Assembly (NCBI RefSeq): GCF_000830005.1 | Contig: NZ_CP010407.1 | Span: forward strand, 4,073,001-4,137,000 | Direction: 5' to 3' | Source: Streptomyces vietnamensis | GTDB taxonomy: Bacteria > Actinomycetota > Actinomycetes > Streptomycetales > Streptomycetaceae | Length of the DNA stretch: 64,000 nucleotides | Part shown: piece after piece, positions 1-64,000 of the stretch | Position numbering within the stretch: position 1 is the stretch's first letter | Layout: the number at the start of each line of letters is the position of its first letter | Notes under the pieces: model-generated | The model's database searches: none | The model's input: the letters and a program-made list of their open reading frames with translations, nothing else | Told to the model about the DNA's origin: nothing | Made by a program: the position numbers and the translations under genes

Positions 1-24
1 GAGTACGTGCACAGGAGCCTCTTC

Positions 25-1152
25 GTGAGTACAGGCGGCGGGCGTGAGGCCCAACTCAAGCACACCGGCCTCCGCCCGGGCTGGACGACCGGTGCCTGCG
101 CGACGGCGGCCACGACCGCCGCGTACACCGCGCTGCTCACCGGCGACTTCCCCGACCCGGTGACGATCACCCTGCCGAAGGGCCAGACGCCGTCCTTCGC
201 GCTGACCGCCGAGTCCCTGTCGGGCGGCTCCGCCATGGCCGCCGTCGTCAAGGACGCGGGCGACGACCCGGACGTCACGCACGGGGCCGTGATCCGTTCG
301 ACGGTACGGCTCCTGCCGCCGGGTTCGGGCGTGGTCTTCCGCGCGGGCGAGGGCGTCGGCACCGTCACCCTCCCCGGTCTCCCCCTCGACGTCGGCGAAC
401 CCGCCATCAACCCCGTGCCCCGGCAGCTCATGCGCGAGCACGTCGCCGCCGTCGCCGCCGCGCACGACGCCCCCGGCGACGTCGAGGTCACCGTCTCCGT
501 CGACAACGGCGCCGAGATCGCCCGCTCCACCTGGAACCCCCGCATCGGCATCCTCGGCGGCCTGTCGATCCTCGGCACGACCGGCGTCGTCGTCCCGTAC
601 TCCTGCTCGGCGTGGATCGACTCGATCCGCCGGGGCGTCGACGTGGCCCGCGCGGGCGGTCTGACCCACGTGGCCGGTTGTACGGGCTCCACATCCGAGC
701 GGACCGTCACCGGGATCTACGACCTTCCGGAGATCGCCCTCCTCGACATGGGCGACTTCGCGGGCGCGGTGCTGAAGTACATCCGCCGCCATCCCGTCGA
801 CCGGCTCACCATCTGCGGCGGCTTCGCCAAGCTCTCCAAGCTCGCCGCCGGCCACCTGGACCTCCACTCGGCCCGCTCCCAGGTCGACAAGGCCTTCCTC
901 GCCGACCTGGCCCGCACGGGCGGCGCGTCGGATGCGCTGGCGTCGGAGATCGCCGACGCCAACACGGGCCTCGCCGCCCTCCGCCTCTGCGAGGCCGCCG
1001 CCGTCCCCCTGGGCGACCTGGTCGCCGCCCGCGCCCGCGACGAGGCCCTGGCCGTCCTGCGGGGCGCGCCGGTCGCGGTGGACGTGATCTGCATCGACCG
1101 GGCGGGGACGGTCGTGGGGCGGTCGGAGCCCAAGGGCCCGGCGGGGTCGTAA
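25..1152 (+). CDS. cbiD: Cobalt-precorrin-5B C1-methyltransferase (CbiD)
   Basis: SAM-dependent methylation of C1 of the corrin ring during adenosylcobalamin synthesis; cytosolic. The protein (375 aa) shows the family N-terminal motif GWTTGACATAA at about residues 19-29, a central GGLSILGTTGVV segment and a C-terminal CGGFAKLSKLA motif, and has full family length. The GTG at 25 is preferred because an AGGAG lies 7 nt upstream; an in-frame GTG at position 7 is possible but has no such site inside the window. CobM and CobL lie just downstream on the opposite strand, so the corrin genes are split between two transcripts. The rest of the pathway is probably left of the window. Confidence 0.93.
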   Translation: MSTGGGREAQLKHTGLRPGWTTGACATAATTAAYTALLTGDFPDPVTITLPKGQTPSFALTAESLSGGSAMAAVVKDAGDDPDVTHGAVIRSTVRLLPPGSGVVFRAGEGVGTVTLPGLPLDVGEPAINPVPRQLMREHVAAVAAAHDAPGDVEVTVSVDNGAEIARSTWNPRIGILGGLSILGTTGVVVPYSCSAWIDSIRRGVDVARAGGLTHVAGCTGSTSERTVTGIYDLPEIALLDMGDFAGAVLKYIRRHPVDRLTICGGFAKLSKLAAGHLDLHSARSQVDKAFLADLARTGGASDALASEIADANTGLAALRLCEAAAVPLGDLVAARARDEALAVLRGAPVAVDVICIDRAGTVVGRSEPKGPAGS

Positions 1153-1193
1153 TCCGGGCGACAGCGGCCGTGACGAGGGCCGAGACTTCCGGG

Positions 1194-1760
1194 ATGACCG
1201 ACTTCTCGCACAAGCCCACCCTCACCGGCGACCTGGTGGTCCTCCGCCCCGTCACCGAGGCGGACGTGCCCGCTCTGCTGCCGCTGTTCGAGGACCCGGA
1301 GGTCACCCGGCTGACCGGCAGCCACGTCGCGCACGACGAGGCGGCGCTCCTCAAGTGGTACGGCTCGCGGGGCGCGCAGGACGACCGGCTCGACCTCGCC
1401 GTGGTCGAGCGGGCCACGGGACGGGTCGTCGGCGAGGCCGTCCTCAACGAATGGGACCCCGACAACGAGAGCTGCGCCTTCCGGATCGCCTTCGTCCCGG
1501 ACGCCGTCGGCCGGGGCCTCGGCACGGAGGCGACCCGGCTGATCGTCGGCCACGCCTTCGAGGCGCTCGGCCTCTACCGGATCTGGCTGGAGGTCTACGC
1601 CTTCAACCCCCGCGCCCGCCGCGCCTACGAGAAGGCGGGCTTCCGCGCGGAGGGCGTCCTGCGGGGCGCGCTGCTGTGGGAGGGGGAGCGGGTGGACGCG
1701 ACGGTGATGTCGGTGCTGGCGCCGGAGTGGGCGGCCGCGGACCGTCAGGCCGTCGGGTAG
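1194..1760 (+). CDS. GNAT family N-acetyltransferase (RimJ/RimL-like)
   Basis: 188-aa acetyl-CoA-dependent N-acetyltransferase; substrate unknown. It has the RimJ/RimL layout: N-terminal GDLVVLRPVTEAD, the acetyl-CoA loop region FVPDAVGRGLGTEATRL at about residues 100-116, and the C-terminal NPRARRAYEKAGFR signature. The ATG at 1194 lies about 40 nt after the cbiD stop, so co-transcription is possible, though no cobalamin role is implied by the sequence. Its 3' end overlaps the end of the convergent gene at 1745 by 16 nt. RimJ/RimL members act on ribosomal protein N-termini or on small molecules and antibiotics; nothing here decides between these. Confidence 0.85.
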   Translation: MTDFSHKPTLTGDLVVLRPVTEADVPALLPLFEDPEVTRLTGSHVAHDEAALLKWYGSRGAQDDRLDLAVVERATGRVVGEAVLNEWDPDNESCAFRIAFVPDAVGRGLGTEATRLIVGHAFEALGLYRIWLEVYAFNPRARRAYEKAGFRAEGVLRGALLWEGERVDATVMSVLAPEWAAADRQAVG

Positions 1761-2425
1761 CCGATCTCCGCGATGTCCTCGGCCAGGTCGGCGAGCTCCA
1801 CCTCCGGGTTGAGGGTCGCGACGACCTCGGGCGTGAGGGGGCGCAGGGCCAGGACGTGGCGTACGGCTTCCAGGTCGACCGGGGTCTCGTAGTAGTCCGA
1901 CGCCCATTCGGCGTACGCCTCCGCCGAGCGGTCCACGAGCAGGTGGAGGAGGCGGCCGGAGCCGTCCGGGTCCTCGCGGTCGTCGCCCGCGTCGGGGTAC
2001 TCGACCGTGCCCGTGTGCCAGGCCGTGTCCGTCGGCTCGCGCCACAGGCAGGCCGTGGTCACGTGCACCCCGTCCTCGTCCGTGAACGCGGGCTCCGTCA
2101 GGTACTCGGCGAACGCCTCCGGCACCCCGTCGAGCACCCCCGGCCAGGTCTGCCCATCCGTGAGCTCCCCGAACGGGCTCAGCATCGACTCGTGGGCGAA
2201 GACGCGGGCGAACGCCCCCGTCGGCGAGAGGACGATCGTGTACTCGTCTCCCTGACCGTCCTTCATGGACGCCAGCTGCTCGGTCTCCGACCAGTGCGCG
2301 TCGAAGGAGTAGTAACGGCTCTCCCACTCCGGGCAGAGCACGGCGTCCAGCATCGCGAGCCCTCGGCTGTGGTCGCGCAGTTCCTCGATGCCCGGCAGCG
2401 CCCGGGCCACGTCGTAAACGGTCAC
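1745..2425 (-). CDS. Conserved hypothetical protein, 226 aa
   Basis: Family not recognised. The product is soluble, acidic and rich in Asp, Glu, Trp and Tyr, with no signal peptide, membrane segment or catalytic motif that I can see. The GTG at 2425 is chosen because the sequence becomes protein-like from VTVYDVARALPG onward, while upstream codons look non-coding and overlap the bL37 leader. Segments such as LCPEWESRYYSF and ESMLSPFGEL resemble uncharacterised actinobacterial proteins. It converges on the GNAT gene with a 16-nt overlap and is divergent from the bL37 gene, about 90 nt away. Confidence 0.7.
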   Translation of the reverse strand: MTVYDVARALPGIEELRDHSRGLAMLDAVLCPEWESRYYSFDAHWSETEQLASMKDGQGDEYTIVLSPTGAFARVFAHESMLSPFGELTDGQTWPGVLDGVPEAFAEYLTEPAFTDEDGVHVTTACLWREPTDTAWHTGTVEYPDAGDDREDPDGSGRLLHLLVDRSAEAYAEWASDYYETPVDLEAVRHVLALRPLTPEVVATLNPEVELADLAEDIAEIGYPTA

Positions 2426-2518
2426 GGGGCCATTCAAGCCCCTGGCACCGACATGCGGCCCCGCGGCCCCGAACCTAGGCTCTTGCCCAGACAGAGTCCC
2501 CGAGCGAGAGGGAGTCCC

Positions 2519-2593
2519 ATGGCGAAGCGCGGCAACAAGAAGCGGGCCCGCAAGAAGAAGAAGGCGAACCACGGCAAGCGGCCCAACGCCTGA
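2519..2593 (+). CDS. 50S ribosomal protein bL37, 24 aa
   Basis: A 24-residue, extremely basic peptide starting MAKRGNKKRARKKKKANHGK and ending RPNA. It matches the small actinobacterial large-subunit protein bL37 first seen in mycobacterial ribosome structures, with the conserved MAKRG start and ANHGKRPN end. A purine-rich GAGAGGGAG lies just upstream of the ATG and a strong hairpin follows the stop, so it is a complete monocistronic unit. Genes this short are usually missed by automatic callers; length, composition, ribosome-binding site and terminator together make it convincing. Assignment is from memory of the family, not a search. Confidence 0.85.
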   Translation: MAKRGNKKRARKKKKANHGKRPNA

Positions 2594-2617
2594 GCCGTAG
2601 GCAGCGACTCCACGGAG

Positions 2618-2641
2618 GCCGGACCCCCGCAAGGGTCCGGC
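2618..2641 (+). terminator. Rho-independent-type hairpin after bL37
   Basis: Perfect 9-bp stem GCCGGACCC / GGGTCCGGC with a 6-nt loop, 25 nt after the bL37 stop codon. There is no long U-tract, as is common in Streptomyces. It may also serve cobM reading from the other strand. Confidence 0.75.
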
Positions 2642-2655
2642 TTCCGTCGTGTCGT

Positions 2656-2705
2656 GCGTCAGCAGGTGTGGCGGTCCCGCGCGTCAGCAGGTGTGGCGGT
2701 CCCGC
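2656..2705. repeat. Perfect 25-bp tandem duplication at the cobM 3' end
   Basis: Two head-to-tail copies of GCGTCAGCAGGTGTGGCGGT followed by CCCGC (2656-2680 and 2681-2705). The right copy encodes the last codons and stop of cobM; the left copy is downstream, so the protein is unchanged. It looks like a recent slippage or unequal-exchange duplication. Confidence 0.9.
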
Positions 2706-3433
2706 GCCGGGTCGTACAGGTGGCTGTCGCGGAACTCCGACGCCGCCAGCGTGCGGCCCACGATGATGACGGCCGTCTTCGTGATGCCCGCCGTCTTCAC
2801 CTGCTCCGCGATGTCGTCGAGGGTGCCGCGCAGGACCACCTCGTCCGGGCGGCTCGCCATCGCGACGACGGCGGCCGGGCAGTCGGCGCCGTAGTGGGGG
2901 ACGAGCTCGGAGACGATCCGGTCGACGTAGCGGGCGCCCAGGTGGAGGACGAGCAGGGCGCCGCTGCGGCCGAGGGTGGCGAGGTCCTCGCCCTCCGGCA
3001 TCGGGGTGGCCTGCTGGGCGATGCGGGTGAGGATGACCGTCTGGCCGACCGTGGGGACGGTGAGCTCCCGCTTGAGCGCGGCCGCCGCCGCCGCGAAGGC
3101 CGGGACGCCGGGCACGACCTCGTACGGGATGCCGGCCGCGTCCAGGCGGCGCATCTGCTCGGCGACCGCGCTGAAGACCGAGGGGTCGCCGGAGTGCAGC
3201 CGGGCCACGTCCTGCCCGGCCTCGTGGGCGGCGACGATCTCGGCGACGATCTGGTCGAGGTCCATCTTCGCCGTGTCGACGAGCTTCGCGTCCGGCGGGC
3301 ACTCGGCGAGGAGCTCGGTGGGGACGAGCGAACCGGCGTAGAGGCAGACCCCGCACTTGGCGAGGGTCCGCGCGCCGCGCACGGTGATCAGGTCGGCCGC
3401 GCCGGGGCCCGCGCCGATGAAGTAGACGGTCAT
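2684..3433 (-). CDS. cobM: Precorrin-4/cobalt-precorrin-4 C11-methyltransferase (CobM/CbiF)
   Basis: SAM-dependent methylation of C11 in the corrin ring; 249 aa, full length. Tetrapyrrole-methylase signatures are clear: N-terminal MTVYFIGAGPGAADLITVRG, the SGDPSVFSAVAEQM loop, and VPGVPAFAAAAAAL. The ATG at 3433 overlaps the cobL stop in ATGA, so the two are translationally coupled and made in the order CobL then CobM. The last codons lie in a 25-bp tandem duplication. No cobalamin riboswitch is visible upstream of the pair within the window. Confidence 0.95.
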   Translation of the reverse strand: MTVYFIGAGPGAADLITVRGARTLAKCGVCLYAGSLVPTELLAECPPDAKLVDTAKMDLDQIVAEIVAAHEAGQDVARLHSGDPSVFSAVAEQMRRLDAAGIPYEVVPGVPAFAAAAAALKRELTVPTVGQTVILTRIAQQATPMPEGEDLATLGRSGALLVLHLGARYVDRIVSELVPHYGADCPAAVVAMASRPDEVVLRGTLDDIAEQVKTAGITKTAVIIVGRTLAASEFRDSHLYDPARDRHTC

Positions 3434-4659
3434 GAGTCGGTACAACCCTTCGTTACGGACCACTGGGTGACGGGCATGGCCTGGCGCCAGCCGGTGAAGC
3501 CGCCCACGGGCACGGCGGTGGCGACGGCGAGCCGGATCAGTTCGCCGCCGTGGCGGCCGTACCACCGGGCGAGGAGCGCCTCGGATTCCAGCGTCACGGT
3601 GTTGGCGACGAGCCGGCCGCCGGGCGGCAGGGCGTCCCAGCAGGTGTCGAGGAGGCCGGGGGCGGTGAGGCCGCCGCCGATGAAGATCGCGGACGGCGTC
3701 TCCAGGCCGGCAAGGACCGCAGGCGCCGGGCCCGTGACGACCTTCAGGGCCGGTGTGCCGAGCGCGTCGGCGTTGCGGGCGATGCGGGCGGCCCGCTCCG
3801 GGGACTTCTCGACGACGATCGCCCGGCAGGAGCGGTGGCTCCGCATCCATTCGATGCCGATGGAGCCGGAGCCGCCGCCGACGTCCCAGAGGAGTTCGCC
3901 GGGGGCGGGGGCGAGGGCGGCGAGGGTGGCGGCGCGCACGTACCGCTTGGTGAGCTGGCCGTCGTGCTCGTACACCTCGTCGGGCAGGCCGGGCACGGCG
4001 CCGAGCCGGAGCGCGTCCGGGTCGCGTACGCAGTCGAGGGCGAGGACGTTGAGGGCGTCGGTGCGCTCGTGGGGCCAGTCGGCGGCGGTCCCGTCGAGGA
4101 GCCGCTCGGCGGGGCCGCCGAGCTGTTCGAGGACGCGGATCCGGGTGCCGCCCCAGCCGGTCGTACGGAGCAGGTCCGCGACCCGCGCGGCCGTGTCGGC
4201 GCCTTCGCTGAGGACGAGGAGGCGGCGGCCGTCGTGGAGGGCGGCGGAGAGCGCGGCGAGGGGGCGGGCGACGAGCGAGACCGTCTCGGTCGCCTCCAGG
4301 GGCCAGCCGAGGCGGGCGCAGGCGTACGAGACGGAGGACGGGTGCGGGTGGACGTCGAGGGCAGCACCCGCCTCCGCGAGGGTGCGGGCGATGCCGTGGA
4401 AGCTGGGGTCTCCGCTGGCGAGGACGGCGACCGTGCGGCCCTCGTGGGCGGCGAGCAGGCCGGGGACGGCGGGGCGGAGGGGGGAGGGCCAGGTGATCCG
4501 CTCACCGGGACAGTCGGTGGCGGGGAGGAGGCCCAGCTGGCGGGGGGCGCCGATGAGGACCTCGGCGGTGCGCAGGACGCGGCGGGAGCTCTCGGGGAGC
4601 CCGTCCCAGCCGTCCGCGCCGATTCCGACGACCGACACCACCGATATCGCAGCGTTCAC
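3430..4659 (-). CDS. cobL: Bifunctional precorrin-6Y C5,15-methyltransferase/decarboxylase (CobL; CbiE-CbiT fusion)
   Basis: 409-aa fusion that methylates C5 and C15 and decarboxylates the C12 acetate chain of the corrin ring. The N-terminal half (about 1-200) is a CbiE-type tetrapyrrole methylase (VVSVVGIGADGWDGL, ASGDPSFHGIARTL). The C-terminal half (about 210-409) is a CbiT Rossmann methyltransferase with the SAM motif ELLWDVGGGSGSIGIEWMRS. The start is a GTG at 4659, 48 nt after the DUF6126 stop, so it may be co-transcribed with that small gene. The stop overlaps the cobM start by 4 nt. Confidence 0.95.
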   Translation of the reverse strand: MNAAISVVSVVGIGADGWDGLPESSRRVLRTAEVLIGAPRQLGLLPATDCPGERITWPSPLRPAVPGLLAAHEGRTVAVLASGDPSFHGIARTLAEAGAALDVHPHPSSVSYACARLGWPLEATETVSLVARPLAALSAALHDGRRLLVLSEGADTAARVADLLRTTGWGGTRIRVLEQLGGPAERLLDGTAADWPHERTDALNVLALDCVRDPDALRLGAVPGLPDEVYEHDGQLTKRYVRAATLAALAPAPGELLWDVGGGSGSIGIEWMRSHRSCRAIVVEKSPERAARIARNADALGTPALKVVTGPAPAVLAGLETPSAIFIGGGLTAPGLLDTCWDALPPGGRLVANTVTLESEALLARWYGRHGGELIRLAVATAVPVGGFTGWRQAMPVTQWSVTKGCTDS

Positions 4660-4707
4660 GCGGGCGACTCTACGTGAGGGCCGCAGGTGGGCGGTGTGTG
4701 GCGGCCC

Positions 4708-4851
4708 TCACTTCTGGGCGTTCTGCCCGACGTAGAAGAGCAGCCAGACGAAGCCCGCGAAGGCGTGCGTCGCGAAGACGTACACGAAGACGCGGAGCAT
4801 CACGCCCCGCTCCTTCCACCGCTCGTTGTCGTGCGCCGTCTTCTCGGTCAT
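4708..4851 (-). CDS. DUF6126-like small membrane protein, 47 aa
   Basis: Short ORF reading MTEKTAHDNERWKERGVMLR, then one hydrophobic segment (VFVYVFATHAFAGFVWLLFY) and a short VGQNAQK tail. A charged N-terminus and a single membrane span fit the DUF6126 family of Streptomyces miniproteins, as I recall it. Function is unknown. It lies 48 nt upstream of cobL on the same strand and is divergent from the flavin oxidoreductase operon. Codon usage has the expected third-position GC, supporting a real gene. Confidence 0.72.
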   Translation of the reverse strand: MTEKTAHDNERWKERGVMLRVFVYVFATHAFAGFVWLLFYVGQNAQK

Positions 4852-4906
4852 GCGCTCCAGGGTACGGGCCGGAATAGAGGAGGGGGTCGCGCCGTTCGAA
4901 GAAATA

Positions 4907-4920
4907 GTTTAAGCTTCAAC
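4907..4920. promoter_or_regulatory. Imperfect palindrome GTTTAAGCTTCAAC, likely operator
   Basis: 12 of 14 positions are self-complementary around AAGCTT, in a conspicuously AT-rich stretch 30 nt before the flavin oxidoreductase start. The shape fits a MarR-type repressor site; the regulator is unknown. A related AGTTGAAC half-site occurs before the pirin gene at 40665. Confidence 0.55.
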
Positions 4921-4950
4921 CACTAGCCAGGAACGCGAGAGGTGAGCACG

Positions 4951-6030
4951 ATGCAGTTCGGGATCTTCACCGTCGGTGACGTGACGACCGACCCCACCAC
5001 CGGCCGCACCCCCACCGAGCACGAGCGCATCAAGAACACCGTCGCGATCGCGCTCAAGGCCGAGGAGGTCGGGCTCGACGTCTTCGCGACCGGCGAGCAC
5101 CACAACCCGCCGTTCGTGCCGTCCTCCCCGACGACCCTCCTCGGGCACATAGCCGCCCGCACGGAGAACCTGATCCTGTCCACGTCCACGACGCTGATCA
5201 CCACCAACGACCCGGTGAAGATCGCCGAGGACTACGCGACCCTCCAGCACCTCGCCGACGGCCGCGTGGACCTGATGATGGGCCGCGGCAACACCGGCCC
5301 GGTCTACCCGTGGTTCGGCCAGGACATCCGCCAGGGCATCCCGCTCGCCATCGAGAACTACGCGCTCCTCCACAAGCTGTGGAGGGAGGACGTCGTCGAC
5401 TGGGAGGGCAAGTTCCGCAGCGCCCTCCAGGGCTTCACGTCCACCCCGCGCCCGCTCGACGGCGTCCCGCCGTTCGTCTGGCACGGCTCCATCCGCTCCC
5501 CGGAGATCGCCGAGCAGGCGGCCTACTACGGTGACGGCTTCTTCGCGAACCACATCTTCTGGCCCAAGCAGCACACCGAGAAGATGGTCCGGCTCTACCG
5601 CCAGCGGTACGCGCACTACGGCCACGGCACCGAGGAGCAGGCCATCGTCGGCCTCGGCGGCCAGGTGTTCATGCGCAAGAACTCGCAGGACGCGGTACGG
5701 GAGTTCCGCCCGTACTTCGACAACGCGCCGGTCTACGGCCACGGTCCGAGCCTGGAGGAGTTCAGCCGCGAGACCCCGCTGACCGTCGGCTCCCCGCAGG
5801 AGGTCATCGAACGCACCCTGTCCTTCCGCGAGTACGTCGGCGACTACCAGCGCCAGCTGTTCCTCCTCGACCACGCCGGACTGCCCCTCAAGACGGTCCT
5901 GGAGCAGCTCGACATCCTCGGCGAGGAGGTCGTCCCGGTGCTGCGCAAGGAGTTCGCGAACCTGCGGCCGGCCGGAGTCCCGGAGACGGCCCCCCTCCAC
6001 CCCGCCGTCGTCGCTTCCAAGGAGATCTGA
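4951..6030 (+). CDS. LLM-class flavin-dependent oxidoreductase (CE1758-type)
   Basis: 359-aa bacterial-luciferase-like monooxygenase. It begins MQFGIFTVGDVTTDPTTGRT, and shows GLDVFATGEHHNPPFVPSSP and GRVDLMMGRGNTGPVYPWFG, typical of the CE1758 subgroup of FMNH2-dependent LLM enzymes. The ATG at 4951 is favoured over the GTG at 4942 because GAGAGG sits 6-8 nt before it. It is 4 nt upstream of an FMN reductase gene of the partner (CE1759-like) type, so the two probably form a two-component monooxygenase: the reductase supplies reduced FMN. The natural substrate cannot be told from sequence. Confidence 0.88.
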   Translation: MQFGIFTVGDVTTDPTTGRTPTEHERIKNTVAIALKAEEVGLDVFATGEHHNPPFVPSSPTTLLGHIAARTENLILSTSTTLITTNDPVKIAEDYATLQHLADGRVDLMMGRGNTGPVYPWFGQDIRQGIPLAIENYALLHKLWREDVVDWEGKFRSALQGFTSTPRPLDGVPPFVWHGSIRSPEIAEQAAYYGDGFFANHIFWPKQHTEKMVRLYRQRYAHYGHGTEEQAIVGLGGQVFMRKNSQDAVREFRPYFDNAPVYGHGPSLEEFSRETPLTVGSPQEVIERTLSFREYVGDYQRQLFLLDHAGLPLKTVLEQLDILGEEVVPVLRKEFANLRPAGVPETAPLHPAVVASKEI

Positions 6031-6034
6031 CGCC

Positions 6035-6658
6035 ATGCAGACGCTGAAGCTGGTCGCCGTGTCCGCCGGACTGAGCGCCCCGTCCTCCACCCGGCTGCTC
6101 GCCGACCGGCTGCTCCAGGCGGCCCGGTACCGGCTGGCCGAGCAGGAGTACGCCGTCGACGTCGAGGTCGTCGAACTGCGCGACCTGGCCGTCGACATCG
6201 CGAAGAACTTCGTGACGGGCTTCCCGTCGGCGGCGCTGGAGGAGGCGATCGAGAAGGTGACGGCGGCGGACGGCGTCATCGCCGTCACCCCCGTCTTCAC
6301 CGCCTCCTACAGCGGCCTGTTCAAGTCCTTCTTCGACCTGATCGACCCGACCGCGCTGAGCGGTACGCCGGTGCTCATCGGCGCGACCGGCGGCACGGCC
6401 CGCCACTCCCTGGTCCTGGACCACGCCCTGCGCCCGCTCTTCGCCTACCTGCGAGCCCTCGTCGTCCCCACCGCCGTCTACGCGGCCTCGGAGGACTGGG
6501 GCTCGGGCGGCGACGAGTACACGGAGGGGCTGCCGGCGCGGATCACCCGGGCGGGCAACGAGTTCGCGGACACGGTGGCGGGGCGGCCGGCGCGGCGCTC
6601 GGACGAGGACGAGATCGTCCCCTTCGAGAAGCAACTGGCAGACCTGCGCCTGGACTGA
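6035..6658 (+). CDS. NADPH-dependent FMN reductase (CE1759-type)
   Basis: 207-aa flavodoxin-fold reductase expected to reduce FMN for the adjacent LLM monooxygenase. Visible signatures are an N-terminal VAVSAGLSAPSSTRLLAD phosphate-binding loop, the TPVFTASYSGLFKSFFDL segment, and LIGATGGTARHSLVLDHAL. The ATG lies 4 nt after the upstream stop, with the ribosome-binding site (AAGGAG) inside the end of that gene. A very strong hairpin at 6668 follows, so the pair forms a closed bicistronic operon. Confidence 0.88.
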   Translation: MQTLKLVAVSAGLSAPSSTRLLADRLLQAARYRLAEQEYAVDVEVVELRDLAVDIAKNFVTGFPSAALEEAIEKVTAADGVIAVTPVFTASYSGLFKSFFDLIDPTALSGTPVLIGATGGTARHSLVLDHALRPLFAYLRALVVPTAVYAASEDWGSGGDEYTEGLPARITRAGNEFADTVAGRPARRSDEDEIVPFEKQLADLRLD

Positions 6659-6667
6659 CCACCACGC

Positions 6668-6698
6668 GGCGCGGGCCCGCACCGCGCGGGCCCGCGCC
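6668..6698 (+). terminator. Strong hairpin terminator of the flavin oxidoreductase operon
   Basis: Perfect 13-bp stem GGCGCGGGCCCGC / GCGGGCCCGCGCC with a 5-nt loop, 9 nt after the stop codon. No U-tract. Confidence 0.75.
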
Positions 6699-6722
6699 CG
6701 GCTGGGCTTCGCCCCGCGCCCC

Positions 6723-6949
6723 GTGTGGGCCCGCGCCCGCTGCCGTGTGGGCAATCGTCCCGCAGGGCGGGACGGGTGGGCACACGGGACGGCGCGCTTC
6801 AGCGGCGCCTCCGCGTCCCGCGCCTGGACCCGCACCGACCGAGCGCCGTGCACGGGGTGCGGGTCCAGGCGCGGAAGCCTCAGGCGCCGGCAGGGCGCGG
6901 GTCCGTTGTGCCCACCCGTTCCGCCCTGCGGAACGATTGCCCACAACGG
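6723..6949. repeat. Structured intergenic repeat, copy A (nested inverted repeats, ~227 bp)
   Basis: Fills most of the gap 6659-6962. It has an outer arm at 6743-6787 (starting CCGTGTGGGCAATCGTCCCG), an imperfectly complementary right arm at 6903-6949, and inside them a perfect 17-bp stem 6819-6835 / 6857-6873. Each outer arm also contains a small CCCGC/GCGGG-type hairpin. The left arm is identical over 45 nt to the one at 11931-11975, and the arm-to-arm distance is 160 vs 159 nt. No ORF looks coding. It looks like a REP/MITE-like family of Streptomyces intergenic repeats. Confidence 0.85.
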
Positions 6950-6962
6950 CGGGGCGGTGGGG

Positions 6963-7367
6963 TCACCACGGGGCCGGGTGGCCCGTGGCGTCCTCGTGCG
7001 TGTAGAAGAGGTAGTACGCGGCGCCGCCCACGCACACCCCCACGATCAGCCCCAGCAGCGTCGACGCGTACACGCTCGCGTCCGTCAGGCTGTAGAGGAA
7101 CCCGACCGCGATCCCGGCGAGCGCGCCCCACGCCGCACCCCTGGCCTCGCGCGGCAGGGCGCGGCCGTAGCGCCTGAGGGCGTACAGCGCGACGGCGAGG
7201 ACGACCGCCGAGATGAGGCCCAGCCAGAACTGTCCCCAGCTGAGCGCGCCGCCGTCGCGGGCGTTCACCTCCGCGTAGAAGCCGTACAGGACGCCGATCG
7301 TGACCGGGAGTCCCCAGCCGTGCGTGCTGATCCGGCGCCTGGTCGGCGCCGCTGCGTGTGCGGCCAT
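6963..7367 (-). CDS. Hypothetical four-helix membrane protein, 134 aa
   Basis: Small integral membrane protein of unknown function. After a polar N-terminus (MAAHAAAPTRRR) come about four hydrophobic segments: GLPVTIGVLYGFYAEV, FWLGLISAVVLAVALYALRR, AAWGALAGIAVGFLYSLTD and STLLGLIVGVCVGGAAYYLF. The ATG at 7367 has AGGAG 8 nt upstream. It lies directly next to repeat copy A and downstream of the MocR-type gene on the same strand with an 85-nt gap, so co-transcription is possible. I do not recognise a named family. Confidence 0.72.
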   Translation of the reverse strand: MAAHAAAPTRRRISTHGWGLPVTIGVLYGFYAEVNARDGGALSWGQFWLGLISAVVLAVALYALRRYGRALPREARGAAWGALAGIAVGFLYSLTDASVYASTLLGLIVGVCVGGAAYYLFYTHEDATGHPAPW

Positions 7368-7452
7368 GGCAGGAGCTCCTCGTCTCTGGCCCCCCTGGTT
7401 CCGGGTCCCGCACCCTCCAGGGCACACCCGCGCCCGGCGCCCCGCAACTGGA

Positions 7453-8793
7453 TCAAGGCCCCTCGGCGGCCACCGTCGCCAGGCGGGCCAGGGCCGCGTC
7501 GAGGACCGGCCGGGGCGGGGACGCGAGGCCCACGCGGACCGCGTCGAACGCCACGCCACGGCCCACGGCGAAGGCGCTTCCCGGCGTGACCGCCACGCCC
7601 GCGCGTGCGGCCGCCGCCGCCGTGAAGGTCTCCGCGCGCCAGGGCGCGGGCAGCTCCCACCAGCAGTAGTACGCGTGCGGGGAGGTGCGGAGGGTCTGGC
7701 CGGCCAGTCGGCGCCGGACCAGGGCGTGCCGGGCCTCCGTGTCCGCCCGCTTGAGCGCGACCGCCTCCGCGACCGTACCGTCCCCGGTCCAGCGGGTGGC
7801 GGCGGCGAGCGCGAGCCCGCCGGCGGTCCAGGCGCCGGAGCGCAGGGCGTCGGCGACAACGGTACGGAGCCGGGCCGGCACCACGACGTAGCCGACGGTC
7901 AGTCCGGGGGCGAGCCGCTTGGAGAGGCTGTCGACGAGGAGGACCCGCTCGGGGGCGTGCGCGGCGAGCGGCGCGGGCGTGTCGGGCGCGTCGGGGAGGA
8001 GGAAGGCCCAGGTGGTGTCCTCGACGGCCGTCAGGTCGAGGCGACGGAGGAGTGCGGCGAGTTCGGCCCGCCGTTCCTCCCCCGCGGTCGTGGAGAGCGG
8101 GTTGTGGAGGGTGGGCTGGAGGTAGACGGCGGAGAGGGGCCCGCCCCGGTGCGCGGCTTCCAGGGCCTCCGGCCGTACCCCCTCCGCGTCGAGGGCGAGC
8201 GGGACCAGCCGGATGCCGAGCCGTTCCGCGACCGCTTTGACCAGGGGATACGTGAGCGCTTCGACGCCGAGCCGGCCGCCGGGCGGGACGAGGGCGGAGA
8301 GCGCGGCGGCGATGGCCTGGCGGCCGTTCCCGGCGAAGAGGACGCCGTCGGGGTCCGGTGTCCAGCCGGGCCGGGCGAGGACGGCCACCGCGGCCTCCCG
8401 GGCCTCGGCCGTGCCGGTCGCGGCGGCCGGCCGGGAGACGGCCTCGGCGAGCACGTCGGGCCGGGCGAGTGCCGCGAGCGCGCGGGCCATCAGCTCCGAC
8501 TGGCCTTCGGCCGCCGGGTAGTTGAGCTGGAGGTCGACGGGCGCGGCGCCGGTCGCCTCGGCGAGTGCGGGTCCGGGCAGTGGGGGCGCGGCCCGGACGA
8601 AGGTGCCGCGCCCGACCTCGCCGACGACCAGTCCGCGGCGGGCGAGTTCTCCGTACACGCGGATGGACGTGGAGTTCGCGATCCCGTGGCGGCGGGCGAA
8701 GACGCGCTGGGGCGGCAGCCGGTCGCCGGGGCGCAGCCGCCCGTCCCGTACGGCCGCCTCGACCCGGTCGGCGATCCTCCGGTACTCCTCCAC
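7453..8793 (-). CDS. MocR-type transcription regulator (GntR wHTH fused to aminotransferase-like domain)
   Basis: 446 aa. The N-terminal GntR winged helix (about 1-70: GRLRPGDRLPPQRVFARRHG, then NSTSIRVYGELARRGLVVGE) is joined to a type-I aminotransferase fold with the PLP-binding lysine K292 in VDSLSKRLAPGLTVGY. MocR proteins use PLP as an effector-sensing cofactor and usually act on the divergent neighbour, here an alpha/beta hydrolase starting 72 nt away. Two direct ATTGCACCGAG repeats lie in the shared intergenic region. A rarer alternative is an active aminotransferase. Confidence 0.9.
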   Translation of the reverse strand: MEEYRRIADRVEAAVRDGRLRPGDRLPPQRVFARRHGIANSTSIRVYGELARRGLVVGEVGRGTFVRAAPPLPGPALAEATGAAPVDLQLNYPAAEGQSELMARALAALARPDVLAEAVSRPAAATGTAEAREAAVAVLARPGWTPDPDGVLFAGNGRQAIAAALSALVPPGGRLGVEALTYPLVKAVAERLGIRLVPLALDAEGVRPEALEAAHRGGPLSAVYLQPTLHNPLSTTAGEERRAELAALLRRLDLTAVEDTTWAFLLPDAPDTPAPLAAHAPERVLLVDSLSKRLAPGLTVGYVVVPARLRTVVADALRSGAWTAGGLALAAATRWTGDGTVAEAVALKRADTEARHALVRRRLAGQTLRTSPHAYYCWWELPAPWRAETFTAAAAARAGVAVTPGSAFAVGRGVAFDAVRVGLASPPRPVLDAALARLATVAAEGP

Positions 8794-8804
8794 CAGTCCC
8801 CCTC

Positions 8805-8838
8805 ATTGCACCGAGAGCAAAGATCTTATTGCACCGAG
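8805..8838. promoter_or_regulatory. Direct repeats ATTGCACCGAG x2, probable MocR operator
   Basis: Perfect 11-bp direct repeats at 8805-8815 and 8828-8838, 23 bp apart (about two helical turns). The second contains the putative -35 box TTGCAC (8829-8834) of the hydrolase gene. MocR dimers typically bind direct repeats, which fits the divergent regulator gene. Confidence 0.75.
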
Positions 8839-8858
8839 CAGTTGGGGTTGCCTAGCCT
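8829..8858 (+). promoter_or_regulatory. Promoter for a leaderless hydrolase mRNA
   Basis: TTGCAC, an 18-nt spacer, then TAGCCT at 8853-8858; the ATG of the hydrolase follows after 6 nt, so transcription should start at or next to the ATG. No ribosome-binding site precedes the ATG. Confidence 0.65.
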
Positions 8859-8864
8859 GCCGTC

Positions 8865-9641
8865 ATGCCCACCTTCTACGAGGACCGGGGCACCGGCCCC
8901 GCTCTCCTCCTCGTCCACGGCCATCCCTTCGACCACACCATGTGGCAGCCGCAGATCGACCGCTTCTCCCGCACCGGATACCGGGTCATCGCCCCCGACC
9001 TGCGGGGATACGGCGCCACGCCCCTGGGAGCCACGACCGGCGCGACCCTCCTCGGCGACTTCGCCGAGGACCTCGTCGCCCTCCTCGACGCACTCGACGT
9101 CCAGGACTGCGTCCTCACAGGCCTCTCCATGGGCGGTCAGATCGCCATGGAGCTCGTCCGCCGCCACCCCGAACGGGTCCGGGGCCTCGTCCTCGCCGAC
9201 ACCTTCCCCGCCGCCGAGACCGAGGACGGCAGGAAGGCCCGGAACGCCATGGCCGACCGGCTCCTGCGGGAGGGCATGCGCGGGTACGCCGACGAGGTCC
9301 TCGACCGGATGGTCGCCCCGTACAACACGCACGCCGCGCCCCACGTCCACCGCATGATGTGCGCCACCGACCCGGTCGCCGCGGCCGCCGCCCTGCGCGG
9401 CCGGGCCGAGCGCCCCGACTACCGGGAGACGCTCACGAAGGTCGCGGTGCCCGCGCTCGTCGTCGTCGGCCGGGACGACACGTACACCCCGGTGGCGGAC
9501 GCGGAGGAGATGCACGCGCTGCTCCCCGACTCCACGCTCACCGTGATCGAACGGGCCGCCCACCTGCCCAACCTGGAACGCCCCGAGGAGTTCGACGCGG
9601 CCCTCGACGCCTTCCTTCGCTCACTCGTTCGGCCCAGTTGA
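8865..9641 (+). CDS. Alpha/beta-fold hydrolase
   Basis: 258-aa serine hydrolase. The oxyanion motif LLVHGHPFDHTMW is near residues 15-27, the nucleophile elbow GLSMGGQ places S88, an acidic residue lies in GRDDTYTPV (D204 or D205), and H233 lies in AAHLPNLERPEEF, giving a complete catalytic triad. No signal peptide, so cytosolic. The substrate is unknown; the closest patterns are 3-oxoadipate enol-lactonase or esterase-like hydrolases. It is divergent from a MocR regulator and preceded by its probable operator, so expression is likely PLP- or effector-responsive. The ATG appears to be at the transcription start. Confidence 0.87.
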   Translation: MPTFYEDRGTGPALLLVHGHPFDHTMWQPQIDRFSRTGYRVIAPDLRGYGATPLGATTGATLLGDFAEDLVALLDALDVQDCVLTGLSMGGQIAMELVRRHPERVRGLVLADTFPAAETEDGRKARNAMADRLLREGMRGYADEVLDRMVAPYNTHAAPHVHRMMCATDPVAAAAALRGRAERPDYRETLTKVAVPALVVVGRDDTYTPVADAEEMHALLPDSTLTVIERAAHLPNLERPEEFDAALDAFLRSLVRPS

Positions 9642-9643
9642 AA

Positions 9644-9661
9644 GTTCGGAACCGTACGAAC
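9644..9661. promoter_or_regulatory. Inverted repeat GTTCG-N8-CGAAC before DUF7144 gene
   Basis: Five-bp arms in the 37-nt gap between the hydrolase stop and the DUF7144 start. A possible operator; short arms mean chance cannot be excluded. Confidence 0.35.
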
Positions 9662-9678
9662 GCTCCGACGATGGGGCC

Positions 9679-10128
9679 ATGAGCCAGAACACCGCACCCC
9701 GCCAGACGGGCAACCAGCCGGGCACCAGGTCGAGCAGCTCCGGCGCCTGGGCCGCCGGCGGCACCCTCTTCGCCGGCGTCCTCATGCTGGTCACCGGCTT
9801 CATGGACATCTTCCAGGGCATCGCCGGCATAGCCGAGGACGACGTCTACACCCGCATCGGCGACTACGTCTTCAAGTTCAACCTCACCACCTGGGGCTGG
9901 ATCCACCTGATCCTCGGCGTCATCGTCGCCATCGCCGGCTTCGGCATCCTCAAGGGCGCCGAGTGGGGCCGGATCGCCGGTATCTCCCTCGCCTCCCTCA
10001 ACGTCCTCTTCCAGTTCCTCTTCCTGCCCTACCAGCCGTGGTGGGCGCTCTTCTCCATGGCCATCTCGATCTTCGTGATCTGGGCGCTGGCCACGGACGA
10101 CGCGTACGGCCGGGGCGAGACGTTCTGA
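9679..10128 (+). CDS. DUF7144 family membrane protein
   Basis: 149-aa integral membrane protein with a Ser/Gly-rich cytosolic N-terminus and four hydrophobic segments (AAGGTLFAGVLMLVTGFMDI, WIHLILGVIVAIAGFGILKG, RIAGISLASLNVLFQFLFL, WALFSMAISIFVIWALA). The segment order and the YVFKFNLTTWGWIHL signature between the first two helices match the DUF7144 family. Function unknown. It is followed after 11 nt by a lipoprotein gene whose ribosome-binding site overlaps this stop, so the two are probably one operon. Confidence 0.82.
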   Translation: MSQNTAPRQTGNQPGTRSSSSGAWAAGGTLFAGVLMLVTGFMDIFQGIAGIAEDDVYTRIGDYVFKFNLTTWGWIHLILGVIVAIAGFGILKGAEWGRIAGISLASLNVLFQFLFLPYQPWWALFSMAISIFVIWALATDDAYGRGETF

Positions 10129-10139
10129 GGAGCGGGCAG

Positions 10140-10568
10140 ATGAGACGTACGACGGGAATCGCCCTCACCGCCGCCACCCTCCTCGTCCTCTTCACCGGCT
10201 GCGACAACACCAAGGAGAAGACGGGCGAGATCGTCTCCTCCGCCACCGCGGCCATCGCCTCGGCCGCCCAGGACAAGATGAACGAGATCAAGGGCGGGGT
10301 GAACGCCAAAGGCGACGTCAAGGCCGGACCGACGAGCACCGACGGGGACCGCACGGTCGCGGAGATCACCGCGACCAACCCCAAGGACAAGAAGGCCGAC
10401 TACACGATCCTGGTCAACTTCCGCGACGCGGACGGAAACTTCCTCGACGCGGTCGTCCTGAACATCAACGACGTCGAACCCGGCAAGTCCAAGACCGGTA
10501 CGGCACGCAGCAACCGGACCCTCTCGGGCGAAGCCGAGGCGGAGATCTCGCAGGCCCTGCGACACTGA
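10140..10568 (+). CDS. Putative lipoprotein with FxLYD-like domain
   Basis: 142 aa. A type-II signal peptide ends in the lipobox LFTGC with the lipidated cysteine near residue 21, followed by a helical Ala/Lys linker and a beta-rich domain resembling FxLYD (VAEITATNPKDKKADYTILV, FLDAVVLNINDVEPGKSKTG). Such domains are small extracytoplasmic Ig-like folds. The AGGAG that serves it overlaps the upstream stop, and the next gene starts 5 nt after its stop, giving a tight DUF7144-lipoprotein-EEP operon. Function is otherwise unknown. Confidence 0.78.
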   Translation: MRRTTGIALTAATLLVLFTGCDNTKEKTGEIVSSATAAIASAAQDKMNEIKGGVNAKGDVKAGPTSTDGDRTVAEITATNPKDKKADYTILVNFRDADGNFLDAVVLNINDVEPGKSKTGTARSNRTLSGEAEAEISQALRH

Positions 10569-10573
10569 GGCGC

Positions 10574-11557
10574 GTGGACGAACCGCTGCCCCTCCGGCCC
10601 AGGCGCCGCACGGCGGCCTGGGCCGGAGGGCTGCTCCTGATCGTGCCCGCCACGATCGCGGGCTGCCGCATCCTGGACACGGACGCGGTCACCCCCGTAC
10701 CGCAGCTGCTCTCCTTCCTCCCCTGGCTGACGGTCCCCGCCGCCCTCGGAGCGCTGCTCGCCGTCATCGCCCACCGCCGCACCCTGTCCCTCCTGGCCTT
10801 CGTCGTCCTCGCCACGACCGCCTGGAGCGCCCTGCCGTACATGCCGCAGCTCGTCACCTCCTACGGCCTGCCCCTCGCCCGGGTCCGCGTCCTCGCCGCC
10901 AACATCGAGTTCGGCGAGGCGACCGGGGCGCTGATCGACACGATCCGACGCGAACGTCCCCAGCTGGTGTTCGTCTCCGAATGCGACCGCGCCTGCGGAC
11001 ACGCCCTCACCAGCACCTTCGCCACCGAACTCCCCCACCACGCCTCCGTCGACGCCGACGGCTCCGCCGGCTCCGTCCTGCTCAGCGCCTATCCGCTGCG
11101 CGTGCGCGACGAGGGGGTGATCCCGGCGGCCATGGGCATGCCGGGCGCCACCGCCGAGATCGCCGGACTGCCCGTACGCCTCCAACTCGCCCACCCGCTG
11201 CCGCCGCTGCCGGGCCAGGTGGACGCGTGGAAACGGGAGCTGGGCCGGATCGAGGACGTGGCCGCCGGCCGCCCGTACGACGAGCCGTTCCTGCTCGCCG
11301 GAGACTTCAACGCCTCCCAGGACCACGCCGCCTTCCGCGCCATCCTGGACCGCGGCCACCTCCAGGACGCCGCCCGGCTGGCGCGCACGAGCCGCACCCC
11401 CACCTGGCCCACGGAGGGCCCCGTCCCCCCGTACGTCCAGATCGACCACGTCCTGGTCAGCGACGACTTCAGCGTCGCCGGCATCCGCTTCCCCGCCCTC
11501 GCCGGCTCCGACCACCGGGCGGTCCTCACCGATCTCGACCTGCGCGGCGCGCGCTGA
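10574..11557 (+). CDS. Membrane-anchored endonuclease/exonuclease/phosphatase-fold protein
   Basis: 327 aa, GTG start. Three N-terminal hydrophobic segments within residues 14-100 are followed by an EEP domain that should face outside. Catalytic landmarks are visible: ANIEFG (Asn), VSECD (Glu), LAGDFNAS (Asp/Asn), QIDHVLVS and GSDHRAVL (Asp-His). This membrane-plus-EEP layout is common in actinobacteria and is usually annotated endonuclease/exonuclease/phosphatase; the substrate could be a phospholipid, phosphosugar or nucleic acid. It starts 5 nt after the lipoprotein stop. Confidence 0.85.
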   Translation: MDEPLPLRPRRRTAAWAGGLLLIVPATIAGCRILDTDAVTPVPQLLSFLPWLTVPAALGALLAVIAHRRTLSLLAFVVLATTAWSALPYMPQLVTSYGLPLARVRVLAANIEFGEATGALIDTIRRERPQLVFVSECDRACGHALTSTFATELPHHASVDADGSAGSVLLSAYPLRVRDEGVIPAAMGMPGATAEIAGLPVRLQLAHPLPPLPGQVDAWKRELGRIEDVAAGRPYDEPFLLAGDFNASQDHAAFRAILDRGHLQDAARLARTSRTPTWPTEGPVPPYVQIDHVLVSDDFSVAGIRFPALAGSDHRAVLTDLDLRGAR

Positions 11558-11575
11558 TCGGCCACGCTGTAAGGC

Positions 11576-11818
11576 ATGGAGAACGAGGAGATCCTGGACG
11601 ACATCGGCGCCCTCGTCGAGGAGGAACGCGCCCTGCGGGAGCGCGCGGGCACCGGCGGACTCGCCCCCGAGGAACGCGCCCGCCTCGCCGCCCTGGAGGT
11701 ACGCCTCGACCAGTGCTGGGACCTGCTGCGGCAGCGGCGCGCGAAGGCCGAGTTCGGGGAGGACCCGGACGAGGCGACCCTCCGCCCGGCCGCAGAGGTC
11801 GAGTCCTACCGCAACTGA
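11576..11818 (+). CDS. DUF2630 family protein
   Basis: 80-aa acidic helical protein with the DUF2630 pattern: EEILDDIGALVEEERALRER, LAPEERARLAALEVRLDQCW, LLRQRRAKAEFGEDPDEA, and the end VESYRN. Function unknown; likely a short helical hairpin. The ATG follows the EEP stop by 18 nt. A hairpin at 11829 follows its stop. Confidence 0.88.
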   Translation: MENEEILDDIGALVEEERALRERAGTGGLAPEERARLAALEVRLDQCWDLLRQRRAKAEFGEDPDEATLRPAAEVESYRN

Positions 11819-11828
11819 CCCCCGGCGG

Positions 11829-11855
11829 GCACGGGCCCGCGCCCACCGCCCGTGC
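11829..11855 (+). terminator. Hairpin after DUF2630 gene
   Basis: Perfect 8-bp stem GCACGGGC / GCCCGTGC with an 11-nt loop, beginning 11 nt after the stop. Confidence 0.55.
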
Positions 11856-11910
11856 AGGCCCGCACCCTGCTGGGCCTTGCCCCCGCCCGGGCGGGCGGTG
11901 CCCCGCCGCC

Positions 11911-12136
11911 GTGTGGGCCCGCGCCCGCTGCCGTGTGGGCAATCGTCCCGCAGGGCGGGACGGGTGGGCACACGGGACGGTGCCCCCAGCCGGGCCTAGG
12001 CGTTCCGCGCCCTGACCCGCACCGACCGCGCGGCGCACACGGGGTGCGGGTTCAGGCGCGGGGAGCTCGGGCGCCGCTAAGGGCGCCGTCCGTTGTGCCC
12101 ACCCGTTCCGCCCCAGCGGAACGATTGCCCACAACG
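11911..12136. repeat. Structured intergenic repeat, copy B (~226 bp)
   Basis: Second copy of the element at 6723, in the same orientation, inside the 429-nt gap 11819-12247. The left arm 11931-11975 is identical to copy A; the right arm is 12090-12136. The inner stem is 12006-12022 / 12044-12060, with three mismatches against the perfect stem of copy A. Arms are conserved far better than the loop sequence between them. A partial extra arm-like CCCACAACGG lies at about 12151. No coding potential seen in the rest of the gap. Confidence 0.85.
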
Positions 12137-12235
12137 CGCGGGGGCGCAGGCCCACAACGGGGGCGGCGCCGTCCGGGCGGGTGGGCACCGCCCCGGCGGG
12201 GTGCAGCCCGCAGCGGGGCGCAGCGGCGCGCGGCG

Positions 12236-12241
12236 TACGTT
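12236..12241 (+). promoter_or_regulatory. Putative -10 box of the FUSC gene (leaderless)
   Basis: TACGTT with 6 nt to the ATG at 12248 and no ribosome-binding site, the usual layout of a leaderless actinobacterial mRNA. No convincing -35 box. Confidence 0.4.
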
Positions 12242-12247
12242 GGTCGC

Positions 12248-14191
12248 ATGGCTCGGCCCCCTCTCCTCACCCCACCCGCCTGGCTGACCGCCGGTCTCAG
12301 GCCCGCCCCCGCACCGATCCCCTGGGCGGCCGTCCTCCGGGCATCCGTCGCCCTCTCCGCGCCACTCGCCGTCGGAATGGCGACGCACCAGACCGCGTAC
12401 GGCGCGCTCGTGTCCATGGGGGCGCTGTCCGGGGTCATCGGGGACACCGCCGACGCCTACCGGATGCGGGTCTTCAACATCGCGGTGCCGCAGCTGTTCG
12501 GCGCCCTCGGGGTGACCCTCGGGACCCTCGTCTTCGGGGAGGGATGGGTCGCGGTCATCGTCCTCACCCTCATCGCGCTGGTCTCCGGGATGATCTCCTC
12601 GATCGGCGCCGTCGCCTCCGTGTCCGGGCTGCTCCTGCTCCTCAACGCCGTCGTCGGTGCGGGGCTCCCGATGCCCGACCCGTGGTGGAAGGCGCCCCTC
12701 CTCCTCACCCTCGGCGGGCTGTTCGTGCTCGCGCTCACCCTCCTCGGCTGGCCCATGCGCCGCGCCGCGCCCGAGCGGGAGGCCGTGGCCGCCACCTACC
12801 GCGCCGTCGCCGAGCTGTACGAGGCCACCGGCACCGACGCGTACGACGAGAAGCGGCAGGCCGTCACCGCCTCCCTCAACCAGTCCTACGACCTGGTGCT
12901 CGCCCGCCGGGCCCGCCAGCACGGCCGGGCGAGCTCCCTCGTGCGGATCCTCGCCCAGCTCAACGTCCTCATCCCGCTCGTCGAGGCCGCCCCCGCCGCC
13001 CACCTGCGGGCACAGCTCTTCGGGCCGCTGTCCCCCGCGATCCCGGCGGCCGTGCGGGAGCTCGCCGACTCCGTCGAGGAGGGCCGCACCGGGGCACCCG
13101 TACTCGATCTGCCGACGCCCGAGCGGCCCGCCGAGAGGGCCGTGGACCATGCCCTGCGGCACGCGGCGGCCGTCGTCCTCAAGGCCGACCCCGACCCGTA
13201 CAACGTCGACGACCGCCTCGGCCGCCCCGCCGCCCTCCGCGTCCGGGCCCGTCGGGCGACCCGCGCCGTCCTGTTCTCGGAGGCGTCCTGGCGGTACGGC
13301 CTGCGGCTCGCGCTCTGCATCGGCCTCGCCCAGGCCCTGGTGTCCCTCATCCCCGTCCCCCGCTCGTACTGGGTCGCGCTCACCGTCACCTTCGTCATGA
13401 AGCCCGACTTCGGCTCGGTCTTCTCCCGGGCCGTGCTCCGCGCCGCCGGCACCGCCGCCGGGCTCCTCCTCGCCGCCCTCGTGCTGTCCGCGGTGCCGCG
13501 CGGCTGGTGGGACGTGCCGGTGATGTGCGTGCTCGCGGCGCTGATCCCCGCCTCCTCCGCGAAGGGGTACGCCTTCCAGACCGCGGCCATCACCCCGGTC
13601 ATCCTGCTCCTCTCCGACCTGCTCAACCACCAGGGCTTCGACCTCGTCCTGCCCCGCCTGTACGACTCGCTCATCGGCTGCGGCATCGCGCTGGTCGCCG
13701 GCTATCTGCTGTGGCCCGAGTCCTGGCACGCCCGGATCGGGGACCGGCTCGCGGACGCGGTCGCCGACACCGCCGCGTACGTGGGGCGTGCCTTCGGCAG
13801 CGAAGAGGACCAGAGCGGGCGGCTGCGGGCCCGGCGGAAGCTCTACCGCGATCTGTCCACCGTCCGCTCCGAGTTCCAGCGCGCCCTGACCGAACCGCCG
13901 CCCACCGGCGCCCGCGCCGCCGCCTGGTGGCCGCTGGTCGTCGCCGCGGAGCGGATCGTGGACGCGACGACCGCGGCCAGGATCCGGGTCGACCACGGTG
14001 CGCCCGCGCCCGATCCGGCGGAGGTCGCCGCCGTGGAACGGGAGTTGCGGGAGCTCGCGGACGGACTGCGCGGCACGGACACCCTCGTGGAGGTCCGCGC
14101 GGAGCTTCCGGGCGACGAGAACGGAGTCCTGGCGCCGCTCCGCCAGGAGGTCGGCGCGGCCCGCGCCATCGCCGGTCCCGACCTGCGGTAA
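12248..14191 (+). CDS. FUSC family inner-membrane protein
   Basis: 647 aa. Two clusters of membrane segments (about residues 25-175 and 355-500) separated and followed by cytosolic helical regions, the FUSC/aromatic-acid-exporter (YccS/AaeB-like) layout. The second block begins EASWRYGLRLALCIGLAQAL and includes SYWVALTVTFVMKPDFGSVF, close to the FUSC signature, then AAGTAAGLLLAALVLS. The family exports aromatic acids or similar amphipathic compounds; the substrate here is unknown. It is monocistronic, between the repeat element and a weak hairpin at 14193. The start follows the last clear repeat sequence and a -10-like box. Confidence 0.83.
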   Translation: MARPPLLTPPAWLTAGLRPAPAPIPWAAVLRASVALSAPLAVGMATHQTAYGALVSMGALSGVIGDTADAYRMRVFNIAVPQLFGALGVTLGTLVFGEGWVAVIVLTLIALVSGMISSIGAVASVSGLLLLLNAVVGAGLPMPDPWWKAPLLLTLGGLFVLALTLLGWPMRRAAPEREAVAATYRAVAELYEATGTDAYDEKRQAVTASLNQSYDLVLARRARQHGRASSLVRILAQLNVLIPLVEAAPAAHLRAQLFGPLSPAIPAAVRELADSVEEGRTGAPVLDLPTPERPAERAVDHALRHAAAVVLKADPDPYNVDDRLGRPAALRVRARRATRAVLFSEASWRYGLRLALCIGLAQALVSLIPVPRSYWVALTVTFVMKPDFGSVFSRAVLRAAGTAAGLLLAALVLSAVPRGWWDVPVMCVLAALIPASSAKGYAFQTAAITPVILLLSDLLNHQGFDLVLPRLYDSLIGCGIALVAGYLLWPESWHARIGDRLADAVADTAAYVGRAFGSEEDQSGRLRARRKLYRDLSTVRSEFQRALTEPPPTGARAAAWWPLVVAAERIVDATTAARIRVDHGAPAPDPAEVAAVERELRELADGLRGTDTLVEVRAELPGDENGVLAPLRQEVGAARAIAGPDLR

Positions 14192-14192
14192 A

Positions 14193-14206
14193 CCCCCTTC
14201 CGGGGG
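14193..14206 (+). terminator. Short hairpin after FUSC gene
   Basis: CCCCC-TTCC-GGGGG immediately after the stop codon. The stem is short, so termination is uncertain. The rest of the 216-nt gap to the next gene shows nothing else I can name. Confidence 0.4.
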
Positions 14207-14407
14207 CGTACGGGAGGACTTACCGGCGGTCACAGAAACGGAACCTCCCCACTGCCGTTACCGGAAACCACCCGGGCGACTACGATGCGCTCGATTCACC
14301 GTGATCCGCGTCCGCCGCCGTCGGCAACCGGCCCGGCGTGCGGTCCGCTTCGCCGTGCCGCAGCACCACCCACGCCCTGCCTCACCTCCCGCCACCGAGG
14401 ACCCGCC

Positions 14408-15883
14408 ATGCGCACCACCACGAACAGAGGGCTCCAGCCCAACGTCCTCGGTACCTTCGACACGATCGTGATGGCCGTCGCCGGCAGCGCCCCCGCCTAT
14501 TCGCTGGCCGCGACGACCGCCGTCCTCTTCGGCGCGGTCGGCCTCGCCGGACCCGCCGCCCTGCTGTACTGCGCGATACCGATGCTCGGCATCGTCCTCG
14601 CGTACGCCCGCCTCGGCCGGATCGACGTCAACGCCGGGGCCGGGTACTCCTGGGTGGGCCGCACCCTCCACCCCTTCCTCGGCTTCCTCTCCGGCTGGGC
14701 GCTCGTCTTCGCCGCCACCGTGTTCATGGTGGCCGGTTCGCTGCCCGCCGGCACCCTCACGCTCTCCCTGATCAGCCCCGGGCTCGCCGACTCGACCCCG
14801 CTCGCGGCGGCCGTCGGCGCCGGCTGGTTCCTGATGATGCTGCTCGTCGTCCTGGGCGGCGCCCGGCTCACCGTACGGGCGCAGCTCGTGATGTCCGGCG
14901 TGGAGATGCTGATCCTGCTCGCCTTCGTCCTGGCCGCCGTCGTGCACCGGGGCCGGGCGACCGCCTTCGACTGGTCCTGGTTCGCCCTCGACCACTTCCA
15001 CGGGCCCGACACCTTCGCCGCCGGGGCGCTGATCGCCGCGTTCTACTACTGGGGCTGGGACGTCACCAGCAACCTCAGCGAGGAGACCCGGAACAGCCGC
15101 CGCACCGCCGGGCTCGCCGCGCTCGTCGGCGTCGGCTTCGTCTTCCTCCTCTTCGAGGCCTTCACGGTCGCCGTCAACGTGCTGCTGAGCGCCGAGGAGA
15201 TCCGCGACGCCGGACCCAACGTCCTCGCCGTCCTCGGCCAGGAGATCTGGCCCGGCGTCGGCGGCAAGCTGCTCGTCGTGGCCGTCCTCCTCTCCACCGT
15301 CGCCACCCTGGAGACCACCCTCCTCCAGGTGACCCGCTCGCTCTTCGCGATGGGCCGCGACCGGACCCTGCCGGCCGCGCTCGGCCTCGTGCACCGCCGC
15401 TGGAACACCCCGTGGGTCGCGATCGCCGCCGTCGGCGGCGCCGCCCTCCTGATGTTCGGCGCGGCCGCGGCCGCCGGCTCCGTGCAGCGCATCCTCAGCG
15501 ACGCCGTCGCCGCGATCGGCCTCCAGATCGCGTTCTACTACGGCCTCGCGGGCATCGCCGCGATCGTCGCCTACAAGGCGGTCCTGTTCCGCTCCGTGCC
15601 GAACTTCGTCCTCGGCGGTCTGTGGCCGCTGCTCGGCTCGGCGTTCATGCTCTGGGCCTTCGTCGAGTCGATCGGCGAACTCTCCAGGACCGCCGTCACC
15701 ATCGGCCTCGGCGGACTGCTCCTCGGCGTCGTCCCGCTGCTCGTGTACTGGCGCAAGGGCAGCGACTACTACCGCCCCGCCCGCCTGGACGCCGTCCGCG
15801 CCCTGGAGGCGGCGGAGGGCTCGGGCCCGGCCACGAGCCCGCGTGCGGGAGCCCGCGACAAGAACTACGCGACGGACTTCTGA
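14408..15883 (+). CDS. APC-superfamily amino acid/polyamine permease
   Basis: 491-aa membrane transporter with about 12 hydrophobic segments. N-terminal GTFDTIVMAVAGSAPAYSLA is the APC TM1 region and YYWGWDVTSNLSEETRNSRR carries the TM6 region with the conserved acidic stretch used in substrate binding. The C-terminus is hydrophilic and positively charged. It probably imports or exchanges an amino acid or amine. The ATG at 14408 is the first one consistent with TM1 starting near residue 15. Four 17-bp iterons follow its stop. Confidence 0.86.
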   Translation: MRTTTNRGLQPNVLGTFDTIVMAVAGSAPAYSLAATTAVLFGAVGLAGPAALLYCAIPMLGIVLAYARLGRIDVNAGAGYSWVGRTLHPFLGFLSGWALVFAATVFMVAGSLPAGTLTLSLISPGLADSTPLAAAVGAGWFLMMLLVVLGGARLTVRAQLVMSGVEMLILLAFVLAAVVHRGRATAFDWSWFALDHFHGPDTFAAGALIAAFYYWGWDVTSNLSEETRNSRRTAGLAALVGVGFVFLLFEAFTVAVNVLLSAEEIRDAGPNVLAVLGQEIWPGVGGKLLVVAVLLSTVATLETTLLQVTRSLFAMGRDRTLPAALGLVHRRWNTPWVAIAAVGGAALLMFGAAAAAGSVQRILSDAVAAIGLQIAFYYGLAGIAAIVAYKAVLFRSVPNFVLGGLWPLLGSAFMLWAFVESIGELSRTAVTIGLGGLLLGVVPLLVYWRKGSDYYRPARLDAVRALEAAEGSGPATSPRAGARDKNYATDF

Positions 15884-15891
15884 GCGCACCT

Positions 15892-15959
15892 GTACGTACG
15901 CCGCGACCGTACGTACGCCACGACCGTACGTACGCAGGGACTGTACGTACGCAGCGACT
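15892..15959. repeat. Four 17-bp iterons GTACGTACGCMRSGACY
   Basis: Exact 17-bp periodicity with units starting at 15892, 15909, 15926 and 15943, each beginning GTACGTACG (a palindromic GTACGTAC core) and ending with degenerate CMRSGACY. They fill the gap between the permease stop and the next gene, whose ribosome-binding site starts about 23 nt further on. No spacers, so not CRISPR. Confidence 0.9.
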
Positions 15960-15995
15960 TCTTCCTACGGCAGCCGAACCCGAAGGAGGCCCCCG

Positions 15996-16985
15996 ATGGC
16001 CGTACGCCGCCGCTCCGCGCGCCCGGCGCGTCAGGAGCGCTTCACGCCCGACTTCGACCCGGACTTCGGGGACCGGGCGCTGACCGAGGCGCGCCACGAC
16101 ATCGTCATCGGCCGCTGGCAGGGCGTACGGGACCTGCTCGCCGCCACCGGTACGGACTGGACGCGCCGCACCCACCGGCTGCGGCTCCTCTCGCACGCCG
16201 CCGCGGGCAGCTCCACCGTCGAGACCTGGCGGGCCGCCGAGCCCGGCAACCCCGACGCGGCCGTGCTGCGGGCCGCGACCGAGGTGGTACGGGTCTTCGA
16301 CGCGGCCATCGCGGCCGGTCGGGGCGCCACCCTCGACCGGGGCCGGATCGACGCCGCCGTCGACGCCTGCCGGGGCGCGGCCGAGGCGGCACCGGCCGAC
16401 CCGATGCCGTGGATCTCGATGCTCTCGGTGGCACGCCTCTACGAGGGCGGAGTACCGCGCCGGGAACTGCGCCACTGGTTCGACGAATTGCGGCGCCGCG
16501 ACCCGTACAACACCGAGGGCCACATCCAGGTGCTGCGCTACTGGTCGGCGCGGTGGCACGGCACGCACGGCAGCATGTACGACTTCGCCCGCGACGCGGC
16601 GGGCGTGGCACCGCCCGGCTCCCCGCTGCCGGTCCTGGTGCAGGTGGCCCGGGTCGAGGAATACCGGTACATCGCGGACGGGGCACTCGGCCGGGGCCCG
16701 GTGCGCGGCTTCGACCAGCACTGGAAGCACGAACTGGCGGTGACGGAACTGCGCCGCACCCACGCGCGCTGGATCGGCGGCCGCGAGCCCGGGCAGCCGG
16801 TGGCACCGGAGGAGGTCGCGGACCTCAACTTCCTCGCGCACGCGGCCTGTTACGCGGGCCAGGTGGAGATCGCGCGGGAGCTGATGGGACTGCTCGGCAC
16901 GCGGGCGGCGTGGGTGCCGTGGGCGTACACGGGGGACCCGGAGGAGCAGTTCACCAGATTCAGGGAGGGCCTGGGAGTGGAGTGA
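15996..16985 (+). CDS. Hypothetical helical-repeat-like protein, 329 aa
   Basis: Not a family I can name. The ATG at 15996 has a strong GAAGGAGG upstream. The product is soluble, rich in Arg, Ala and Trp, with paired-helix stretches (LRLLSHAAAGSSTVETWRAA; DPMPWISMLSVARLYEGG; EGHIQVLRYWSARWHGTHGS; LNFLAHAACYAGQVEIAREL) that suggest TPR-like helical repeats. No catalytic motif or signal peptide. Iterons lie just upstream. The 229-nt gap to the next gene contains no other feature I can support. Confidence 0.7.
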   Translation: MAVRRRSARPARQERFTPDFDPDFGDRALTEARHDIVIGRWQGVRDLLAATGTDWTRRTHRLRLLSHAAAGSSTVETWRAAEPGNPDAAVLRAATEVVRVFDAAIAAGRGATLDRGRIDAAVDACRGAAEAAPADPMPWISMLSVARLYEGGVPRRELRHWFDELRRRDPYNTEGHIQVLRYWSARWHGTHGSMYDFARDAAGVAPPGSPLPVLVQVARVEEYRYIADGALGRGPVRGFDQHWKHELAVTELRRTHARWIGGREPGQPVAPEEVADLNFLAHAACYAGQVEIARELMGLLGTRAAWVPWAYTGDPEEQFTRFREGLGVE

Positions 16986-17214
16986 CTCCCCCTCCCGGAT
17001 CCCTTCGACGGCAACGCTAGGTGTACGGATCCGCACGGAGACGGCACCGGAGTGAATGCCGCATGAACGCACGACGACCGGGGGCGACCGGGTCACCGGA
17101 GGGGGCGGGGGCGGCCGCTAACCTTACGTGTCCGCCCTGGCCAGGGATGAACGTCCCGAAACGCCCAGTACGGACATTCACACTGCACCCCCACTCATGC
17201 GAAAGGGTTCGCCC

Positions 17215-18963
17215 ATGGGTATTCGGAGCATGCTGCGCAAGGTGTTCGGCCGGGACCGCGAGGAATCCCCGGCAACCTCCGTCCCGCCCCAGACGCGTGA
17301 GACCCCGGAGGCGGCGGCCTCGACCCCGGCGGGGACCTCGGACACCCCGGAGGCGACGACCCCGGAGGCCCCGGAGGCGGCGGCCTCGGCGGCCCCGGTC
17401 ACCCCGGAGGCGGCGGCGCGCCGCGCGGCGGACGACCTGGTGGCGGCGTCCTTCGACAACCCGCAGATCCCGAAGGCGAGGACGGCCGAAGCCGGGGAGA
17501 CGGATGCGGCACCGGCTTCCGAGCCGGAGGACGCGGCCACCGCCCCGGCGGAGCCGGAGACGGTCCTGGCGGTGGACGCGGACGCGTCGGAGACCGCTGC
17601 GGAGCAGCAGGACGCGTCGGAGCCGGAGGCGGCCGTCGTCGCGGACGACACGGACCCGGCGGAGCCGGAGGCGGCCGTCGTCGCGGACGACACGGACCCG
17701 GCGGAGCCGGAGGCGGCCGTCTCGGTGGACGCGGACGCGGACGCGTCCGAGCTCGCTCCGGAGGAGCAGGAGGAGGCGGCGGCGCCCGCCGCCGAAGCGA
17801 CCGACGAGCCGGCGGAGCCGGAGACCGACGCTGCGGACGAGCCGCAGGCCGAGGCCGCAGTCCCGGCGGAGCCGGAGACGGCCGTCGGCACGGACGCGGA
17901 CGCGTCCGAAGTCGCCACCGGGCAGCAGGAGGCGGAGGCGCCCGCCGCCGAAGCGACCGACGAGACGCCCGAGGCGGAGGCGGCCGTCGTCGCGGACGAC
18001 ACGACCCCGGCGGAGCCGGAAGCGGACGCTGCCGACGAGCCGCAGGCCGAGGCCACCGCCCCGGCGGAGCCGGTCGCCGTCGCGGCGGCGGAGCCGGCGG
18101 CCGACGTCGCCCCCGAGCCGGAGGCGCAGGCCGACGAGGTCCCGGCCGACCAGGCCGACGAGGACCAGACCCCCGAGGCCCCGGCCGACGAGGCGCAGAC
18201 CCCCGCGGCTCCGGCCGACGAGGCCCAGACCCCCGCGGCCCCGGCCGACGAGGCCCAGACCCCCGAGGTCCCGACCGACGAGGCCCCGGCCGAGAAGGTC
18301 GCCCCCGCCCTCCCCCTCCCCGCCCTCAAGGCCGCCGCGCCGCACCTCGTCGACGCGTACAAGGCCGCCGGGGCGCAGCTCAAGAAGCAGGGGCTCTCCG
18401 GGGCGCGGGCCGCCGTGTACCTCGTCGTCGACCGGTCCGGGTCGATGCGCGGGTACTTCAAGGACGGTTCCGTGCAGCGCCTCGCCGAGCAGGTCACCGC
18501 GCTCGCGGCGCACCTCGACGAGGACGCCACCGTCACGACGGTGTTCTTCTCGACGGACATCGACGGCACGGTCGACCTGACTCCCGCCGACCTCACCCCC
18601 ACCCGCATCGACGAGGTCAACGGCACGCTCGGCCGCCTGGGCCGTACCAACTACCACCGGGCCGTCGAAGAGGTCCTCGCCCACCACGAGAAGAGCGACC
18701 CGGCCCGCCCGGCGCTCGTCGTGTTCCAGACGGACGGCGCGCCGGAGTCGAAGACGGCCGCCACGCAGGCGCTCGCCGAGGCCGCCGACCGCCCGCTGCA
18801 CTGGCGGTTCGTGGTCTGGGGCGAGGAGGACAACAAGGCCTTCGACTACCTCCGGAAGCTCGACGGCACCCCCCGTACGGCGGCGTACTTCGCGGGCGCG
18901 ACCCCCGTCGAGACGGCGCACGCGGCCTTCTACCGGGGTCTGCTCTCCGGCCTGGAGCTCTAG
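17215..18963 (+). CDS. TerF-like VWA domain protein with long acidic repeat linker
   Basis: 582 aa. Residues 1-20 are basic (MGIRSMLRKVFGRDREE). Residues about 21-362 are a disordered Ala/Glu/Pro/Asp tract with in-frame repeats: 2.4 copies of a 42-bp unit at 17620-17721 and three 30-bp PADEAQTPAA units at 18181-18270. The C-terminus (about 365-582) is a VWA domain with MIDAS D406-x-S408-x-S410 (VVDRSGSMRGYF), LGRTNYHRAV and VVFQTDGAPESK, closest to the VWA of tellurium-resistance TerF. It probably binds a metal-dependent partner; no ter genes are adjacent. Its TAG stop shares CTAG with the convergent kinase gene. Confidence 0.85.
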   Translation: MGIRSMLRKVFGRDREESPATSVPPQTRETPEAAASTPAGTSDTPEATTPEAPEAAASAAPVTPEAAARRAADDLVAASFDNPQIPKARTAEAGETDAAPASEPEDAATAPAEPETVLAVDADASETAAEQQDASEPEAAVVADDTDPAEPEAAVVADDTDPAEPEAAVSVDADADASELAPEEQEEAAAPAAEATDEPAEPETDAADEPQAEAAVPAEPETAVGTDADASEVATGQQEAEAPAAEATDETPEAEAAVVADDTTPAEPEADAADEPQAEATAPAEPVAVAAAEPAADVAPEPEAQADEVPADQADEDQTPEAPADEAQTPAAPADEAQTPAAPADEAQTPEVPTDEAPAEKVAPALPLPALKAAAPHLVDAYKAAGAQLKKQGLSGARAAVYLVVDRSGSMRGYFKDGSVQRLAEQVTALAAHLDEDATVTTVFFSTDIDGTVDLTPADLTPTRIDEVNGTLGRLGRTNYHRAVEEVLAHHEKSDPARPALVVFQTDGAPESKTAATQALAEAADRPLHWRFVVWGEEDNKAFDYLRKLDGTPRTAAYFAGATPVETAHAAFYRGLLSGLEL

Positions 18964-20045
18964 GAACCGGCGGCGGGGGTGACGGTGACCGGCAGGGTCA
19001 CCGTCACCACCAGCCCGCCGCCCTCCCCCTCGCCCCGCGCCACGGCCCGCACCGCACCGCCGTGCGCGACGGCGATCGACCGCACGATGGAGAGCCCGAG
19101 CCCCGCGCCGGGCCCCATCCGGTCCCGCCCCTCTCCCCGCCGGAAGGGTTCGAAGAGCCCGTCGACGTCGCCCTCCGCCACCACCGGTCCCGTGTTGACG
19201 ACGGTCAGGACCCCGTCCTCGACCCGTACGTCCACGTCGCCCCCCGGCACGTTGTACGCGACCGCGTTCGCGACGAGGTTCCGTACGAGGTGCGCGAGCA
19301 GCACCCGGCTCCCCCGTACGACGCCGCCGTCGCCCGCCACGCACGCGTGCACGTACTCCTCGGCGACGACGTCCCCGAGCCGCACGTCCTCCCGCTCCGC
19401 GAGCCCGCGCTCGCTCCGCGCGAGGAGGAGCAGCCCGTCGATGAGGCGCTCGCTGCGCCGGTTGGCGTCGAGGAGGACCTGCCGGACCTCGCAGTCCTCG
19501 TCGAGCCCGATCTGGATCGCGGCGCGCTGGGTGGCGAGCGGGGTCCGCAGCTCGTGGGAGGCGTTGGCGATGAACCGGCGCTGGCTGTCGAAGGCGGTCT
19601 CCAGGCGTCCGAGGAGCGCGTCGATCGTGTCGCCGAGCTCCTTGAGCTCGTCGTCGGGCCCGCGCACGGCCAGACGTTCGTCGAGACCGGAGAGGCTCCG
19701 CGCCCGGGCGGTCATCTCGTGGACGGGCCGCAGGACGCGCCCCGCCGTCCACCACCCCACCACGACCGCACCGCAGGCGATGACGAGCAGGGCCATGCAG
19801 GACCACATGAGCATCTGCTCGCCGGCGGCCCGGCTGACGTCGTCGCCGATCCGGTACGCCTCGACGACGGCGACGTCGTCCGCGCGGGCCACAATCGCAT
19901 CTGCGTCGGCGTCCGTACCGGCTCTGACCAGCAGGTTCACCACGAGCAGCAGGACGGCGCCGAGGACGAGGAAGACACCGCCGTAGACGAGCGCGATGCG
20001 GGTACGGATGGTGGACCCGGCGCCGAGAAGCCCGGGCCGGCTCAC
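18960..20045 (-). CDS. Two-component sensor histidine kinase
   Basis: 361-aa membrane kinase: TM1 about residues 14-36, an extracytoplasmic loop of about 45 residues (short sensor), TM2 about 80-103, HAMP about 104-155, HisKA with phosphoacceptor H164 in NASHELRTPLATQ, then HATPase_c with NLVANAVAYNV (N box) and GAGLGLSIVRSIAVAHGG (G boxes). It phosphorylates the response regulator encoded directly upstream, whose stop overlaps this GTG start (GTGA). The short sensor loop fits membrane or envelope stress sensing. The targets are unknown. Confidence 0.93.
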   Translation of the reverse strand: MSRPGLLGAGSTIRTRIALVYGGVFLVLGAVLLLVVNLLVRAGTDADADAIVARADDVAVVEAYRIGDDVSRAAGEQMLMWSCMALLVIACGAVVVGWWTAGRVLRPVHEMTARARSLSGLDERLAVRGPDDELKELGDTIDALLGRLETAFDSQRRFIANASHELRTPLATQRAAIQIGLDEDCEVRQVLLDANRRSERLIDGLLLLARSERGLAEREDVRLGDVVAEEYVHACVAGDGGVVRGSRVLLAHLVRNLVANAVAYNVPGGDVDVRVEDGVLTVVNTGPVVAEGDVDGLFEPFRRGEGRDRMGPGAGLGLSIVRSIAVAHGGAVRAVARGEGEGGGLVVTVTLPVTVTPAAGS

Positions 20046-20698
20046 AGGACGTACCCCACGCCCTGCACGGTCCGGACGAGCCCCGGTTCCCCGAGCTTCC
20101 CGCGCAGCTTGCTCATGCAGACGCGTACGGCCCCGGTGAAGGGGTCGGCGTGGGCGTCCCAGGCGCGTTCGAGGAGCTCCTCGGCGGAGACGACGGCGCC
20201 GTCGGCCTCCAGGAGGATCTGGAGGACGGAGAACTCCTTGGGGGAGAGGTCGAGGTCCCGCCCGTCGCGGACGGCGGTCCGCCGGACGGTGTCCACGACG
20301 AGCCCGTCGCGTGCGAGGAGGGGCGGCAGGGCGGGCCGGGCGGAGCGCCGCCGGAGCGCGCGGACGCGGGAGACCAGCTCGGGGAAGTCGAAGGGCTTGC
20401 CGAGGTAGTCGTCGGCGCCGAGGTCGAGGCCTTCGACGCGGTCCTCGACGGCGGCGGAGGCGGTGAGCATGAGGATCCGGGTGGGGGAACCGGCCCCGAC
20501 GAGCCGCCGGGCCACGTCGTCGCCGTGGACGCGGGGCAGATCACGGTCGAGGACGAGCACGTCGTACGCGTACAGGCCGAGCCGCTCCAGGGCCTCGCCC
20601 CCGTCGTGCACGATGTCGACGGCGAACCCGGCCCGTCGCAGGCCGGTGGCGAGGAGCGCGGCGAGGTCCCGCTCGTCCTCGGCAACGAGTACACGCAT
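20042..20698 (-). CDS. OmpR-family response regulator
   Basis: 218 aa. The receiver domain has acidic E7/D8, phosphoacceptor D51 in VLVLDRDLPRVHG, and K in LGKPFDFPELVSR. The winged-helix effector domain follows (LSPKEFSVLQILLEADGAVV; ending LGEPGLVRTVQGVGYVL). The ATG at 20698 is preferred, with GGAGG 9 nt upstream; an ATG at 20707 is too close to that site. It is the first gene of a two-gene operon with the kinase. It is divergent from metG with an 88-nt gap that must hold both promoters. Confidence 0.93.
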   Translation of the reverse strand: MRVLVAEDERDLAALLATGLRRAGFAVDIVHDGGEALERLGLYAYDVLVLDRDLPRVHGDDVARRLVGAGSPTRILMLTASAAVEDRVEGLDLGADDYLGKPFDFPELVSRVRALRRRSARPALPPLLARDGLVVDTVRRTAVRDGRDLDLSPKEFSVLQILLEADGAVVSAEELLERAWDAHADPFTGAVRVCMSKLRGKLGEPGLVRTVQGVGYVL

Positions 20699-20773
20699 GC
20701 GGCCCATCCTCCCCCGGCCCTCCCCGGGCCCTCCCCCAGGCCCATCGATGTGAGTGGATCTTCGTCCGACCGT

Positions 20774-20779
20774 TAGGAT
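20774..20779 (+). promoter_or_regulatory. metG: -10 box TAGGAT of metG (leaderless)
   Basis: A good Streptomyces vegetative -10 hexamer 7 nt before the metG ATG, with no ribosome-binding site in between, so the mRNA is probably leaderless. The -35 region is weak. No T-box is visible. Confidence 0.6.
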
Positions 20780-20786
20780 TTCGACC

Positions 20787-22421
20787 ATGGCGGCCACTGG
20801 ATCCGAGAAGCAGGGGGCGAAGGCGTTCTACGTCACGACCCCCATCTACTACGTCAACGACGCTCCTCACCTGGGCCACGCCTACACGACCGTCGCAGGC
20901 GACGTGCTCACGCGCTGGCACCGTCAGCGCGGCGAGAAGGTGTGGTACCTCACCGGCACGGACGAGCACGGTCAGAAGATCATGCGCACTGCCGAGGCGA
21001 ACGGGGTCACGCCCCAGGAGTGGTGCGACAAGCTCGTCGAGGAGGCGTGGAAGCCCCTCTGGGAGCACCTGAACATCGCGAACGACGACTTCATCCGCAC
21101 CACGCAGAAGCGTCACACCGACCGCGTGCAGGAGTTCGTGCAGGACCTGTACGACAAGGGCGAGATCTACAAGGGCGGGTACGAAGGCCCGTACTGCGTG
21201 GGCTGCGAGGAGTACAAGCTCCCGGGCGATCTCATCGAGGCCGAGGACGGCACGAAGCTGTGCGCCGTCCACAAGAAGCCGGTGGAGATCCTCAAGGAGG
21301 AGAACTACTTCTTCAAGCTGAGCGAGTACGGCCCGAAGCTCATCGAGTTCTACGAGGCGAACCCGGGCTTCATCCAGCCGGAGTCGGCGCGCAACGAGGT
21401 GCTGAACTTCGTCAAGCAGGGCCTTGAGGACCTCTCGATCTCGCGCTCGACGTTCGACTGGGGCGTGCCGGTCCCGTGGGACGACAAGCACGTGATCTAC
21501 GTGTGGATCGACGCGCTCCTGAACTACGCGACGGCCGTCGGCTACAACGAGAACCCGGAGAAGTTCGACGAGACCTTCCCGGCGAACGTCCACCTCATCG
21601 GCAAGGACATCCTCCGCTTCCACGCGATCATCTGGCCGGCGATGCTGATGGCGCAGGGCCTGCCGGTTCCCGGCCGGGTCGCGGCCAACGGCTGGCTGAT
21701 GGTCGGCGGCGAGAAGATGTCGAAGTCGAACCTGACGGGCATCAAGCCGCAGGACCTGACCTCGCACTTCGGCGTGGACGCGTACCGCTGGTACTTCCTG
21801 CGGGCGATCGCGTTCGGCCAGGACGGCTCCTTCTCGTGGGAGGACTTCACCGCCCGCTACACGAGCGAGCTGGCGAACGACTACGGCAACCTCGCCTCCC
21901 GTGTGGCGGCGATGGTCGGCAAGTACTTCGGCGGCGAGCTGCCGGCGTCGACGGCCGACGGCGACGCGGAGAAGGCGGTCCACGAGGGCCTGGCGAAGGC
22001 GGTCGCGGCGGCCGACGCGAAGATCGGCGAGGAGCTGGACTTCCAGGGCGGCATCCTGGCGATCTTCGACTTCGTGAAGCAGGTCAACGGCTACATCACG
22101 GAGCAGGAGCCGTGGAAGGTGGCCAAGACTGCATTCGATGATTCTGCTGACGCAGCGGGGTCGGAGGAGGGCCGGGCCCGCCTGGCGACGATCCTCTACA
22201 CGGCCGCGGAGTCGCTCCGCGCCGTCGCCGTCCTGCTCAACCCGATCATGCCGGAGACCTCGCAGGCCCTCTGGGACTCGCTGGGCGCCGAGGCGTCCCT
22301 GGGCGCCCTGGCCGCGCAGCCGGTGCAGTCCTCCGGCACGTGGGGCCAGCTCCCGGCGGGTGCGACGGTGACGAAGGGCGCGGTGCTGTTCCCGCGCCTG
22401 GAGGACCCGAAGAAGGACTGA
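20787..22421 (+). CDS. metG: Methionine--tRNA ligase
   Basis: 544-aa class-I aminoacyl-tRNA synthetase charging tRNA-Met. The HIGH motif appears as HLGH near residues 29-32, the KMSKS loop at residues 310-314 (GEKMSKSNL), and zinc-knuckle cysteines in YCVGCEEYKLPG...LCAVH. It lacks the C-terminal EMAP/tRNA-binding domain of longer MetRS forms. A short stretch at 22130-22165 (codons for AFDDSADAAGSEEG) is visibly less GC-biased than its surroundings, suggesting a variable surface loop. A strong hairpin follows the stop. Confidence 0.96.
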   Translation: MAATGSEKQGAKAFYVTTPIYYVNDAPHLGHAYTTVAGDVLTRWHRQRGEKVWYLTGTDEHGQKIMRTAEANGVTPQEWCDKLVEEAWKPLWEHLNIANDDFIRTTQKRHTDRVQEFVQDLYDKGEIYKGGYEGPYCVGCEEYKLPGDLIEAEDGTKLCAVHKKPVEILKEENYFFKLSEYGPKLIEFYEANPGFIQPESARNEVLNFVKQGLEDLSISRSTFDWGVPVPWDDKHVIYVWIDALLNYATAVGYNENPEKFDETFPANVHLIGKDILRFHAIIWPAMLMAQGLPVPGRVAANGWLMVGGEKMSKSNLTGIKPQDLTSHFGVDAYRWYFLRAIAFGQDGSFSWEDFTARYTSELANDYGNLASRVAAMVGKYFGGELPASTADGDAEKAVHEGLAKAVAAADAKIGEELDFQGGILAIFDFVKQVNGYITEQEPWKVAKTAFDDSADAAGSEEGRARLATILYTAAESLRAVAVLLNPIMPETSQALWDSLGAEASLGALAAQPVQSSGTWGQLPAGATVTKGAVLFPRLEDPKKD

Positions 22422-22435
22422 CGTACTGAGGTACG

Positions 22436-22479
22436 AAGAAGGCCGCCGCCCCTGGTCGACAGGGGCCGGCGGCCTTCTT
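22436..22479. terminator. Bidirectional terminator between metG and DoxX gene
   Basis: AAGAAGGCCGCCGCCCCTG and CAGGGGCCGGCGGCCTTCTT form a ~19-bp stem with one bulge and a 5-nt loop. The A and T flanks suit termination in both directions for the convergent genes. Confidence 0.85.
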
Positions 22480-22490
22480 GCGCTCCCAGG

Positions 22491-22844
22491 TCACCAGGTG
22501 AGGACGAGGGCGGCGACGGCGGGCGCCATGTAGATCAGCGGGAAGGGGGCGTGGCCGTAGGCGCGGGCGCGGATCACGGTGATCACGGCCCCGGCGAAGT
22601 ACAGGATGAGCCCGATCGCGGCGAGGGTCCCGATGACGGGGACGTAGAACCCGACGATGAGCCCGACGGCTCCGGCGGCCTTGGCGGCCCCGAGCCAGTT
22701 CCACATCGCCCGCGGCACCCCGTACTGGGCGAGCGGCTCGACGACGAACTTGGCCCTGAAGAAGATCGAGGCTCCGGAGAACCCGGCCATGAACGCGGCG
22801 ACGGCGGTGACGACGATGGCGGTGGTGGACATCTCGGCGAACAT
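22491..22844 (-). CDS. DoxX family membrane protein
   Basis: 117-aa protein with four hydrophobic segments (AIVVTAVAAFMAGFSGASIF; MWNWLGAAKAAGAVGLIVGF; VIGTLAAIGLILYFAGAVIT; FPLIYMAPAVAALVLTW), the DoxX/DoxX-like layout including a LGAAKAAGAVGL TM2 signature. The start at 22844 has GAAGGAG 8-9 nt upstream; a second in-frame ATG four codons later is less well placed. Family members have been linked to redox and thiol homeostasis complexes; the role here is unknown. Convergent with metG. Confidence 0.82.
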   Translation of the reverse strand: MFAEMSTTAIVVTAVAAFMAGFSGASIFFRAKFVVEPLAQYGVPRAMWNWLGAAKAAGAVGLIVGFYVPVIGTLAAIGLILYFAGAVITVIRARAYGHAPFPLIYMAPAVAALVLTW

Positions 22845-22945
22845 CTCGACGGCTCCTTCAGCTGCCTTCCGTATCCGCCTCGACCGAGCCGGACACTGCA
22901 CTGACGGAGGCGGGACGGGATGTGTGACAGCCCGCGCGAAAAACC

Positions 22946-23512
22946 TCAGCGAACCCAGTTCTTCAGCGGCTCCGTGTCGAGCTCCATCCCCACCGGCTCC
23001 GGCAGGGTGACCGTCTTGCCGAAGGGCACGGTCGCCACCATCTCGTACCGCTCCCCGTCCGGCTGCGAATGGACCTTGACCTCACAGGTGGTCCTGTCGA
23101 CCAGCAGGTACACGGGGATACCGGTCTCGGCGTAGGCGCGCGGCTTCTCGACGCGGTCGCGGTGGCCGGTGTCCGAGTCGCCGGAGGTGACCTCGACGAC
23201 CATCAGGACACCGTCGGCACTCGCCCACTCCCCCTGGCCGACGAACGTGCCGCTCGGTGCGAGACAGCCGTCGGGACGGGCATTGCCCTTGCGGTACGTC
23301 TCGACCCTCAGCCCCTGATCGGGGTACAGCCACCACTCCGTGTTCGCCTGAATGCACAGACGCGTCAGCCACTCGATGATCCGCCCGTGGTCACCGCCCG
23401 GCACAGCCTTCTCCCCGATCTTCCCGTCGATGAACTCCAGACGCAGGGACTCGTCCACGTGTTCGCCGGCACGAGCGAGTTCTTCGAACCCCTCTTGAGT
23501 CAGGACGCTCAC
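22946..23512 (-). CDS. Uma2 family endonuclease-like protein
   Basis: 188 aa, DUF820/Uma2 restriction-endonuclease-fold protein; biological role unknown despite the nuclease fold. Conserved features are LEFIDGKIGEKAVPGGDHG, RPDGCLAPSGTF (catalytic-type Asp), VLMVVEVTSGDSDTGHRDR (E and D of the PD-(D/E)XK-like core) and KPRAYAETGIPVYLLVD. The GTG at 23512 is chosen because GGGAGGAG lies about 7 nt upstream, although the frame stays open to 23602. A perfect 18-bp palindrome lies 90 nt upstream of this start. Confidence 0.82.
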   Translation of the reverse strand: MSVLTQEGFEELARAGEHVDESLRLEFIDGKIGEKAVPGGDHGRIIEWLTRLCIQANTEWWLYPDQGLRVETYRKGNARPDGCLAPSGTFVGQGEWASADGVLMVVEVTSGDSDTGHRDRVEKPRAYAETGIPVYLLVDRTTCEVKVHSQPDGERYEMVATVPFGKTVTLPEPVGMELDTEPLKNWVR

Positions 23513-23601
23513 GGCAGACTCCTCCCGGATCGGTGGTGCCTTCCACGGTACGTGTTCCCCAGTCCGCGTGACCGGGTTCGTCGCTGTCGCCATGACAGGC
23601 A

Positions 23602-23619
23602 CGCTGGCATATGCCAGCG
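23602..23619. promoter_or_regulatory. Perfect 18-bp palindrome CGCTGGCATATGCCAGCG
   Basis: Upstream of the Uma2 gene. The core GGCATATGCC also occurs at 26042-26051, upstream of the HTH protein gene. Both are intergenic, suggesting a shared DNA-binding protein. Confidence 0.6.
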
Positions 23620-23726
23620 ACCCGGGGTCCGGGAATCCCCGGCCTTCACCCAGGCGGGTGAGACGGCCACCCTGACGCGAGGTTCAGGTTCGGGGGTCGC
23701 CGGTTCCGGCCGGGACCCGGGCGGCG

Positions 23727-24167
23727 TCAGCCGAGAGCAGGGCTCGTGAGGTCGAGCGCCAGCCGGTTTCCCCAGTCGTTGGTGAAGACGGCGCTCCTGC
23801 CCTCGTAGCGCACGCCGACGAACGGGTTGGAGTGGAACATCACGGCGACCCACCGCAACGAGCGGTCGGCGTGGAGACGGGCGAGGTAACCGATGTTGCC
23901 CATCCCACCGCCCCCGCCGGACACCCACCCCGATCCGTCCGGCAGCGGGCTCTCGAACCAGGTGTCCACCCCGTCGATGCCGTACTCCTCGATGGCCTGG
24001 GCCACATCGAACGGCTCTCCGATACGGAAGGGAATCGGCTGTCCCGCATCCGGGTGGTACGCCCCCGGACCGTCGACATGCAGCTCCAGGGCGGAGCCGT
24101 CCGGCCGGTACAGCCCGTCACGGAGCGGCATCTCGCCGGCCTTCCAGAGCCCCTCGACCATTCCCAT
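23727..24167 (-). CDS. Hypothetical protein, 146 aa
   Basis: Unrecognised soluble protein with no signal peptide. It has a Gly-rich central patch (WVSGGGGGMGNIGYLARLH) and a beta-rich C-terminus (LRWVAVMFHSNPFVGVRYEG, AVFTNDWGNRLALDL). The ATG at 24167 has GGGGGA 6 nt upstream. It is 27 nt downstream of the DUF397 gene on the same strand, so probably the third gene of the XRE-DUF397 transcript. Sequence suggests a small sandwich fold. Confidence 0.68.
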   Translation of the reverse strand: MGMVEGLWKAGEMPLRDGLYRPDGSALELHVDGPGAYHPDAGQPIPFRIGEPFDVAQAIEEYGIDGVDTWFESPLPDGSGWVSGGGGGMGNIGYLARLHADRSLRWVAVMFHSNPFVGVRYEGRSAVFTNDWGNRLALDLTSPALG

Positions 24168-24194
24168 GGCCCGTCCCCCGCCAACCGCTGTGGG

Positions 24195-24404
24195 TCAGCA
24201 GCCGACGGCGTACGAGACGAAACCGGCCCACGCGCCGGGCGTGAGCGCGAGCTGCGGCCCGCCGATGTTCTTGGAGTCGCGAACGTGGACGGTGGCGGGG
24301 GTGGTGGCGATCTCCACGCAGGAGTCGCCCTCGGGACCGCTGCTGTAGCTGCTCTTGAACCACGCCAGTTCGGAGACGTCCCCGGCGGAGGCCTTGCGGA
24401 TCAT
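24195..24404 (-). CDS. DUF397 domain-containing protein
   Basis: 69 aa with the DUF397 hallmark AWFKSSYSSGPEGDSCVEIA followed by VHVRDSKN and a C-terminal AWAGFVSYAVG. In Streptomyces, DUF397 proteins sit next to XRE-DUF5753 regulators and are thought to be their small partners, as in whiJ-type loci controlling development and secondary metabolism. Its start overlaps the regulator stop by 4 nt (ATGA), so translation is coupled. Confidence 0.92.
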   Translation of the reverse strand: MIRKASAGDVSELAWFKSSYSSGPEGDSCVEIATTPATVHVRDSKNIGGPQLALTPGAWAGFVSYAVGC

Positions 24405-25276
24405 GTTTCTCCCAGCAGTCGCTCGATAAGGGCCAGGGACTCCCCTGGCGGGAGTGCCTGAGCCCGGATGGTGCCATACCTCAGCTCAAGGATCCTCAGC
24501 TGTTTCGGCTCGTAGGTCGGGCGCCCGTTGAACGCACCGTCAGACCTTCCCACCGCTGTGCCGTCCTCGAACTTGAGCAGCTCGATCCTCCCGCTGAGGC
24601 CGGGGTGAGCCTCACTTTGCGTCGGCATCACCTGGAGCGTGACGTGATTCATGCGTCCCACCTCCAGCAGGCGTTCGAGCTGTTGCCGCCACACCATTGT
24701 GCCGCCAACCCTGCGCCTCAGCGTCGCCTCTTCCTGGACGAAGCTGAGCGACGGCGCAGGGGATCGCCCGAGGACCGACAGTCGCGCCATGCGGGCGGCA
24801 ACCAGCCGTTCCACCTCGCTCTCCGAGTACGCCGGCTGTCGAGCCTCGAACAGGGCTCGGGCGTGCTCAGGAGTCTGCAACAGGCCGTTGATGCTGATGC
24901 ACTCGTACACCCCGATCTCGACCGACCGTTCCTCAAGCTTGGCCAGCTCCCGGACCTTCTTCGGGTACCGGACCTTCGCCACGTCGTCCTTCATCGCCGC
25001 GATCAGCCCGCCCGCGTCCAGGACCTCGTCCGCCTTGTCCAGGTACTCGGGCCGGGGGATCCGCTTCCCGCCCTCGATCTTGTAGACGAGGTCCTCGCCG
25101 TACCCGACCGCGATCCCGAACTCGGCGGCCCGCATCCCCACCGCTTCCCTCCGCAGCCTCAACTGCCGTCCCACGGTAGCGATGACGGCCAGTCCCCAGT
25201 CGTCGTCCGGGTCGACCTCCCACCCCGGCTCGTCCGCCTCGCTCTTGAGGTTCCGTACTCCTTCGTCCACCGACAT
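24401..25276 (-). CDS. XRE-family regulator with DUF5753 domain (WhiJ-like)
   Basis: 291 aa. The N-terminal helix-turn-helix is at about residues 35-90 (LRLRREAVGMRAAEFGIAVG, then EDLVYKIEGGKRIPRPEYL). The DUF5753 effector domain follows (about 110-290: YECISINGLLQTPEHARALF; SFVQEEATLRRRVGG; ending LALIERLLGET). These regulators act with DUF397 partners and an anti-sigma-like ATPase. All three are here, with the ATPase divergent. A cluster of GGACAR repeats in the shared promoter region is the probable operator. Confidence 0.92.
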   Translation of the reverse strand: MSVDEGVRNLKSEADEPGWEVDPDDDWGLAVIATVGRQLRLRREAVGMRAAEFGIAVGYGEDLVYKIEGGKRIPRPEYLDKADEVLDAGGLIAAMKDDVAKVRYPKKVRELAKLEERSVEIGVYECISINGLLQTPEHARALFEARQPAYSESEVERLVAARMARLSVLGRSPAPSLSFVQEEATLRRRVGGTMVWRQQLERLLEVGRMNHVTLQVMPTQSEAHPGLSGRIELLKFEDGTAVGRSDGAFNGRPTYEPKQLRILELRYGTIRAQALPPGESLALIERLLGET

Positions 25277-25293
25277 GCGCGCCCTTCCTCCGG

Positions 25294-25370
25294 CTGTCCG
25301 ATCGCCGCAACACCCTTACCCTGCGTACGGGTTCGGACAGGCCGGACAGCAGTGGACAAGCCCCGGACAG
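25294..25370. promoter_or_regulatory. GGACAR repeat cluster, probable operator of the XRE regulator
   Basis: GGACAG/GGACAA direct hexamers at 25335, 25344, 25354 and 25365 (steps of 9, 10 and 11 bp, on one face of the helix), plus an opposite-strand copy (CTGTCC) at 25294-25299. All lie between the divergent XRE and ATPase genes. Confidence 0.65.
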
Positions 25371-25431
25371 TGACCCTACGCATCGGTGTCGTCACTGTTC
25401 ACGCTAGCCAGCAGCGACCACGCTCGGTGAC

Positions 25432-25839
25432 GTGAATCAGAAGAACACCACCCAAGTACCCGTACCGACCCACGACTTCCGGGTGCTGCTGTCACCCACG
25501 CCACGCGGAGCGAGGCTCGCCCGACTGCTCGCCCTCGAGTGGCTGCGGACCCGGGAACTCCCGTACGGCGTCGTCGAGTCCGCCGAACACGTCGTCGCCG
25601 AACTCGCCGCGAACGCCGCCACACACGGCCGGGTCACGGGGCGGAGCTTCCGGCTCGCGCTTCGGGTGCACGTGGACGTCCTCCGGATCGAGGTCACGGA
25701 CACCCGGGGCACCGACCTTCCCCGCCGACTCGGTCGCGGCCTCCTCCTCGTCGAGGCGCTCGCCGACCGGTGGGGCGTCGAGCCGGGACCCGTACCCCGG
25801 AAGACCGTATGGGCTGAACTCGACCTGCCGCATCTCTGA
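25432..25839 (+). CDS. RsbW-like ATP-binding protein (HATPase_c_2)
   Basis: 135-aa GHKL ATPase of the anti-sigma/serine-kinase type. The N box is VVAELAANAATHGRV, followed by LRIEVTDTRGTDLP (G1) and GRGLLLVEALADRWGVEP (G2). The start is a GTG at 25432. It is divergent from the XRE-DUF397 pair, the standard arrangement of the regulatory trio found many times in Streptomyces genomes. It probably sequesters a sigma factor or phosphorylates an antagonist; no sigma gene is adjacent. A hairpin follows its stop. Confidence 0.9.
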   Translation: MNQKNTTQVPVPTHDFRVLLSPTPRGARLARLLALEWLRTRELPYGVVESAEHVVAELAANAATHGRVTGRSFRLALRVHVDVLRIEVTDTRGTDLPRRLGRGLLLVEALADRWGVEPGPVPRKTVWAELDLPHL

Positions 25840-25859
25840 CCAGCGGAAACGACCCGCCC

Positions 25860-25889
25860 CACCGAACTCCCGGAATGGGGGGTTCGGTG
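25860..25889 (+). terminator. Hairpin after the ATPase gene
   Basis: CACCGAAC / GTTCGGTG with an extended CCC/GGG inner stem and a short loop, 20 nt after the stop. The remaining ~240 nt to the next gene hold only the GGCATATGCC palindrome at 26042-26051. Confidence 0.65.
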
Positions 25890-26041
25890 CGGCGGCCGGT
25901 CTTCCAAAGGACCACCGGGGAGAAAGAACCCCCACCAAACCCCACCCTTTCCCTCCCGGGCCGGACGCTCACTCGTGCGAGTGAAAGTCACCAACTGGGC
26001 TGGATTCGGGAGGGGTTGCCTGCTTTACGCTCGGCTCGACC

Positions 26042-26051
26042 GGCATATGCC
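26042..26051. promoter_or_regulatory. GGCATATGCC palindrome, second occurrence
   Basis: The same 10-bp core as in the 18-bp palindrome at 23602. About 80 nt upstream of the HTH protein start. Confidence 0.45.
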
Positions 26052-26128
26052 ACCAGACATGCGTCGGCCCTCGCTGGGACGGCAATCCCAAGACGAGGGC
26101 CTGACCACAAGGAAGAAGCAACCTTCCC

Positions 26129-26977
26129 GTGGATACTCGAAACACTAACGCGCGCACCTCCGCCCCGTCCCGTAACGGCGCGAAAACCCACCCCAAGGCG
26201 CGTACATGCGCCCGCTCCGGAGGCGTCATGCACGACAACGACCGCCACATCCGCCGCTTCACGGTGATCGGCAACCACCTCGCCCAACACCCCGAGCTGT
26301 CGTTGACCGCCATCGGCCTCGCCGCGCACATCCAGTCGCTGCCCACCGGGGCTTGCATCAGCATCAAGACCCTCGAGAGGAAGTTCCCAGAGGGGAGGAA
26401 GCGGATCAGCGACGCGCTGAACGAGCTGGAGGCCCACGGCTATCTGAGCCGGACACGAGAGCGCCTGGCGGACGGGCGGATGGTCACCCGTACGGTCTCG
26501 CGCAACAACCCGGGCCGGAGGGCCGCCGAAGAGCCACCGGCGAAGCCCCAGCTGCCCACCCGCCACCCGGAACCCCAGCGCAAGGCACTCCCCGCCGTCC
26601 CGCAGCCCGCCTACCCGGCCCCGGACCTCCTGGCGACGGCACTCGGGATCCTCAGCGACCTGCGCCGCGACGACCCGCGCCTGTACCTCTCCGCCACCGA
26701 CGTGGACCACCTGGCCCCGGGCGTCGCCACCTGGCTGGAACGCGAGGTCAGCCCAGAGGCCGTACGCCAGATCCTGACCTTCGCCCTGCCCCAGGAAGAA
26801 CTCCGCCGCCCGGCCGCCCTCCTGGCTCACCGCCTGAACGCCCATCTCCCGCCCCTGCCACCCTTCCGGCCGGCGGACCCGGGCGTCCGCCACCCCCTCC
26901 AGAACTGCGACACCTGCGACCGCGCCTACCGAGCCCCCGAACCGGGCACATGCGCCACCTGCACACCGACGACCTGA
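26129..26977 (+). CDS. Helix-turn-helix protein with C-terminal CxxC zinc-ribbon-like tail
   Basis: 282 aa (GTG start). A wHTH of the replication-initiator/DnaD type lies at about residues 34-115 (RFTVIGNHLAQHPELSLTAI; SIKTLERKFPEGRKRISDAL; LEAHGYLSRTRERLADGRMV). A Pro-rich linker follows, then a helical region and a C-terminal CDTCDRAYRAPEPGTCATC that looks zinc-binding. Similar proteins are frequent in Streptomyces accessory regions and mobile elements. The ATG at 26228 (249 aa) has a far better site (CGGAGG) and may be the true start; the upstream 33 codons are Arg-rich. It opens the toxin island. Confidence 0.72.
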   Translation: MDTRNTNARTSAPSRNGAKTHPKARTCARSGGVMHDNDRHIRRFTVIGNHLAQHPELSLTAIGLAAHIQSLPTGACISIKTLERKFPEGRKRISDALNELEAHGYLSRTRERLADGRMVTRTVSRNNPGRRAAEEPPAKPQLPTRHPEPQRKALPAVPQPAYPAPDLLATALGILSDLRRDDPRLYLSATDVDHLAPGVATWLEREVSPEAVRQILTFALPQEELRRPAALLAHRLNAHLPPLPPFRPADPGVRHPLQNCDTCDRAYRAPEPGTCATCTPTT

Positions 26978-27032
26978 CAGGGTGGGTCATTCCTCGTTGC
27001 TCGCGCGAATGTTCGCATGCCAGCCTGCGTGA

Positions 27033-27536
27033 GTGACTGAGCAGGGGGACGACAGACCGGAGACTCACCAGCTGTCACGGCTGGCGGAGTTGGCAAACGC
27101 GCCGGTGGCGACCGTACAGCCGAAACCCGCACCGGAGCCGGAACCGGCCGACGAGGCAGCGGCAACGGCCCGGCGCGACTTTGCGCGATTGCTCGGCGAA
27201 TTCCGGCGTACCGCCGTGCTCGTGCCGTTCGACGACCACGAGAGTCTCTGGACCGCGGACTTCAACGGGGTGCGGTGGATCTGCGCGTTCTCGGACGAGG
27301 AGGCGCTGGCGCGGTTCGCGGTGGCGCGCGGGGACGCCGAGCGGGAGTGGACGTACCGGACGATCCTCGGCGCGCGGCTTCTCGACGTGATGGTGCCGAT
27401 GCTGCCGGGTCCCGGCGGGGTCGCGCTGGACGCGGGCAGCGCGGACGGGGTGCTGTTTCCGCCGGTGGCGGGGGTCGTCCCGGACGCGGTGGCGGTCGAT
27501 CTCGGGGGTACGGAGACGGGGGCGGGGACACGATGA
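27033..27536 (+). CDS. SseB-like domain protein
   Basis: 167 aa, GTG start. A Pro/Glu/Ala-rich N-terminus is followed by an SseB N-terminal-type domain: LLGEFRRTAVLVPFDDHESL, GVRWICAFSDEEALARFAVA, and VALDAGSADGVLFPPVAGVV. SseB-like proteins are common next to WXG100/ESX-type genes in actinobacteria and may act as accessory or chaperone factors. Its stop overlaps the ATG of the next gene (ATGA), making the first step of a three-gene coupled operon ending in the RHS protein. Confidence 0.78.
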   Translation: MTEQGDDRPETHQLSRLAELANAPVATVQPKPAPEPEPADEAAATARRDFARLLGEFRRTAVLVPFDDHESLWTADFNGVRWICAFSDEEALARFAVARGDAEREWTYRTILGARLLDVMVPMLPGPGGVALDAGSADGVLFPPVAGVVPDAVAVDLGGTETGAGTR

Positions 27537-28117
27537 GCGGGAACGAGCCACATCTCGCGGTGCCGGCGGATGCGCTGGCGGCGATAGCGAAGGGCATCGA
27601 CCTGGCGCATGCCGAGCTGAAGGATCTCGGGATGATCGGCGAGGCGTCGGCGGGCCGGGGGTTCTCGGATCTCGCCCTGTCCGGTCTGGAGCTGGGGCAC
27701 GGCGGCCTGACGTCGCGGTTCAAGACGTTCTGCGAGCGCTGGGAGTGGGGCGTCCGCGCGCTGACCATGCGGGGGAACCAGTTCGCCGTCGGGGTCGGCC
27801 TGTCCGCGGGATCGTTCGCGGAGCACGAGCGGTACGTCAAGGACTCGATCAAGATCGTCGCGAACGCCGTCAACGGCAACCCGCACCTGTCCGAGGACGA
27901 GGTCAAGGAGATGAGCTGGGAGACCATCCGCGACCAGCACGCGTGGGACAACGCGGACGGGAGCGAGGAGTCGTTCAGGAAGGCTCAGGAAGAGGTCGAG
28001 CAGACCTGGAAGAACACCGGCGACGACGTCGTGGGCGAGAAGCTCAAGGCCGAGTTCCGCCCGAACAAGGCGACCATCGAGCAGGCTGATCAGCCGCGTT
28101 GGGGGGACGGCCGCTGA
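27533..28117 (+). CDS. Helical T7SS-type protein of the RHS operon
   Basis: 194 aa, no signal peptide. Predominantly amphipathic helical with a WxG-like turn (CERWEWGVRAL at about residues 66-76) and a long charged C-terminus (SFRKAQEEVEQTWKNTGDDV). Overlaps the SseB-like gene by 4 nt and the RHS gene by TGATG, so all three are translationally coupled. This suggests it is a secretion partner or adaptor of the RHS protein, like ESX-type pairs. The family name is not known to me. Confidence 0.72.
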   Translation: MSGNEPHLAVPADALAAIAKGIDLAHAELKDLGMIGEASAGRGFSDLALSGLELGHGGLTSRFKTFCERWEWGVRALTMRGNQFAVGVGLSAGSFAEHERYVKDSIKIVANAVNGNPHLSEDEVKEMSWETIRDQHAWDNADGSEESFRKAQEEVEQTWKNTGDDVVGEKLKAEFRPNKATIEQADQPRWGDGR

Positions 28118-31100
28118 TGGTGGACTGGGGCGGTTGGGTCGACAAGGGGATCGACAAGATCGGCGACGGCATAGGCGCCGGCATCGACAAGGGCAAGGAG
28201 TTCCTCGGCGAGGGCGTCGACCAGGCGACCGACATGACCGGTCGGATCCTCGACGCCGCGGGTACGCACGACTGGGCGGACGCGGTCGAGGACTGGGGTG
28301 ACAAGACCGCTTCCTCCCTGGGCGCAGAGGTCGGGGAGCAGCAGCTCGGGCAGACGGAGCAGGCGGACGAGCTCGTCCACGGCAAGCCGGAGAAGATCGC
28401 CGAGTCGGTGAAGAACCTCCGGGACTTCCAGAGGGCGTTCGACCTCGTCGGCGGCGGGATGAAGAAGCTGGACGCCGGTCACTGGAAGGGCGCGGCGGCG
28501 GACGCGTTCCGGTCGGCGTTCGAGACCCTGCCGACCGACTGGCTGCAGGCCGCCGACGCGATGGAGAACGCGGCCAGGGCGCTGGAGACGTACTCCCACG
28601 CGATCGTGAGCGCGCAGGGCAAGGCGCGCGAGGCGATAGCCCTGTACAAGGAGGGCGATGCGGACTCCAAGGCGGCCACCGAGACGTACGAGAAGAAGGT
28701 CGCCGCCTACAAGGCGGCGAGCAGCACCGACAGCCCGCTCCCCGACCCCGGGGATTTCTCCGACCCCGGCACGGCCAAGCGGAAGCGCGCCCAGGAGATC
28801 CTGAACGACGCGCGGAAGGCGCGCGACGAGGCCGCGGAGTCGGCGAAGGCGGCGGTCGGTGCGGCCCTCGCCCATGCGCCCAAGGAGCCGACGGGGCGCG
28901 AGCGGGTCAAGGCCGAGCTGATGGACTACGGCGTCGGCACGAGCATCGAGCTGGCCCACTTCAGCGGTGGCGTCGTCAAGGGCGGGGCCGGCCTGGTCGA
29001 CTTCGTCCGCTCGGTCAACCCGACCGACGTATACAACATGACCCACCCGGCGGAGTACTACAAGGGCGTCAACATGACGCTCGCCGGCCTGGTGTCCACG
29101 GTCGCGAACCCGGACAGGGCGCTGAAGAACGCCTGGGACTCGGCGAAGGGCGACCCGTCGGAGTTCCTCGGCCGGCTCCTGCCGGAGCTGATCGGCTCGA
29201 AGGGCACCGGCCTGGTGCGCGGAGGCGTACGCGCCGCGGTGAAGAACGGCACGAAGCACCTGCCGGAGGTGAAGAAGCCGGGCGGTGTCCGCGGGGATCA
29301 GGGGAAGGATCCGCACACCGCCGGCAAGACGGGCCGCGAGACGAAGTGCAAGAAGGACCCGATCGACATCGCGACGGGCCGGATGCTGCTGCCGCAGACC
29401 GACATCGCGCTGCCCGGTTCGCTGCCCCTCGTGTTCCGGCGCACGTTCGACTCCTCGCGCCGCTCGGGGCGCTGGTTCGGTCCGACGTGGTCGAGCACGG
29501 TGGACCAGAGGCTGGAGATCGATTCGGAAGGCGTCGTCTTCAGCTGCGACGAGGGCAGCCTCCTGGCCTATCCGCATCCGGCGCCGGGCGTCCCGGTCAT
29601 GCCCACGCACGGCCGGCAGTGGCCGCTGGACCGGGTGGAGGACGGCTACACGATCACGGACCCCGACAGCGGCACAGTCCGGCACTTCACCGACCACAGC
29701 GACGAACTCGCGCTCCTGGCCCAGATGGACGACCGCAACGGCCGCTGGATCGCATTCGAGTACGACGAGTCGGGCGCCCCGACGGCGATCGTCCACCACG
29801 GCGGGTATCACCTGAAGCTCACGACGAGCGAAGGGCATGTGACCGCCCTTCACCTCGCGGACCAGGAGATCCTGCGCTACGGCTACACGGACGGCCACCT
29901 GACCGAGGTCACCAACTCCTCGGGCAGACCCCTCCTCTTCGGCTGCGACGAGCACGGCCGCATCACCTCGTGGACGGACACCAACGGAAGCCGCTTCGAC
30001 TACGTCTACGACGACCAGGACCGCTGCACGTACCAGTCGGGCACGAACGGCCACCTGGAAGCGACGTTCACCTGGGACGACGTGGACCCGGCCACCGGCC
30101 TCCGCATCACCACCCTCACCGACGGCCTGGGTCACACCGAACGCCACCTGATCAACGACCGCGCGCAGGTGGTCGCCGAGATCGACGCCCTGGGTGGGGT
30201 CACCCGCTACGCGTACGACCGCCACAACCGCCTGCTGTCGCGGACGGACCCGCTGGGCCACACCGCCCGCACCACCTACGACGACCAGGGCCGGCCGACG
30301 GTACTGGAACGCCCGGACGGACGACAGGCACGGGCGGAGTACGACGAGCACGGCTTCCCGATACGCCTCACCGGCACCGACGGCAACGTCACCCGCCAGA
30401 CCTTCGACGAACGCGGCAACCGCACGTCGGTGACGGCCCCTTCGGGCGCCCGGACGGAGTTCGCGTACGACGAGTCGGGCCGGCTGACGTCGATGACGGA
30501 CCCACTGGGCGCCACGACGCGACTGGTCGTGGACGCCCGCGGCCTCCCTGTCGAGGTCACCGACCCACTGGGCGCGGTCACCCGCTACTCCTACGACGCC
30601 TTCGGCCGCACGGTCCAGGTCACGGACCCCCTGGGCGCGGTCACACGCCTGGAGTGGACGGTCGAAGGCCAGCCATCGAAACGCACTGCCCCAGACGGGA
30701 CGGTGGAGTCCTGGACGTACGACGGCGAGGGCAACTGCCTCAGCCACACGGACGCGCTGGGCGGCACGACGAGCTTCACGTACACCGACTTCGACCTGCT
30801 GACCTCCCGCACGGGCCCGGACGGGGTCCGCTACGAGTTCGCCCACGACTCGAACCTGCGCCTGACGAGGGTGACCAATCCCCAGGGCCTGACGTGGGAC
30901 TACGCGTACGACGCGGCGGGCCGACTGGTCGAGGAGACGGACTTCGACGACCGGACTCTGGGCTACGCGTACGACGAGTCGGGCCGACTCACCTCCCGCA
31001 CGAACGGCCTCGGGCAGGAGATCAGCTTCGAGCGCGACAGCCTGGGCCGCATAGTCCGCAAGGACGCCGAAGGTGCGGTCAGCACGTACGAGTACGACGT

Positions 31101-32799
31101 CTTCGACCAGCTGGCGACCGCGACCGGCCCGGACGCGACGCTGGCGCGCCTCCGGGACCGCTACGGCCGCCTCGTCTCGGAGACCGTGAACGGCCGCACG
31201 CTCTCGTTCGAGTACGACGCCGTGGGGCGCCGTACAGGGCGGACGACACCGGGTGGTTCGAAGAGCACGTGGTCGTACGACGCGGCGGGCCGCCGTACCG
31301 AACTGACCTCGTCGGGCCGAACATTGTCCTTCACTCACGACGCCCTGGGCCGCGAAACATCCCGCCGAATAGGCGACTTCGCGAACCTGTCGTCCTCGTT
31401 CGACACGATGGGCCGCCTCACCGCGCAGGAGGTCACGGGCGGTTCGGGCCGCCGTCTTCAGCACCGCGCGTACACGTACCGCGCGGACGGCGGCCTCATC
31501 GGCATCACGGACGAACTCTCTGGCGCCCGCCGCTTCGACCTGGACCAGGCGGGACGAGTGCTGGCCGTCCACGCCCACAACTGGACGGAGCGGTACGCCT
31601 ACGACGACGCCGGCAACCAGACGGAGGCGTCCTGGCCGTCGACGCACCCGTCCCACTCGTCGACGGGGGCACGTGCGTATACAGGGACGCGGATCACGAC
31701 CGCGGGCTCCGTCCGCTATGAACACGACGCCCAGGGCCGGATCGTCCTACGCCAGAAGACCCGCCTCTCCCGCAAGCCCGACACCTGGCGCTACGAGTGG
31801 GACGCGGAAGACCGCCTGACCTCGGTGACGACACCGGACGGCACGGTGTGGCGCTACGGGTACGACCCCCTGGGCCGCCGAATATCGAAGCAGTCCCCTT
31901 TCGAGACAGTCCACTTCACCTGGGACGGCGCCACTCTCTGCGAGCAGACGACCGAGGACATCACCCTCACCTGGGACCACGCAGGCCTGCGCCCCCTGGC
32001 CCAGACGGAACGCCGCACGGTCCCGGACTCCACCGACGAGCGCTTCTTCGCCATCGTCACCGACCTGGTCGGCACCCCGACGGAACTGGTCTCCGAGTCG
32101 GGCGACGTGGCCTGGCGCACCCGCGCAACGCTCTGGGGCACGACCACATGGACCCGCGACGCAACGGCCTACACCCCACTCCGCTTCCCGGGCCAATACT
32201 TCGACCCGGAATCGGGCCTCCACTACAACCACTTCCGCTACTACGACCCGGAATCGGCCCGCTACCTCTCCCCGGACCCTCTAGGCCTCGCCCCGGCCCC
32301 CAACCCGGCAACTTACGTCCACAATCCGCACACGTGGAGCGACCCGCTGGGCCTTGCGCCCGACGGGTGCCCTCCGAAGGGCGAGCTTTCAAACCCGTTC
32401 GAGAAGAGAGTCGACGCAGAACGAGCAGCCTTCGAAGCTGCTGGTGTTCCATACGGTGAATCCCCACTGGCCGAATGGACCGTGGTCGGCGACAAGAACC
32501 TCAAGCATGTCCCTGGGTATATTTATTCAAGCGACCGAGCTCACTGGGGTCATTTCAGACAGTTCGAGACCGAAAATGGATCCCGCGTAATCGTGGAGCA
32601 CACACACGACCCCGCTGGAACGCACTTCCACGCAGGAAAGCCGAAGAAACCTAGCGATAGATCCTTCGTGAACTTCGGATGGGACAATCAAAAGGTGATA
32701 CGCCCCGACGGCACAAACGGCTATCCTGAAAACATGGAGAGGTACCTCAAGATAAACAAGGAAGGCGGGGATCACCATTTCTTCTACAACGGGGAATGA
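28117..32799 (+). CDS. WXG/DUF6531/RHS-repeat polymorphic toxin
   Basis: 1560 aa. Residues 1-300 are helical with a WXG100-like motif W123-K-G125 (GHWKGAAADAFR) and no Sec signal, pointing to type VII-like secretion. DUF6531 begins near 412 (KKDPIDIATGRMLLPQTDIA). About 20 RHS/YD repeats (consensus YAYDxxGRL) span about 600-1350, forming the toxin shell. The core ends with YTPLRFPGQYFDPESGLHYN and RYLSPDPLGLAP, then DPLGLAP at about 1408. The tip (about 1413-1560) is a compact His-rich domain (VIVEHTHDPAGTHFHAGKPK; GGDHHFFY), probably a nuclease-like toxin of unassigned family. The tip DNA is much less GC-rich than the shell, a sign of tip exchange. Confidence 0.9.
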   Translation: MVDWGGWVDKGIDKIGDGIGAGIDKGKEFLGEGVDQATDMTGRILDAAGTHDWADAVEDWGDKTASSLGAEVGEQQLGQTEQADELVHGKPEKIAESVKNLRDFQRAFDLVGGGMKKLDAGHWKGAAADAFRSAFETLPTDWLQAADAMENAARALETYSHAIVSAQGKAREAIALYKEGDADSKAATETYEKKVAAYKAASSTDSPLPDPGDFSDPGTAKRKRAQEILNDARKARDEAAESAKAAVGAALAHAPKEPTGRERVKAELMDYGVGTSIELAHFSGGVVKGGAGLVDFVRSVNPTDVYNMTHPAEYYKGVNMTLAGLVSTVANPDRALKNAWDSAKGDPSEFLGRLLPELIGSKGTGLVRGGVRAAVKNGTKHLPEVKKPGGVRGDQGKDPHTAGKTGRETKCKKDPIDIATGRMLLPQTDIALPGSLPLVFRRTFDSSRRSGRWFGPTWSSTVDQRLEIDSEGVVFSCDEGSLLAYPHPAPGVPVMPTHGRQWPLDRVEDGYTITDPDSGTVRHFTDHSDELALLAQMDDRNGRWIAFEYDESGAPTAIVHHGGYHLKLTTSEGHVTALHLADQEILRYGYTDGHLTEVTNSSGRPLLFGCDEHGRITSWTDTNGSRFDYVYDDQDRCTYQSGTNGHLEATFTWDDVDPATGLRITTLTDGLGHTERHLINDRAQVVAEIDALGGVTRYAYDRHNRLLSRTDPLGHTARTTYDDQGRPTVLERPDGRQARAEYDEHGFPIRLTGTDGNVTRQTFDERGNRTSVTAPSGARTEFAYDESGRLTSMTDPLGATTRLVVDARGLPVEVTDPLGAVTRYSYDAFGRTVQVTDPLGAVTRLEWTVEGQPSKRTAPDGTVESWTYDGEGNCLSHTDALGGTTSFTYTDFDLLTSRTGPDGVRYEFAHDSNLRLTRVTNPQGLTWDYAYDAAGRLVEETDFDDRTLGYAYDESGRLTSRTNGLGQEISFERDSLGRIVRKDAEGAVSTYEYDVFDQLATATGPDATLARLRDRYGRLVSETVNGRTLSFEYDAVGRRTGRTTPGGSKSTWSYDAAGRRTELTSSGRTLSFTHDALGRETSRRIGDFANLSSSFDTMGRLTAQEVTGGSGRRLQHRAYTYRADGGLIGITDELSGARRFDLDQAGRVLAVHAHNWTERYAYDDAGNQTEASWPSTHPSHSSTGARAYTGTRITTAGSVRYEHDAQGRIVLRQKTRLSRKPDTWRYEWDAEDRLTSVTTPDGTVWRYGYDPLGRRISKQSPFETVHFTWDGATLCEQTTEDITLTWDHAGLRPLAQTERRTVPDSTDERFFAIVTDLVGTPTELVSESGDVAWRTRATLWGTTTWTRDATAYTPLRFPGQYFDPESGLHYNHFRYYDPESARYLSPDPLGLAPAPNPATYVHNPHTWSDPLGLAPDGCPPKGELSNPFEKRVDAERAAFEAAGVPYGESPLAEWTVVGDKNLKHVPGYIYSSDRAHWGHFRQFETENGSRVIVEHTHDPAGTHFHAGKPKKPSDRSFVNFGWDNQKVIRPDGTNGYPENMERYLKINKEGGDHHFFYNGE

Positions 32800-32890
32800 A
32801 GAATCTGCCAGACCAGAGTGGCAACAGGAGCTCGAGAAGAGCGGTCTCACTATTCTGGATCAAGCAGTACCAGCCGGATTTCCTGGGGTC

Positions 32891-33259
32891 ATGTCGGCGA
32901 TCTACGCCGTGAACGGAGTTGAAGTAGAGCCCAAGGTGTCGATCAGCGATTCGCTGCCTGACGCCGCAGCAGAGCTGGACCGCCAATGGGCGATCCAGGC
33001 AGAATCCAGTCACCTGGTATCAGGCGACAGGGAGTTCTACATCCTGGCTCCAGGCGCACGCGGGCACGAAATCGGATGGGTTCGCGTGAAGGACAACTCC
33101 GGATCGAATCTACCTTCGCGCATCGCGTCTGGCACCGGTGACGCCGCATTCCTGGCCGTTTCGACAAACGGCCGAGTGATGTGTGCTGTATCCACGGAAG
33201 ATGACGAGAAGTGGATCGTCGTGCATCACTTCCCGGCCGAGGGCCCGGGGGCCTCATAA
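32891..33259 (+). CDS. Putative immunity protein to the RHS tip toxin
   Basis: 122 aa from the first ATG, acidic and soluble, directly downstream of the toxin tip on the same strand and in the same lower-GC segment. No family recognised. Protein-like coding continues in frame upstream of this ATG (NEESARPEWQQELEKSGLTI then LDQAVPAGFPGV) back to a stop at 32753, yet no ATG, GTG or TTG occurs in that stretch. An ATT at 32777 preceded by AAGGCGGGG would give 160 aa and overlap the toxin end. So the start is uncertain. A strong terminator follows at 33342. Confidence 0.7.
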   Translation: MSAIYAVNGVEVEPKVSISDSLPDAAAELDRQWAIQAESSHLVSGDREFYILAPGARGHEIGWVRVKDNSGSNLPSRIASGTGDAAFLAVSTNGRVMCAVSTEDDEKWIVVHHFPAEGPGAS

Positions 33260-33341
33260 CGGCGAAGCGGTTGGTGGCCGCAATCTGTCGAGGCGGAGGT
33301 GGATGTCCGTGCCACGGACTGTTCGACCACCTGGGTCACGA

Positions 33342-33378
33342 GAAAGGCCCGGAACCTTCGTGAGGTTCCGGGCCTTTC
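33342..33378. terminator. Bidirectional terminator between toxin island and aspS
   Basis: GAAAGGCCCGGAACC / GGTTCCGGGCCTTTC: perfect 15-bp stem with 7-nt loop and T/A flanks, between convergent genes. Confidence 0.9.
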
Positions 33379-33394
33379 GTTGCGAGCAGGGGGC

Positions 33395-35212
33395 TTAGCG
33401 GCCCGCCTCCGGGTGGACCGCCTCCGTGATCGGGCGGTCCTCCGTGGTCTTCTTCTCGACCGGCTTGCGGAGCTGGATGTTCAGCTCGCGCAGGCGGGAC
33501 TCGTCCAGCTCGGTCGGGGCGCCCATGAGGAGGTCCTGGCCGTTGCCGTTGAGCGGGAAGGCGATGATCTCGCGGATGTTGGGCTCGTCGGCGAGGAGCA
33601 TGACGATGCGGTCGACGCCCGGGGCGATGCCACCGTGCGGCGGGGCGCCGTACTCGAAGGCGCGGAGCATGCCGGCGAACTCGTGCTCGACGGTCTCGCG
33701 GGAGTAGCCGGCGATCTCGAAGGCCTTGAACATGATCTCGGGCTCGTGGTTCCGGATGGCGCCGGAGGAGAGCTCGATGCCGTTGCAGACGATGTCGTAC
33801 TGCCAGCCGAGGATGTCCAGCGGGTCCTGGGTCTCCAGGGCCTCGAGGCCGCCCTGCGGCATGGAGAACGGGTTGTGCGAGAAGTCGATCTTGCCGGTCT
33901 CCTCGTCCCGCTCGTACATCGGGAAGTCGACGATCCACGCGAAGCGGAAGACGTTCTCCTCGAACTGGCCGGCGCGCTTGGCGGCCTCGACCCGGACCGG
34001 GCCCATGATCTTGGAGACCTCGTCGAACTCGCCGGCGCCGAAGAAGATCGCGTGGCCGGGCTTCAGGCCGAGGCGCTCGGTGAGGACCTTGACGTTCTCT
34101 TCGGTGAGGAACTTGGCGATGGGGCCGGTGAGGGCGTTGTCCTCGCCGACGCGGACCCAGGCCAGGCCCTTCGCACCGAGGGAGACCGCGAAGTCGCCGA
34201 GGGAGTCGAAGAACTTGCGCGGCTGGTCGCCCGTGTTCGGGACGGCGAGCGCGCGGACGTGCTTGCCGGCGAAGGCCTTGAACTCCGAGGCCTCGAAGAC
34301 GTCGGAGATGTCGACGAGTTCGAGGTCGGTGCGCAGGTCCGGCTTGTCGTTGCCGTACTTCAGCATCGACTCGCGGAACGGGATGCGCGGGAAGGGGGAG
34401 GTGACGTGGCGGCCGCCGCCGAACTCCTCGAAGAGCTCCGTCATGAGCTTCTCGATCGGCTGGAAGACGTCCTCCTGCTCGACGAAGCTCATCTCGACGT
34501 CGAGCTGGTAGAACTCGCCCGGCGAGCGGTCGGCGCGGGCGTCCTCGTCGCGGAAGCAGGGCGCGATCTGGAAGTACCGGTCGAAGCCGGAGATCATCAG
34601 CAGCTGCTTGAACTGCTGCGGCGCCTGCGGCAGCGCGTAGAACTTGCCCGGGTTCAGGCGGGACGGGACGACGAAGTCGCGGGCGCCCTCGGGGGAGGTC
34701 GCGGCGAGGATCGGGGTCGCCATCTCGTTGAAGCCGAGGGCCACCATCTTGGAGCGGATGGAGGCGATGACGGCGGAGCGCAGCATGATGTTGCGGTGCA
34801 TGCGCTCGCGGCGCAGGTCGAGGAAGCGGTACTCCAGGCGCCGCTCCTCGTTCACACCGTCGTCGGTGTTGATGGTGAAGGGGATCTGCTTGGCGGCGCC
34901 CAGGACCTCGACCTCGGCGGCCTCGATCTCGATCTCGCCGGTCGCGAGCTCCGGGTTGACGTTGTCGGCGCCACGGGAGACGACCTTGCCGTCGACGCGG
35001 ACGACGGTCTCCTTGGTCAGCTTGTCGAGGACCTCGGCGGCGGGGGTGCCGGGCCGGGCGACGAGCTGCGTGATGCCGTAGTGGTCGCGCAGATCGATGA
35101 AGAGGATGCCGCCCAGGTCGCGCCGATTGTGCAGCCAGCCGCTCAGCCGGACGTCGGTGCCGACGTCAGAGGCGCGGAGCTCGCCGCAGGTGTGGGACCT
35201 GTACCGATGCAT
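33395..35212 (-). CDS. aspS: Aspartate--tRNA ligase
   Basis: 605-aa class-IIb synthetase of bacterial type. An N-terminal OB-fold anticodon domain ([20 protein letters not shown]) comes first. Motif 2 is [20 protein letters not shown]. The bacterial GAD insertion lies about 290-420, and motif 3 is [20 protein letters not shown]. Actinobacterial AspRS carries RSPGEF where many bacteria have RQPEFT. In relatives such as mycobacteria the enzyme is non-discriminating and also charges tRNA-Asn for amidotransferase repair; that is inference here. Divergent from the SpoIIE gene with a 174-nt gap. Confidence 0.96.
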
Positions 35213-35386
35213 CGTCGTTCATCCAGTCTTCGGGATCTTGGGTCGTGGGGCGCCGGCCGGTCGTGACCGCTGTCACGGATGTCACAGGACACGAGGGCAG
35301 ACCCACCCAGAGTACCGGCCGGGCCGGGATCCCATTTCGAATACTCTCGGTGGCGACCTGCTGTCCGATCTTCATAAAGTGGGGCA

Positions 35387-37510
35387 ATGCGCACCGAGGA
35401 CGTCCTGGCCGCGATCGCGACGGGCCTGTGGCGCTGGGACAACGCGTCCGGGATCGTCTCGCTCGACGCCGAGGCCGCCCGGCTGCTCGGGCTGCCCGCC
35501 GAGCCCGTGCGACTCACCGAGGCGGCCGTACGGTCGCGTTTTCATCCGGTCGACTGGAACGAGATCGACGGGGTGGTCAACCTCGCCGTCGCCGAGGGCA
35601 CCCTCGCCGAGGCCCGGCTGCGGATCATGGACGAGCAGGGGCGGGTGCTCCGTACCGTACGGAGCAGGTCGAAGCCGCTCATCGAGGGGAACGACTACCA
35701 GCTGGTCGGCACGCTCCAGGAGGTCGCCGAGCAGCCGCCGGGCACCGCCTCCCGCACCCCCATCACCGGCGACTGGCGCCGCTCCCGGGAGGCCTTCCTG
35801 CTCGACGCGGGGCGGGCGCTCGCCGAGGCGCGGTCGACGGCCGAGGTGCTGCGGGTGGCCGCGTCCCTGTCGATGCCCGGTTTCTCGCCCGACGGGCTCG
35901 CCGTCTTCGGCGTGGCGGGCGACCGGCTGACGGTCATAGGCCACCACGGGCACAGCGAGGGCGACGAGGGGCCGTTCTCGTCGATGTCCCTCGACACGGA
36001 CTATCCGGCGGCGGAGGTCGTACGGACCGGGCGTGCCATCTATCTGCCGACGCCGGAGGAGTACCTGCGGCGGTTCCCCATGACCTGGCCGCTCGCGCAG
36101 CGCTTCGGGCGCCGCTCCTGGGCCTTCGTGCCGCTCGTCGTCGCCGGGCGGACGATGGGGGCCTGGATGGCGGCCTTCAAGCACCCGGTGGCGTTCACGC
36201 CCGACGAGCGTTCGGTGCTCACGACGGTCGCGCGGATGCTCGCGCAGGCCCTCGCACGCGCGGGCGTGGCCGAGTCCGAGCGCGAGCTGTCGCTCGGCCT
36301 CCAGCGGACGATGATGCCGGTCCTCGGCCCCGGCATCCCCGGCATCCAGGTCGCCGCGCGGTACGTGCCGACCGGCGGCGGGCTCCAGGTCGGCGGCGAC
36401 TGGTACGACATGATCCGGCTGCCCGGCGGCTCCTCCCGCACCGGCGGGCGCGGCCCGGGCCGGATCGCCCTCGTCATCGGCGACGTGCAGGGGCACGACG
36501 TGCGGGCCGCCGGTCTCATGGGGCAGCTGCGGATCGCCCTGCGCGCGTACGCCTCCGAGGGCCACCGGCCGGACGCGGTGCTCTCGCGCGCCTCCCGCTT
36601 CCTGTACGGGATCACGGACGGGGACGACGGGGACGGGAACGGCGGCGGTCCGCGTTTCGCGACCTGTCTCTACCTGGAGGTCGACCTGGAGACGGGGATC
36701 GTCGACATCGCGCGGGCGGGGCATCCGGATCCGGCGGTACGGATGAACGACGGAACGGTTCTGCTCAGGCCCACGGCCGGTGGCCTTCCGCTCGGCATCG
36801 ACCCCGACACCGACTACCCCACCACCCGGCTCACCCTGGACCCCGGCGAGACGCTGATGATCTGCACCGACGGGCTCCTGGAGACCGGCGGGCACGACCT
36901 GGACAGCGGCTGGGAGCGGGTACGGACGCTCCTGGAGTCCCACGACGGCGAGGACCTGGAGGGGCTCGCCGACGCGCTCGTGGAGGCCGTCCACGGGCCC
37001 GGCTCGCACCACACGACGGGCCCGCTCGCCGACCGCCGCGAGGACGACATCGCGGTGCTGCTGCTCTCCCGCCGGCCCGCCGGGCGGATCGTGGAGGCCC
37101 CGCGCCGCACCCTGATGTCCATCGCCCAGGCCGAACCGGAACGGATCGCCGAGGCGCGCGAGCAGGTCCGGCAGCTGCTGCACGACTGGTCGGACGAGGA
37201 CCAGCTCGACGCGGCGGTCCTGATGGTCTCCGAGATGGTCACGAACGTCCTCGTCCACACGGACGGCGACGCGCTCCTGGTGGCCGAGGTGGCGTGCGGC
37301 GAGAAGGCGCGGCGGCTGCGCGTGGAGGTCTCCGACGGGAGCGACGAACTGCCGCACAAGCGGCACCCGGGCGAGATGGCGTCGAGCGGGCGCGGACTGG
37401 TCCTGATGGAGATGCTGGCGGACGCGTGGGGGGTCGATCCGCGGGGCGAGGGCAAGGCGATCTGGTTCGAACTGAACGAACCGGAGTCCGAGGGCGGCTG
37501 CTGCAGCTAG
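35387..37510 (+). CDS. PAS-GAF-SpoIIE phosphatase with C-terminal HATPase domain
   Basis: 707-aa signalling protein. A PAS-like domain lies at about 1-110 (ATGLWRWDNASGIVSLDAEA), GAF at about 140-300, a PP2C/SpoIIE phosphatase at about 310-560 with metal Asp in GGDWYDMI (about 337-343), GDVQGHD (about 365) and a late RREDDIAVLLL, and an RsbW-like ATPase at about 575-700 (SEMVTNVLVH N box at about 614; GRGLVLMEMLADAWG). Combining kinase-like and phosphatase domains is typical of Streptomyces partner-switching regulators that control sigma factors. No sensor membrane segment. It is near aspS, as I recall for the orthologous locus in S. coelicolor. Confidence 0.92.
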   Translation: MRTEDVLAAIATGLWRWDNASGIVSLDAEAARLLGLPAEPVRLTEAAVRSRFHPVDWNEIDGVVNLAVAEGTLAEARLRIMDEQGRVLRTVRSRSKPLIEGNDYQLVGTLQEVAEQPPGTASRTPITGDWRRSREAFLLDAGRALAEARSTAEVLRVAASLSMPGFSPDGLAVFGVAGDRLTVIGHHGHSEGDEGPFSSMSLDTDYPAAEVVRTGRAIYLPTPEEYLRRFPMTWPLAQRFGRRSWAFVPLVVAGRTMGAWMAAFKHPVAFTPDERSVLTTVARMLAQALARAGVAESERELSLGLQRTMMPVLGPGIPGIQVAARYVPTGGGLQVGGDWYDMIRLPGGSSRTGGRGPGRIALVIGDVQGHDVRAAGLMGQLRIALRAYASEGHRPDAVLSRASRFLYGITDGDDGDGNGGGPRFATCLYLEVDLETGIVDIARAGHPDPAVRMNDGTVLLRPTAGGLPLGIDPDTDYPTTRLTLDPGETLMICTDGLLETGGHDLDSGWERVRTLLESHDGEDLEGLADALVEAVHGPGSHHTTGPLADRREDDIAVLLLSRRPAGRIVEAPRRTLMSIAQAEPERIAEAREQVRQLLHDWSDEDQLDAAVLMVSEMVTNVLVHTDGDALLVAEVACGEKARRLRVEVSDGSDELPHKRHPGEMASSGRGLVLMEMLADAWGVDPRGEGKAIWFELNEPESEGGCCS

Positions 37511-37599
37511 TCCGTTGCGGGCCCGCGCCCGCGCGCGTCCCCCTACCCCGGCGCAGACTGGTTTCGTACGGTCGCGCGTGGGGGACCACGGAGCGCGCC

Positions 37600-38415
37600 A
37601 TGGACACCCACAAGGTCGGCAGTGACACCACGGTGATCGCCGACAGCCTCGACGTCCCGGGCATCGGGCACGTCCCCGCCAACGCCTACGTCCTCACCGC
37701 CGCCGAGCCCGTCGTCGTCGACACCGGGCTCTCGGTCGAGGACCGCGACTTCGTCGCCGCGCTCGGCGGGGTCATGGACCCGGCCGACGTCCGCTGGATC
37801 TGGCTCACCCACCCCGACCGGGACCACACCGGCGGCATCTTCGACCTGCTCGACGCCGCCCCACGCGCGCGCGTGGTCACGACGTTCCTCGGCTTCGGCA
37901 TCATGACGACCGAGCGGGCGCTGCCCATGGACCGGGTGTACTTCCTCAATCCGGGCCAGTCCCTCGACGTCGGCGACCGCACCCTGCACGCCTTCCGGCC
38001 GCCGCTCTTCGACAACCCCGCCACCGTCGGCTTCTACGACGACCGGACCCGGATCTGCTTCAGCTCCGACTGCTTCGGCGGCCCGATGCCGAGCGCCGAG
38101 CTCGCCGAGAGCGGGCACGCGAGCGACCTGAAGCCGGAGGAGCTGCGGCGGGCGCAGCTGCTCTGGGCGACGATCGACAGCCCGTGGGTGCATCTGGTGG
38201 ACGCGGAGAAGTACCGGGCGTCGCTCGCCCCGCTGGCGGAGATGAACCCGGAGATCGTGCTGTGCACGCACCTGCCTCCGGCCGTACGGATGACGCGGCA
38301 GATGCTCGACACGATCGCGGCCGCCCCGGACGCCGATCCGTTCGTCGGCCCCGACCAGGCGGCGCTCGAACAGCTCCTGGCCTCGTTCGAGGCGGGTGGG
38401 ATGGCGGCGGCCTGA
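37600..38415 (+). CDS. MBL-fold metallo-hydrolase with altered metal motif
   Basis: 271 aa, ATG with GGAG 7 nt upstream. The metallo-beta-lactamase fold is recognisable from EPVVVDTGLS, WLTHPDRDHTGGIFDLLD, CFSSDCFGG and a late LCTHLPP. The usual HxHxDH motif reads H71-P-D73-R-D75-H76: the second His is replaced by Asp. This resembles the HxExD diiron motif of FprA/ROO flavodiiron enzymes, and GFYDDRTRICFSSDCFGGPM resembles that family too, but no flavodoxin domain is attached. It may bind iron and react with oxygen or NO rather than hydrolyse; this is inference. Confidence 0.82.
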   Translation: MDTHKVGSDTTVIADSLDVPGIGHVPANAYVLTAAEPVVVDTGLSVEDRDFVAALGGVMDPADVRWIWLTHPDRDHTGGIFDLLDAAPRARVVTTFLGFGIMTTERALPMDRVYFLNPGQSLDVGDRTLHAFRPPLFDNPATVGFYDDRTRICFSSDCFGGPMPSAELAESGHASDLKPEELRRAQLLWATIDSPWVHLVDAEKYRASLAPLAEMNPEIVLCTHLPPAVRMTRQMLDTIAAAPDADPFVGPDQAALEQLLASFEAGGMAAA

Positions 38416-38429
38416 GCCTGTCCGACAGG

Positions 38430-38481
38430 CTTGCCCGGCAGACTTGTCCGGCAGACTTGTCCGGCAGACTTGTCCGACAGG
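38430..38481. repeat. Four 13-bp tandem repeats CTTGTCCGGCAGA
   Basis: Units at 38430, 38443, 38456 and 38469 (outer two with one or two changes), starting 15 nt after the MBL stop. The adjacent GCCTGTCCGACAGGC (38416-38430) is a hairpin. The array lies between convergent genes and may act as a terminator region. Confidence 0.85.
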
Positions 38482-38510
38482 CTGTCCGCCCCTGATCCGC
38501 CGGGCAGGTC

Positions 38511-39578
38511 CTACGCCTCGTCCACGGGCGCCGGTGGTGCCCCGTACCTCGTGCGCAGCACCCCCAGGATCCCCGTCGCCGCCGCCGTCAGCGGTACGGC
38601 GAGCAGCATGCCCAGGACGCCCGCGACGGACGCCCCCGCGGTGATCGCCAGCATCACCACCGCCGGGTGCATCTGCACGGTCCTGCTCTGGACGAGGGGC
38701 TGGAGGACGTGGCCCTCGACGACCTGGACGGCCAGGACGACGCCGAGCACCCACAGCGCGATGGCGAAGCCGCGGTCGGCGAGGGCGACGAGGACGGCGA
38801 TCGCGCCGGAGAGGAAGGCCCCGAGGTAGGGGATGTAGGCCGTCACGAAGACGAGCGCCGCAAGACCCACCGCGCCGGGCACGTCGAGGACGACCAGGCC
38901 GATGCCGATGAGGACGGCGTCGACGAGGGCGATGAAGGTGGTGCCGCGCATGAAGCCCTCGACGGCCTCGAAGGCGCGGCGCGCCATGGCCTCGACGAGG
39001 TCGCCGGTGCCGCGGGGGGCGAGGGAGCGCAGGGCGCCGGCGGCCCGGTCGGAGTCCTTGAGGAAGAAGAAAATGAGGAACAGGGCGAGGACGCCGGTGG
39101 CGAGCATCTGGCCGACGACGCTGAGGCCGCTGATGACTCCGGAGGCGGCGGTGCCGCCGAACTCCCTGAGGAGTTTCTCGGCGTTCCCGGCGAGGTCGTC
39201 GAGGGAGGTGCCGGCGGCGCCGAGGTGGTCGGCGATGTCGGAGGCGGCCTGCCGGAGCGAGGCGATGATCTGGTCGCCGGTCTCGACGAGGGCGACGACG
39301 ACGATGTACGTGGCGCCGCCGACGACCACGAGGACGGCGACGACGGTGAGCGCCGCGGCGAGGCCTCTGCGCACCTTCATCCGCAGCAGGCGCCGGTGGA
39401 GCGGCCCGAGGAGGGCGGTGCCGAGGATCGCGAGGAGGACGGGGGTGACGGCCGGCTTGAAGAGGACGCAGAGCCAGATGAAGACGGCGGCGACCCCGGC
39501 GGCGAGCAGCAGGACGACGCACCAGGCGGCGAACCGGAGGGCGGGTTCGGGGAGGAGGGGCGCTCGGCTGGTCTGCAC
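38511..39578 (-). CDS. AI-2E family (PerM/YdiK) permease
   Basis: 355-aa polytopic membrane protein, about seven hydrophobic segments. Signatures of the AI-2E/UPF0118 family are the N-terminal FKPAVTPVLLAILGTALLGP, ALFLIFFFLKDSDRAAGALR and FVTAYIPYLGAFLSGAIAVL near the C-terminal half, with VVEGHVLQPLVQSRTVQMHP at the end. Family members include a quorum-signal exporter and Na+/H+ antiporters; the substrate here is unknown. The GTG start directly abuts a GAGGAG, so initiation may be inefficient or the true start may be slightly different. Confidence 0.87.
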   Translation of the reverse strand: MQTSRAPLLPEPALRFAAWCVVLLLAAGVAAVFIWLCVLFKPAVTPVLLAILGTALLGPLHRRLLRMKVRRGLAAALTVVAVLVVVGGATYIVVVALVETGDQIIASLRQAASDIADHLGAAGTSLDDLAGNAEKLLREFGGTAASGVISGLSVVGQMLATGVLALFLIFFFLKDSDRAAGALRSLAPRGTGDLVEAMARRAFEAVEGFMRGTTFIALVDAVLIGIGLVVLDVPGAVGLAALVFVTAYIPYLGAFLSGAIAVLVALADRGFAIALWVLGVVLAVQVVEGHVLQPLVQSRTVQMHPAVVMLAITAGASVAGVLGMLLAVPLTAAATGILGVLRTRYGAPPAPVDEA

Positions 39579-39618
39579 CTCCTCACCGGACCACGCCCGT
39601 CGGCGTGTCGTCGTGTGC

Positions 39619-39647
39619 TGACGGGCCGTACGGGTGACGGCCCGTCA
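39619..39647 (-). terminator. Terminator of the pirin gene
   Basis: Perfect 11-bp stem TGACGGGCCGT / ACGGCCCGTCA with a 7-nt loop, 16 nt after the pirin stop on the minus strand and before the AI-2E gene. Confidence 0.75.
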
Positions 39648-39662
39648 TCAGGCGTTACGTGC

Positions 39663-40625
39663 CTACTCGCCCATCCCGTGGACCGCCGGGATCGTGCCGA
39701 GGCGGCCCGCCTGGAAGTCCTCGAAGGCCTGGCGGAGTTCGGCCTGGGTGTTCATGACGAACGGGCCGTAGTGGGCCATGGGCTCGCGGATCGGCTGCCC
39801 GCCGAGGAGGACGACCTCCAGGTCCGGGGTGTTCCCGTCCTGCTTCTCGTCGGCGCGGACGGTGAGCGCGCCGCCCTTGCCGAAGACGGCGGTCTGGCCC
39901 ATGTGGATCGGGCGCCGGTCGGTGCCGACGGTGCCGCGGCCGGCGAGCACGTACGCGAGGCCGTTGAAGTCCTCGCGCCAGGGCAGGTTGATCTCGGCGC
40001 CGGGGCGCAGGGTGGCGTGGATCATCGTGATCGGGGTGTGGGTGATGCCGGGGCCGTCGTGGCCGTCGAGCTCGCCGGCGATGACGCGGAGCAGCGCGCC
40101 GCCGTCGGGGGTGGTGAGGAGCTGGACCTGGCCGCCGCGGATGTCCTGGTAGCGGGGGGCCATCATCTTGTCGCTCGCGGGCAGGTTCACCCACAGCTGG
40201 AGGCCGTGGAAGAGGCCGCCGCTGACGACGAGGGACTCCGGCGGGGCCTCGATGTGGAGGAGGCCGGAGCCGGCGGTCATCCACTGGGTGTCGCCGTTGG
40301 TGATGGTGCCGCCGCCGCCGTTGGAGTCCTGGTGGTCGAAGATGCCGTCGATGATGTAGGTGACGGTCTCGAAGCCGCGGTGGGGGTGCCAGGGCGTGCC
40401 CTTGGGCTCGCCGGGCGCGTACTCCACCTCACCCATCTGGTCCATCATGATGAACGGGTCGAGGTACTGGTAGTTGATCCCGGCGAACGCGCGGCGCACC
40501 GGGAAGCCCTCGCCCTCGAAGCCCTGGGGGGCCGTGGTGACGGCGAGGACGGGGCGGGAGACGGCGTCGGCGGTGGCGGCGACGCGCGGCAGGGTGAGCG
40601 GGTTCTCGACAGTCACAGCGGGCAT
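39663..40625 (-). CDS. Pirin family protein
   Basis: 320-aa bicupin. The N-terminal cupin bears the pirin signature GTPWHPHRGFETVTYIIDG followed by a HQDSNGGGG loop; the His pair in HPHRG and later His/Glu ligands bind iron. Pirins act as redox sensors or quercetinase-like dioxygenases; the role here is unknown. The start at 40625 has AAGGAGG 6-8 nt upstream. The promoter region contains an AGTTGAAC-type palindrome like that of the flavin oxidoreductase operon. Confidence 0.92.
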   Translation of the reverse strand: MPAVTVENPLTLPRVAATADAVSRPVLAVTTAPQGFEGEGFPVRRAFAGINYQYLDPFIMMDQMGEVEYAPGEPKGTPWHPHRGFETVTYIIDGIFDHQDSNGGGGTITNGDTQWMTAGSGLLHIEAPPESLVVSGGLFHGLQLWVNLPASDKMMAPRYQDIRGGQVQLLTTPDGGALLRVIAGELDGHDGPGITHTPITMIHATLRPGAEINLPWREDFNGLAYVLAGRGTVGTDRRPIHMGQTAVFGKGGALTVRADEKQDGNTPDLEVVLLGGQPIREPMAHYGPFVMNTQAELRQAFEDFQAGRLGTIPAVHGMGE

Positions 40626-40664
40626 GACCGGACCTCCTTGGGTGCGACCTTGTACGTCCACTTT

Positions 40665-40680
40665 AGTTGAACGCTGAACT
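40665..40680. promoter_or_regulatory. Palindrome AGTTGAACGCTGAACT, likely operator of the pirin gene
   Basis: 12 of 16 bases are self-complementary, in an AT-rich patch 40 nt upstream of the pirin start. The half-site resembles that at 4907. Possibly a MarR-type redox regulator site. Confidence 0.45.
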
Positions 40681-40854
40681 TTCTGCCACCCGGAACGCGG
40701 AACCGTTCCGCGTCATTCCCGGGCGTCCCGTCCGGACGGCCGAAAGCCGCCCACCCGTCCGAGTGAGCCACGCCCCCGCACCCCCGGCCACTCGGGCACG
40801 CTGTCTCCGCCGGGCAGACCTCCCGGCACCCCGACGGCCCCTGAAGGAGCCCGC

Positions 40855-41250
40855 ATGTCGCACTACCCGGAGCACCTGAAGTACTCGAAGGACCACGAGT
40901 GGGTGGAGGTGGCGGGCGACCGGCGCGTGCGCGTCGGCATCACCGACTTCGCACAGAGGCAGCTCGGCGACATCGTCTTCGTGGACGTCCCGGAGGTGGG
41001 CCGCGACGTCACGGCGGGGGAGGTGTTCGGCACCCTGGAGTCGGTCAAGTCGGTGAGCGAGCTGTACGCGCCCGTCTCCGGCCGGGTGACGGCCAAGAAC
41101 CCCGAGCTCGACAGTGACCCCGACCTGATCAACTCCGACCCGTACGGCGACGGCTGGATCATCGAGATCGAGACGTCCGGCACCGGCGTGCCGGCCGGAC
41201 TGCTCGACGCCGCGCAGTACGGGAACCTCGTCGCGGCGGAGGCGGAGTAG
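40855..41250 (+). CDS. gcvH: Glycine cleavage system H protein
   Basis: 131-aa lipoyl carrier protein shuttling the methylamine group of glycine. The lipoylated lysine is K65 in LESVKSVSELYAPVSG, the standard H-protein motif; the C-terminus (DPYGDGWIIEIE) is also canonical. GAAGGAG precedes the ATG. Other gcv genes are not adjacent. I looked for a glycine riboswitch in 40690-40854 and saw none. A strong hairpin follows. Confidence 0.96.
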   Translation: MSHYPEHLKYSKDHEWVEVAGDRRVRVGITDFAQRQLGDIVFVDVPEVGRDVTAGEVFGTLESVKSVSELYAPVSGRVTAKNPELDSDPDLINSDPYGDGWIIEIETSGTGVPAGLLDAAQYGNLVAAEAE

Positions 41251-41262
41251 GCCGCACGAGGA

Positions 41263-41308
41263 ACGGGCGGGCCCGGCGCCCCCCCGAAGGGGTGCCGGGC
41301 CCGCCCGT
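41263..41308. terminator. Bidirectional terminator between gcvH and SseB gene
   Basis: ACGGGCGGGCCCGGCGCC... pairs with GG(T)GCCGGGCCCGCCCGT: a ~18-bp stem with one mismatch and a short loop, between convergent genes. Confidence 0.85.
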
Positions 41309-41368
41309 GCACGTCCGTGCGGCCGCGTGCGCGCGTCCGCGCGTCCGCGCTTCCGTCAGCCGTACGGC

Positions 41369-41884
41369 TCAGCCGTACATCCGCCGCATCGCGTAGTCGA
41401 CCATCTGCTCCACGGCCTTCGCGTCGAAGACCATGCGGTGGTCGCCCTCCATGTCGAGGACGAAGCCGTAGCCGGTCGGCAGCAGGTCGATCACCTCGGC
41501 GCCGGTGATCACGAAGTACTTCGACTCCTTGCCCGCGTACCGCCGCAGCTCCTTGAGCGAGGTGAACATCGGGATGACCGGCTGCTGGGTGTTGTGCAGG
41601 GCCAGGAAGCCGGGGTTGTCGCCGCGCGGGCAGTAGACCTTGGAGGTCGCGAAGATCTGCTGGAAGTCCTCGGGGGCCAGGGTGCCGGTCGTGAAGGCGC
41701 GTACGGCGTCGGCGAGGGAGGGCGGCGAGGGCTCCGGGTAGAGCGGCGGCTGCTGGGCGTACCCACCGCCCTGCATCCCGGCCTGCATGCCGCCCGGCAT
41801 TCCGGCCTGCGGCGGGGCGTACTGCCCCTGCTGGGGCGGCGCGTACTGCTGCTGGGCACCCGGGTTCTGCTCGTAGCCGTACAT
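41369..41884 (-). CDS. SseB family protein
   Basis: 171 aa. A Gln/Gly/Pro/Tyr-rich low-complexity N-terminus (about 1-50, e.g. QQQYAPPQQGQYAPPQAGMP) precedes an SseB-type domain (YCPRGDNPGFLALHNTQQPV, IPMFTSLKELRRYAGKESKY, TGYGFVLDMEGDHRMVFDAK). The function of the family is unclear; it is found in many Streptomyces genomes near core genes. It is convergent with gcvH and divergent from the acyl-CoA dehydrogenase. A second, shorter SseB-like protein is encoded at 27033 in the toxin island. Confidence 0.82.
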   Translation of the reverse strand: MYGYEQNPGAQQQYAPPQQGQYAPPQAGMPGGMQAGMQGGGYAQQPPLYPEPSPPSLADAVRAFTTGTLAPEDFQQIFATSKVYCPRGDNPGFLALHNTQQPVIPMFTSLKELRRYAGKESKYFVITGAEVIDLLPTGYGFVLDMEGDHRMVFDAKAVEQMVDYAMRRMYG

Positions 41885-42081
41885 GGGGCCAAGACTATCG
41901 AGCGCGCCGCCCCGGCAGGACCCCTGCCGGGGCGCGACCCCATGGGTCGGGGGGTGGCCGCCCGTCCGGGATCCCGGGCGCTCCATGACCGAAAGTAGCG
42001 GATTCGTCACGGATGCCGCCGTACCGCCGGAGGATTCCACCCCTGCGCGGGCGAGTCCCCCGCCCCCTTGACGGCCGGGAT

Positions 42082-42098
42082 TGACGTCGGGGACGTCA
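42082..42098. promoter_or_regulatory. Perfect palindrome TGACGTC-GGG-GACGTCA
   Basis: Seven-bp arms with a 3-nt centre, about 120 nt before the acyl-CoA dehydrogenase start. A second weaker palindrome TACC-N4-GGTA lies at 42128-42139. One or both are probably binding sites for a TetR/FadR-type fatty-acid regulator. Confidence 0.6.
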
Positions 42099-42220
42099 CA
42101 GATGGCCGGATAGGGGTTGCTTCTTATTACCGGTGGGTAGCATCATCGGAGAGAGCGTGTTGCTACTCGCTGGTACGTGTACGAGGAACCTCCCTCCCCG
42201 AGCCTTACGGAGCCGTCGCC

Positions 42221-44050
42221 ATGGGGCACTACAAGTCGAATCTCCGCGACATCGAGTTCAACCTCTTCGAGGTCCTCGGCCGCGACAAGGTGTACGGCAC
42301 CGGTCCGTTCGAGGAGATGGACGTCGACACCGCCAAGAGCATCCTCGACGAGATCCGCCGTCTCGCCGAGAACGAGCTCGCGGAGTCCTTCGCCGACGCC
42401 GACCGCAACCCGCCGGTCTTCGACCCGGAGACCAACACCGCCCCGGTCCCGGCCACCTTCAAGAAGTCGTACAACGCCTTCATGGAGTCCGAGTACTGGC
42501 GTCTGGGCATCCCGGAGGAGATCGGCGGCACCGTCTCCCCCCGCTCCCTGATCTGGGCGTACGCGGAGCTGCTCCTCGGCTCGAACCCGGCCATCTGGAT
42601 GTACTCCTCCGGCCCGGCCTTCGCCGGCATCCTCTACAACGAGGGCAACGAGGCGCAGAAGAAGGTCGCGCAGATCGCCGTCGAGAAGCGCTGGGGCTCC
42701 ACCATGGTCCTCACCGAGCCCGACGCGGGCTCGGACGTCGGCGCCGGCCGCACGAAGGCCATCCAGCAGGAGGACGGCTCCTGGCACATCGAGGGCGTCA
42801 AGCGCTTCATCACCTCCGGTGAGCACGACATGGAGGAGAACATCCTCCACTACGTCCTCGCCCGCCCCGAGGGTGCGGGCCCCGGCACCAAGGGCCTGAG
42901 CCTCTTCCTCGTCCCGAAGTACGAGTTCGACTGGGAGACCGGCGAGCTGGGCGCCCGCAACGGCGTCTACGCCACCAACGTCGAGCACAAGATGGGCCTC
43001 AAGGCCTCCAACACCTGCGAGATGACCTTCGGCGACCAGCACCCCGCCAAGGGCTGGCTGATCGGCGACAAGCACGACGGCATCCGCCAGATGTTCCTCA
43101 TCATCGAGTTCGCCCGCATGATGGTCGGCACGAAGGCGATCTCCACCCTCTCCACGGGCTACCTCAACGCCCTGGAGTACGCCAAGGAGCGCGTCCAGGG
43201 CACCGACCTGGCGAACTTCATGGACAAGGCCGCCCCCAAGGTCACCATCACGCACCACCCCGACGTCCGCCGCTCGCTGATGACGCAGAAGGCGTACGCC
43301 GAGGGCATGCGCTCCCTCGTCCTCTACACGGCCTCCGTGCAGGACGAGATCGCGATCAAGGAAGCGGCCGGCGAGGACGCGAAGGCCCTGCACGGCCTCA
43401 ACGACCTGCTGCTGCCGATCGTCAAGGGCTACGGCTCCGAGAAGGGCTACGAGCAGCTCGCGCAGTCGCTCCAGACCTTCGGCGGCTCCGGCTTCCTCCA
43501 GGAGTACCCGATCGAGCAGTACATCCGGGACGCCAAGATCGACACCCTCTACGAGGGCACCACGGCCATCCAGGGCCAGGACTTCTTCTTCCGCAAGATC
43601 GTCCGCGACCAGGGCGCCTCCCTGAACGCGCTGTCCGAGGAGATCAAGAAGTTCCTCGCGGTCGGCACCGGCGGCGAGGAGCTGGCCGGCGCCCGCGACG
43701 CGCTCGCCAAGGCCGCCGTCGACCTGGAGGGCATCGTCGGCAAGATGATCACCGACCTCACCGTCACCGGCGAGGACGTCAAGAACATCTACAAGGTCGG
43801 CCTCAACACCACCCGCCTGCTGCTCGCCTCCGGCGACGTCGTCGTCGGCTACCTGCTGCTCAAGGGTGCGGCCGTCGCCGCGGAGAAGCTGGCCGCCGGC
43901 GCCACGGGCAAGGACGTCGCCTTCTACCAGGGCAAGATCGCGGCCGCGAAGTTCTTCGCCGCCAACGTCCTGCCGGGCGTCTCCGCCGAGCGCGCGCTGG
44001 CCGAGGCCGTCGACGGCTCGCTGATGGACCTGGACGAGGCCGCGTTCTAA
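42221..44050 (+). CDS. Acyl-CoA dehydrogenase (large, FadE-type)
   Basis: 609 aa, longer than the usual ~390-aa dehydrogenases and of the FadE5-like class that has an extra C-terminal helical domain (about 475-609). FAD/substrate motifs visible include [34 protein letters not shown], and the catalytic-region [20 protein letters not shown] with the active-site Glu. It oxidises acyl-CoA to enoyl-CoA in beta-oxidation, using electron-transferring flavoprotein. The ATG has ACGGAG 8-10 nt upstream. Upstream palindromes suggest fatty-acid-responsive repression. A strong terminator follows. Confidence 0.92.
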
Positions 44051-44072
44051 GACGCACCTCGTTCCGCAGGGC

Positions 44073-44104
44073 ACGGCCCGTCCCCGGGGAGGGGGGCGGG
44101 CCGT
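44073..44104 (+). terminator. Terminator of the acyl-CoA dehydrogenase gene
   Basis: ACGGCCCG-T-CCCC / GGGG-CGGGCCGT: a 12-bp stem with one bulge, 22 nt after the stop. Confidence 0.75.
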
Positions 44105-44124
44105 TCTGCGTTCCCGGGGGAGCT

Positions 44125-44200
44125 GGGAAACGGGGCGGGGAAACGGGGGCGGGGAAACAGGGGCGGGGAAACAGGGGCGGGGAAACGGGGGCGGGAAAAA
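44125..44200. repeat. Five-unit 14-bp tandem repeat GGGAAACGGGGGCG
   Basis: Degenerate array (GGGAAAC[G/A]GGGGCG) with strong G/C strand asymmetry, in the gap between the terminator and the sigma-factor promoter. No spacer, so not CRISPR. Could form G-rich secondary structure. Confidence 0.85.
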
Positions 44201-44214
44201 AGTTCCGGCACGGG

Positions 44215-44242
44215 TGTAACGCGAGCGGTGGGCCCGCGAGTC
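44215..44242 (+). promoter_or_regulatory. ECF-type promoter TGTAAC-N16-CGAGTC
   Basis: The pattern fits ECF sigma promoters of the CGTAAC-N16-CGTT type (as for BldN targets). Predicted transcription starts a few nt before the sigma-factor ATG at 44261, suggesting autoregulation by that sigma factor. Confidence 0.5.
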
Positions 44243-44260
44243 TTCCTCTGTGTGAAGGCG

Positions 44261-44842
44261 ATGACGAGAGCGAGCGGCGGCGCGGAGCCCGAGGGCTTCC
44301 ACGACTTCGCCCGCGCCATGGGCCCGCGCCTGTTCCGTACGGCGCTGCTCATGTGCGGCGACTGGCACCTGGCCGAGGACCTGGCGCAGACCGCCCTCGG
44401 CAAGCTCTTCACCTCGTGGTCCCGGGTGCGCCGCGCCGACAACGCCGACGCCTACGCCCGCACGGTCCTCATGCGGACCTACTTCTCCCACCGCCGGCTG
44501 CGCCGCACCGCCGAACACCCCACCGCCGCGCTGCCCGACGGCATCGCCCCCGAACACGACAGCGCCTTACGGCTCACGCTCCTCTCCGCGCTGGCCGAGC
44601 TGCCCGCGAAGGACCGGGCCGTGGTCGTGCTCCGGTACTGGGAGGACCGCAGCGTCCGGGAGACCGCGGACGCCCTGCGGATGAGCGAGGGCAGCGTCCG
44701 GGTGCGCGCCGCCCGCGCCCTCACCCGGCTGCGCACCCGCCTCGGCGAGGACGGCTCCGGGGGCGGCCCCGGTACGGGAAACGGCAACGACGGCAACGAC
44801 TCCGGGAAGGACGGTACGCCCCATGGGCTCGTACGACGATGA
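44261..44842 (+). CDS. SigE-family ECF RNA polymerase sigma factor with TTA codon
   Basis: 193 aa. Region 2 (about 10-75: FHDFARAMGPRLFRTALLMC, LAEDLAQTALGKLFTSW) and region 4 (about 110-165: ALAELPAKDRAVVVLRYWED, RSVRETADALRMSEGSVRVR) identify an ECF factor of the SigE family. The C-terminus is a Gly/Asn-rich tail. A TTA codon at 44567-44569 (L103) makes translation depend on the bldA tRNA in Streptomyces. It overlaps the next gene by 20 nt. The ATG has GAAGG close upstream; an upstream GTG at 44252 is less likely. Confidence 0.88.
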   Translation: MTRASGGAEPEGFHDFARAMGPRLFRTALLMCGDWHLAEDLAQTALGKLFTSWSRVRRADNADAYARTVLMRTYFSHRRLRRTAEHPTAALPDGIAPEHDSALRLTLLSALAELPAKDRAVVVLRYWEDRSVRETADALRMSEGSVRVRAARALTRLRTRLGEDGSGGGPGTGNGNDGNDSGKDGTPHGLVRR

Positions 44843-45722
44843 GACCGCCTACGGGCGGGAGCTGACCCGGACCATGGACCGGGCGATGGCCCGGCTCCCC
44901 CTGAACACCGAGGCCCTGGTCACCGAGGGCGCCGCCCGGGGCGTCCGGCGCCGCCGCCGGCGCCGGGCCGCCGCCTGGGGCGCGGCCTGCACGGCGGCGA
45001 TCGCGCTGACGACCACCGCCGTCCTGACCACCGGCTCCCCCGGGCTGCCCGGGGGCACGGCCGGGACCGTGACCGTCGCCGTGCCCGAGTTCGCCGGGCC
45101 GGGCGCCGGCGCGCCGGCCGGCCGGGAGCCGATCAGCGGGGCCGCCACGGCCGTCCTGCTGGCCGAGCTGCTCCCGGGGCGGCCCCCGACCGACCGGGCC
45201 GAGGTGCTGGACAGCGACCCCGCGTCCGGCTCCGTCCAGACGTACGCCCTGCTGCCCCTGGGCGCCGGGGCGGAGGCGGGCACGGTCGCGGTGTGGCTCC
45301 AGGGGGACTACGCCCGCCTGCCCGCCGAGCGGAAGGCCACCGCCCCCGCTGATCCCGCGTCCAAGGGGCGGCCGCGGAAGAAGGACGGGGCCCCGACGGC
45401 CGACCCCTCGCACCAGTCCGCGCGGGGCGACCTCGAACGCCACTACTCCTGCCCCCGCGACAAGGCGGCCGACGACTGCCGGATCTCCAAACTCCCGGAC
45501 GGATCCGTCCTGTTGACGCACCGGGACGACACGAACGCGCGCGGGGCGCTGACCGTGGACCTGCTGCGGACCGACGGCACCAGGGTGGTGGTCACCGCGA
45601 CCGGGACCGAGCTCTCCACGGACACCCTGACGACCGTGGCGACCAGCCCGCGCTGGCAGCAGTGGGTCGATCCCGCCACGAACAAGACCGCCGATCAGGC
45701 CAACGTCGGCTCCCGGCGGTGA
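44823..45722 (+). CDS. Membrane protein partnered with the SigE-family sigma factor (putative anti-sigma)
   Basis: 299 aa. The cytosolic N-terminus (about 1-50) ends in an Arg cluster ([15 protein letters not shown]), followed by one membrane segment (about 51-75) and a long extracytoplasmic domain (about 76-299) with a Cys pair in HYSCPRDKAADDCRISK. Overlap with the sigma gene by 20 nt and this topology strongly suggest an anti-sigma-type partner, although no classic zinc-binding anti-sigma motif is visible. Disulfide-forming Cys outside could make it redox- or stress-responsive. Confidence 0.75.
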   Translation: MGSYDDETAYGRELTRTMDRAMARLPLNTEALVTEGAARGVRRRRRRRAAAWGAACTAAIALTTTAVLTTGSPGLPGGTAGTVTVAVPEFAGPGAGAPAGREPISGAATAVLLAELLPGRPPTDRAEVLDSDPASGSVQTYALLPLGAGAEAGTVAVWLQGDYARLPAERKATAPADPASKGRPRKKDGAPTADPSHQSARGDLERHYSCPRDKAADDCRISKLPDGSVLLTHRDDTNARGALTVDLLRTDGTRVVVTATGTELSTDTLTTVATSPRWQQWVDPATNKTADQANVGSRR

Positions 45723-45824
45723 CGCGGACATGACTGTCTGGATGCCTCGGGCGACAAAAACGGCGGAATCCCGGATGCCGGGCAGTGGACGAACCAATCG
45801 GACTCCGCTCCCCCACATGTCCGC

Positions 45825-45855
45825 CCGGCCGGAAACACACGCGTTTCCCGGCCGG
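45825..45855 (+). terminator. Hairpin in the gap before the I36 gene
   Basis: CCGGCCGGAAAC / GTTTCCCGGCCGG (one bulge) with a 6-nt loop, about 100 nt after the putative anti-sigma stop. Confidence 0.6.
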
Positions 45856-45914
45856 TCCGGAACGGCAAGGCCGACGCGCGAACAGAACCGGACGGAACCC
45901 CAACTTCCTTATTT

Positions 45915-45924
45915 CAAGCGCTTG
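45915..45924. promoter_or_regulatory. Palindrome CAAGCGCTTG (LacI-type operator)
   Basis: Ten-bp perfect palindrome with the GCGC centre typical of LacI-family operators, in an AT-rich patch 118 nt before the I36 start. The 320-nt gap 45723-46042 otherwise holds the hairpin at 45825 and nothing else clear. Confidence 0.5.
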
Positions 45925-46042
45925 TTACGTTCTCTTCCGCCCCAGGAGGCAGTCACGGCGTCCATGGAATCCATGGCATCCACGACCGCCGCGCGCCCCA
46001 GGGGCCACCATCCGACGAGAGACACGGCAGGAAGAGACACTC

Positions 46043-46453
46043 ATGTCCAAGCGCATCAGCGCCGCACTGCTCTCCACCGTCGCCGCGGTGGGCCTCGGCC
46101 TCACCCTGGCTGCTCCGGCCAACGCCGCCGACCGCGACGGCGCCTGCAACACCGGAGAGCTCTGCTACTACTTCAACAGCAACTTCGGGGGCTCCCTCTC
46201 CGACTTCTACGGCAACGACCCGAACCTGGTCGACGACGCCTTCCTGAGCAGCGGCAACGGCCAGGGGCAGTCCGTCAAGAACAACGCGGCCGGCGCCAAG
46301 AACATCGACCCGAGCCACAACGTGACGGTCTGGTACAACCGCGACTACAACTTCGGTACGTACAGCGGCCGTTCGGACACCCTCCCGGCCAACTCCCAGG
46401 ACGGCGTGTTCGACAACGTCTACAACCAGAACGCCTCGCACTCCTGGTGGTAG
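46043..46453 (+). CDS. Secreted peptidase inhibitor family I36 protein
   Basis: 136 aa. A Sec signal peptide covers about residues 1-28 (MSKRISAALLSTVAAVGLGL; cleavage after APANA). The mature part is a beta/gamma-crystallin-like I36 domain with GELCYYFNSNFGGSLSDFYG, two cysteines, and repeated Asn/Tyr/Gly-rich strands. I36 proteins such as SMI inhibit secreted metalloproteases of the producer. No protease gene is adjacent. It is monocistronic with its own terminator. Confidence 0.85.
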   Translation: MSKRISAALLSTVAAVGLGLTLAAPANAADRDGACNTGELCYYFNSNFGGSLSDFYGNDPNLVDDAFLSSGNGQGQSVKNNAAGAKNIDPSHNVTVWYNRDYNFGTYSGRSDTLPANSQDGVFDNVYNQNASHSWW

Positions 46454-46455
46454 AA

Positions 46456-46480
46456 CCGGGCCGCGTCCACAGCGGCCCGG
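46456..46480 (+). terminator. Terminator of the I36 gene
   Basis: Perfect 9-bp stem CCGGGCCGC / GCGGCCCGG with a 7-nt loop immediately after the stop. Confidence 0.8.
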
Positions 46481-46575
46481 AACCCGGCACAACCCGTCAC
46501 CAGGGTGCCCGTCCGTCACGGGCGGGCACCCGCCCCCACCGCCGGATCGTCCGGACGACCCCGCCGAGCGGAGCC

Positions 46576-47538
46576 ATGACGTCACGCCGCCCCTCCCGCC
46601 CCCTTGCCTGCCTGTTACTCGCCGTGGGCCCGCTGTCCCTCAGCGCCTGCTCCAGCGCCGGATCCGGCGCCCCGGACGTCCCGGCCAGTGCATCGACGCG
46701 CGCGGAGGCCGTGGAACACGTCCCCGAACCGCTGCCCATGCCCCTCGACCCGTACCGGCTCAGCGGCGCCGACCACGCCGAGCTGTACGCCGCCGAACAG
46801 GCCCTCGTCACCACCTGCCTGCGCGGGTTCGGGGTCACCTACCGGTCCCCGGCGGGCAGCTCCTCGGCGCAGCCGCCCCCGGAAGGCCCGTACGGCGTCA
46901 CCGATCCCGACTGGGCACGCAAGTACGGCTACCGCCTCCCGCCCGCCCTCATCGCCACGGACCACGGCAGCCGGCCGCTGCCCGACCCGACCACCGTGGC
47001 GCTCATCACCGGCGGCGTCACCTACGACCGGAACGGCACCCCCCAGCGCATCTCCGACCAGCCCCTCCTGACCACGCACCACGGCAGGAAGGTGCCCGAG
47101 GGAGGCTGCCTCGGCGAGGCCCGCCGCACCCTGGCCGGGCGGAACGACAACCGCGACCCGACCCGGATCGGATCGGCCCTCTACGCGCAGGCGTACCGGG
47201 ACTCCCAGCAGGACCCCCGGGTGACCGCCGCGACGGCCGACTGGGCGGCCTGCATGAAACAGCGCGGATTCACGTACAGGACGCCGCTCGAACCGGCCAA
47301 CGACCCGTCCTTCCCCCGCAATCCGCCCGCCGACGAGCGGGAGCGCGCCACCGCCGTCGCCGACGTGGCCTGCAAGGAGAAGACCGGGCTCGTCGCCCTC
47401 TGGCACCGCGTCGAGAGCGAGATCGAGCGCAGCCTCATGCGCGGGCACGGCACGGAACTCGCGGCGGCGAAGGCCGACCGGGACGCCCGCCTCGCCCACG
47501 CCCGACGGATCAACGCCGGTGCGAAGACGAGCGGTTGA
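46576..47538 (+). CDS. Four-cysteine lipoprotein 1, with TTA codon in the signal peptide
   Basis: 320 aa. Type-II signal peptide with lipobox LSLSAC (lipidated C25). A TTA codon encodes L14 (46615-46617), in the hydrophobic core of the signal peptide. The mature protein has four further cysteines in recognisable contexts: TTCLRGFGVTYRSP, EGGCLGEARRTL, WAACMKQRGFTYRTP and DVACKEKTG. The same order recurs in the next gene's product, so the two are paralogs. A C-x3-4-GF[TV]Y module appears twice within each protein, suggesting internal duplication. Function unknown; it lies just upstream of an efflux operon. Confidence 0.82.
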   Translation: MTSRRPSRPLACLLLAVGPLSLSACSSAGSGAPDVPASASTRAEAVEHVPEPLPMPLDPYRLSGADHAELYAAEQALVTTCLRGFGVTYRSPAGSSSAQPPPEGPYGVTDPDWARKYGYRLPPALIATDHGSRPLPDPTTVALITGGVTYDRNGTPQRISDQPLLTTHHGRKVPEGGCLGEARRTLAGRNDNRDPTRIGSALYAQAYRDSQQDPRVTAATADWAACMKQRGFTYRTPLEPANDPSFPRNPPADERERATAVADVACKEKTGLVALWHRVESEIERSLMRGHGTELAAAKADRDARLAHARRINAGAKTSG

Positions 47539-47670
47539 CGCCCCACCGCCGACGCCGCGCCGCGGTCGCCGCGCCGCAGTCGCTCCACCGCCGACACCGG
47601 TTCGTACCTCTCGCTCTTCCGTACCTCTCGCTCTGCCGAAGACGCTTTCCCTCTCGTACTGGAGCACACC

Positions 47671-48647
47671 ATGAAGACCCCGTCCCGCCGGCCCGCGCTC
47701 CGCGCCGCCGCCCTCCCCGTCCTCGTCCTCGCCACCGCCCTCACCCTCACCGGCTGCGGCGGCTCCGGCGACGCCCCCCAGGGCCAGGACTCCAAGACGA
47801 ACGCCCAGGCACCCGGCGGCTCCAAGGCCCCGGCGGACGCCGGCCCGGTCGACCAGCCGCTCCCCCTCACCGCGTACATGCGCGGCTCGGCCGAGGACGT
47901 CAAGACCATCCAGCGGGCGAGCGAGCTGCTGATCTCCGCCTGCATGAAGCGGTACGGCTTCGACTACGCGCCCAAGAACGCCGTCGAGGAGAACAAGCCC
48001 GCCCGCGACTCCGAGTACCGGATGATCCCCGCCGCCCAGGCCGCCTCCTACGGCTACCGCTCGCCCAAGCCCGCCACGGCCGGCGGCGACGACACGGGCG
48101 ACGGCAAGTCCGGCAGCGAGGCCGAGGAGGCCGTACGCGTCGGCACCGGCGCCCGTACGGTGGCGGGGCAGGCCGTCCCCGAGGGCGGCTGCAAGGGCGA
48201 GGCCTCCCGCACCATGGCCAAGGGCCTCCCCCAGCTCCCCGTGCCCAGCCCGGTCGACGAGGCCGCCAACACCGCCGCCCAGAAGGCCCAGGCCGACAAC
48301 CGGCTCATCGCCGCCATCGGCAAGTGGAGCACCTGCATGAAGAAGAGCGGTTTCCTCTTCTCCCAGCCGCAGGAACCGGTCGCCCGCTTCTCCGGCAAGG
48401 GCAGCTCGGGCGGCGACCGGCCCTCCGACGGCAGCCCCATGGCCGCGGCCGCCACCGAGGAGGAGAAGAAGGTCGCGGTCGCCGACAGCGCCTGCAACGC
48501 GGAAGCCGGACTCGAACAGGCCTGGTACGCCGTGGTGAAGCCGCTCCAGCAGAGCGAGATCGACAGCCGGGCCGAACAGTTCAAGACCGTGGAGGCCTGG
48601 AACAAGGGCTACCTCGCCAACGCGCAGAAGGCCCTCGCGGACCACTG

Positions 48648-48648
<1 letters not shown>
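47671..48648 (+). CDS. Four-cysteine lipoprotein 2
   Basis: 325 aa, lipobox TLTGC (C29). Paralog of the preceding product: SACMKRYGFDYAP, EGGCKGEASRTM, WSTCMKKSGFLFSQP and DSACNAEAG match the four cysteine contexts in order. A Gly/Lys linker follows the signal. Its TGA overlaps the ATG of the efflux adaptor gene (TGATG), so it is translationally coupled to the transporter operon and may be an extracytoplasmic substrate-binding or sensor component. No TTA codon here. The ribosome-binding site (CTGGAG) is modest. Confidence 0.85.
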
Positions 48649-50410
<1,762 letters not shown>

Positions 50411-50414
<4 letters not shown>

Positions 50415-51127
50415 CGCCACCGGAGCCCGACCCCGCACCACAGGAAGCACCCGTCATCGAGTTCCGGCAGGTCGCGCTCACCTACCCCGGGCCGCCGCCC
50501 GTCGAAGCCCTGCGCCCCTGCGACCTCACCGTCCACCGGGGCGACTTCGTCACCGTCGTCGGCCCCTCCGGCTCCGGCAAGTCGACCTTCCTGAACATCG
50601 TCGGCCTGCTCGACTCGCCCACCGCCGGCAGCTACCTCCTCGACGGCATCGACACCGGCACCCTGCGGGACACCGACCGCACGGCCCTGCGCGGCCGCCG
50701 CATCGGCTTCGTCTTCCAGTCCTTCCACCTCATGCCGCACCGCAGCGCCCTGGAGAACGTGTCGCTCGCCCTCGTGTACGGGGGAGCGCCCCGCGCCGCA
50801 CGGCCCGGCCTCGCCCGGGAGGCGCTGCGGCGGGTCGGGCTCGGCCACCGCACGGACGCACTGCCCAGCCGGATGTCCGGCGGCGAACGCCAGCGGGTCG
50901 CCATCGCCCGCGCCCTCGTCGGACGGCCCTCCCTGCTGCTGTGCGACGAACCGACCGGAAACCTGGACTCGGCCAACGCCGCCACCGTGCTGCGGCTCCT
51001 CGCCGAACTCCACGGCGAGGGCATGACCGTCCTCCTCATCACCCACGACCCCGAGGTCGCGGCCCGGGGGCTGCGCACGATCGCCGTACGCGACGGCGTC
51101 CTGAGCGAACAGGCGGTCCCCGCGTGA
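50411..51127 (+). CDS. ABC transporter ATP-binding protein (MacB/LolD-type)
   Basis: 238 aa. Walker A is GPSGSGKST at about residues 54-62, the signature is MSGGERQRVAIARAL, and Walker B is LLLCDEPTGNLDS. The sequence is closest to the ATPases of MacB/FtsE-like export systems. The start overlaps the adaptor stop (ATGA) and its stop overlaps the permease start (GTGA). Together with adaptor and permease it forms a tripartite-style exporter, probably of a peptide, antibiotic or lipid. Confidence 0.95.
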
Positions 51128-52407
51128 CCCGACCGGACGGGCCGCCCCGTACCAACGGATTCCGTACGAGCCGCTCCAGGGCCCGGGTCGTCGAGCCGAC
51201 CTCCTTCCCCCTGCGCGACCTCCTCGCCGAGGCCTTCGCCGGCATCCTCCAGCGCCCCGGCCGCGCCACGCTCACCGCCCTCGGCACCGTCCTCGGCGTC
51301 GGCACCTTCGTCGCGGTCCTCGGCCTCACCGCGACCGCGTCCTCGCAGATCGACGCCCGCTTCAACGTGCTCACCGCCACCGAGGTGACCGTCGAGGACG
51401 TGGCCCGCACCAAGGACCCCTTCGCCGCCCCCGGCTTCCCCGAGGACGCCGGACCGCGCGTCGAACGGCTCCGCGGGGTCCGGCACGCCGGCGTGTTCTG
51501 GCCGGTGCGGCCCCCGACGGGCGCGCCCACCGTGCGCTCGTCGCCGGTGAGCGACGCGGCGGGCACGGGAGGCGCGAACATCGAGGTGACCGCCGTCTCC
51601 CCGGGCGCCCTCCAGGCGGTGATGCCCCGGCTCGCGGAGGGCCGGCTGTACGACGCGTACCACGCGAAGGCCCGCCAGCCCGTCGCCGTCATCGGCAGCG
51701 GCATCGCCGCCCGGCTCGGCATCTCCACCCTGGAGACCTCCCCGACGCTCTTCATCGGCGACCAGCCGTTCACCGTCGCCGGCGTCATCGACGACGTCCG
51801 GCGGCGCCCCGAGATGCTGATGTCCGTGCTCGTGCCGGACACCGTCGCCCGCGGCCTGTGGGGCGAGCCCACCCAGGACTCCCGCATGATCGTCGCCACC
51901 GACCTCGGCGCCGCCCCCCAGATCGCCGCCGAGATACCGGTGGCGCTCCGCCCCGACCACCCCGACTACCTCCAGGCCGCGGCGCCGCCCGACCCGCGCA
52001 CCCTGCGCTCCTCCGTCACCTCCGACCTGGACCAGCTGTTCCTGCTGCTCGCCGCGATCTGCCTGTTCATCGGCGCGGTCGGCATCGCGAACACCACGCT
52101 CGTCTCCGTACTGGAACGCACCGGGGAGATCGGCCTGCGGCGGGCCCTCGGCGCCCGGGGGCGCCACGTCACTGCCCAGTTCCTCACCGAGTCCGGCTTC
52201 CTCGGCGCCCTCGGCGGCCTGGTCGGCACGAGCATCGGCTCGGTCACCGTGGTCCTGGTCGCCTGGCTGCGCGACTGGACGCCCGTCCTGCACACCGGCA
52301 CCGTCGTCGCCGCCCCGCTGATCGGCCTGGTCACCGGGGTGGTCGCCGGGATCTACCCGGCCTGGCGGGCCGCCCGCATCCAGCCGGTGGAGGCCCTGCG
52401 CCGATGA
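51124..52407 (+). CDS. ABC transporter permease (MacB-like, FtsX domain)
   Basis: 427 aa, GTG start overlapping the ATPase stop. The layout is one N-terminal membrane segment (GRATLTALGTVLGVGTFVAV), a large extracytoplasmic MacB-core domain (about 75-290), and three C-terminal segments with the FtsX signature LRRALGARGRHVTAQFLTES. It ends YPAWRAARIQPVEALRR, the family hallmark. It drives export via mechanotransmission rather than classic translocation in characterised relatives. Last gene of the operon; the next gene has its own promoter. Confidence 0.93.
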   Translation: MTRPDGPPRTNGFRTSRSRARVVEPTSFPLRDLLAEAFAGILQRPGRATLTALGTVLGVGTFVAVLGLTATASSQIDARFNVLTATEVTVEDVARTKDPFAAPGFPEDAGPRVERLRGVRHAGVFWPVRPPTGAPTVRSSPVSDAAGTGGANIEVTAVSPGALQAVMPRLAEGRLYDAYHAKARQPVAVIGSGIAARLGISTLETSPTLFIGDQPFTVAGVIDDVRRRPEMLMSVLVPDTVARGLWGEPTQDSRMIVATDLGAAPQIAAEIPVALRPDHPDYLQAAAPPDPRTLRSSVTSDLDQLFLLLAAICLFIGAVGIANTTLVSVLERTGEIGLRRALGARGRHVTAQFLTESGFLGALGGLVGTSIGSVTVVLVAWLRDWTPVLHTGTVVAAPLIGLVTGVVAGIYPAWRAARIQPVEALRR

Positions 52408-52491
52408 CCGGCGGAGCACACCGGAGGTTCCCGGGATTCCCGTCCCCCGTCCCACTTTTCGGGGTCCCGTCTTCGCATTCCGGTCCCTGCG

Positions 52492-52497
52492 TATGGT
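52492..52497 (+). promoter_or_regulatory. Putative -10 box of the M18 peptidase gene (leaderless)
   Basis: TATGGT 6 nt before the ATG at 52504 with no ribosome-binding site between; fits a leaderless mRNA. The -35 region is weak. Confidence 0.4.
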
Positions 52498-52503
52498 GAA
52501 CCC

Positions 52504-53811
52504 ATGAGCAGCGCAGCTTCCCGTCCCACCGCCGGCCCCTTCGACCGCGGACACACCGACGACCTGATGGCCTTCCTGACGGCCTCCCCCTCGCCGTACC
52601 ACGCGGTGGCGAGCGCCGCCGAGAGGCTCGAGAAGGTCGGCTTCCGCAGGGTCGAGGAGACCGCGGCCTGGGACGGGACGGCCGGCGGGAAGTACGTGAT
52701 CCGCGGCGGCGCGATCATCGCCTGGTACGTGCCGGAGGGCGCCGCCGCCCACACCCCGTACCGGATCGTCGGCGCCCACACCGACTCCCCCAACCTGCGC
52801 GTCAAGCCGCAGCCCGACATGGGCGCCCAGGGCTGGCGCCAGGTCGCCGTCGAGATCTACGGCGGAACCCTCCTCAACACCTGGCTCGACCGCGACCTCG
52901 GCCTCGCCGGCCGCCTCACCCTCCGCGACGGCAGCCACCACCTCGTCAACGTCGACCGGCCGCTGCTGCGCGTCCCGCAGCTCGCCATCCACCTCGACCG
53001 CCAGGTCAACGACGGCCTCAAGCTCGACCGCCAGCGCCACATGCAGCCCATCTGGGGCATCGGCCAGGTCCACGAGGGCGACCTGATCGAGTTCGTCGCC
53101 GCCGAGGCAGGCGTCGACGCCGAGGACGTCACCGGCTGGGACCTCATGGTCCACGCCGTCGACGCCCCCGCCTACCTGGGCCGCGACCGCGAACTCCTCG
53201 CCGGACCGCGCATGGACAACCTGCTGTCCGTGCACGCCGCCACCGCCGCGCTCGCCTCCCTCGCGGGCCGCGACGACCTCCCGTACATCCCGGTCCTCGC
53301 CGCCTTCGACCACGAGGAGAACGGCTCCGAGGCCGACACCGGCGCCCAGGGCCCCCTCCTCGGCAACGTCCTCGAGCGCTCCGTCTACGCCCGCGGCGGT
53401 TCCTACGAGGACCGGGCCCGCGCCTTCGCCGGCACCGTCTGCCTCTCCTCCGACACCGGCCACGCCGTCCACCCCAACTACGCGGAGCGCCACGACCCGA
53501 CGCACCACCCGCGCGTCAACGGCGGCCCGATCCTCAAGGTGAACGTCAACCAGCGGTACGCCACCGACGGCAGCGGCCGCGCGGTCTTCGCCGCCGCCTG
53601 CGAGAAGGCGGGGGTGCCCTGGCAGTCCTTCGTCTCCAGCAACGACATGCCCTGCGGCACCACGATCGGCCCGATCACCGCCGCCCGGCACGGCATCTCG
53701 ACCGTCGACATCGGCGTCGCGATCCTCTCCATGCACAGCGCCCGCGAACTGTGCGGCGCGGACGACCCGTACCTCCTGGCGAACGCGCTGGTGGCGTTCC
53801 TGGAGGGCTGA
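52504..53811 (+). CDS. M18 family aminopeptidase (aspartyl aminopeptidase-like)
   Basis: 435-aa cytosolic di-zinc exopeptidase. Metal and catalytic motifs are in place: IVGAHTDSPNLRVKP, AFDHEENGSEADTGAQGPLL (Asp/Glu pair), and TGHAVHPNYAERHDP with the C-terminal SSNDMPCGTTIGPITAARHG. Removes acidic N-terminal residues from peptides. Length and order match the family. Upstream, the export operon ends; a leaderless start is likely. Confidence 0.94.
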   Translation: MSSAASRPTAGPFDRGHTDDLMAFLTASPSPYHAVASAAERLEKVGFRRVEETAAWDGTAGGKYVIRGGAIIAWYVPEGAAAHTPYRIVGAHTDSPNLRVKPQPDMGAQGWRQVAVEIYGGTLLNTWLDRDLGLAGRLTLRDGSHHLVNVDRPLLRVPQLAIHLDRQVNDGLKLDRQRHMQPIWGIGQVHEGDLIEFVAAEAGVDAEDVTGWDLMVHAVDAPAYLGRDRELLAGPRMDNLLSVHAATAALASLAGRDDLPYIPVLAAFDHEENGSEADTGAQGPLLGNVLERSVYARGGSYEDRARAFAGTVCLSSDTGHAVHPNYAERHDPTHHPRVNGGPILKVNVNQRYATDGSGRAVFAAACEKAGVPWQSFVSSNDMPCGTTIGPITAARHGISTVDIGVAILSMHSARELCGADDPYLLANALVAFLEG

Positions 53812-53863
53812 GGAGCACAGGCGGAAACATCCGCGAAAGGTCCCGGCTGGCAGCGTCGCCCTC

Positions 53864-54187
53864 ATGGAACGTCATGAGGGCCCGCCCCGGGGCAAGTTCT
53901 TCGCCGTCCTCGCCGCCGCCGTGGTGCTCGCCACGGCGGCGGGGGGAGCCGTGATCGCGCGCTACGACGAACGGCCCCCGTGGGGCACGGACATCGCGTA
54001 CGAGGGCGGCTATCTGCAAGCCGTACGGATCGTGAAGTGGCGCGCCCTGCGCGAGGGCGAGTGCGCCGACATGGAGCGGCGGGGGATGGGCGGCGACCGG
54101 GCCGTGCACGACCCGGCGGCCTGGGTGGAGGGGTGCCTGGACGGGGCCGCGGGGCGCCCGTCCAGGAACCAGGGGATCGTGCGTTAG
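53864..54187 (+). CDS. Small membrane-anchored or secreted hypothetical protein, 107 aa
   Basis: Short N-terminus (MERHEGPPRGK), one hydrophobic segment (FFAVLAAAVVLATAAGGAVI) that is a membrane anchor or signal, and a charged C-terminus with two Cys (GECADMERR, VEGCLDGAAG). Family not recognised. No strong ribosome-binding site, so the start is tentative, but codon usage favours a real gene over a shadow. Its TAG overlaps the stop of the convergent NHL gene by 4 nt. Confidence 0.6.
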   Translation: MERHEGPPRGKFFAVLAAAVVLATAAGGAVIARYDERPPWGTDIAYEGGYLQAVRIVKWRALREGECADMERRGMGGDRAVHDPAAWVEGCLDGAAGRPSRNQGIVR

Positions 54188-55983
54188 GCCTGCTCGTCCA
54201 TGCCGGCGAGGATCAGCGGGAGACGGGACACACCCTCTGCCGTGACCTTCACCGGGACGCCCCAGTCCTGCTGGTGGACGTGGCAGGCCGGGTACTCGTT
54301 GGCCGGGTCGTCGTCGCAGGACGCGGCCATGGCGGAGACGTGCAGCACGCCCTCGGTCACGTCCGGGTTCAGTTCGAGCTCCCGGAAGAGATCGGTACCG
54401 GTCCCCTCGCCGCCGAGCAGCAGCTCGGGCGGCGTCGAGGACACCAGGAGCCGGGTGGAAGGCCCGTACCGCTCGTCCAGCTTCTGCCCGGTCGGCGCCT
54501 GGAAGACGACGTCGAGCCGGAGCCGGCCGGGCGCGACCTCGGTGGCCTCGCGCTGCGTCCGGTAGGCGGCGGACTCGACCTGGACGGCCTCCTCGGGCAG
54601 CCGCAGCCGGGTCAGCCGGTGCCGGGCGGACTCGACGACGACGATGTCGCCGCCGACGAGCACGGCGTCGCTGGGCTCGCGCAGATCGGTGGCGAGGGTG
54701 GTCACCTCGCCCGTCGCCGGATCGAAGCGGCGCAGGGCGTGGTTGTACGTGTCGGAGACGGCGACCGAGCCGTCGGGCAGGGCGGTCACGCCCAGCGGGT
54801 GCTGGAGGAGTGCCTGCTCGGCGGCGCCGTCGCGGTGGCCGAAGTCGAAGAGGCCGGTGCCGACGGCGGTGTGCACGACGCCTTCGGTGTCGATGTACCG
54901 CACGGCGCTGGTCTCGGAGTCGGCGATCCACAGCCGGTCCTCGGTGGCGGCGAGCCCGGAGGGCTGCGCGAACCAGGCCTCGGCGGCGGGCCCGTCGACG
55001 AGCCCCTCGTTGGTCGTCCCGGCGGCGACCTCGACGGTCTTCGTCTCCGGGTCGTACGTCCACAGCTGGTGCACACCGGCCATGGCGATCCACACCTTGC
55101 CCTGCCACCAGGCGACGTCCCACGGCGAGGACAGGTCGACGTCGAGGGCGGGCCCGGAGGTCGGGGACCCCTGCCACCACTGCTTGCCGGTCCCGGCGAC
55201 GAGCTCGATCACGCCGCTCTCGGGGTCGTACGTCCGCAACGCATGGTTCACGGTGTCGGCGACGACGACCTTCCCGCCGGGGAGGAGCGCGAGCCCCTGC
55301 GGCTCCCGGAAGACCCCCTCGCCGATCCGCCGCACGACGGTCTCGCCGTCCTCGGCGAGCTCGACGAGCTGGTGCCGGGTGGTGTCGGAGACGAGGAAGT
55401 TCCCGTTGCCGAGGACGACGGCCTTCCCGGGGAAACGGAGATCGGTCGCGACCGGCTCCGGCGCCACGTACGGCCCGTCGCCGCGCCGCAGCGTCCCCTT
55501 GGCCTCGTGCTCGGCCTCCAGCTCCTCGACGAGCGTCCGGATGGCGTTGGCGTGCCCCTCACCGGCGTGCTGGGCGACGACGTACCCCTCGGGGTCGATC
55601 ACGACGAGCGTCGGCCACGCGCGCACGGCGTACTGCTTCCAGGTCGCGAGCTCCGGGTCGTCGAGCACGGGGTGGTGCACCTCGTACCGCTCGACGGCGT
55701 CGACGACGGCCTGGTGCTCGGCCTCGTGCACGAACTTCGGCGAGTGCACCCCGACGATCACGAGCGTGTCGCGGTGCTTCTCCTCCAGGTCCCGGAGCTC
55801 GTCGAGGACGTGCAGGCAGTTGATGCAGCAGAACGTCCAAAAATCGAGCAGAACGATCTTTCCTCGCAGGTCGGCGAGGGTGGGTTCTTCTCCACCCGTG
55901 TTCAGCCAGCCGCCCTTGCCGATCAGCTCGGGGGCGCGGACACGGGCACGGCGGGGCGCGGGGGTGGGCGCGGAGTCGTTCAT
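54184..55983 (-). CDS. NHL-repeat thioredoxin-like protein (NHLRC2-type)
   Basis: 599 aa. A thioredoxin-fold domain (about 15-165) with redox pair C53-I-N-C56 (DFWTFCCINCLHVLDEL) is followed by a six-bladed NHL beta-propeller (about 180-450; repeats such as VVVADTVNHALRTYDPESG and VAVSDTYNHALRRFDPATG) and a C-terminal beta domain, the NHLRC2 layout. No signal peptide, so cytosolic thiol-disulfide or scaffolding function. Convergent with the small membrane protein; 91-nt gap before the divergent gene at 56075. Confidence 0.9.
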   Translation of the reverse strand: MNDSAPTPAPRRARVRAPELIGKGGWLNTGGEEPTLADLRGKIVLLDFWTFCCINCLHVLDELRDLEEKHRDTLVIVGVHSPKFVHEAEHQAVVDAVERYEVHHPVLDDPELATWKQYAVRAWPTLVVIDPEGYVVAQHAGEGHANAIRTLVEELEAEHEAKGTLRRGDGPYVAPEPVATDLRFPGKAVVLGNGNFLVSDTTRHQLVELAEDGETVVRRIGEGVFREPQGLALLPGGKVVVADTVNHALRTYDPESGVIELVAGTGKQWWQGSPTSGPALDVDLSSPWDVAWWQGKVWIAMAGVHQLWTYDPETKTVEVAAGTTNEGLVDGPAAEAWFAQPSGLAATEDRLWIADSETSAVRYIDTEGVVHTAVGTGLFDFGHRDGAAEQALLQHPLGVTALPDGSVAVSDTYNHALRRFDPATGEVTTLATDLREPSDAVLVGGDIVVVESARHRLTRLRLPEEAVQVESAAYRTQREATEVAPGRLRLDVVFQAPTGQKLDERYGPSTRLLVSSTPPELLLGGEGTGTDLFRELELNPDVTEGVLHVSAMAASCDDDPANEYPACHVHQQDWGVPVKVTAEGVSRLPLILAGMDEQA

Positions 55984-56074
55984 GGTTCAAGGGTGCCGTA
56001 CGGGTGGAAAGTGGGGGCCGGGTGGGGGGACGGGGCGTGTCCTGGGCGGGGGTGGGCCGGGGGCGGGCGGTGGC

Positions 56075-57580
56075 ATGGGGCGCATGACGCGTGCGGGCAG
56101 ATCATCGGACTATTACCTCCGTCGGGTGAGCGGTGGGCTGCTGATGGCGGTGCTGCTCCTGCTGCCCGGCGCCGGCGCCTGGGCCGGTGGCGTCGGGGAC
56201 GGGGGGCTCCGGATGACCGTGACCGTGAACGGGCGGGCCGACAGCGGGACGCCGGCGGCGGCCGTACGGGTCGGGGCGCAGATCGTGAAGCGGTACCGGC
56301 TCGTGAACCGGAGCGAGGCCCATCTGTACGGGGTGCGGGTCGTCGACCCGGGCGTCCCCGGCGGGTCCGTACCGTGCCCCCGGCGGCCGCTCGCCGCGCT
56401 CGGGGAGATGGAGTGCGTCGCCCGTTTCCCGGCCCTGCCCGGGGCGCGCCTCGCCACCGCGCGGGCCGAGGGGGACGTCCCGTCCCTCGGGCTGCGGATG
56501 CACGCCACCGCCCGCTCCGGGTACACCGGGGTCGCCGGAGGCCTCGCGCTCGCCGAGCGCGTCTCGGTCGGGGCCGGTGGAGCGGGGCGGGCCGGGCGGG
56601 CCGTCGGCGTGGCCCCCGCCGGGACCGCGACCGTCACGTACACCGTCACCAACCGGGGCAACCGGCCCGTCCACGCCGTACGCGTCGAGGACCCCGCCCT
56701 GCGGCTCGGCCCCGGGGCCGTGAACTGCGACGGGACCGTGGCCCTGCTCGCCCCGGGCGCCTCCGCCCGCTGCACGGCCACCGTCCGGCGTCCGCCCGGC
56801 ACCCACCGGAGCACCGGACTCGCCACCGGCAGCGACCGGGTCGCGACCTATGACGCCGGGGGCCGGCTCGCTCCCGCACCGACGCTCACCGCGCGCTCCT
56901 CCGCCACTTTCACGATCGCCTCGCCACGGGCGGCGGCGGGGGGAGCGGGGGCCGGTTCGGGCGGGGCTGGTGGGGTGGGTGGAGCTGTTGGGGTGGGTGG
57001 GGCTGCCGCTGGGGCGGTTGGCGGGGGTGCTGCCGGGGTTGGTGGGGTTGTGGGTGCTGGAGGGGCTGGAGGGGCTGCTGGGGTGGCAGGAGCGGCTGGG
57101 TCAGCAGGAGTGGCTGGTGCTGCCGGAGCATCGGGGGCCGCCAGTGCAGCCGGAACTGCCGGTGCAGCCAGTGCTGCTGGAGCTGCTGGAGCCACTGGTG
57201 CTGCCGGGGCCGCTGGAGCCGCGCCCGGGGCCCCCGGTCTTCCGGGCACCGCCCCGCAAGCCCCCGCCCCGCCCGGTGGCATCCCGCCCGGTGGCATCCC
57301 GCCCGCCGCCGTCCCTCCCGCCCCGTCCCGGGCCGCCGGTGCCTCCACCGCCCCCGCCCCCGCCCGCGTGGCCCCGCCGCGCGCCGTGCCGGACGTGGCC
57401 GGCGTATCGGAGGCTGTGCCCCGCACCACCACCTCTGCCGCGCGGGACGACGAGGGGTTTCTCGGGCGGTTGCGGCGGCGGGCGCGGGAGGCGCATGAGT
57501 TCGGGGTCGTGGCGATGTTGCTGCTGCTCCTGATCCCGGCGGCGATCGCGGCGGCTCTGCTCGGCAACCGGGGGCACTGA
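56075..57580 (+). CDS. Secreted membrane-anchored DUF11-like protein with Gly/Ala-rich stalk
   Basis: 501 aa. Signal peptide (about 20-45: GGLLMAVLLLLPGAGAWAGG), two DUF11-like beta domains (VRVGAQIVKRYRLVNRSEAH; TATVTYTVTNRGNRPVHAVR), each with a cysteine pair, then a Gly/Ala/Val-rich stalk of about 120 residues (about 285-405) and a Pro-rich tract. It ends with a membrane segment (VVAMLLLLLIPAAIAAALLG) and a short basic tail. Looks like a surface protein spacing two adhesin-like domains from the membrane. The stalk is encoded by a GT-rich, repeat-like stretch. The start could be the ATG at 56084. Confidence 0.72.
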   Translation: MGRMTRAGRSSDYYLRRVSGGLLMAVLLLLPGAGAWAGGVGDGGLRMTVTVNGRADSGTPAAAVRVGAQIVKRYRLVNRSEAHLYGVRVVDPGVPGGSVPCPRRPLAALGEMECVARFPALPGARLATARAEGDVPSLGLRMHATARSGYTGVAGGLALAERVSVGAGGAGRAGRAVGVAPAGTATVTYTVTNRGNRPVHAVRVEDPALRLGPGAVNCDGTVALLAPGASARCTATVRRPPGTHRSTGLATGSDRVATYDAGGRLAPAPTLTARSSATFTIASPRAAAGGAGAGSGGAGGVGGAVGVGGAAAGAVGGGAAGVGGVVGAGGAGGAAGVAGAAGSAGVAGAAGASGAASAAGTAGAASAAGAAGATGAAGAAGAAPGAPGLPGTAPQAPAPPGGIPPGGIPPAAVPPAPSRAAGASTAPAPARVAPPRAVPDVAGVSEAVPRTTTSAARDDEGFLGRLRRRAREAHEFGVVAMLLLLLIPAAIAAALLGNRGH

Positions 57581-57582
57581 CC

Positions 57583-58332
57583 GTGGACCTGTTCGAGACG
57601 CTCTTCGTCGTCCTCGGTGTCGCGCTCGTCGCCGCCCTCGCCGTCTTCGCCAAGACCAGGCTCTTCCCGGCGGGCGAGGACGAGGAGCCGCGCGAGGACG
57701 TCGCCGAGTACATCGCCATGATGGTGTCGGTCCTCTACGCGGTGGTGCTCGGACTCTGTCTGGTGTCCGTCTGGGACACCCGGTCCGACGCCGCCGACAA
57801 CGTCCAGGCCGAGGCGAGCGCCCTGCACCAGACGTACCTCCTCGCGGACGCGCTCCCCGCCGCCCAGCGGCAGCCGCTGCGGGAAGCGGCCCGTACGTAC
57901 GCCGATCACGTCGTCGGCGTCGAGTGGCCGGCGATGGCGGAGCGCGAGCCGCTCGACCCGTCCGGCTGGCGGTTGCTCGAACAGGTCCGGAGGGCGGGTG
58001 AGGTGGGGGACTCGGCCAGGGTGCCGGAGCAGATCGCGGCCCAGGAGGTGCTGGCCCAGCTCGGTTACGTCGACGACGCGCGGCGGGGCCGGGAGGCGGC
58101 GGCGCAGGAGCGGCTCTCCCCGGTGCTGTGGACGGGTCTGCTGATCGGCGGTGCGCTGACGCTGGCGTTCATGTTCCTCTTCGGGATCAGGAGGAGTACG
58201 ACGCACGTGGTGATGGTGATGGGCCTGTCCGGGTTCATCGCCTTCACCGTGCTGCTGATCCATCAGCTCGACGCGCCGTTCGGATCGATGCTCGGCGCGA
58301 CGCCGGACCCGTTCACCCGGTACTTCGGGTGA
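57583..58332 (+). CDS. DUF4239 family membrane protein (bestrophin-like)
   Basis: 249 aa, GTG start 3 nt after the previous stop, so co-transcribed. N-terminal membrane segment (TLFVVLGVALVAALAVFAKT), a second (YIAMMVSVLYAVVLGLCLVS), a long soluble helical stretch, and two C-terminal segments (GLLIGGALTLAFMFLFGI; HVVMVMGLSGFIAFTVLLIH). The VSVLYAVVLGLCLVSVWD region matches DUF4239. The family is uncharacterised; a channel function is speculative. Confidence 0.85.
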   Translation: MDLFETLFVVLGVALVAALAVFAKTRLFPAGEDEEPREDVAEYIAMMVSVLYAVVLGLCLVSVWDTRSDAADNVQAEASALHQTYLLADALPAAQRQPLREAARTYADHVVGVEWPAMAEREPLDPSGWRLLEQVRRAGEVGDSARVPEQIAAQEVLAQLGYVDDARRGREAAAQERLSPVLWTGLLIGGALTLAFMFLFGIRRSTTHVVMVMGLSGFIAFTVLLIHQLDAPFGSMLGATPDPFTRYFG

Positions 58333-58363
58333 GAAGCCGGGCGACCGGGGCAGACATAGGGCC

Positions 58364-58855
58364 GTGAAATATCTCGTACGGGACAAGATGTTCGCGATCG
58401 GCGACGACTACTGGATCGAGGACGAGCGGGGCCGGCACGCCTTCCTCGTCGACGGCAAGGCCCTGCGGCTGCGCGACACCCTGGAGCTGAAGGACCCCGA
58501 CGGGCGGGTCCTCGTGACCCTGCGGCAGAAGATGTTCAGCCTCCGGGACGCGATGACGATCGAGCGGGACGAGCGGCCGCTCGCGACCGTCCGCCGCAAG
58601 CGGCTCTCCCTGCTCCGCAACCACTACCGGGTGACGCTCGTCGACGGCACCGAACTGGACGTCAGCGGCCGCGTCCTGGACCGGGAGTTCACCGTCGAGT
58701 ACGAGGGCGAGCTCCTGGCGCACATCTCCCGGCAGTGGTTCCACGTCCGCGAGACGTACGCGGTGAACGTGGTCCGTGAGGACGCGGACGCGGCGCTGCA
58801 GATCGCGGTCGCCGTGTGCGTCATCCGGATGGCGGAGCGGGAGCGGGAGGACTGA
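58364..58855 (+). CDS. LURP-one-related family protein
   Basis: 163 aa, Tubby-like barrel fold, with MKYLVRDKMFAIGDDYWIED-type start (GTG), ALRLRDTLELKDPDGRVLVT, and QWFHVRETYAVNVVREDADA. Family members are phospholipid scramblase-like or of unknown function. Preceded by a 31-nt gap from the DUF4239 gene, so probably in the same operon. The stop is 6 nt before the convergent lyase-like gene's stop. Confidence 0.88.
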   Translation: MKYLVRDKMFAIGDDYWIEDERGRHAFLVDGKALRLRDTLELKDPDGRVLVTLRQKMFSLRDAMTIERDERPLATVRRKRLSLLRNHYRVTLVDGTELDVSGRVLDREFTVEYEGELLAHISRQWFHVRETYAVNVVREDADAALQIAVAVCVIRMAERERED

Positions 58856-58861
58856 CCCCGC

Positions 58862-60046
58862 TCAGCCGGCCTTCGCGAGTGCCTGCTCCAGGTCCGCCCA
58901 CAGGTCCTCCACGTGCTCGATGCCGACCGAAAGACGGACCGTGCCCGCGCCGATGCCGGCCGCCGCGAGGGCCGCCGCGTCGAGCTGGTGGTGGGAGGTG
59001 GACGCCGGGTGCATCACCAGCGTCTTCACGTCGCCGAGGGAGACGCTGAGGGAGGCGAGCCGTACCGCCTCGACGAAGGTGCGGCCCGCCTCCCGGCCGC
59101 CCGCGAGGTCCACCGAGACGACCCCGCCGCCGCCCCCGGGCAGCAGGCGCGCGGCGATCTCCCGGTCCGGGTGGCTCGCGAGGGCCGGGTGGCGGACGGC
59201 CTCGACCGCCGGGTGCGCTTCGAGCCGGGCGGCGAGCTCGGCGGCGCTCGCGCACTGGCGTTCCATGCGCAGGGACAGGGTCTGCATGCCGCGCAGGGTC
59301 AGCCAGGCGGCGAACGGGTCGGTGGACGCGCCCTGTTCGACGGCGTGGTGGCGGACGCGGCCGTACAGCTCGGGGGTCTTGAAGACGGCGATGCCGCCGA
59401 GGACGTCCGCGTGCCCGGCCAGGTACTTGGTGGCGGAGTGGACGACGATGTCGGCGCCGTGGTCGAGGGGGCGGCAGAGCAGCGGGGAGGCGAAGGTGTT
59501 GTCGACGACCACCGGGACCCCGGCTTCGGTGGCGACGGCGGCGAGCGCGGGGACGTCGACGACGCGGGTGGTGGGGTTGGCGATGGTCTCCAGGTGGAGG
59601 AGGCGGGTCTCGGGGCGCAGGGCCGCCCGCACCTCCTCCGGGTCGGTGCCGGAGATGTACGTGACGTCGACGCCCCAGCGGGCGGCGAGGTCGGTGAGGA
59701 CCGCGTACGTGCCGCCGTACAGGCAGGTCTGGGCGATGACGTGGTCGCCGCTGCCGAGCAGGCCGAGGAGGACGGCGTTGATGGCGCCCATGCCGGAGGC
59801 GAAGGACTGGGCGGCGGTCCCGCCCTCCAGGCGGGCGACGGCGTCCTCCAGGGTGCGGACGGTGGGGTTGCCGAGGCGGGCGTAGAGGAAGGCGTCCGGG
59901 GAGGTGAAGCCCTCGGCGAGGGCGTCGGCCGAGTCGAAGGCGAAGACGTGCCCCTGGTGGAGGGGGACGCCGAGGGGCCTGCTGCCCGTGACCTCGACGT
60001 GGGGCGGGTGGACGGCGAGGGTCTCGGGGCGCGGGGAGTCGGTCAT
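58862..60046 (-). CDS. PLP-dependent trans-sulfuration enzyme (Cys/Met metabolism)
   Basis: 394 aa, fold-type I. PLP-lysine K207 in SATKYLAGHADVLGG, plus GHVFAFDSADALAEGFTSPD, YARLGNPTVRTLEDAVARLE and SFASGMGAINAVLLGLLGSG, the Cys/Met family pattern. Substrate class (cystathionine gamma-synthase, O-acetylhomoserine sulfhydrylase or methionine gamma-lyase) cannot be decided. It is divergent from a MocR regulator with an operator in the gap, so it is likely the regulated gene. Confidence 0.92.
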   Translation of the reverse strand: MTDSPRPETLAVHPPHVEVTGSRPLGVPLHQGHVFAFDSADALAEGFTSPDAFLYARLGNPTVRTLEDAVARLEGGTAAQSFASGMGAINAVLLGLLGSGDHVIAQTCLYGGTYAVLTDLAARWGVDVTYISGTDPEEVRAALRPETRLLHLETIANPTTRVVDVPALAAVATEAGVPVVVDNTFASPLLCRPLDHGADIVVHSATKYLAGHADVLGGIAVFKTPELYGRVRHHAVEQGASTDPFAAWLTLRGMQTLSLRMERQCASAAELAARLEAHPAVEAVRHPALASHPDREIAARLLPGGGGGVVSVDLAGGREAGRTFVEAVRLASLSVSLGDVKTLVMHPASTSHHQLDAAALAAAGIGAGTVRLSVGIEHVEDLWADLEQALAKAG

Positions 60047-60084
60047 GAACTCAGTGTGTGGACGGGGAACTTGCCCTCACAGGT

Positions 60085-60121
60085 CCAATCCCGGCAGATT
60101 GGTTCGCCGATGGAGCCAATC
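60085..60121. promoter_or_regulatory. MocR operator: CCAATC-N6-GATTGG plus CCAATC
   Basis: A perfect 6-bp inverted repeat at 60085-60090/60097-60102 and a third direct CCAATC at 60116-60121, which lies inside the start of the regulator gene. Third site is 31 bp from the first. The region sits between the two divergent genes and overlaps the probable promoter (TTGCCC at 60071). Confidence 0.75.
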
Positions 60122-61651
60122 GACGCGTCACCTCCGCCCCTGTCCCTCGACGACCTCGTCGCCCGGCTCGGCCGCTGGTCCGCCGGGCGCGGGCCGCTGT
60201 ATCTGCTGCTCGCCGCCCGGCTGCGCCGGCTGATCGACGAGGGCGCGCTGCCGTCGGGCACGCTCCTGCCGCCGGACCGGCGGCTCGCGCAGGCCCTGGC
60301 CGTGGGCCGTACGACGGTGGTCGCCGCGTACGAGACGCTCCGGCAGGAAGGCCGGCTGGTGCGGCGCCAGGGCAGCGGGACCCGGGTGGCGGCGCCCGCG
60401 CTGGCCCTGGGGGAGCACGGGGCGGCGGCCGCCCTCGTGCCGGACGCCCCGCGGGTGAAGGACGCCCCGCGGGTGAAGGAGACCTCGCGGGTGAAGGAGA
60501 CTTCCAACCCGCTCTTCCTGCACCTCCTCGAGGCGCCGGACGACGTGATCCTGCTGAGCTGCGCCGCCCCGGACCGGCCGCCGGCCGAGCTGGCGGAGAC
60601 GTACCGCGGTCTCGTGCTCCCGCACGGGGACCTCGGCTACCACCCGGCGGGGATCGGGTCCCTGCGGGCTGCGGTCGCGGCGCGGTACACGGCGCGGGGC
60701 GTGCCGACCGGGCCGGGGCAGATCCTGGTCACCACCGGCGCACAGCAGGCCCTTTCGCTGCTCGCCCGGCTCCTGCTCGCACCGGGCGACGGGGTGCTCG
60801 TGGAGGCGCCGACGTATCCGGGGGCGCTGGATCTGTTCCGGGAGGCGGCGGCCGTGCCGCTGCCGGTGGCGGTGGGGCCGGACGGAGTGGACGTGGCGGA
60901 GGCGGTGCGGGTGATGGAACGTCACCGGCCGGCCCTGGCCTATGTGATCGGCCGGTTCCAGAACCCGACGGGGGCGGTCCTGCCGCCGCTCGCCGGCCGC
61001 CGTCTCGTCGAGGCGGCGAACGCGCTGGGCGTGCCGCTGGTGGACGACGAGGTCCTCGCCGACCTCGCCTTCGACGCGGAAGCGGACACCGGCCATGCTC
61101 CCCTCGCCTCGTACGGCGACGTCATCGGCGTCGGTTCGCTGAGCAAGGTGGTGTGGGGCGGGCTGCGGATCGGCTGGGTGCGCGGCCCGGCGCCGCTGAT
61201 CGACCGCCTCGCCCGGCTGAAGGCCCTGCACGACCTGGGCAGCGACGTGCCGTCGCAGCTGGCGGCGGTCCGGCTGCTCGACGGGTACGGGCCGCTCCTC
61301 GCGGCCCGGCTGCGGGCGGTCCGCGCGGGCCACGACCATCTGCGGGCCGAGCTGGCCCGGCTGCTGCCGTCCTGGTCGTGCGCCCCGACGGCCGGCGGGC
61401 AGACCCTGTGGGTGCGGCTCCCCCACGGCGACGGCGTCTCCTTCGCACAGCTCGCCCTCCGCCACGGGGTGGCCGTCCTCCCGGGCGCCACGACCGACGC
61501 GCTCGGCGGCAGCCTCCGCCATCTGCGGCTGCACTTCCTGGCGGCCCCGGAGGTGCTGACGGAGGCGGTACGGAGACTGGCGGCCGCCTGGGCGGAGTAC
61601 GCACCGGAACTCCCCGCGGGGCGCGCGTCCCTGCGGGGAATCACCGTTTGA
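60110..61651 (+). CDS. MocR-type transcription regulator (GntR wHTH-aminotransferase fusion)
   Basis: 513 aa, longer than the first MocR. wHTH at about 25-95 (GALPSGTLLPPDRRLAQALA; VGRTTVVAAYETLRQEGRLV). A linker (about 112-131) holds an in-frame 18-bp tandem repeat (APRVKD, APRVKE, TSRVKE). The aminotransferase-like domain has PLP-lysine K346 in GSLSKVVWGGLRIGWVR. Probably regulates the divergent trans-sulfuration gene and itself; the third operator copy covers its own start codon region. Confidence 0.9.
   Translation: MEPIDASPPPLSLDDLVARLGRWSAGRGPLYLLLAARLRRLIDEGALPSGTLLPPDRRLAQALAVGRTTVVAAYETLRQEGRLVRRQGSGTRVAAPALALGEHGAAAALVPDAPRVKDAPRVKETSRVKETSNPLFLHLLEAPDDVILLSCAAPDRPPAELAETYRGLVLPHGDLGYHPAGIGSLRAAVAARYTARGVPTGPGQILVTTGAQQALSLLARLLLAPGDGVLVEAPTYPGALDLFREAAAVPLPVAVGPDGVDVAEAVRVMERHRPALAYVIGRFQNPTGAVLPPLAGRRLVEAANALGVPLVDDEVLADLAFDAEADTGHAPLASYGDVIGVGSLSKVVWGGLRIGWVRGPAPLIDRLARLKALHDLGSDVPSQLAAVRLLDGYGPLLAARLRAVRAGHDHLRAELARLLPSWSCAPTAGGQTLWVRLPHGDGVSFAQLALRHGVAVLPGATTDALGGSLRHLRLHFLAAPEVLTEAVRRLAAAWAEYAPELPAGRASLRGITV
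60443..60496. repeat. In-frame 18-bp tandem repeat in the MocR linker
   Basis: Three units beginning GACGCCCCGCGGGTGAAG (60443, 60461, 60479; the last is diverged), encoding six-residue repeats. Likely to vary in copy number between strains. Confidence 0.85.
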
Positions 61652-61732
61652 CCTTGCGCCCCGCACGATCCCCACGGAAACATACGATGCACCTGCAAAG
61701 TGATGGGCATTCTTCGATGGGGGCACTGCGCT

Positions 61733-62173
61733 ATGGGCTTTGACGAGGAGTGGGCCGGCATACGGTCTGCCGCACCGGAACAGGCCGCCGTCGACATGAG
61801 GTTGAACCAGCTCGACGGCGGCGGTGGCGGCGGTGCGGCGGGCGGTCAGCCCAATCTCGCCACTGCACCAGCAAAGAAGCGGGCCGCGGCCAACACCATC
61901 GAGACCGAGCTGGAGCCGAACACGGACAAGGCCGCCAAGTGGGCGGACGCCGCCACCACGGCGGCCGTCGGCGGCTTCGCCGGCTGGGAGACGGCTGCCG
62001 GTCTGAAGACCGTCGAGGCCACCTGGGACAAGCAGGTCAAGACGCTCCTGGGCCGGCTCGCGTCCGAGAAGGCCGCCCTGCGCGCCACGGCCGGCACCTT
62101 CGGCCAGCAGGAGCTCGACACCCGGGCCCGTATCGCGGGGGTCCAGCCGGCCTCCGGCATCACGAAGTACTGA
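61733..62173 (+). CDS. WXG-like helical protein of a T7SS-type cassette
   Basis: 146 aa with N-terminal MGFDEEWAGIRSAAPEQAAV, a Gly-rich loop (LDGGGGGGAAGGQ) and a helical hairpin with an Ala/Gly-rich segment (WADAATTAAVGGFAGWETAA). No Sec signal. The composition suggests an ESX/WXG100-type secreted or chaperone-like partner of the next, larger protein. First gene of a cassette that runs past the window. Not a named family to me. Confidence 0.7.
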   Translation: MGFDEEWAGIRSAAPEQAAVDMRLNQLDGGGGGGAAGGQPNLATAPAKKRAAANTIETELEPNTDKAAKWADAATTAAVGGFAGWETAAGLKTVEATWDKQVKTLLGRLASEKAALRATAGTFGQQELDTRARIAGVQPASGITKY

Positions 62174-62184
62174 GGGGGCGGACC

Positions 62185-63642
62185 GTGCTGACGTACTCCG
62201 AGATCATGACGACCGATCTGGGCAAGCTCGCCACCGCCGCCGACAAGTGGGACGAGATGGCGGGCGAGCTGGGCAAGGTGGAGGAGCGCTACGGGGAGAG
62301 CGTGCAGTCCCTGCCCACCTCGCAGGCCTGGCTGGGCGAGAGCGCGACCGCCGCCCACACCAACTTCACCGCCACGCGGTACGAGTACCAGGCGGCGCAG
62401 ATCCAGGCCAAGGCCACGGCGACGCTGCTGCGGAACGCCCACGAGCAGTTCGTGGAGCTGAAGAAGCAGCTGGAGAACGCCCGCGCCGACGCGATCAAGG
62501 CGGGCATGAAGGTCTCCGAGGAGGGGCGGGTCGCGTACGACTACGAGCGGCTCACTCCCCAGGAGCGCAGCGCCCTGCACCACGACCCGGACGGCGCGAA
62601 GAGCGTCCGGGACGCCGAGGTCGCCTGGGCCGAGCACCTCGACAGCTGCGTCAAGGCCATGGACGTCGCCGACCAGGACCTGAAGAAGGACCTGGAGGCC
62701 GTGGTCAAGGACGGCTACGGCAACAAGAACGACGAGACGCTCGGCACCGGCTTCAACGGTGACGCGGGCAAGGTCTCCGCGGCCGACGACAAGGCCAAGG
62801 ACGACCGGATGAACCTGGCCTGGCTGAAGATGAAGGACGACGAGACGCTCGACGACTACGTCAAGCGCCTCCAGCACGACGGCATCGCCAAGCTCACCGG
62901 CAACAAGGAACTCGCCGACCTGGTCCAGAAGTTCACGGAGGGGACCATCACGGCGGGCGCGTTCGCGAGCGCCCTGACGACCGCGGGCCTGTACTCGTAC
63001 AAGCTGTCCAAGGCGCTCCGGCCGCCGTTCGTGCACCCGACCGCGCCCGGCACCTTCCTGTCGAAGCAGTTCAACATGCGGCTCGCCGGGGCGGCTCCGG
63101 GCAGCCTGCTCAGCAAGGTCCCGCCGGGTCTCGCGACCGCGATCACCGGCTCCGACGAGGCCGCCATGTACGGCGGGTTCATGCGCAACGGCGCCTTCTT
63201 CATGCCGACGGCCGCCGAGGCCAACCTGCTGAAGGTCGCCCAGAACGGCGGCCTCGCCAACGCGGCCAAGGCGGCGGGCTTCCTGCGCGGCGCCGGTGTC
63301 GTCGGCGGTGTCGCGGCCACCGCGTACGGCGTGGCCAACCTCGCCACGTACAACACGGACATGATCAAGGCGGATCCGGCGAAGTTCGCCACGGACCTCA
63401 CCGGTACCGCCTTCAGCGCCTCGATGACGGCGCTGACCGTGGCCCCGAACCCGGTCACCCTCGGCCTCGCGGTCGGTACGGGCGTGGCGTACGGCGCGGC
63501 GCTGATCTGGGACAACCACGAGGCGATCGGGAAGGGTCTGGAGGCGGCCGGGGACTGGGTCGGCGACAAGGCGTCCGACATCGGGAACGGCATCAAGGAC
63601 GGCGCGAAGAAGCTCGGCAGCGCACTGAACCCCTTCGACTGA
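62185..63642 (+). CDS. Putative T7SS-secreted protein with C-terminal hydrophobic helices
   Basis: 485 aa, GTG start with GAGGGGGCGG upstream. N-terminal WXG100-like helical hairpin (about 10-110: LATAADKWDEMAGELGKVEE; WLGESATAAHTNFTATRYEY). A charged middle is followed by Ala/Gly-rich hydrophobic helices (about 355-445; e.g. GVVGGVAATAYGVANLATYN, PVTLGLAVGTGVAYGAALIW). The end (GLEAAGDWVGDKASDIGNGI, then KDGAKKLGSALNPF) resembles the glycine-rich helical N-terminus of the RHS protein at 28117. Could be a pore-type effector or a carrier. Confidence 0.72.
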   Translation: MLTYSEIMTTDLGKLATAADKWDEMAGELGKVEERYGESVQSLPTSQAWLGESATAAHTNFTATRYEYQAAQIQAKATATLLRNAHEQFVELKKQLENARADAIKAGMKVSEEGRVAYDYERLTPQERSALHHDPDGAKSVRDAEVAWAEHLDSCVKAMDVADQDLKKDLEAVVKDGYGNKNDETLGTGFNGDAGKVSAADDKAKDDRMNLAWLKMKDDETLDDYVKRLQHDGIAKLTGNKELADLVQKFTEGTITAGAFASALTTAGLYSYKLSKALRPPFVHPTAPGTFLSKQFNMRLAGAAPGSLLSKVPPGLATAITGSDEAAMYGGFMRNGAFFMPTAAEANLLKVAQNGGLANAAKAAGFLRGAGVVGGVAATAYGVANLATYNTDMIKADPAKFATDLTGTAFSASMTALTVAPNPVTLGLAVGTGVAYGAALIWDNHEAIGKGLEAAGDWVGDKASDIGNGIKDGAKKLGSALNPFD

Positions 63643-63659
63643 GCAGGAGCCTGAAAGAG

Positions 63660-64000
63660 ATGCACACGCACGTCACGCCGTTCGACCTCCAGGCGTGGAA
63701 GGAGGGCAACCGGCACGACTACCGGGCCGGCTGGAAGGGCGTCTCGCCGGAGTTCGGCGAGATCACGCTGACCTGTCCCCTCCCCCGCACCTCTCCCGAG
63801 TCGCTCGTCTCGGAGGTGCGCGGCGGGCAGCTGCCGACCGCCTCCTTCGAGGCGCGCGGGATGCACGTCGAGGGGATGAAGCTGCCGGGCCTGAACCGGT
63901 CCACGCTGCGGGTCGGCGACCGGGTCGTGTACGTGGAGCGGAACCGTTTCGGCGCGACCCTGGAGCAGCGTGCCCTGGCGATGCGGTACGCGGGCGACCA
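63660..64000 (+). CDS. Cassette downstream protein, 3' end cut by the window (possible immunity)
   Basis: Only the first 113 codons are present. It begins MHTHVTPFDLQAWKEGNRHD and is soluble, with beta-rich stretches (FGEITLTCPLPRTSPESLVS; LNRSTLRVGDRVVYVERNRF). 17 nt after the previous stop, with AGGAG about 12 nt before the ATG. Position after a helical T7SS-type gene suggests an immunity or accessory role; no family recognised. Confidence 0.6.
   Translation, partial: MHTHVTPFDLQAWKEGNRHDYRAGWKGVSPEFGEITLTCPLPRTSPESLVSEVRGGQLPTASFEARGMHVEGMKLPGLNRSTLRVGDRVVYVERNRFGATLEQRALAMRYAGD

Follow-up and report, generated by a model that had tools for sequence, protein, structure and literature searches.

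TseI of Aeromonas, a member of the Pfam family Tox-HNH-EHHH, is a demonstrated DNase that degrades plasmid DNA and needs both H1497 and an HFH motif, according to the parts of the report cited here (PMC7170923). For the Tox-EHHH toxins, Imm8 and Imm50 are listed as immunity families in the cited part of Zhang et al. (2012; PMC3482391). The locus described here lies in a window of 64,000 nt, the whole stretch of DNA that was analysed, from the Streptomyces vietnamensis contig NZ_CP010407.1 (4,073,001 to 4,137,000, forward strand). It encodes an RHS polymorphic toxin with an exchanged tip and a matching immunity gene, and it is a new member of a kind already known.

The RHS toxin and its exchanged tip

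The presumed toxin operon is flanked by an HTH_36 gene (26129-26977) on one side and, beyond the immunity frame, by aspS on the other. Its first gene (27033..27536, plus strand) encodes an SseB-domain protein (PF07179, E 4.6e-5, 24 bits compared to a cut-off of 21), and the stop codon of this gene is overlapped by the ATG of the next (ATGA; 27533..28117, plus strand). The latter encodes a 194-aa protein with no Pfam match, which may be regarded as a candidate secretion partner, and its stop codon is in turn overlapped by the ATG of the RHS toxin (TGATG), so that both earlier junctions of the operon overlap. The aspS gene was 96.7% identical to the copy at the S. zaomyceticus locus (L002), the best named match. 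A scan of the region found no promoter, and two terminator-like sites compared to 2.8 in shuffles. One terminator-like hairpin, in a region where the number of such sites is at chance level, lies on the minus strand at 32805-32824, just 3' of the toxin stop and within the first immunity codons.

The toxin gene (28117-32799, plus strand) runs from ATG 28117 to TGA 32797-32799 and encodes 1560 aa, arranged in the order T7SS_signal, DUF6531, RHS/YD shell, DPLGLAP and tip. When the protein was compared to Pfam, T7SS_signal (PF21725, E 2.7e-92) was found at residues 22-258, followed by DUF6531, 18 RHS-repeat stretches and a Tox-HNH-EHHH tip above cut-off; NCBIfam gave the RHS core domain. EccC (TIGR03924), the part of the type VII machinery that was searched for, had one match above cut-off in the strain's own genome (871 bits) and none in 14 control genomes. 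With PF21725 and EccC, both an N-terminal signal domain and the machinery in the genome, by which a T7SS substrate was recognised, were found. The operon thus appears to bear the signature of type VII export, and the toxin would presumably leave the cell by that route.

The G+C content was 69.7% in the shell (28117-32354), 54.8% in the tip (32355-32796) and 59.6% downstream of the toxin (32800-33259), compared to 72.2% in the window, and fell to 27 of 60 bases at 32641-32700. Stretches of 445 bases as low in GC as the tip made up 0.3% of the window (step 50), and all those listed overlapped the tip. GC3 dropped from 0.92 in the shell to 0.42 in the tip. The open reading frame, these GC figures and the homologues described below bear out the proposal of an earlier note, made from the DNA letters, of a polymorphic RHS toxin with a low-GC exchanged tip and an adjoining immunity gene.

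The same note had been unable to assign the tip to a named toxin family, and had given a match to a known toxin domain as a result that would speak against it. Such a match was found: the tip alone (32362..32796, plus strand) matched Tox-HNH-EHHH (PF15657) with E 1.5e-8 and 35.3 bits, compared to a curated cut-off of 25, and the idea of a tip of unknown family was dropped. The motif residues are E1494-H1495 (32596-32601), H1503-F-H1505 (32623-32631) and H1553-H1554 (32773-32778), all on the plus strand, which provide the [ED]H and two further histidines that define the family. In an alignment of 26 tips, the strain's own among them and three of them broken, 25 had EH and HFH, and all 26 had the terminal HH. 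It is the only tip of its family in the genome, and a PDB sequence search with it returned nothing meaningful. A tip that had no previous assignment is now placed in a family with a demonstrated DNase. By analogy with TseI, DNase activity would be expected of it, and it most likely would cut the DNA of competing bacteria. A 34%-identical tip was also seen at NZ_CP134663.1:2233145-2233516, in a 4.9-Mb E. coli record of the plasmid collection with no listed feature under the match.

The immunity family and its pairing with the tip

The immunity frame has family homology over 32798..33259 on the plus strand. Searches with the immunity protein (query P0001) gave matches, many of them weak, in 69 of 392 genus genomes, the strain's own counted, at E values of at most 0.001, and the tip had matches in 20 of the 392, counted likewise. 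An immunity homologue lay directly 3' of the tip in the strain's own genome and in 15 of the 19 other tip-bearing genomes (the pair at L062 was missed by tblastn and found by the genome-wide P0001 search). These 15 genomes hold the 15 best-scoring tips; the four tips with no adjoining homologue (L069-L072) had the weakest E-values, at 31-41% identity. As judged from this pairing, the downstream gene is the cognate immunity partner of the tip, and its product presumably binds the tip. No second immunity homologue was found in the strain's own genome.

When 25 immunity members from the loci at hand were aligned (alignment A1; short, broken and duplicate ones omitted) and compared to Pfam, no significant match was obtained (best E 0.044); three families, none of them an Imm family, were touched by one member each. 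The comparison to NCBIfam likewise gave no significant match (best E 0.042). A partner immunity family is thereby defined that has no model in the two libraries scanned. A PDB sequence search with the immunity protein gave nothing meaningful, and an AlphaFold model from a two-sequence alignment (the window and L002) had a mean pLDDT of 33 and was discarded. In the plasmid collection, five distant records matched the immunity protein and one matched the tip. Neither this immunity family nor a start-less immunity gene was mentioned in the titles and abstract openings of the literature matches listed.

The immunity domain also occurs within longer ORFs: with an N-terminal part lacking assignment at L002:5605-6426, with HEAT/LRV-like repeats (below cut-off) at L029:1396-3312, and with a C-terminal extension at L067:1935-2762. 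An immunity-like domain lies under a PE-PGRS family protein annotation on two Streptomyces plasmids (matches H2 and H3).

The missing immunity start

Reading in the immunity frame is uninterrupted between 32756 and the stop codon ending at 33259, and no ATG, GTG or TTG precedes 32891; this observation of the earlier note, together with the ATT it pointed to at 32777, was confirmed. No start codon was present over 45 codons, as was also the case in 13% of shuffles of that stretch, so the missing start is unusual because of the comparison with relatives and not because a start-less stretch is rare in itself. Homology to other immunity proteins began at P0001 residues 12-20, around the toxin stop, in most of the best matches, with earlier beginnings at residues 6, 8 and 9 in L019, L103 and L104, respectively. 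In the 25-member alignment, a GLxV motif with an invariant L precedes ATG 32891. When the 26 codons before 32891 were compared to S. zaomyceticus (L002), 6, 6 and 18 differences were found at codon positions 1, 2 and 3, respectively, with 10 residues changed; in the other 115 immunity codons, the differences were 30, 23 and 60, with 39 residues changed. The pattern before 32891 indicates that this stretch evolves as coding sequence. The earlier note had extended immunity coding upstream to 32756: the homology over approximately 28 codons before 32891 upholds one part of this, whereas 32756-32797 belongs to the 3'-terminal part of the toxin gene, read in another frame. Homologues starting at the ATG with no similarity upstream, which the note had named as counter-evidence, were not what was found, as upstream similarity exists.

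An in-frame ATG, GTG or TTG lying no more than about 12 codons ahead of the conserved W region was present in 22 of 23 relatives with the tip upstream (in the first set 13 of 15 by script plus L062 by eye, and in the second set 8 of 8, counting L111 and L116, whose tips look broken). In the sole exception, L066 (G375), the start region looks normal and the immunity frame downstream of it is shifted. Such a shift was also seen in L109 (G692), which has a toxin tail and was left out of the 23 as its tip was not found. In L067, the immunity ATG overlaps the toxin stop as ATGA in frame, with a Shine-Dalgarno (SD)-like pairing of -10.8 kcal/mol. The two nearest tips, L054 and L055, have the immunity gene in the window's phase relative to the toxin, with an ATG 37 and 34 nt behind the stop, respectively. 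L019 (G059; position 1537, reverse strand) has no canonical start near the domain and an ATT four codons before the W, with a pairing of -11.6. Among related homologues with no tip found alongside, L020 and L107 lack a canonical start near the domain, and L108 has one nine codons before it. A DNA search of 100 relatives gave 16 matches, the strain's own counted, none of which closely covers the tip-immunity junction.

In the window, an ATG lies over the toxin stop (32796..32798, plus strand), off the immunity frame by one base, and opens 38 codons to TGA 32910-32912. The distance from it to the W codon, 23 nt, falls in the range seen in the family, and its position at the family's usual place, one base off, suggests a local lesion as the first reading. 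The whole arrangement is best explained, with about an even chance of being right, as a polymorphic toxin in which a small local change in the strain's lineage removed the in-frame immunity start. The RHS shell carries a Tox-HNH-EHHH nuclease tip and the next gene encodes the cognate immunity protein, whose ancestral start most likely lay at the toxin stop or immediately 3' of it, like those of the relatives. After the proposed change, of which one genome of the species gives the picture, the overlapping ATG is one base out of register and the full-length immunity protein has no canonical start; the outcome could be no protein at all, a shortened product beginning at ATG 32891 or a small amount made by non-AUG initiation, and protection may be weakened or made unusually in this strain. 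The ATG-to-W distance, the in-frame overlap in L067 and the two overlapping junctions earlier in the operon all favour this lesion. Against it, SD-like pairing at ATG 32796 is nearly absent (-1.1 kcal/mol compared to -5.8 to -12.6 at 13 relatives' starts), and the phase of L054 and L055 fits an in-frame deletion instead. The overlap could also be fortuitous, as ATGA overlaps occur at 16 of 223 coding-like ORF ends and chance is therefore not negligible. Moreover, the remainder of the immunity frame is undamaged and the genome has no other homologue to protect it, so that losing immunity completely next to an intact toxin would carry a high cost.

Non-AUG initiation and in-frame deletion appear to be the leading rivals to this lesion. 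It is fairly unlikely that immunity is made full-length from ATT 32777 or by another unusual event within the toxin gene end, tying its synthesis to tip translation; a full-length product from a non-AUG start, most likely this ATT inside the toxin gene and coupled to toxin translation, is likewise a doubtful reading. The ATT (32777..32779, plus strand) is in the immunity frame, and the SD-like pairing upstream of it (-11.8 kcal/mol) beats 12 of the 13 relatives' starts. Of 562 ATT triplets in 300 kb of the strain's own chromosome, 1.6% have pairing as strong as this. The ATT of L019, with its similar pairing, hints that ATT starts recur in the immunity family, and the lack of a second homologue in the genome also favours such a start. 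However, initiation at ATT is very rare, and the stretch with SD-like pairing also codes for conserved residues of the toxin. The same site was located in 10 of 11 relatives, where it pairs at -5.4 to -10.0, and all ten have an ATG or GTG of their own; the immunity frame upstream of the toxin stop also has no family homology. An in-frame deletion of the spacer with its start codon, which would make the ATG over the toxin stop a matter of chance, agrees with the toxin-immunity phase shared with L054 and L055, whose spacers exceed that of the window by multiples of three, and with the near absence of SD-like pairing at ATG 32796. It is nevertheless rather unlikely, as the distance between that ATG and the W is typical of the family and the other operon junctions overlap alike.

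A sequencing or assembly error is improbable. The genome that holds the frame-shifted L066 is listed at 55% completeness, so the collection may contain errors, but no run longer than two bases occurs between ATG 32796 and the W codon, and no convincing coding indel was found in about 145 kb compared to G307, with none flagged in 94.7 kb compared to S. zaomyceticus. Frameshift-like signals in the strain's own genome numbered 0 of 89 coding-like ORFs (94.7 kb) in the comparison with S. zaomyceticus and 4 of 147 (145 kb) in that with G307; of these four, a 542-aa ORF is whole in this genome and disrupted in G307, and the remaining three fall at the edges of ORFs, where coding is not assured. In the reverse comparisons, 1 of 84 was flagged in S. 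zaomyceticus and 4 of 146 in G307, and raw in-frame stop signals against the strain's own genome numbered five and six, respectively. On these indel comparisons an error was set aside as first choice, and one exactly at the immunity junction is unlikely. A +1 ribosomal frameshift at the toxin stop, giving a toxin-immunity fusion, would suit the immunity frame being +1 of the toxin frame there, but it is most improbable given the separate in-frame start in 22 of 23 relatives and the failure to see a slippery or RF2-like site by eye. It is scarcely credible that a short immunity protein truly starts at ATG 32891..32893 (plus strand). No in-frame ATG precedes it, and with the 38-codon ORF of ATG 32796 ending close by at 32912, reinitiation could be imagined, but the SD-like pairing of ATG 32891 is weak (-3.3) and the conserved N-terminal part with GLxV and its invariant L would be lost. 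As the ancestral start, this ATG was ruled out by the family homology over the approximately 28 codons before it.

The aspS locus and known systems

At the aspS locus of G015 (L080), a shell 79.7% identical to that of the window occurs in the same place with the same operon genes. It is followed by a ribonuclease-like tip resembling PF00545 (below cut-off), a Barstar (PF01337) as immunity and an orphan of the window's own immunity family. At the aspS locus of G224 (L081), a partial similar shell carries another tip with no assignment, together with a DUF6086 gene and an orphan immunity homologue. In both genomes, a similar shell is thus joined to a different tip and followed by different genes. 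Orphan immunity genes also lie beside aspS in G307 and S. zaomyceticus, with no RHS shell in the stretches examined there; S. zaomyceticus has RHS genes elsewhere in its genome. As judged by sequence comparison, the locus beside aspS is a site of ordinary tip exchange at which orphan immunity genes are kept. If the strain does live with an intact toxin and no canonically started immunity protein, it would provide a natural test of the need for immunity or of non-AUG immunity translation.

Compared to TseI-TsiI of Aeromonas dhakensis, as described in the cited parts of PMC7170923, the locus shares the HFH that is needed in TseI, and the start of TsiI overlaps the last codon and stop of the toxin gene. 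In contrast to that system, which belongs to T6SS, the present locus points to T7SS, and its overlapping ATG is out of register. The Tox-EHHH toxins of Zhang et al. (2012), in the cited part of PMC3482391, resemble it in their HNH/EndoVII fold with [ED]H, H and H, their RHS carriers, their WXG/T7SS export and their occurrence in Actinobacteria. Imm8 and Imm50 are the partners listed in that part, whereas none of the 25 immunity proteins aligned here matched a Pfam Imm family, Imm8 and Imm50 included, and the present family therefore looks like a further partner family for Tox-EHHH.
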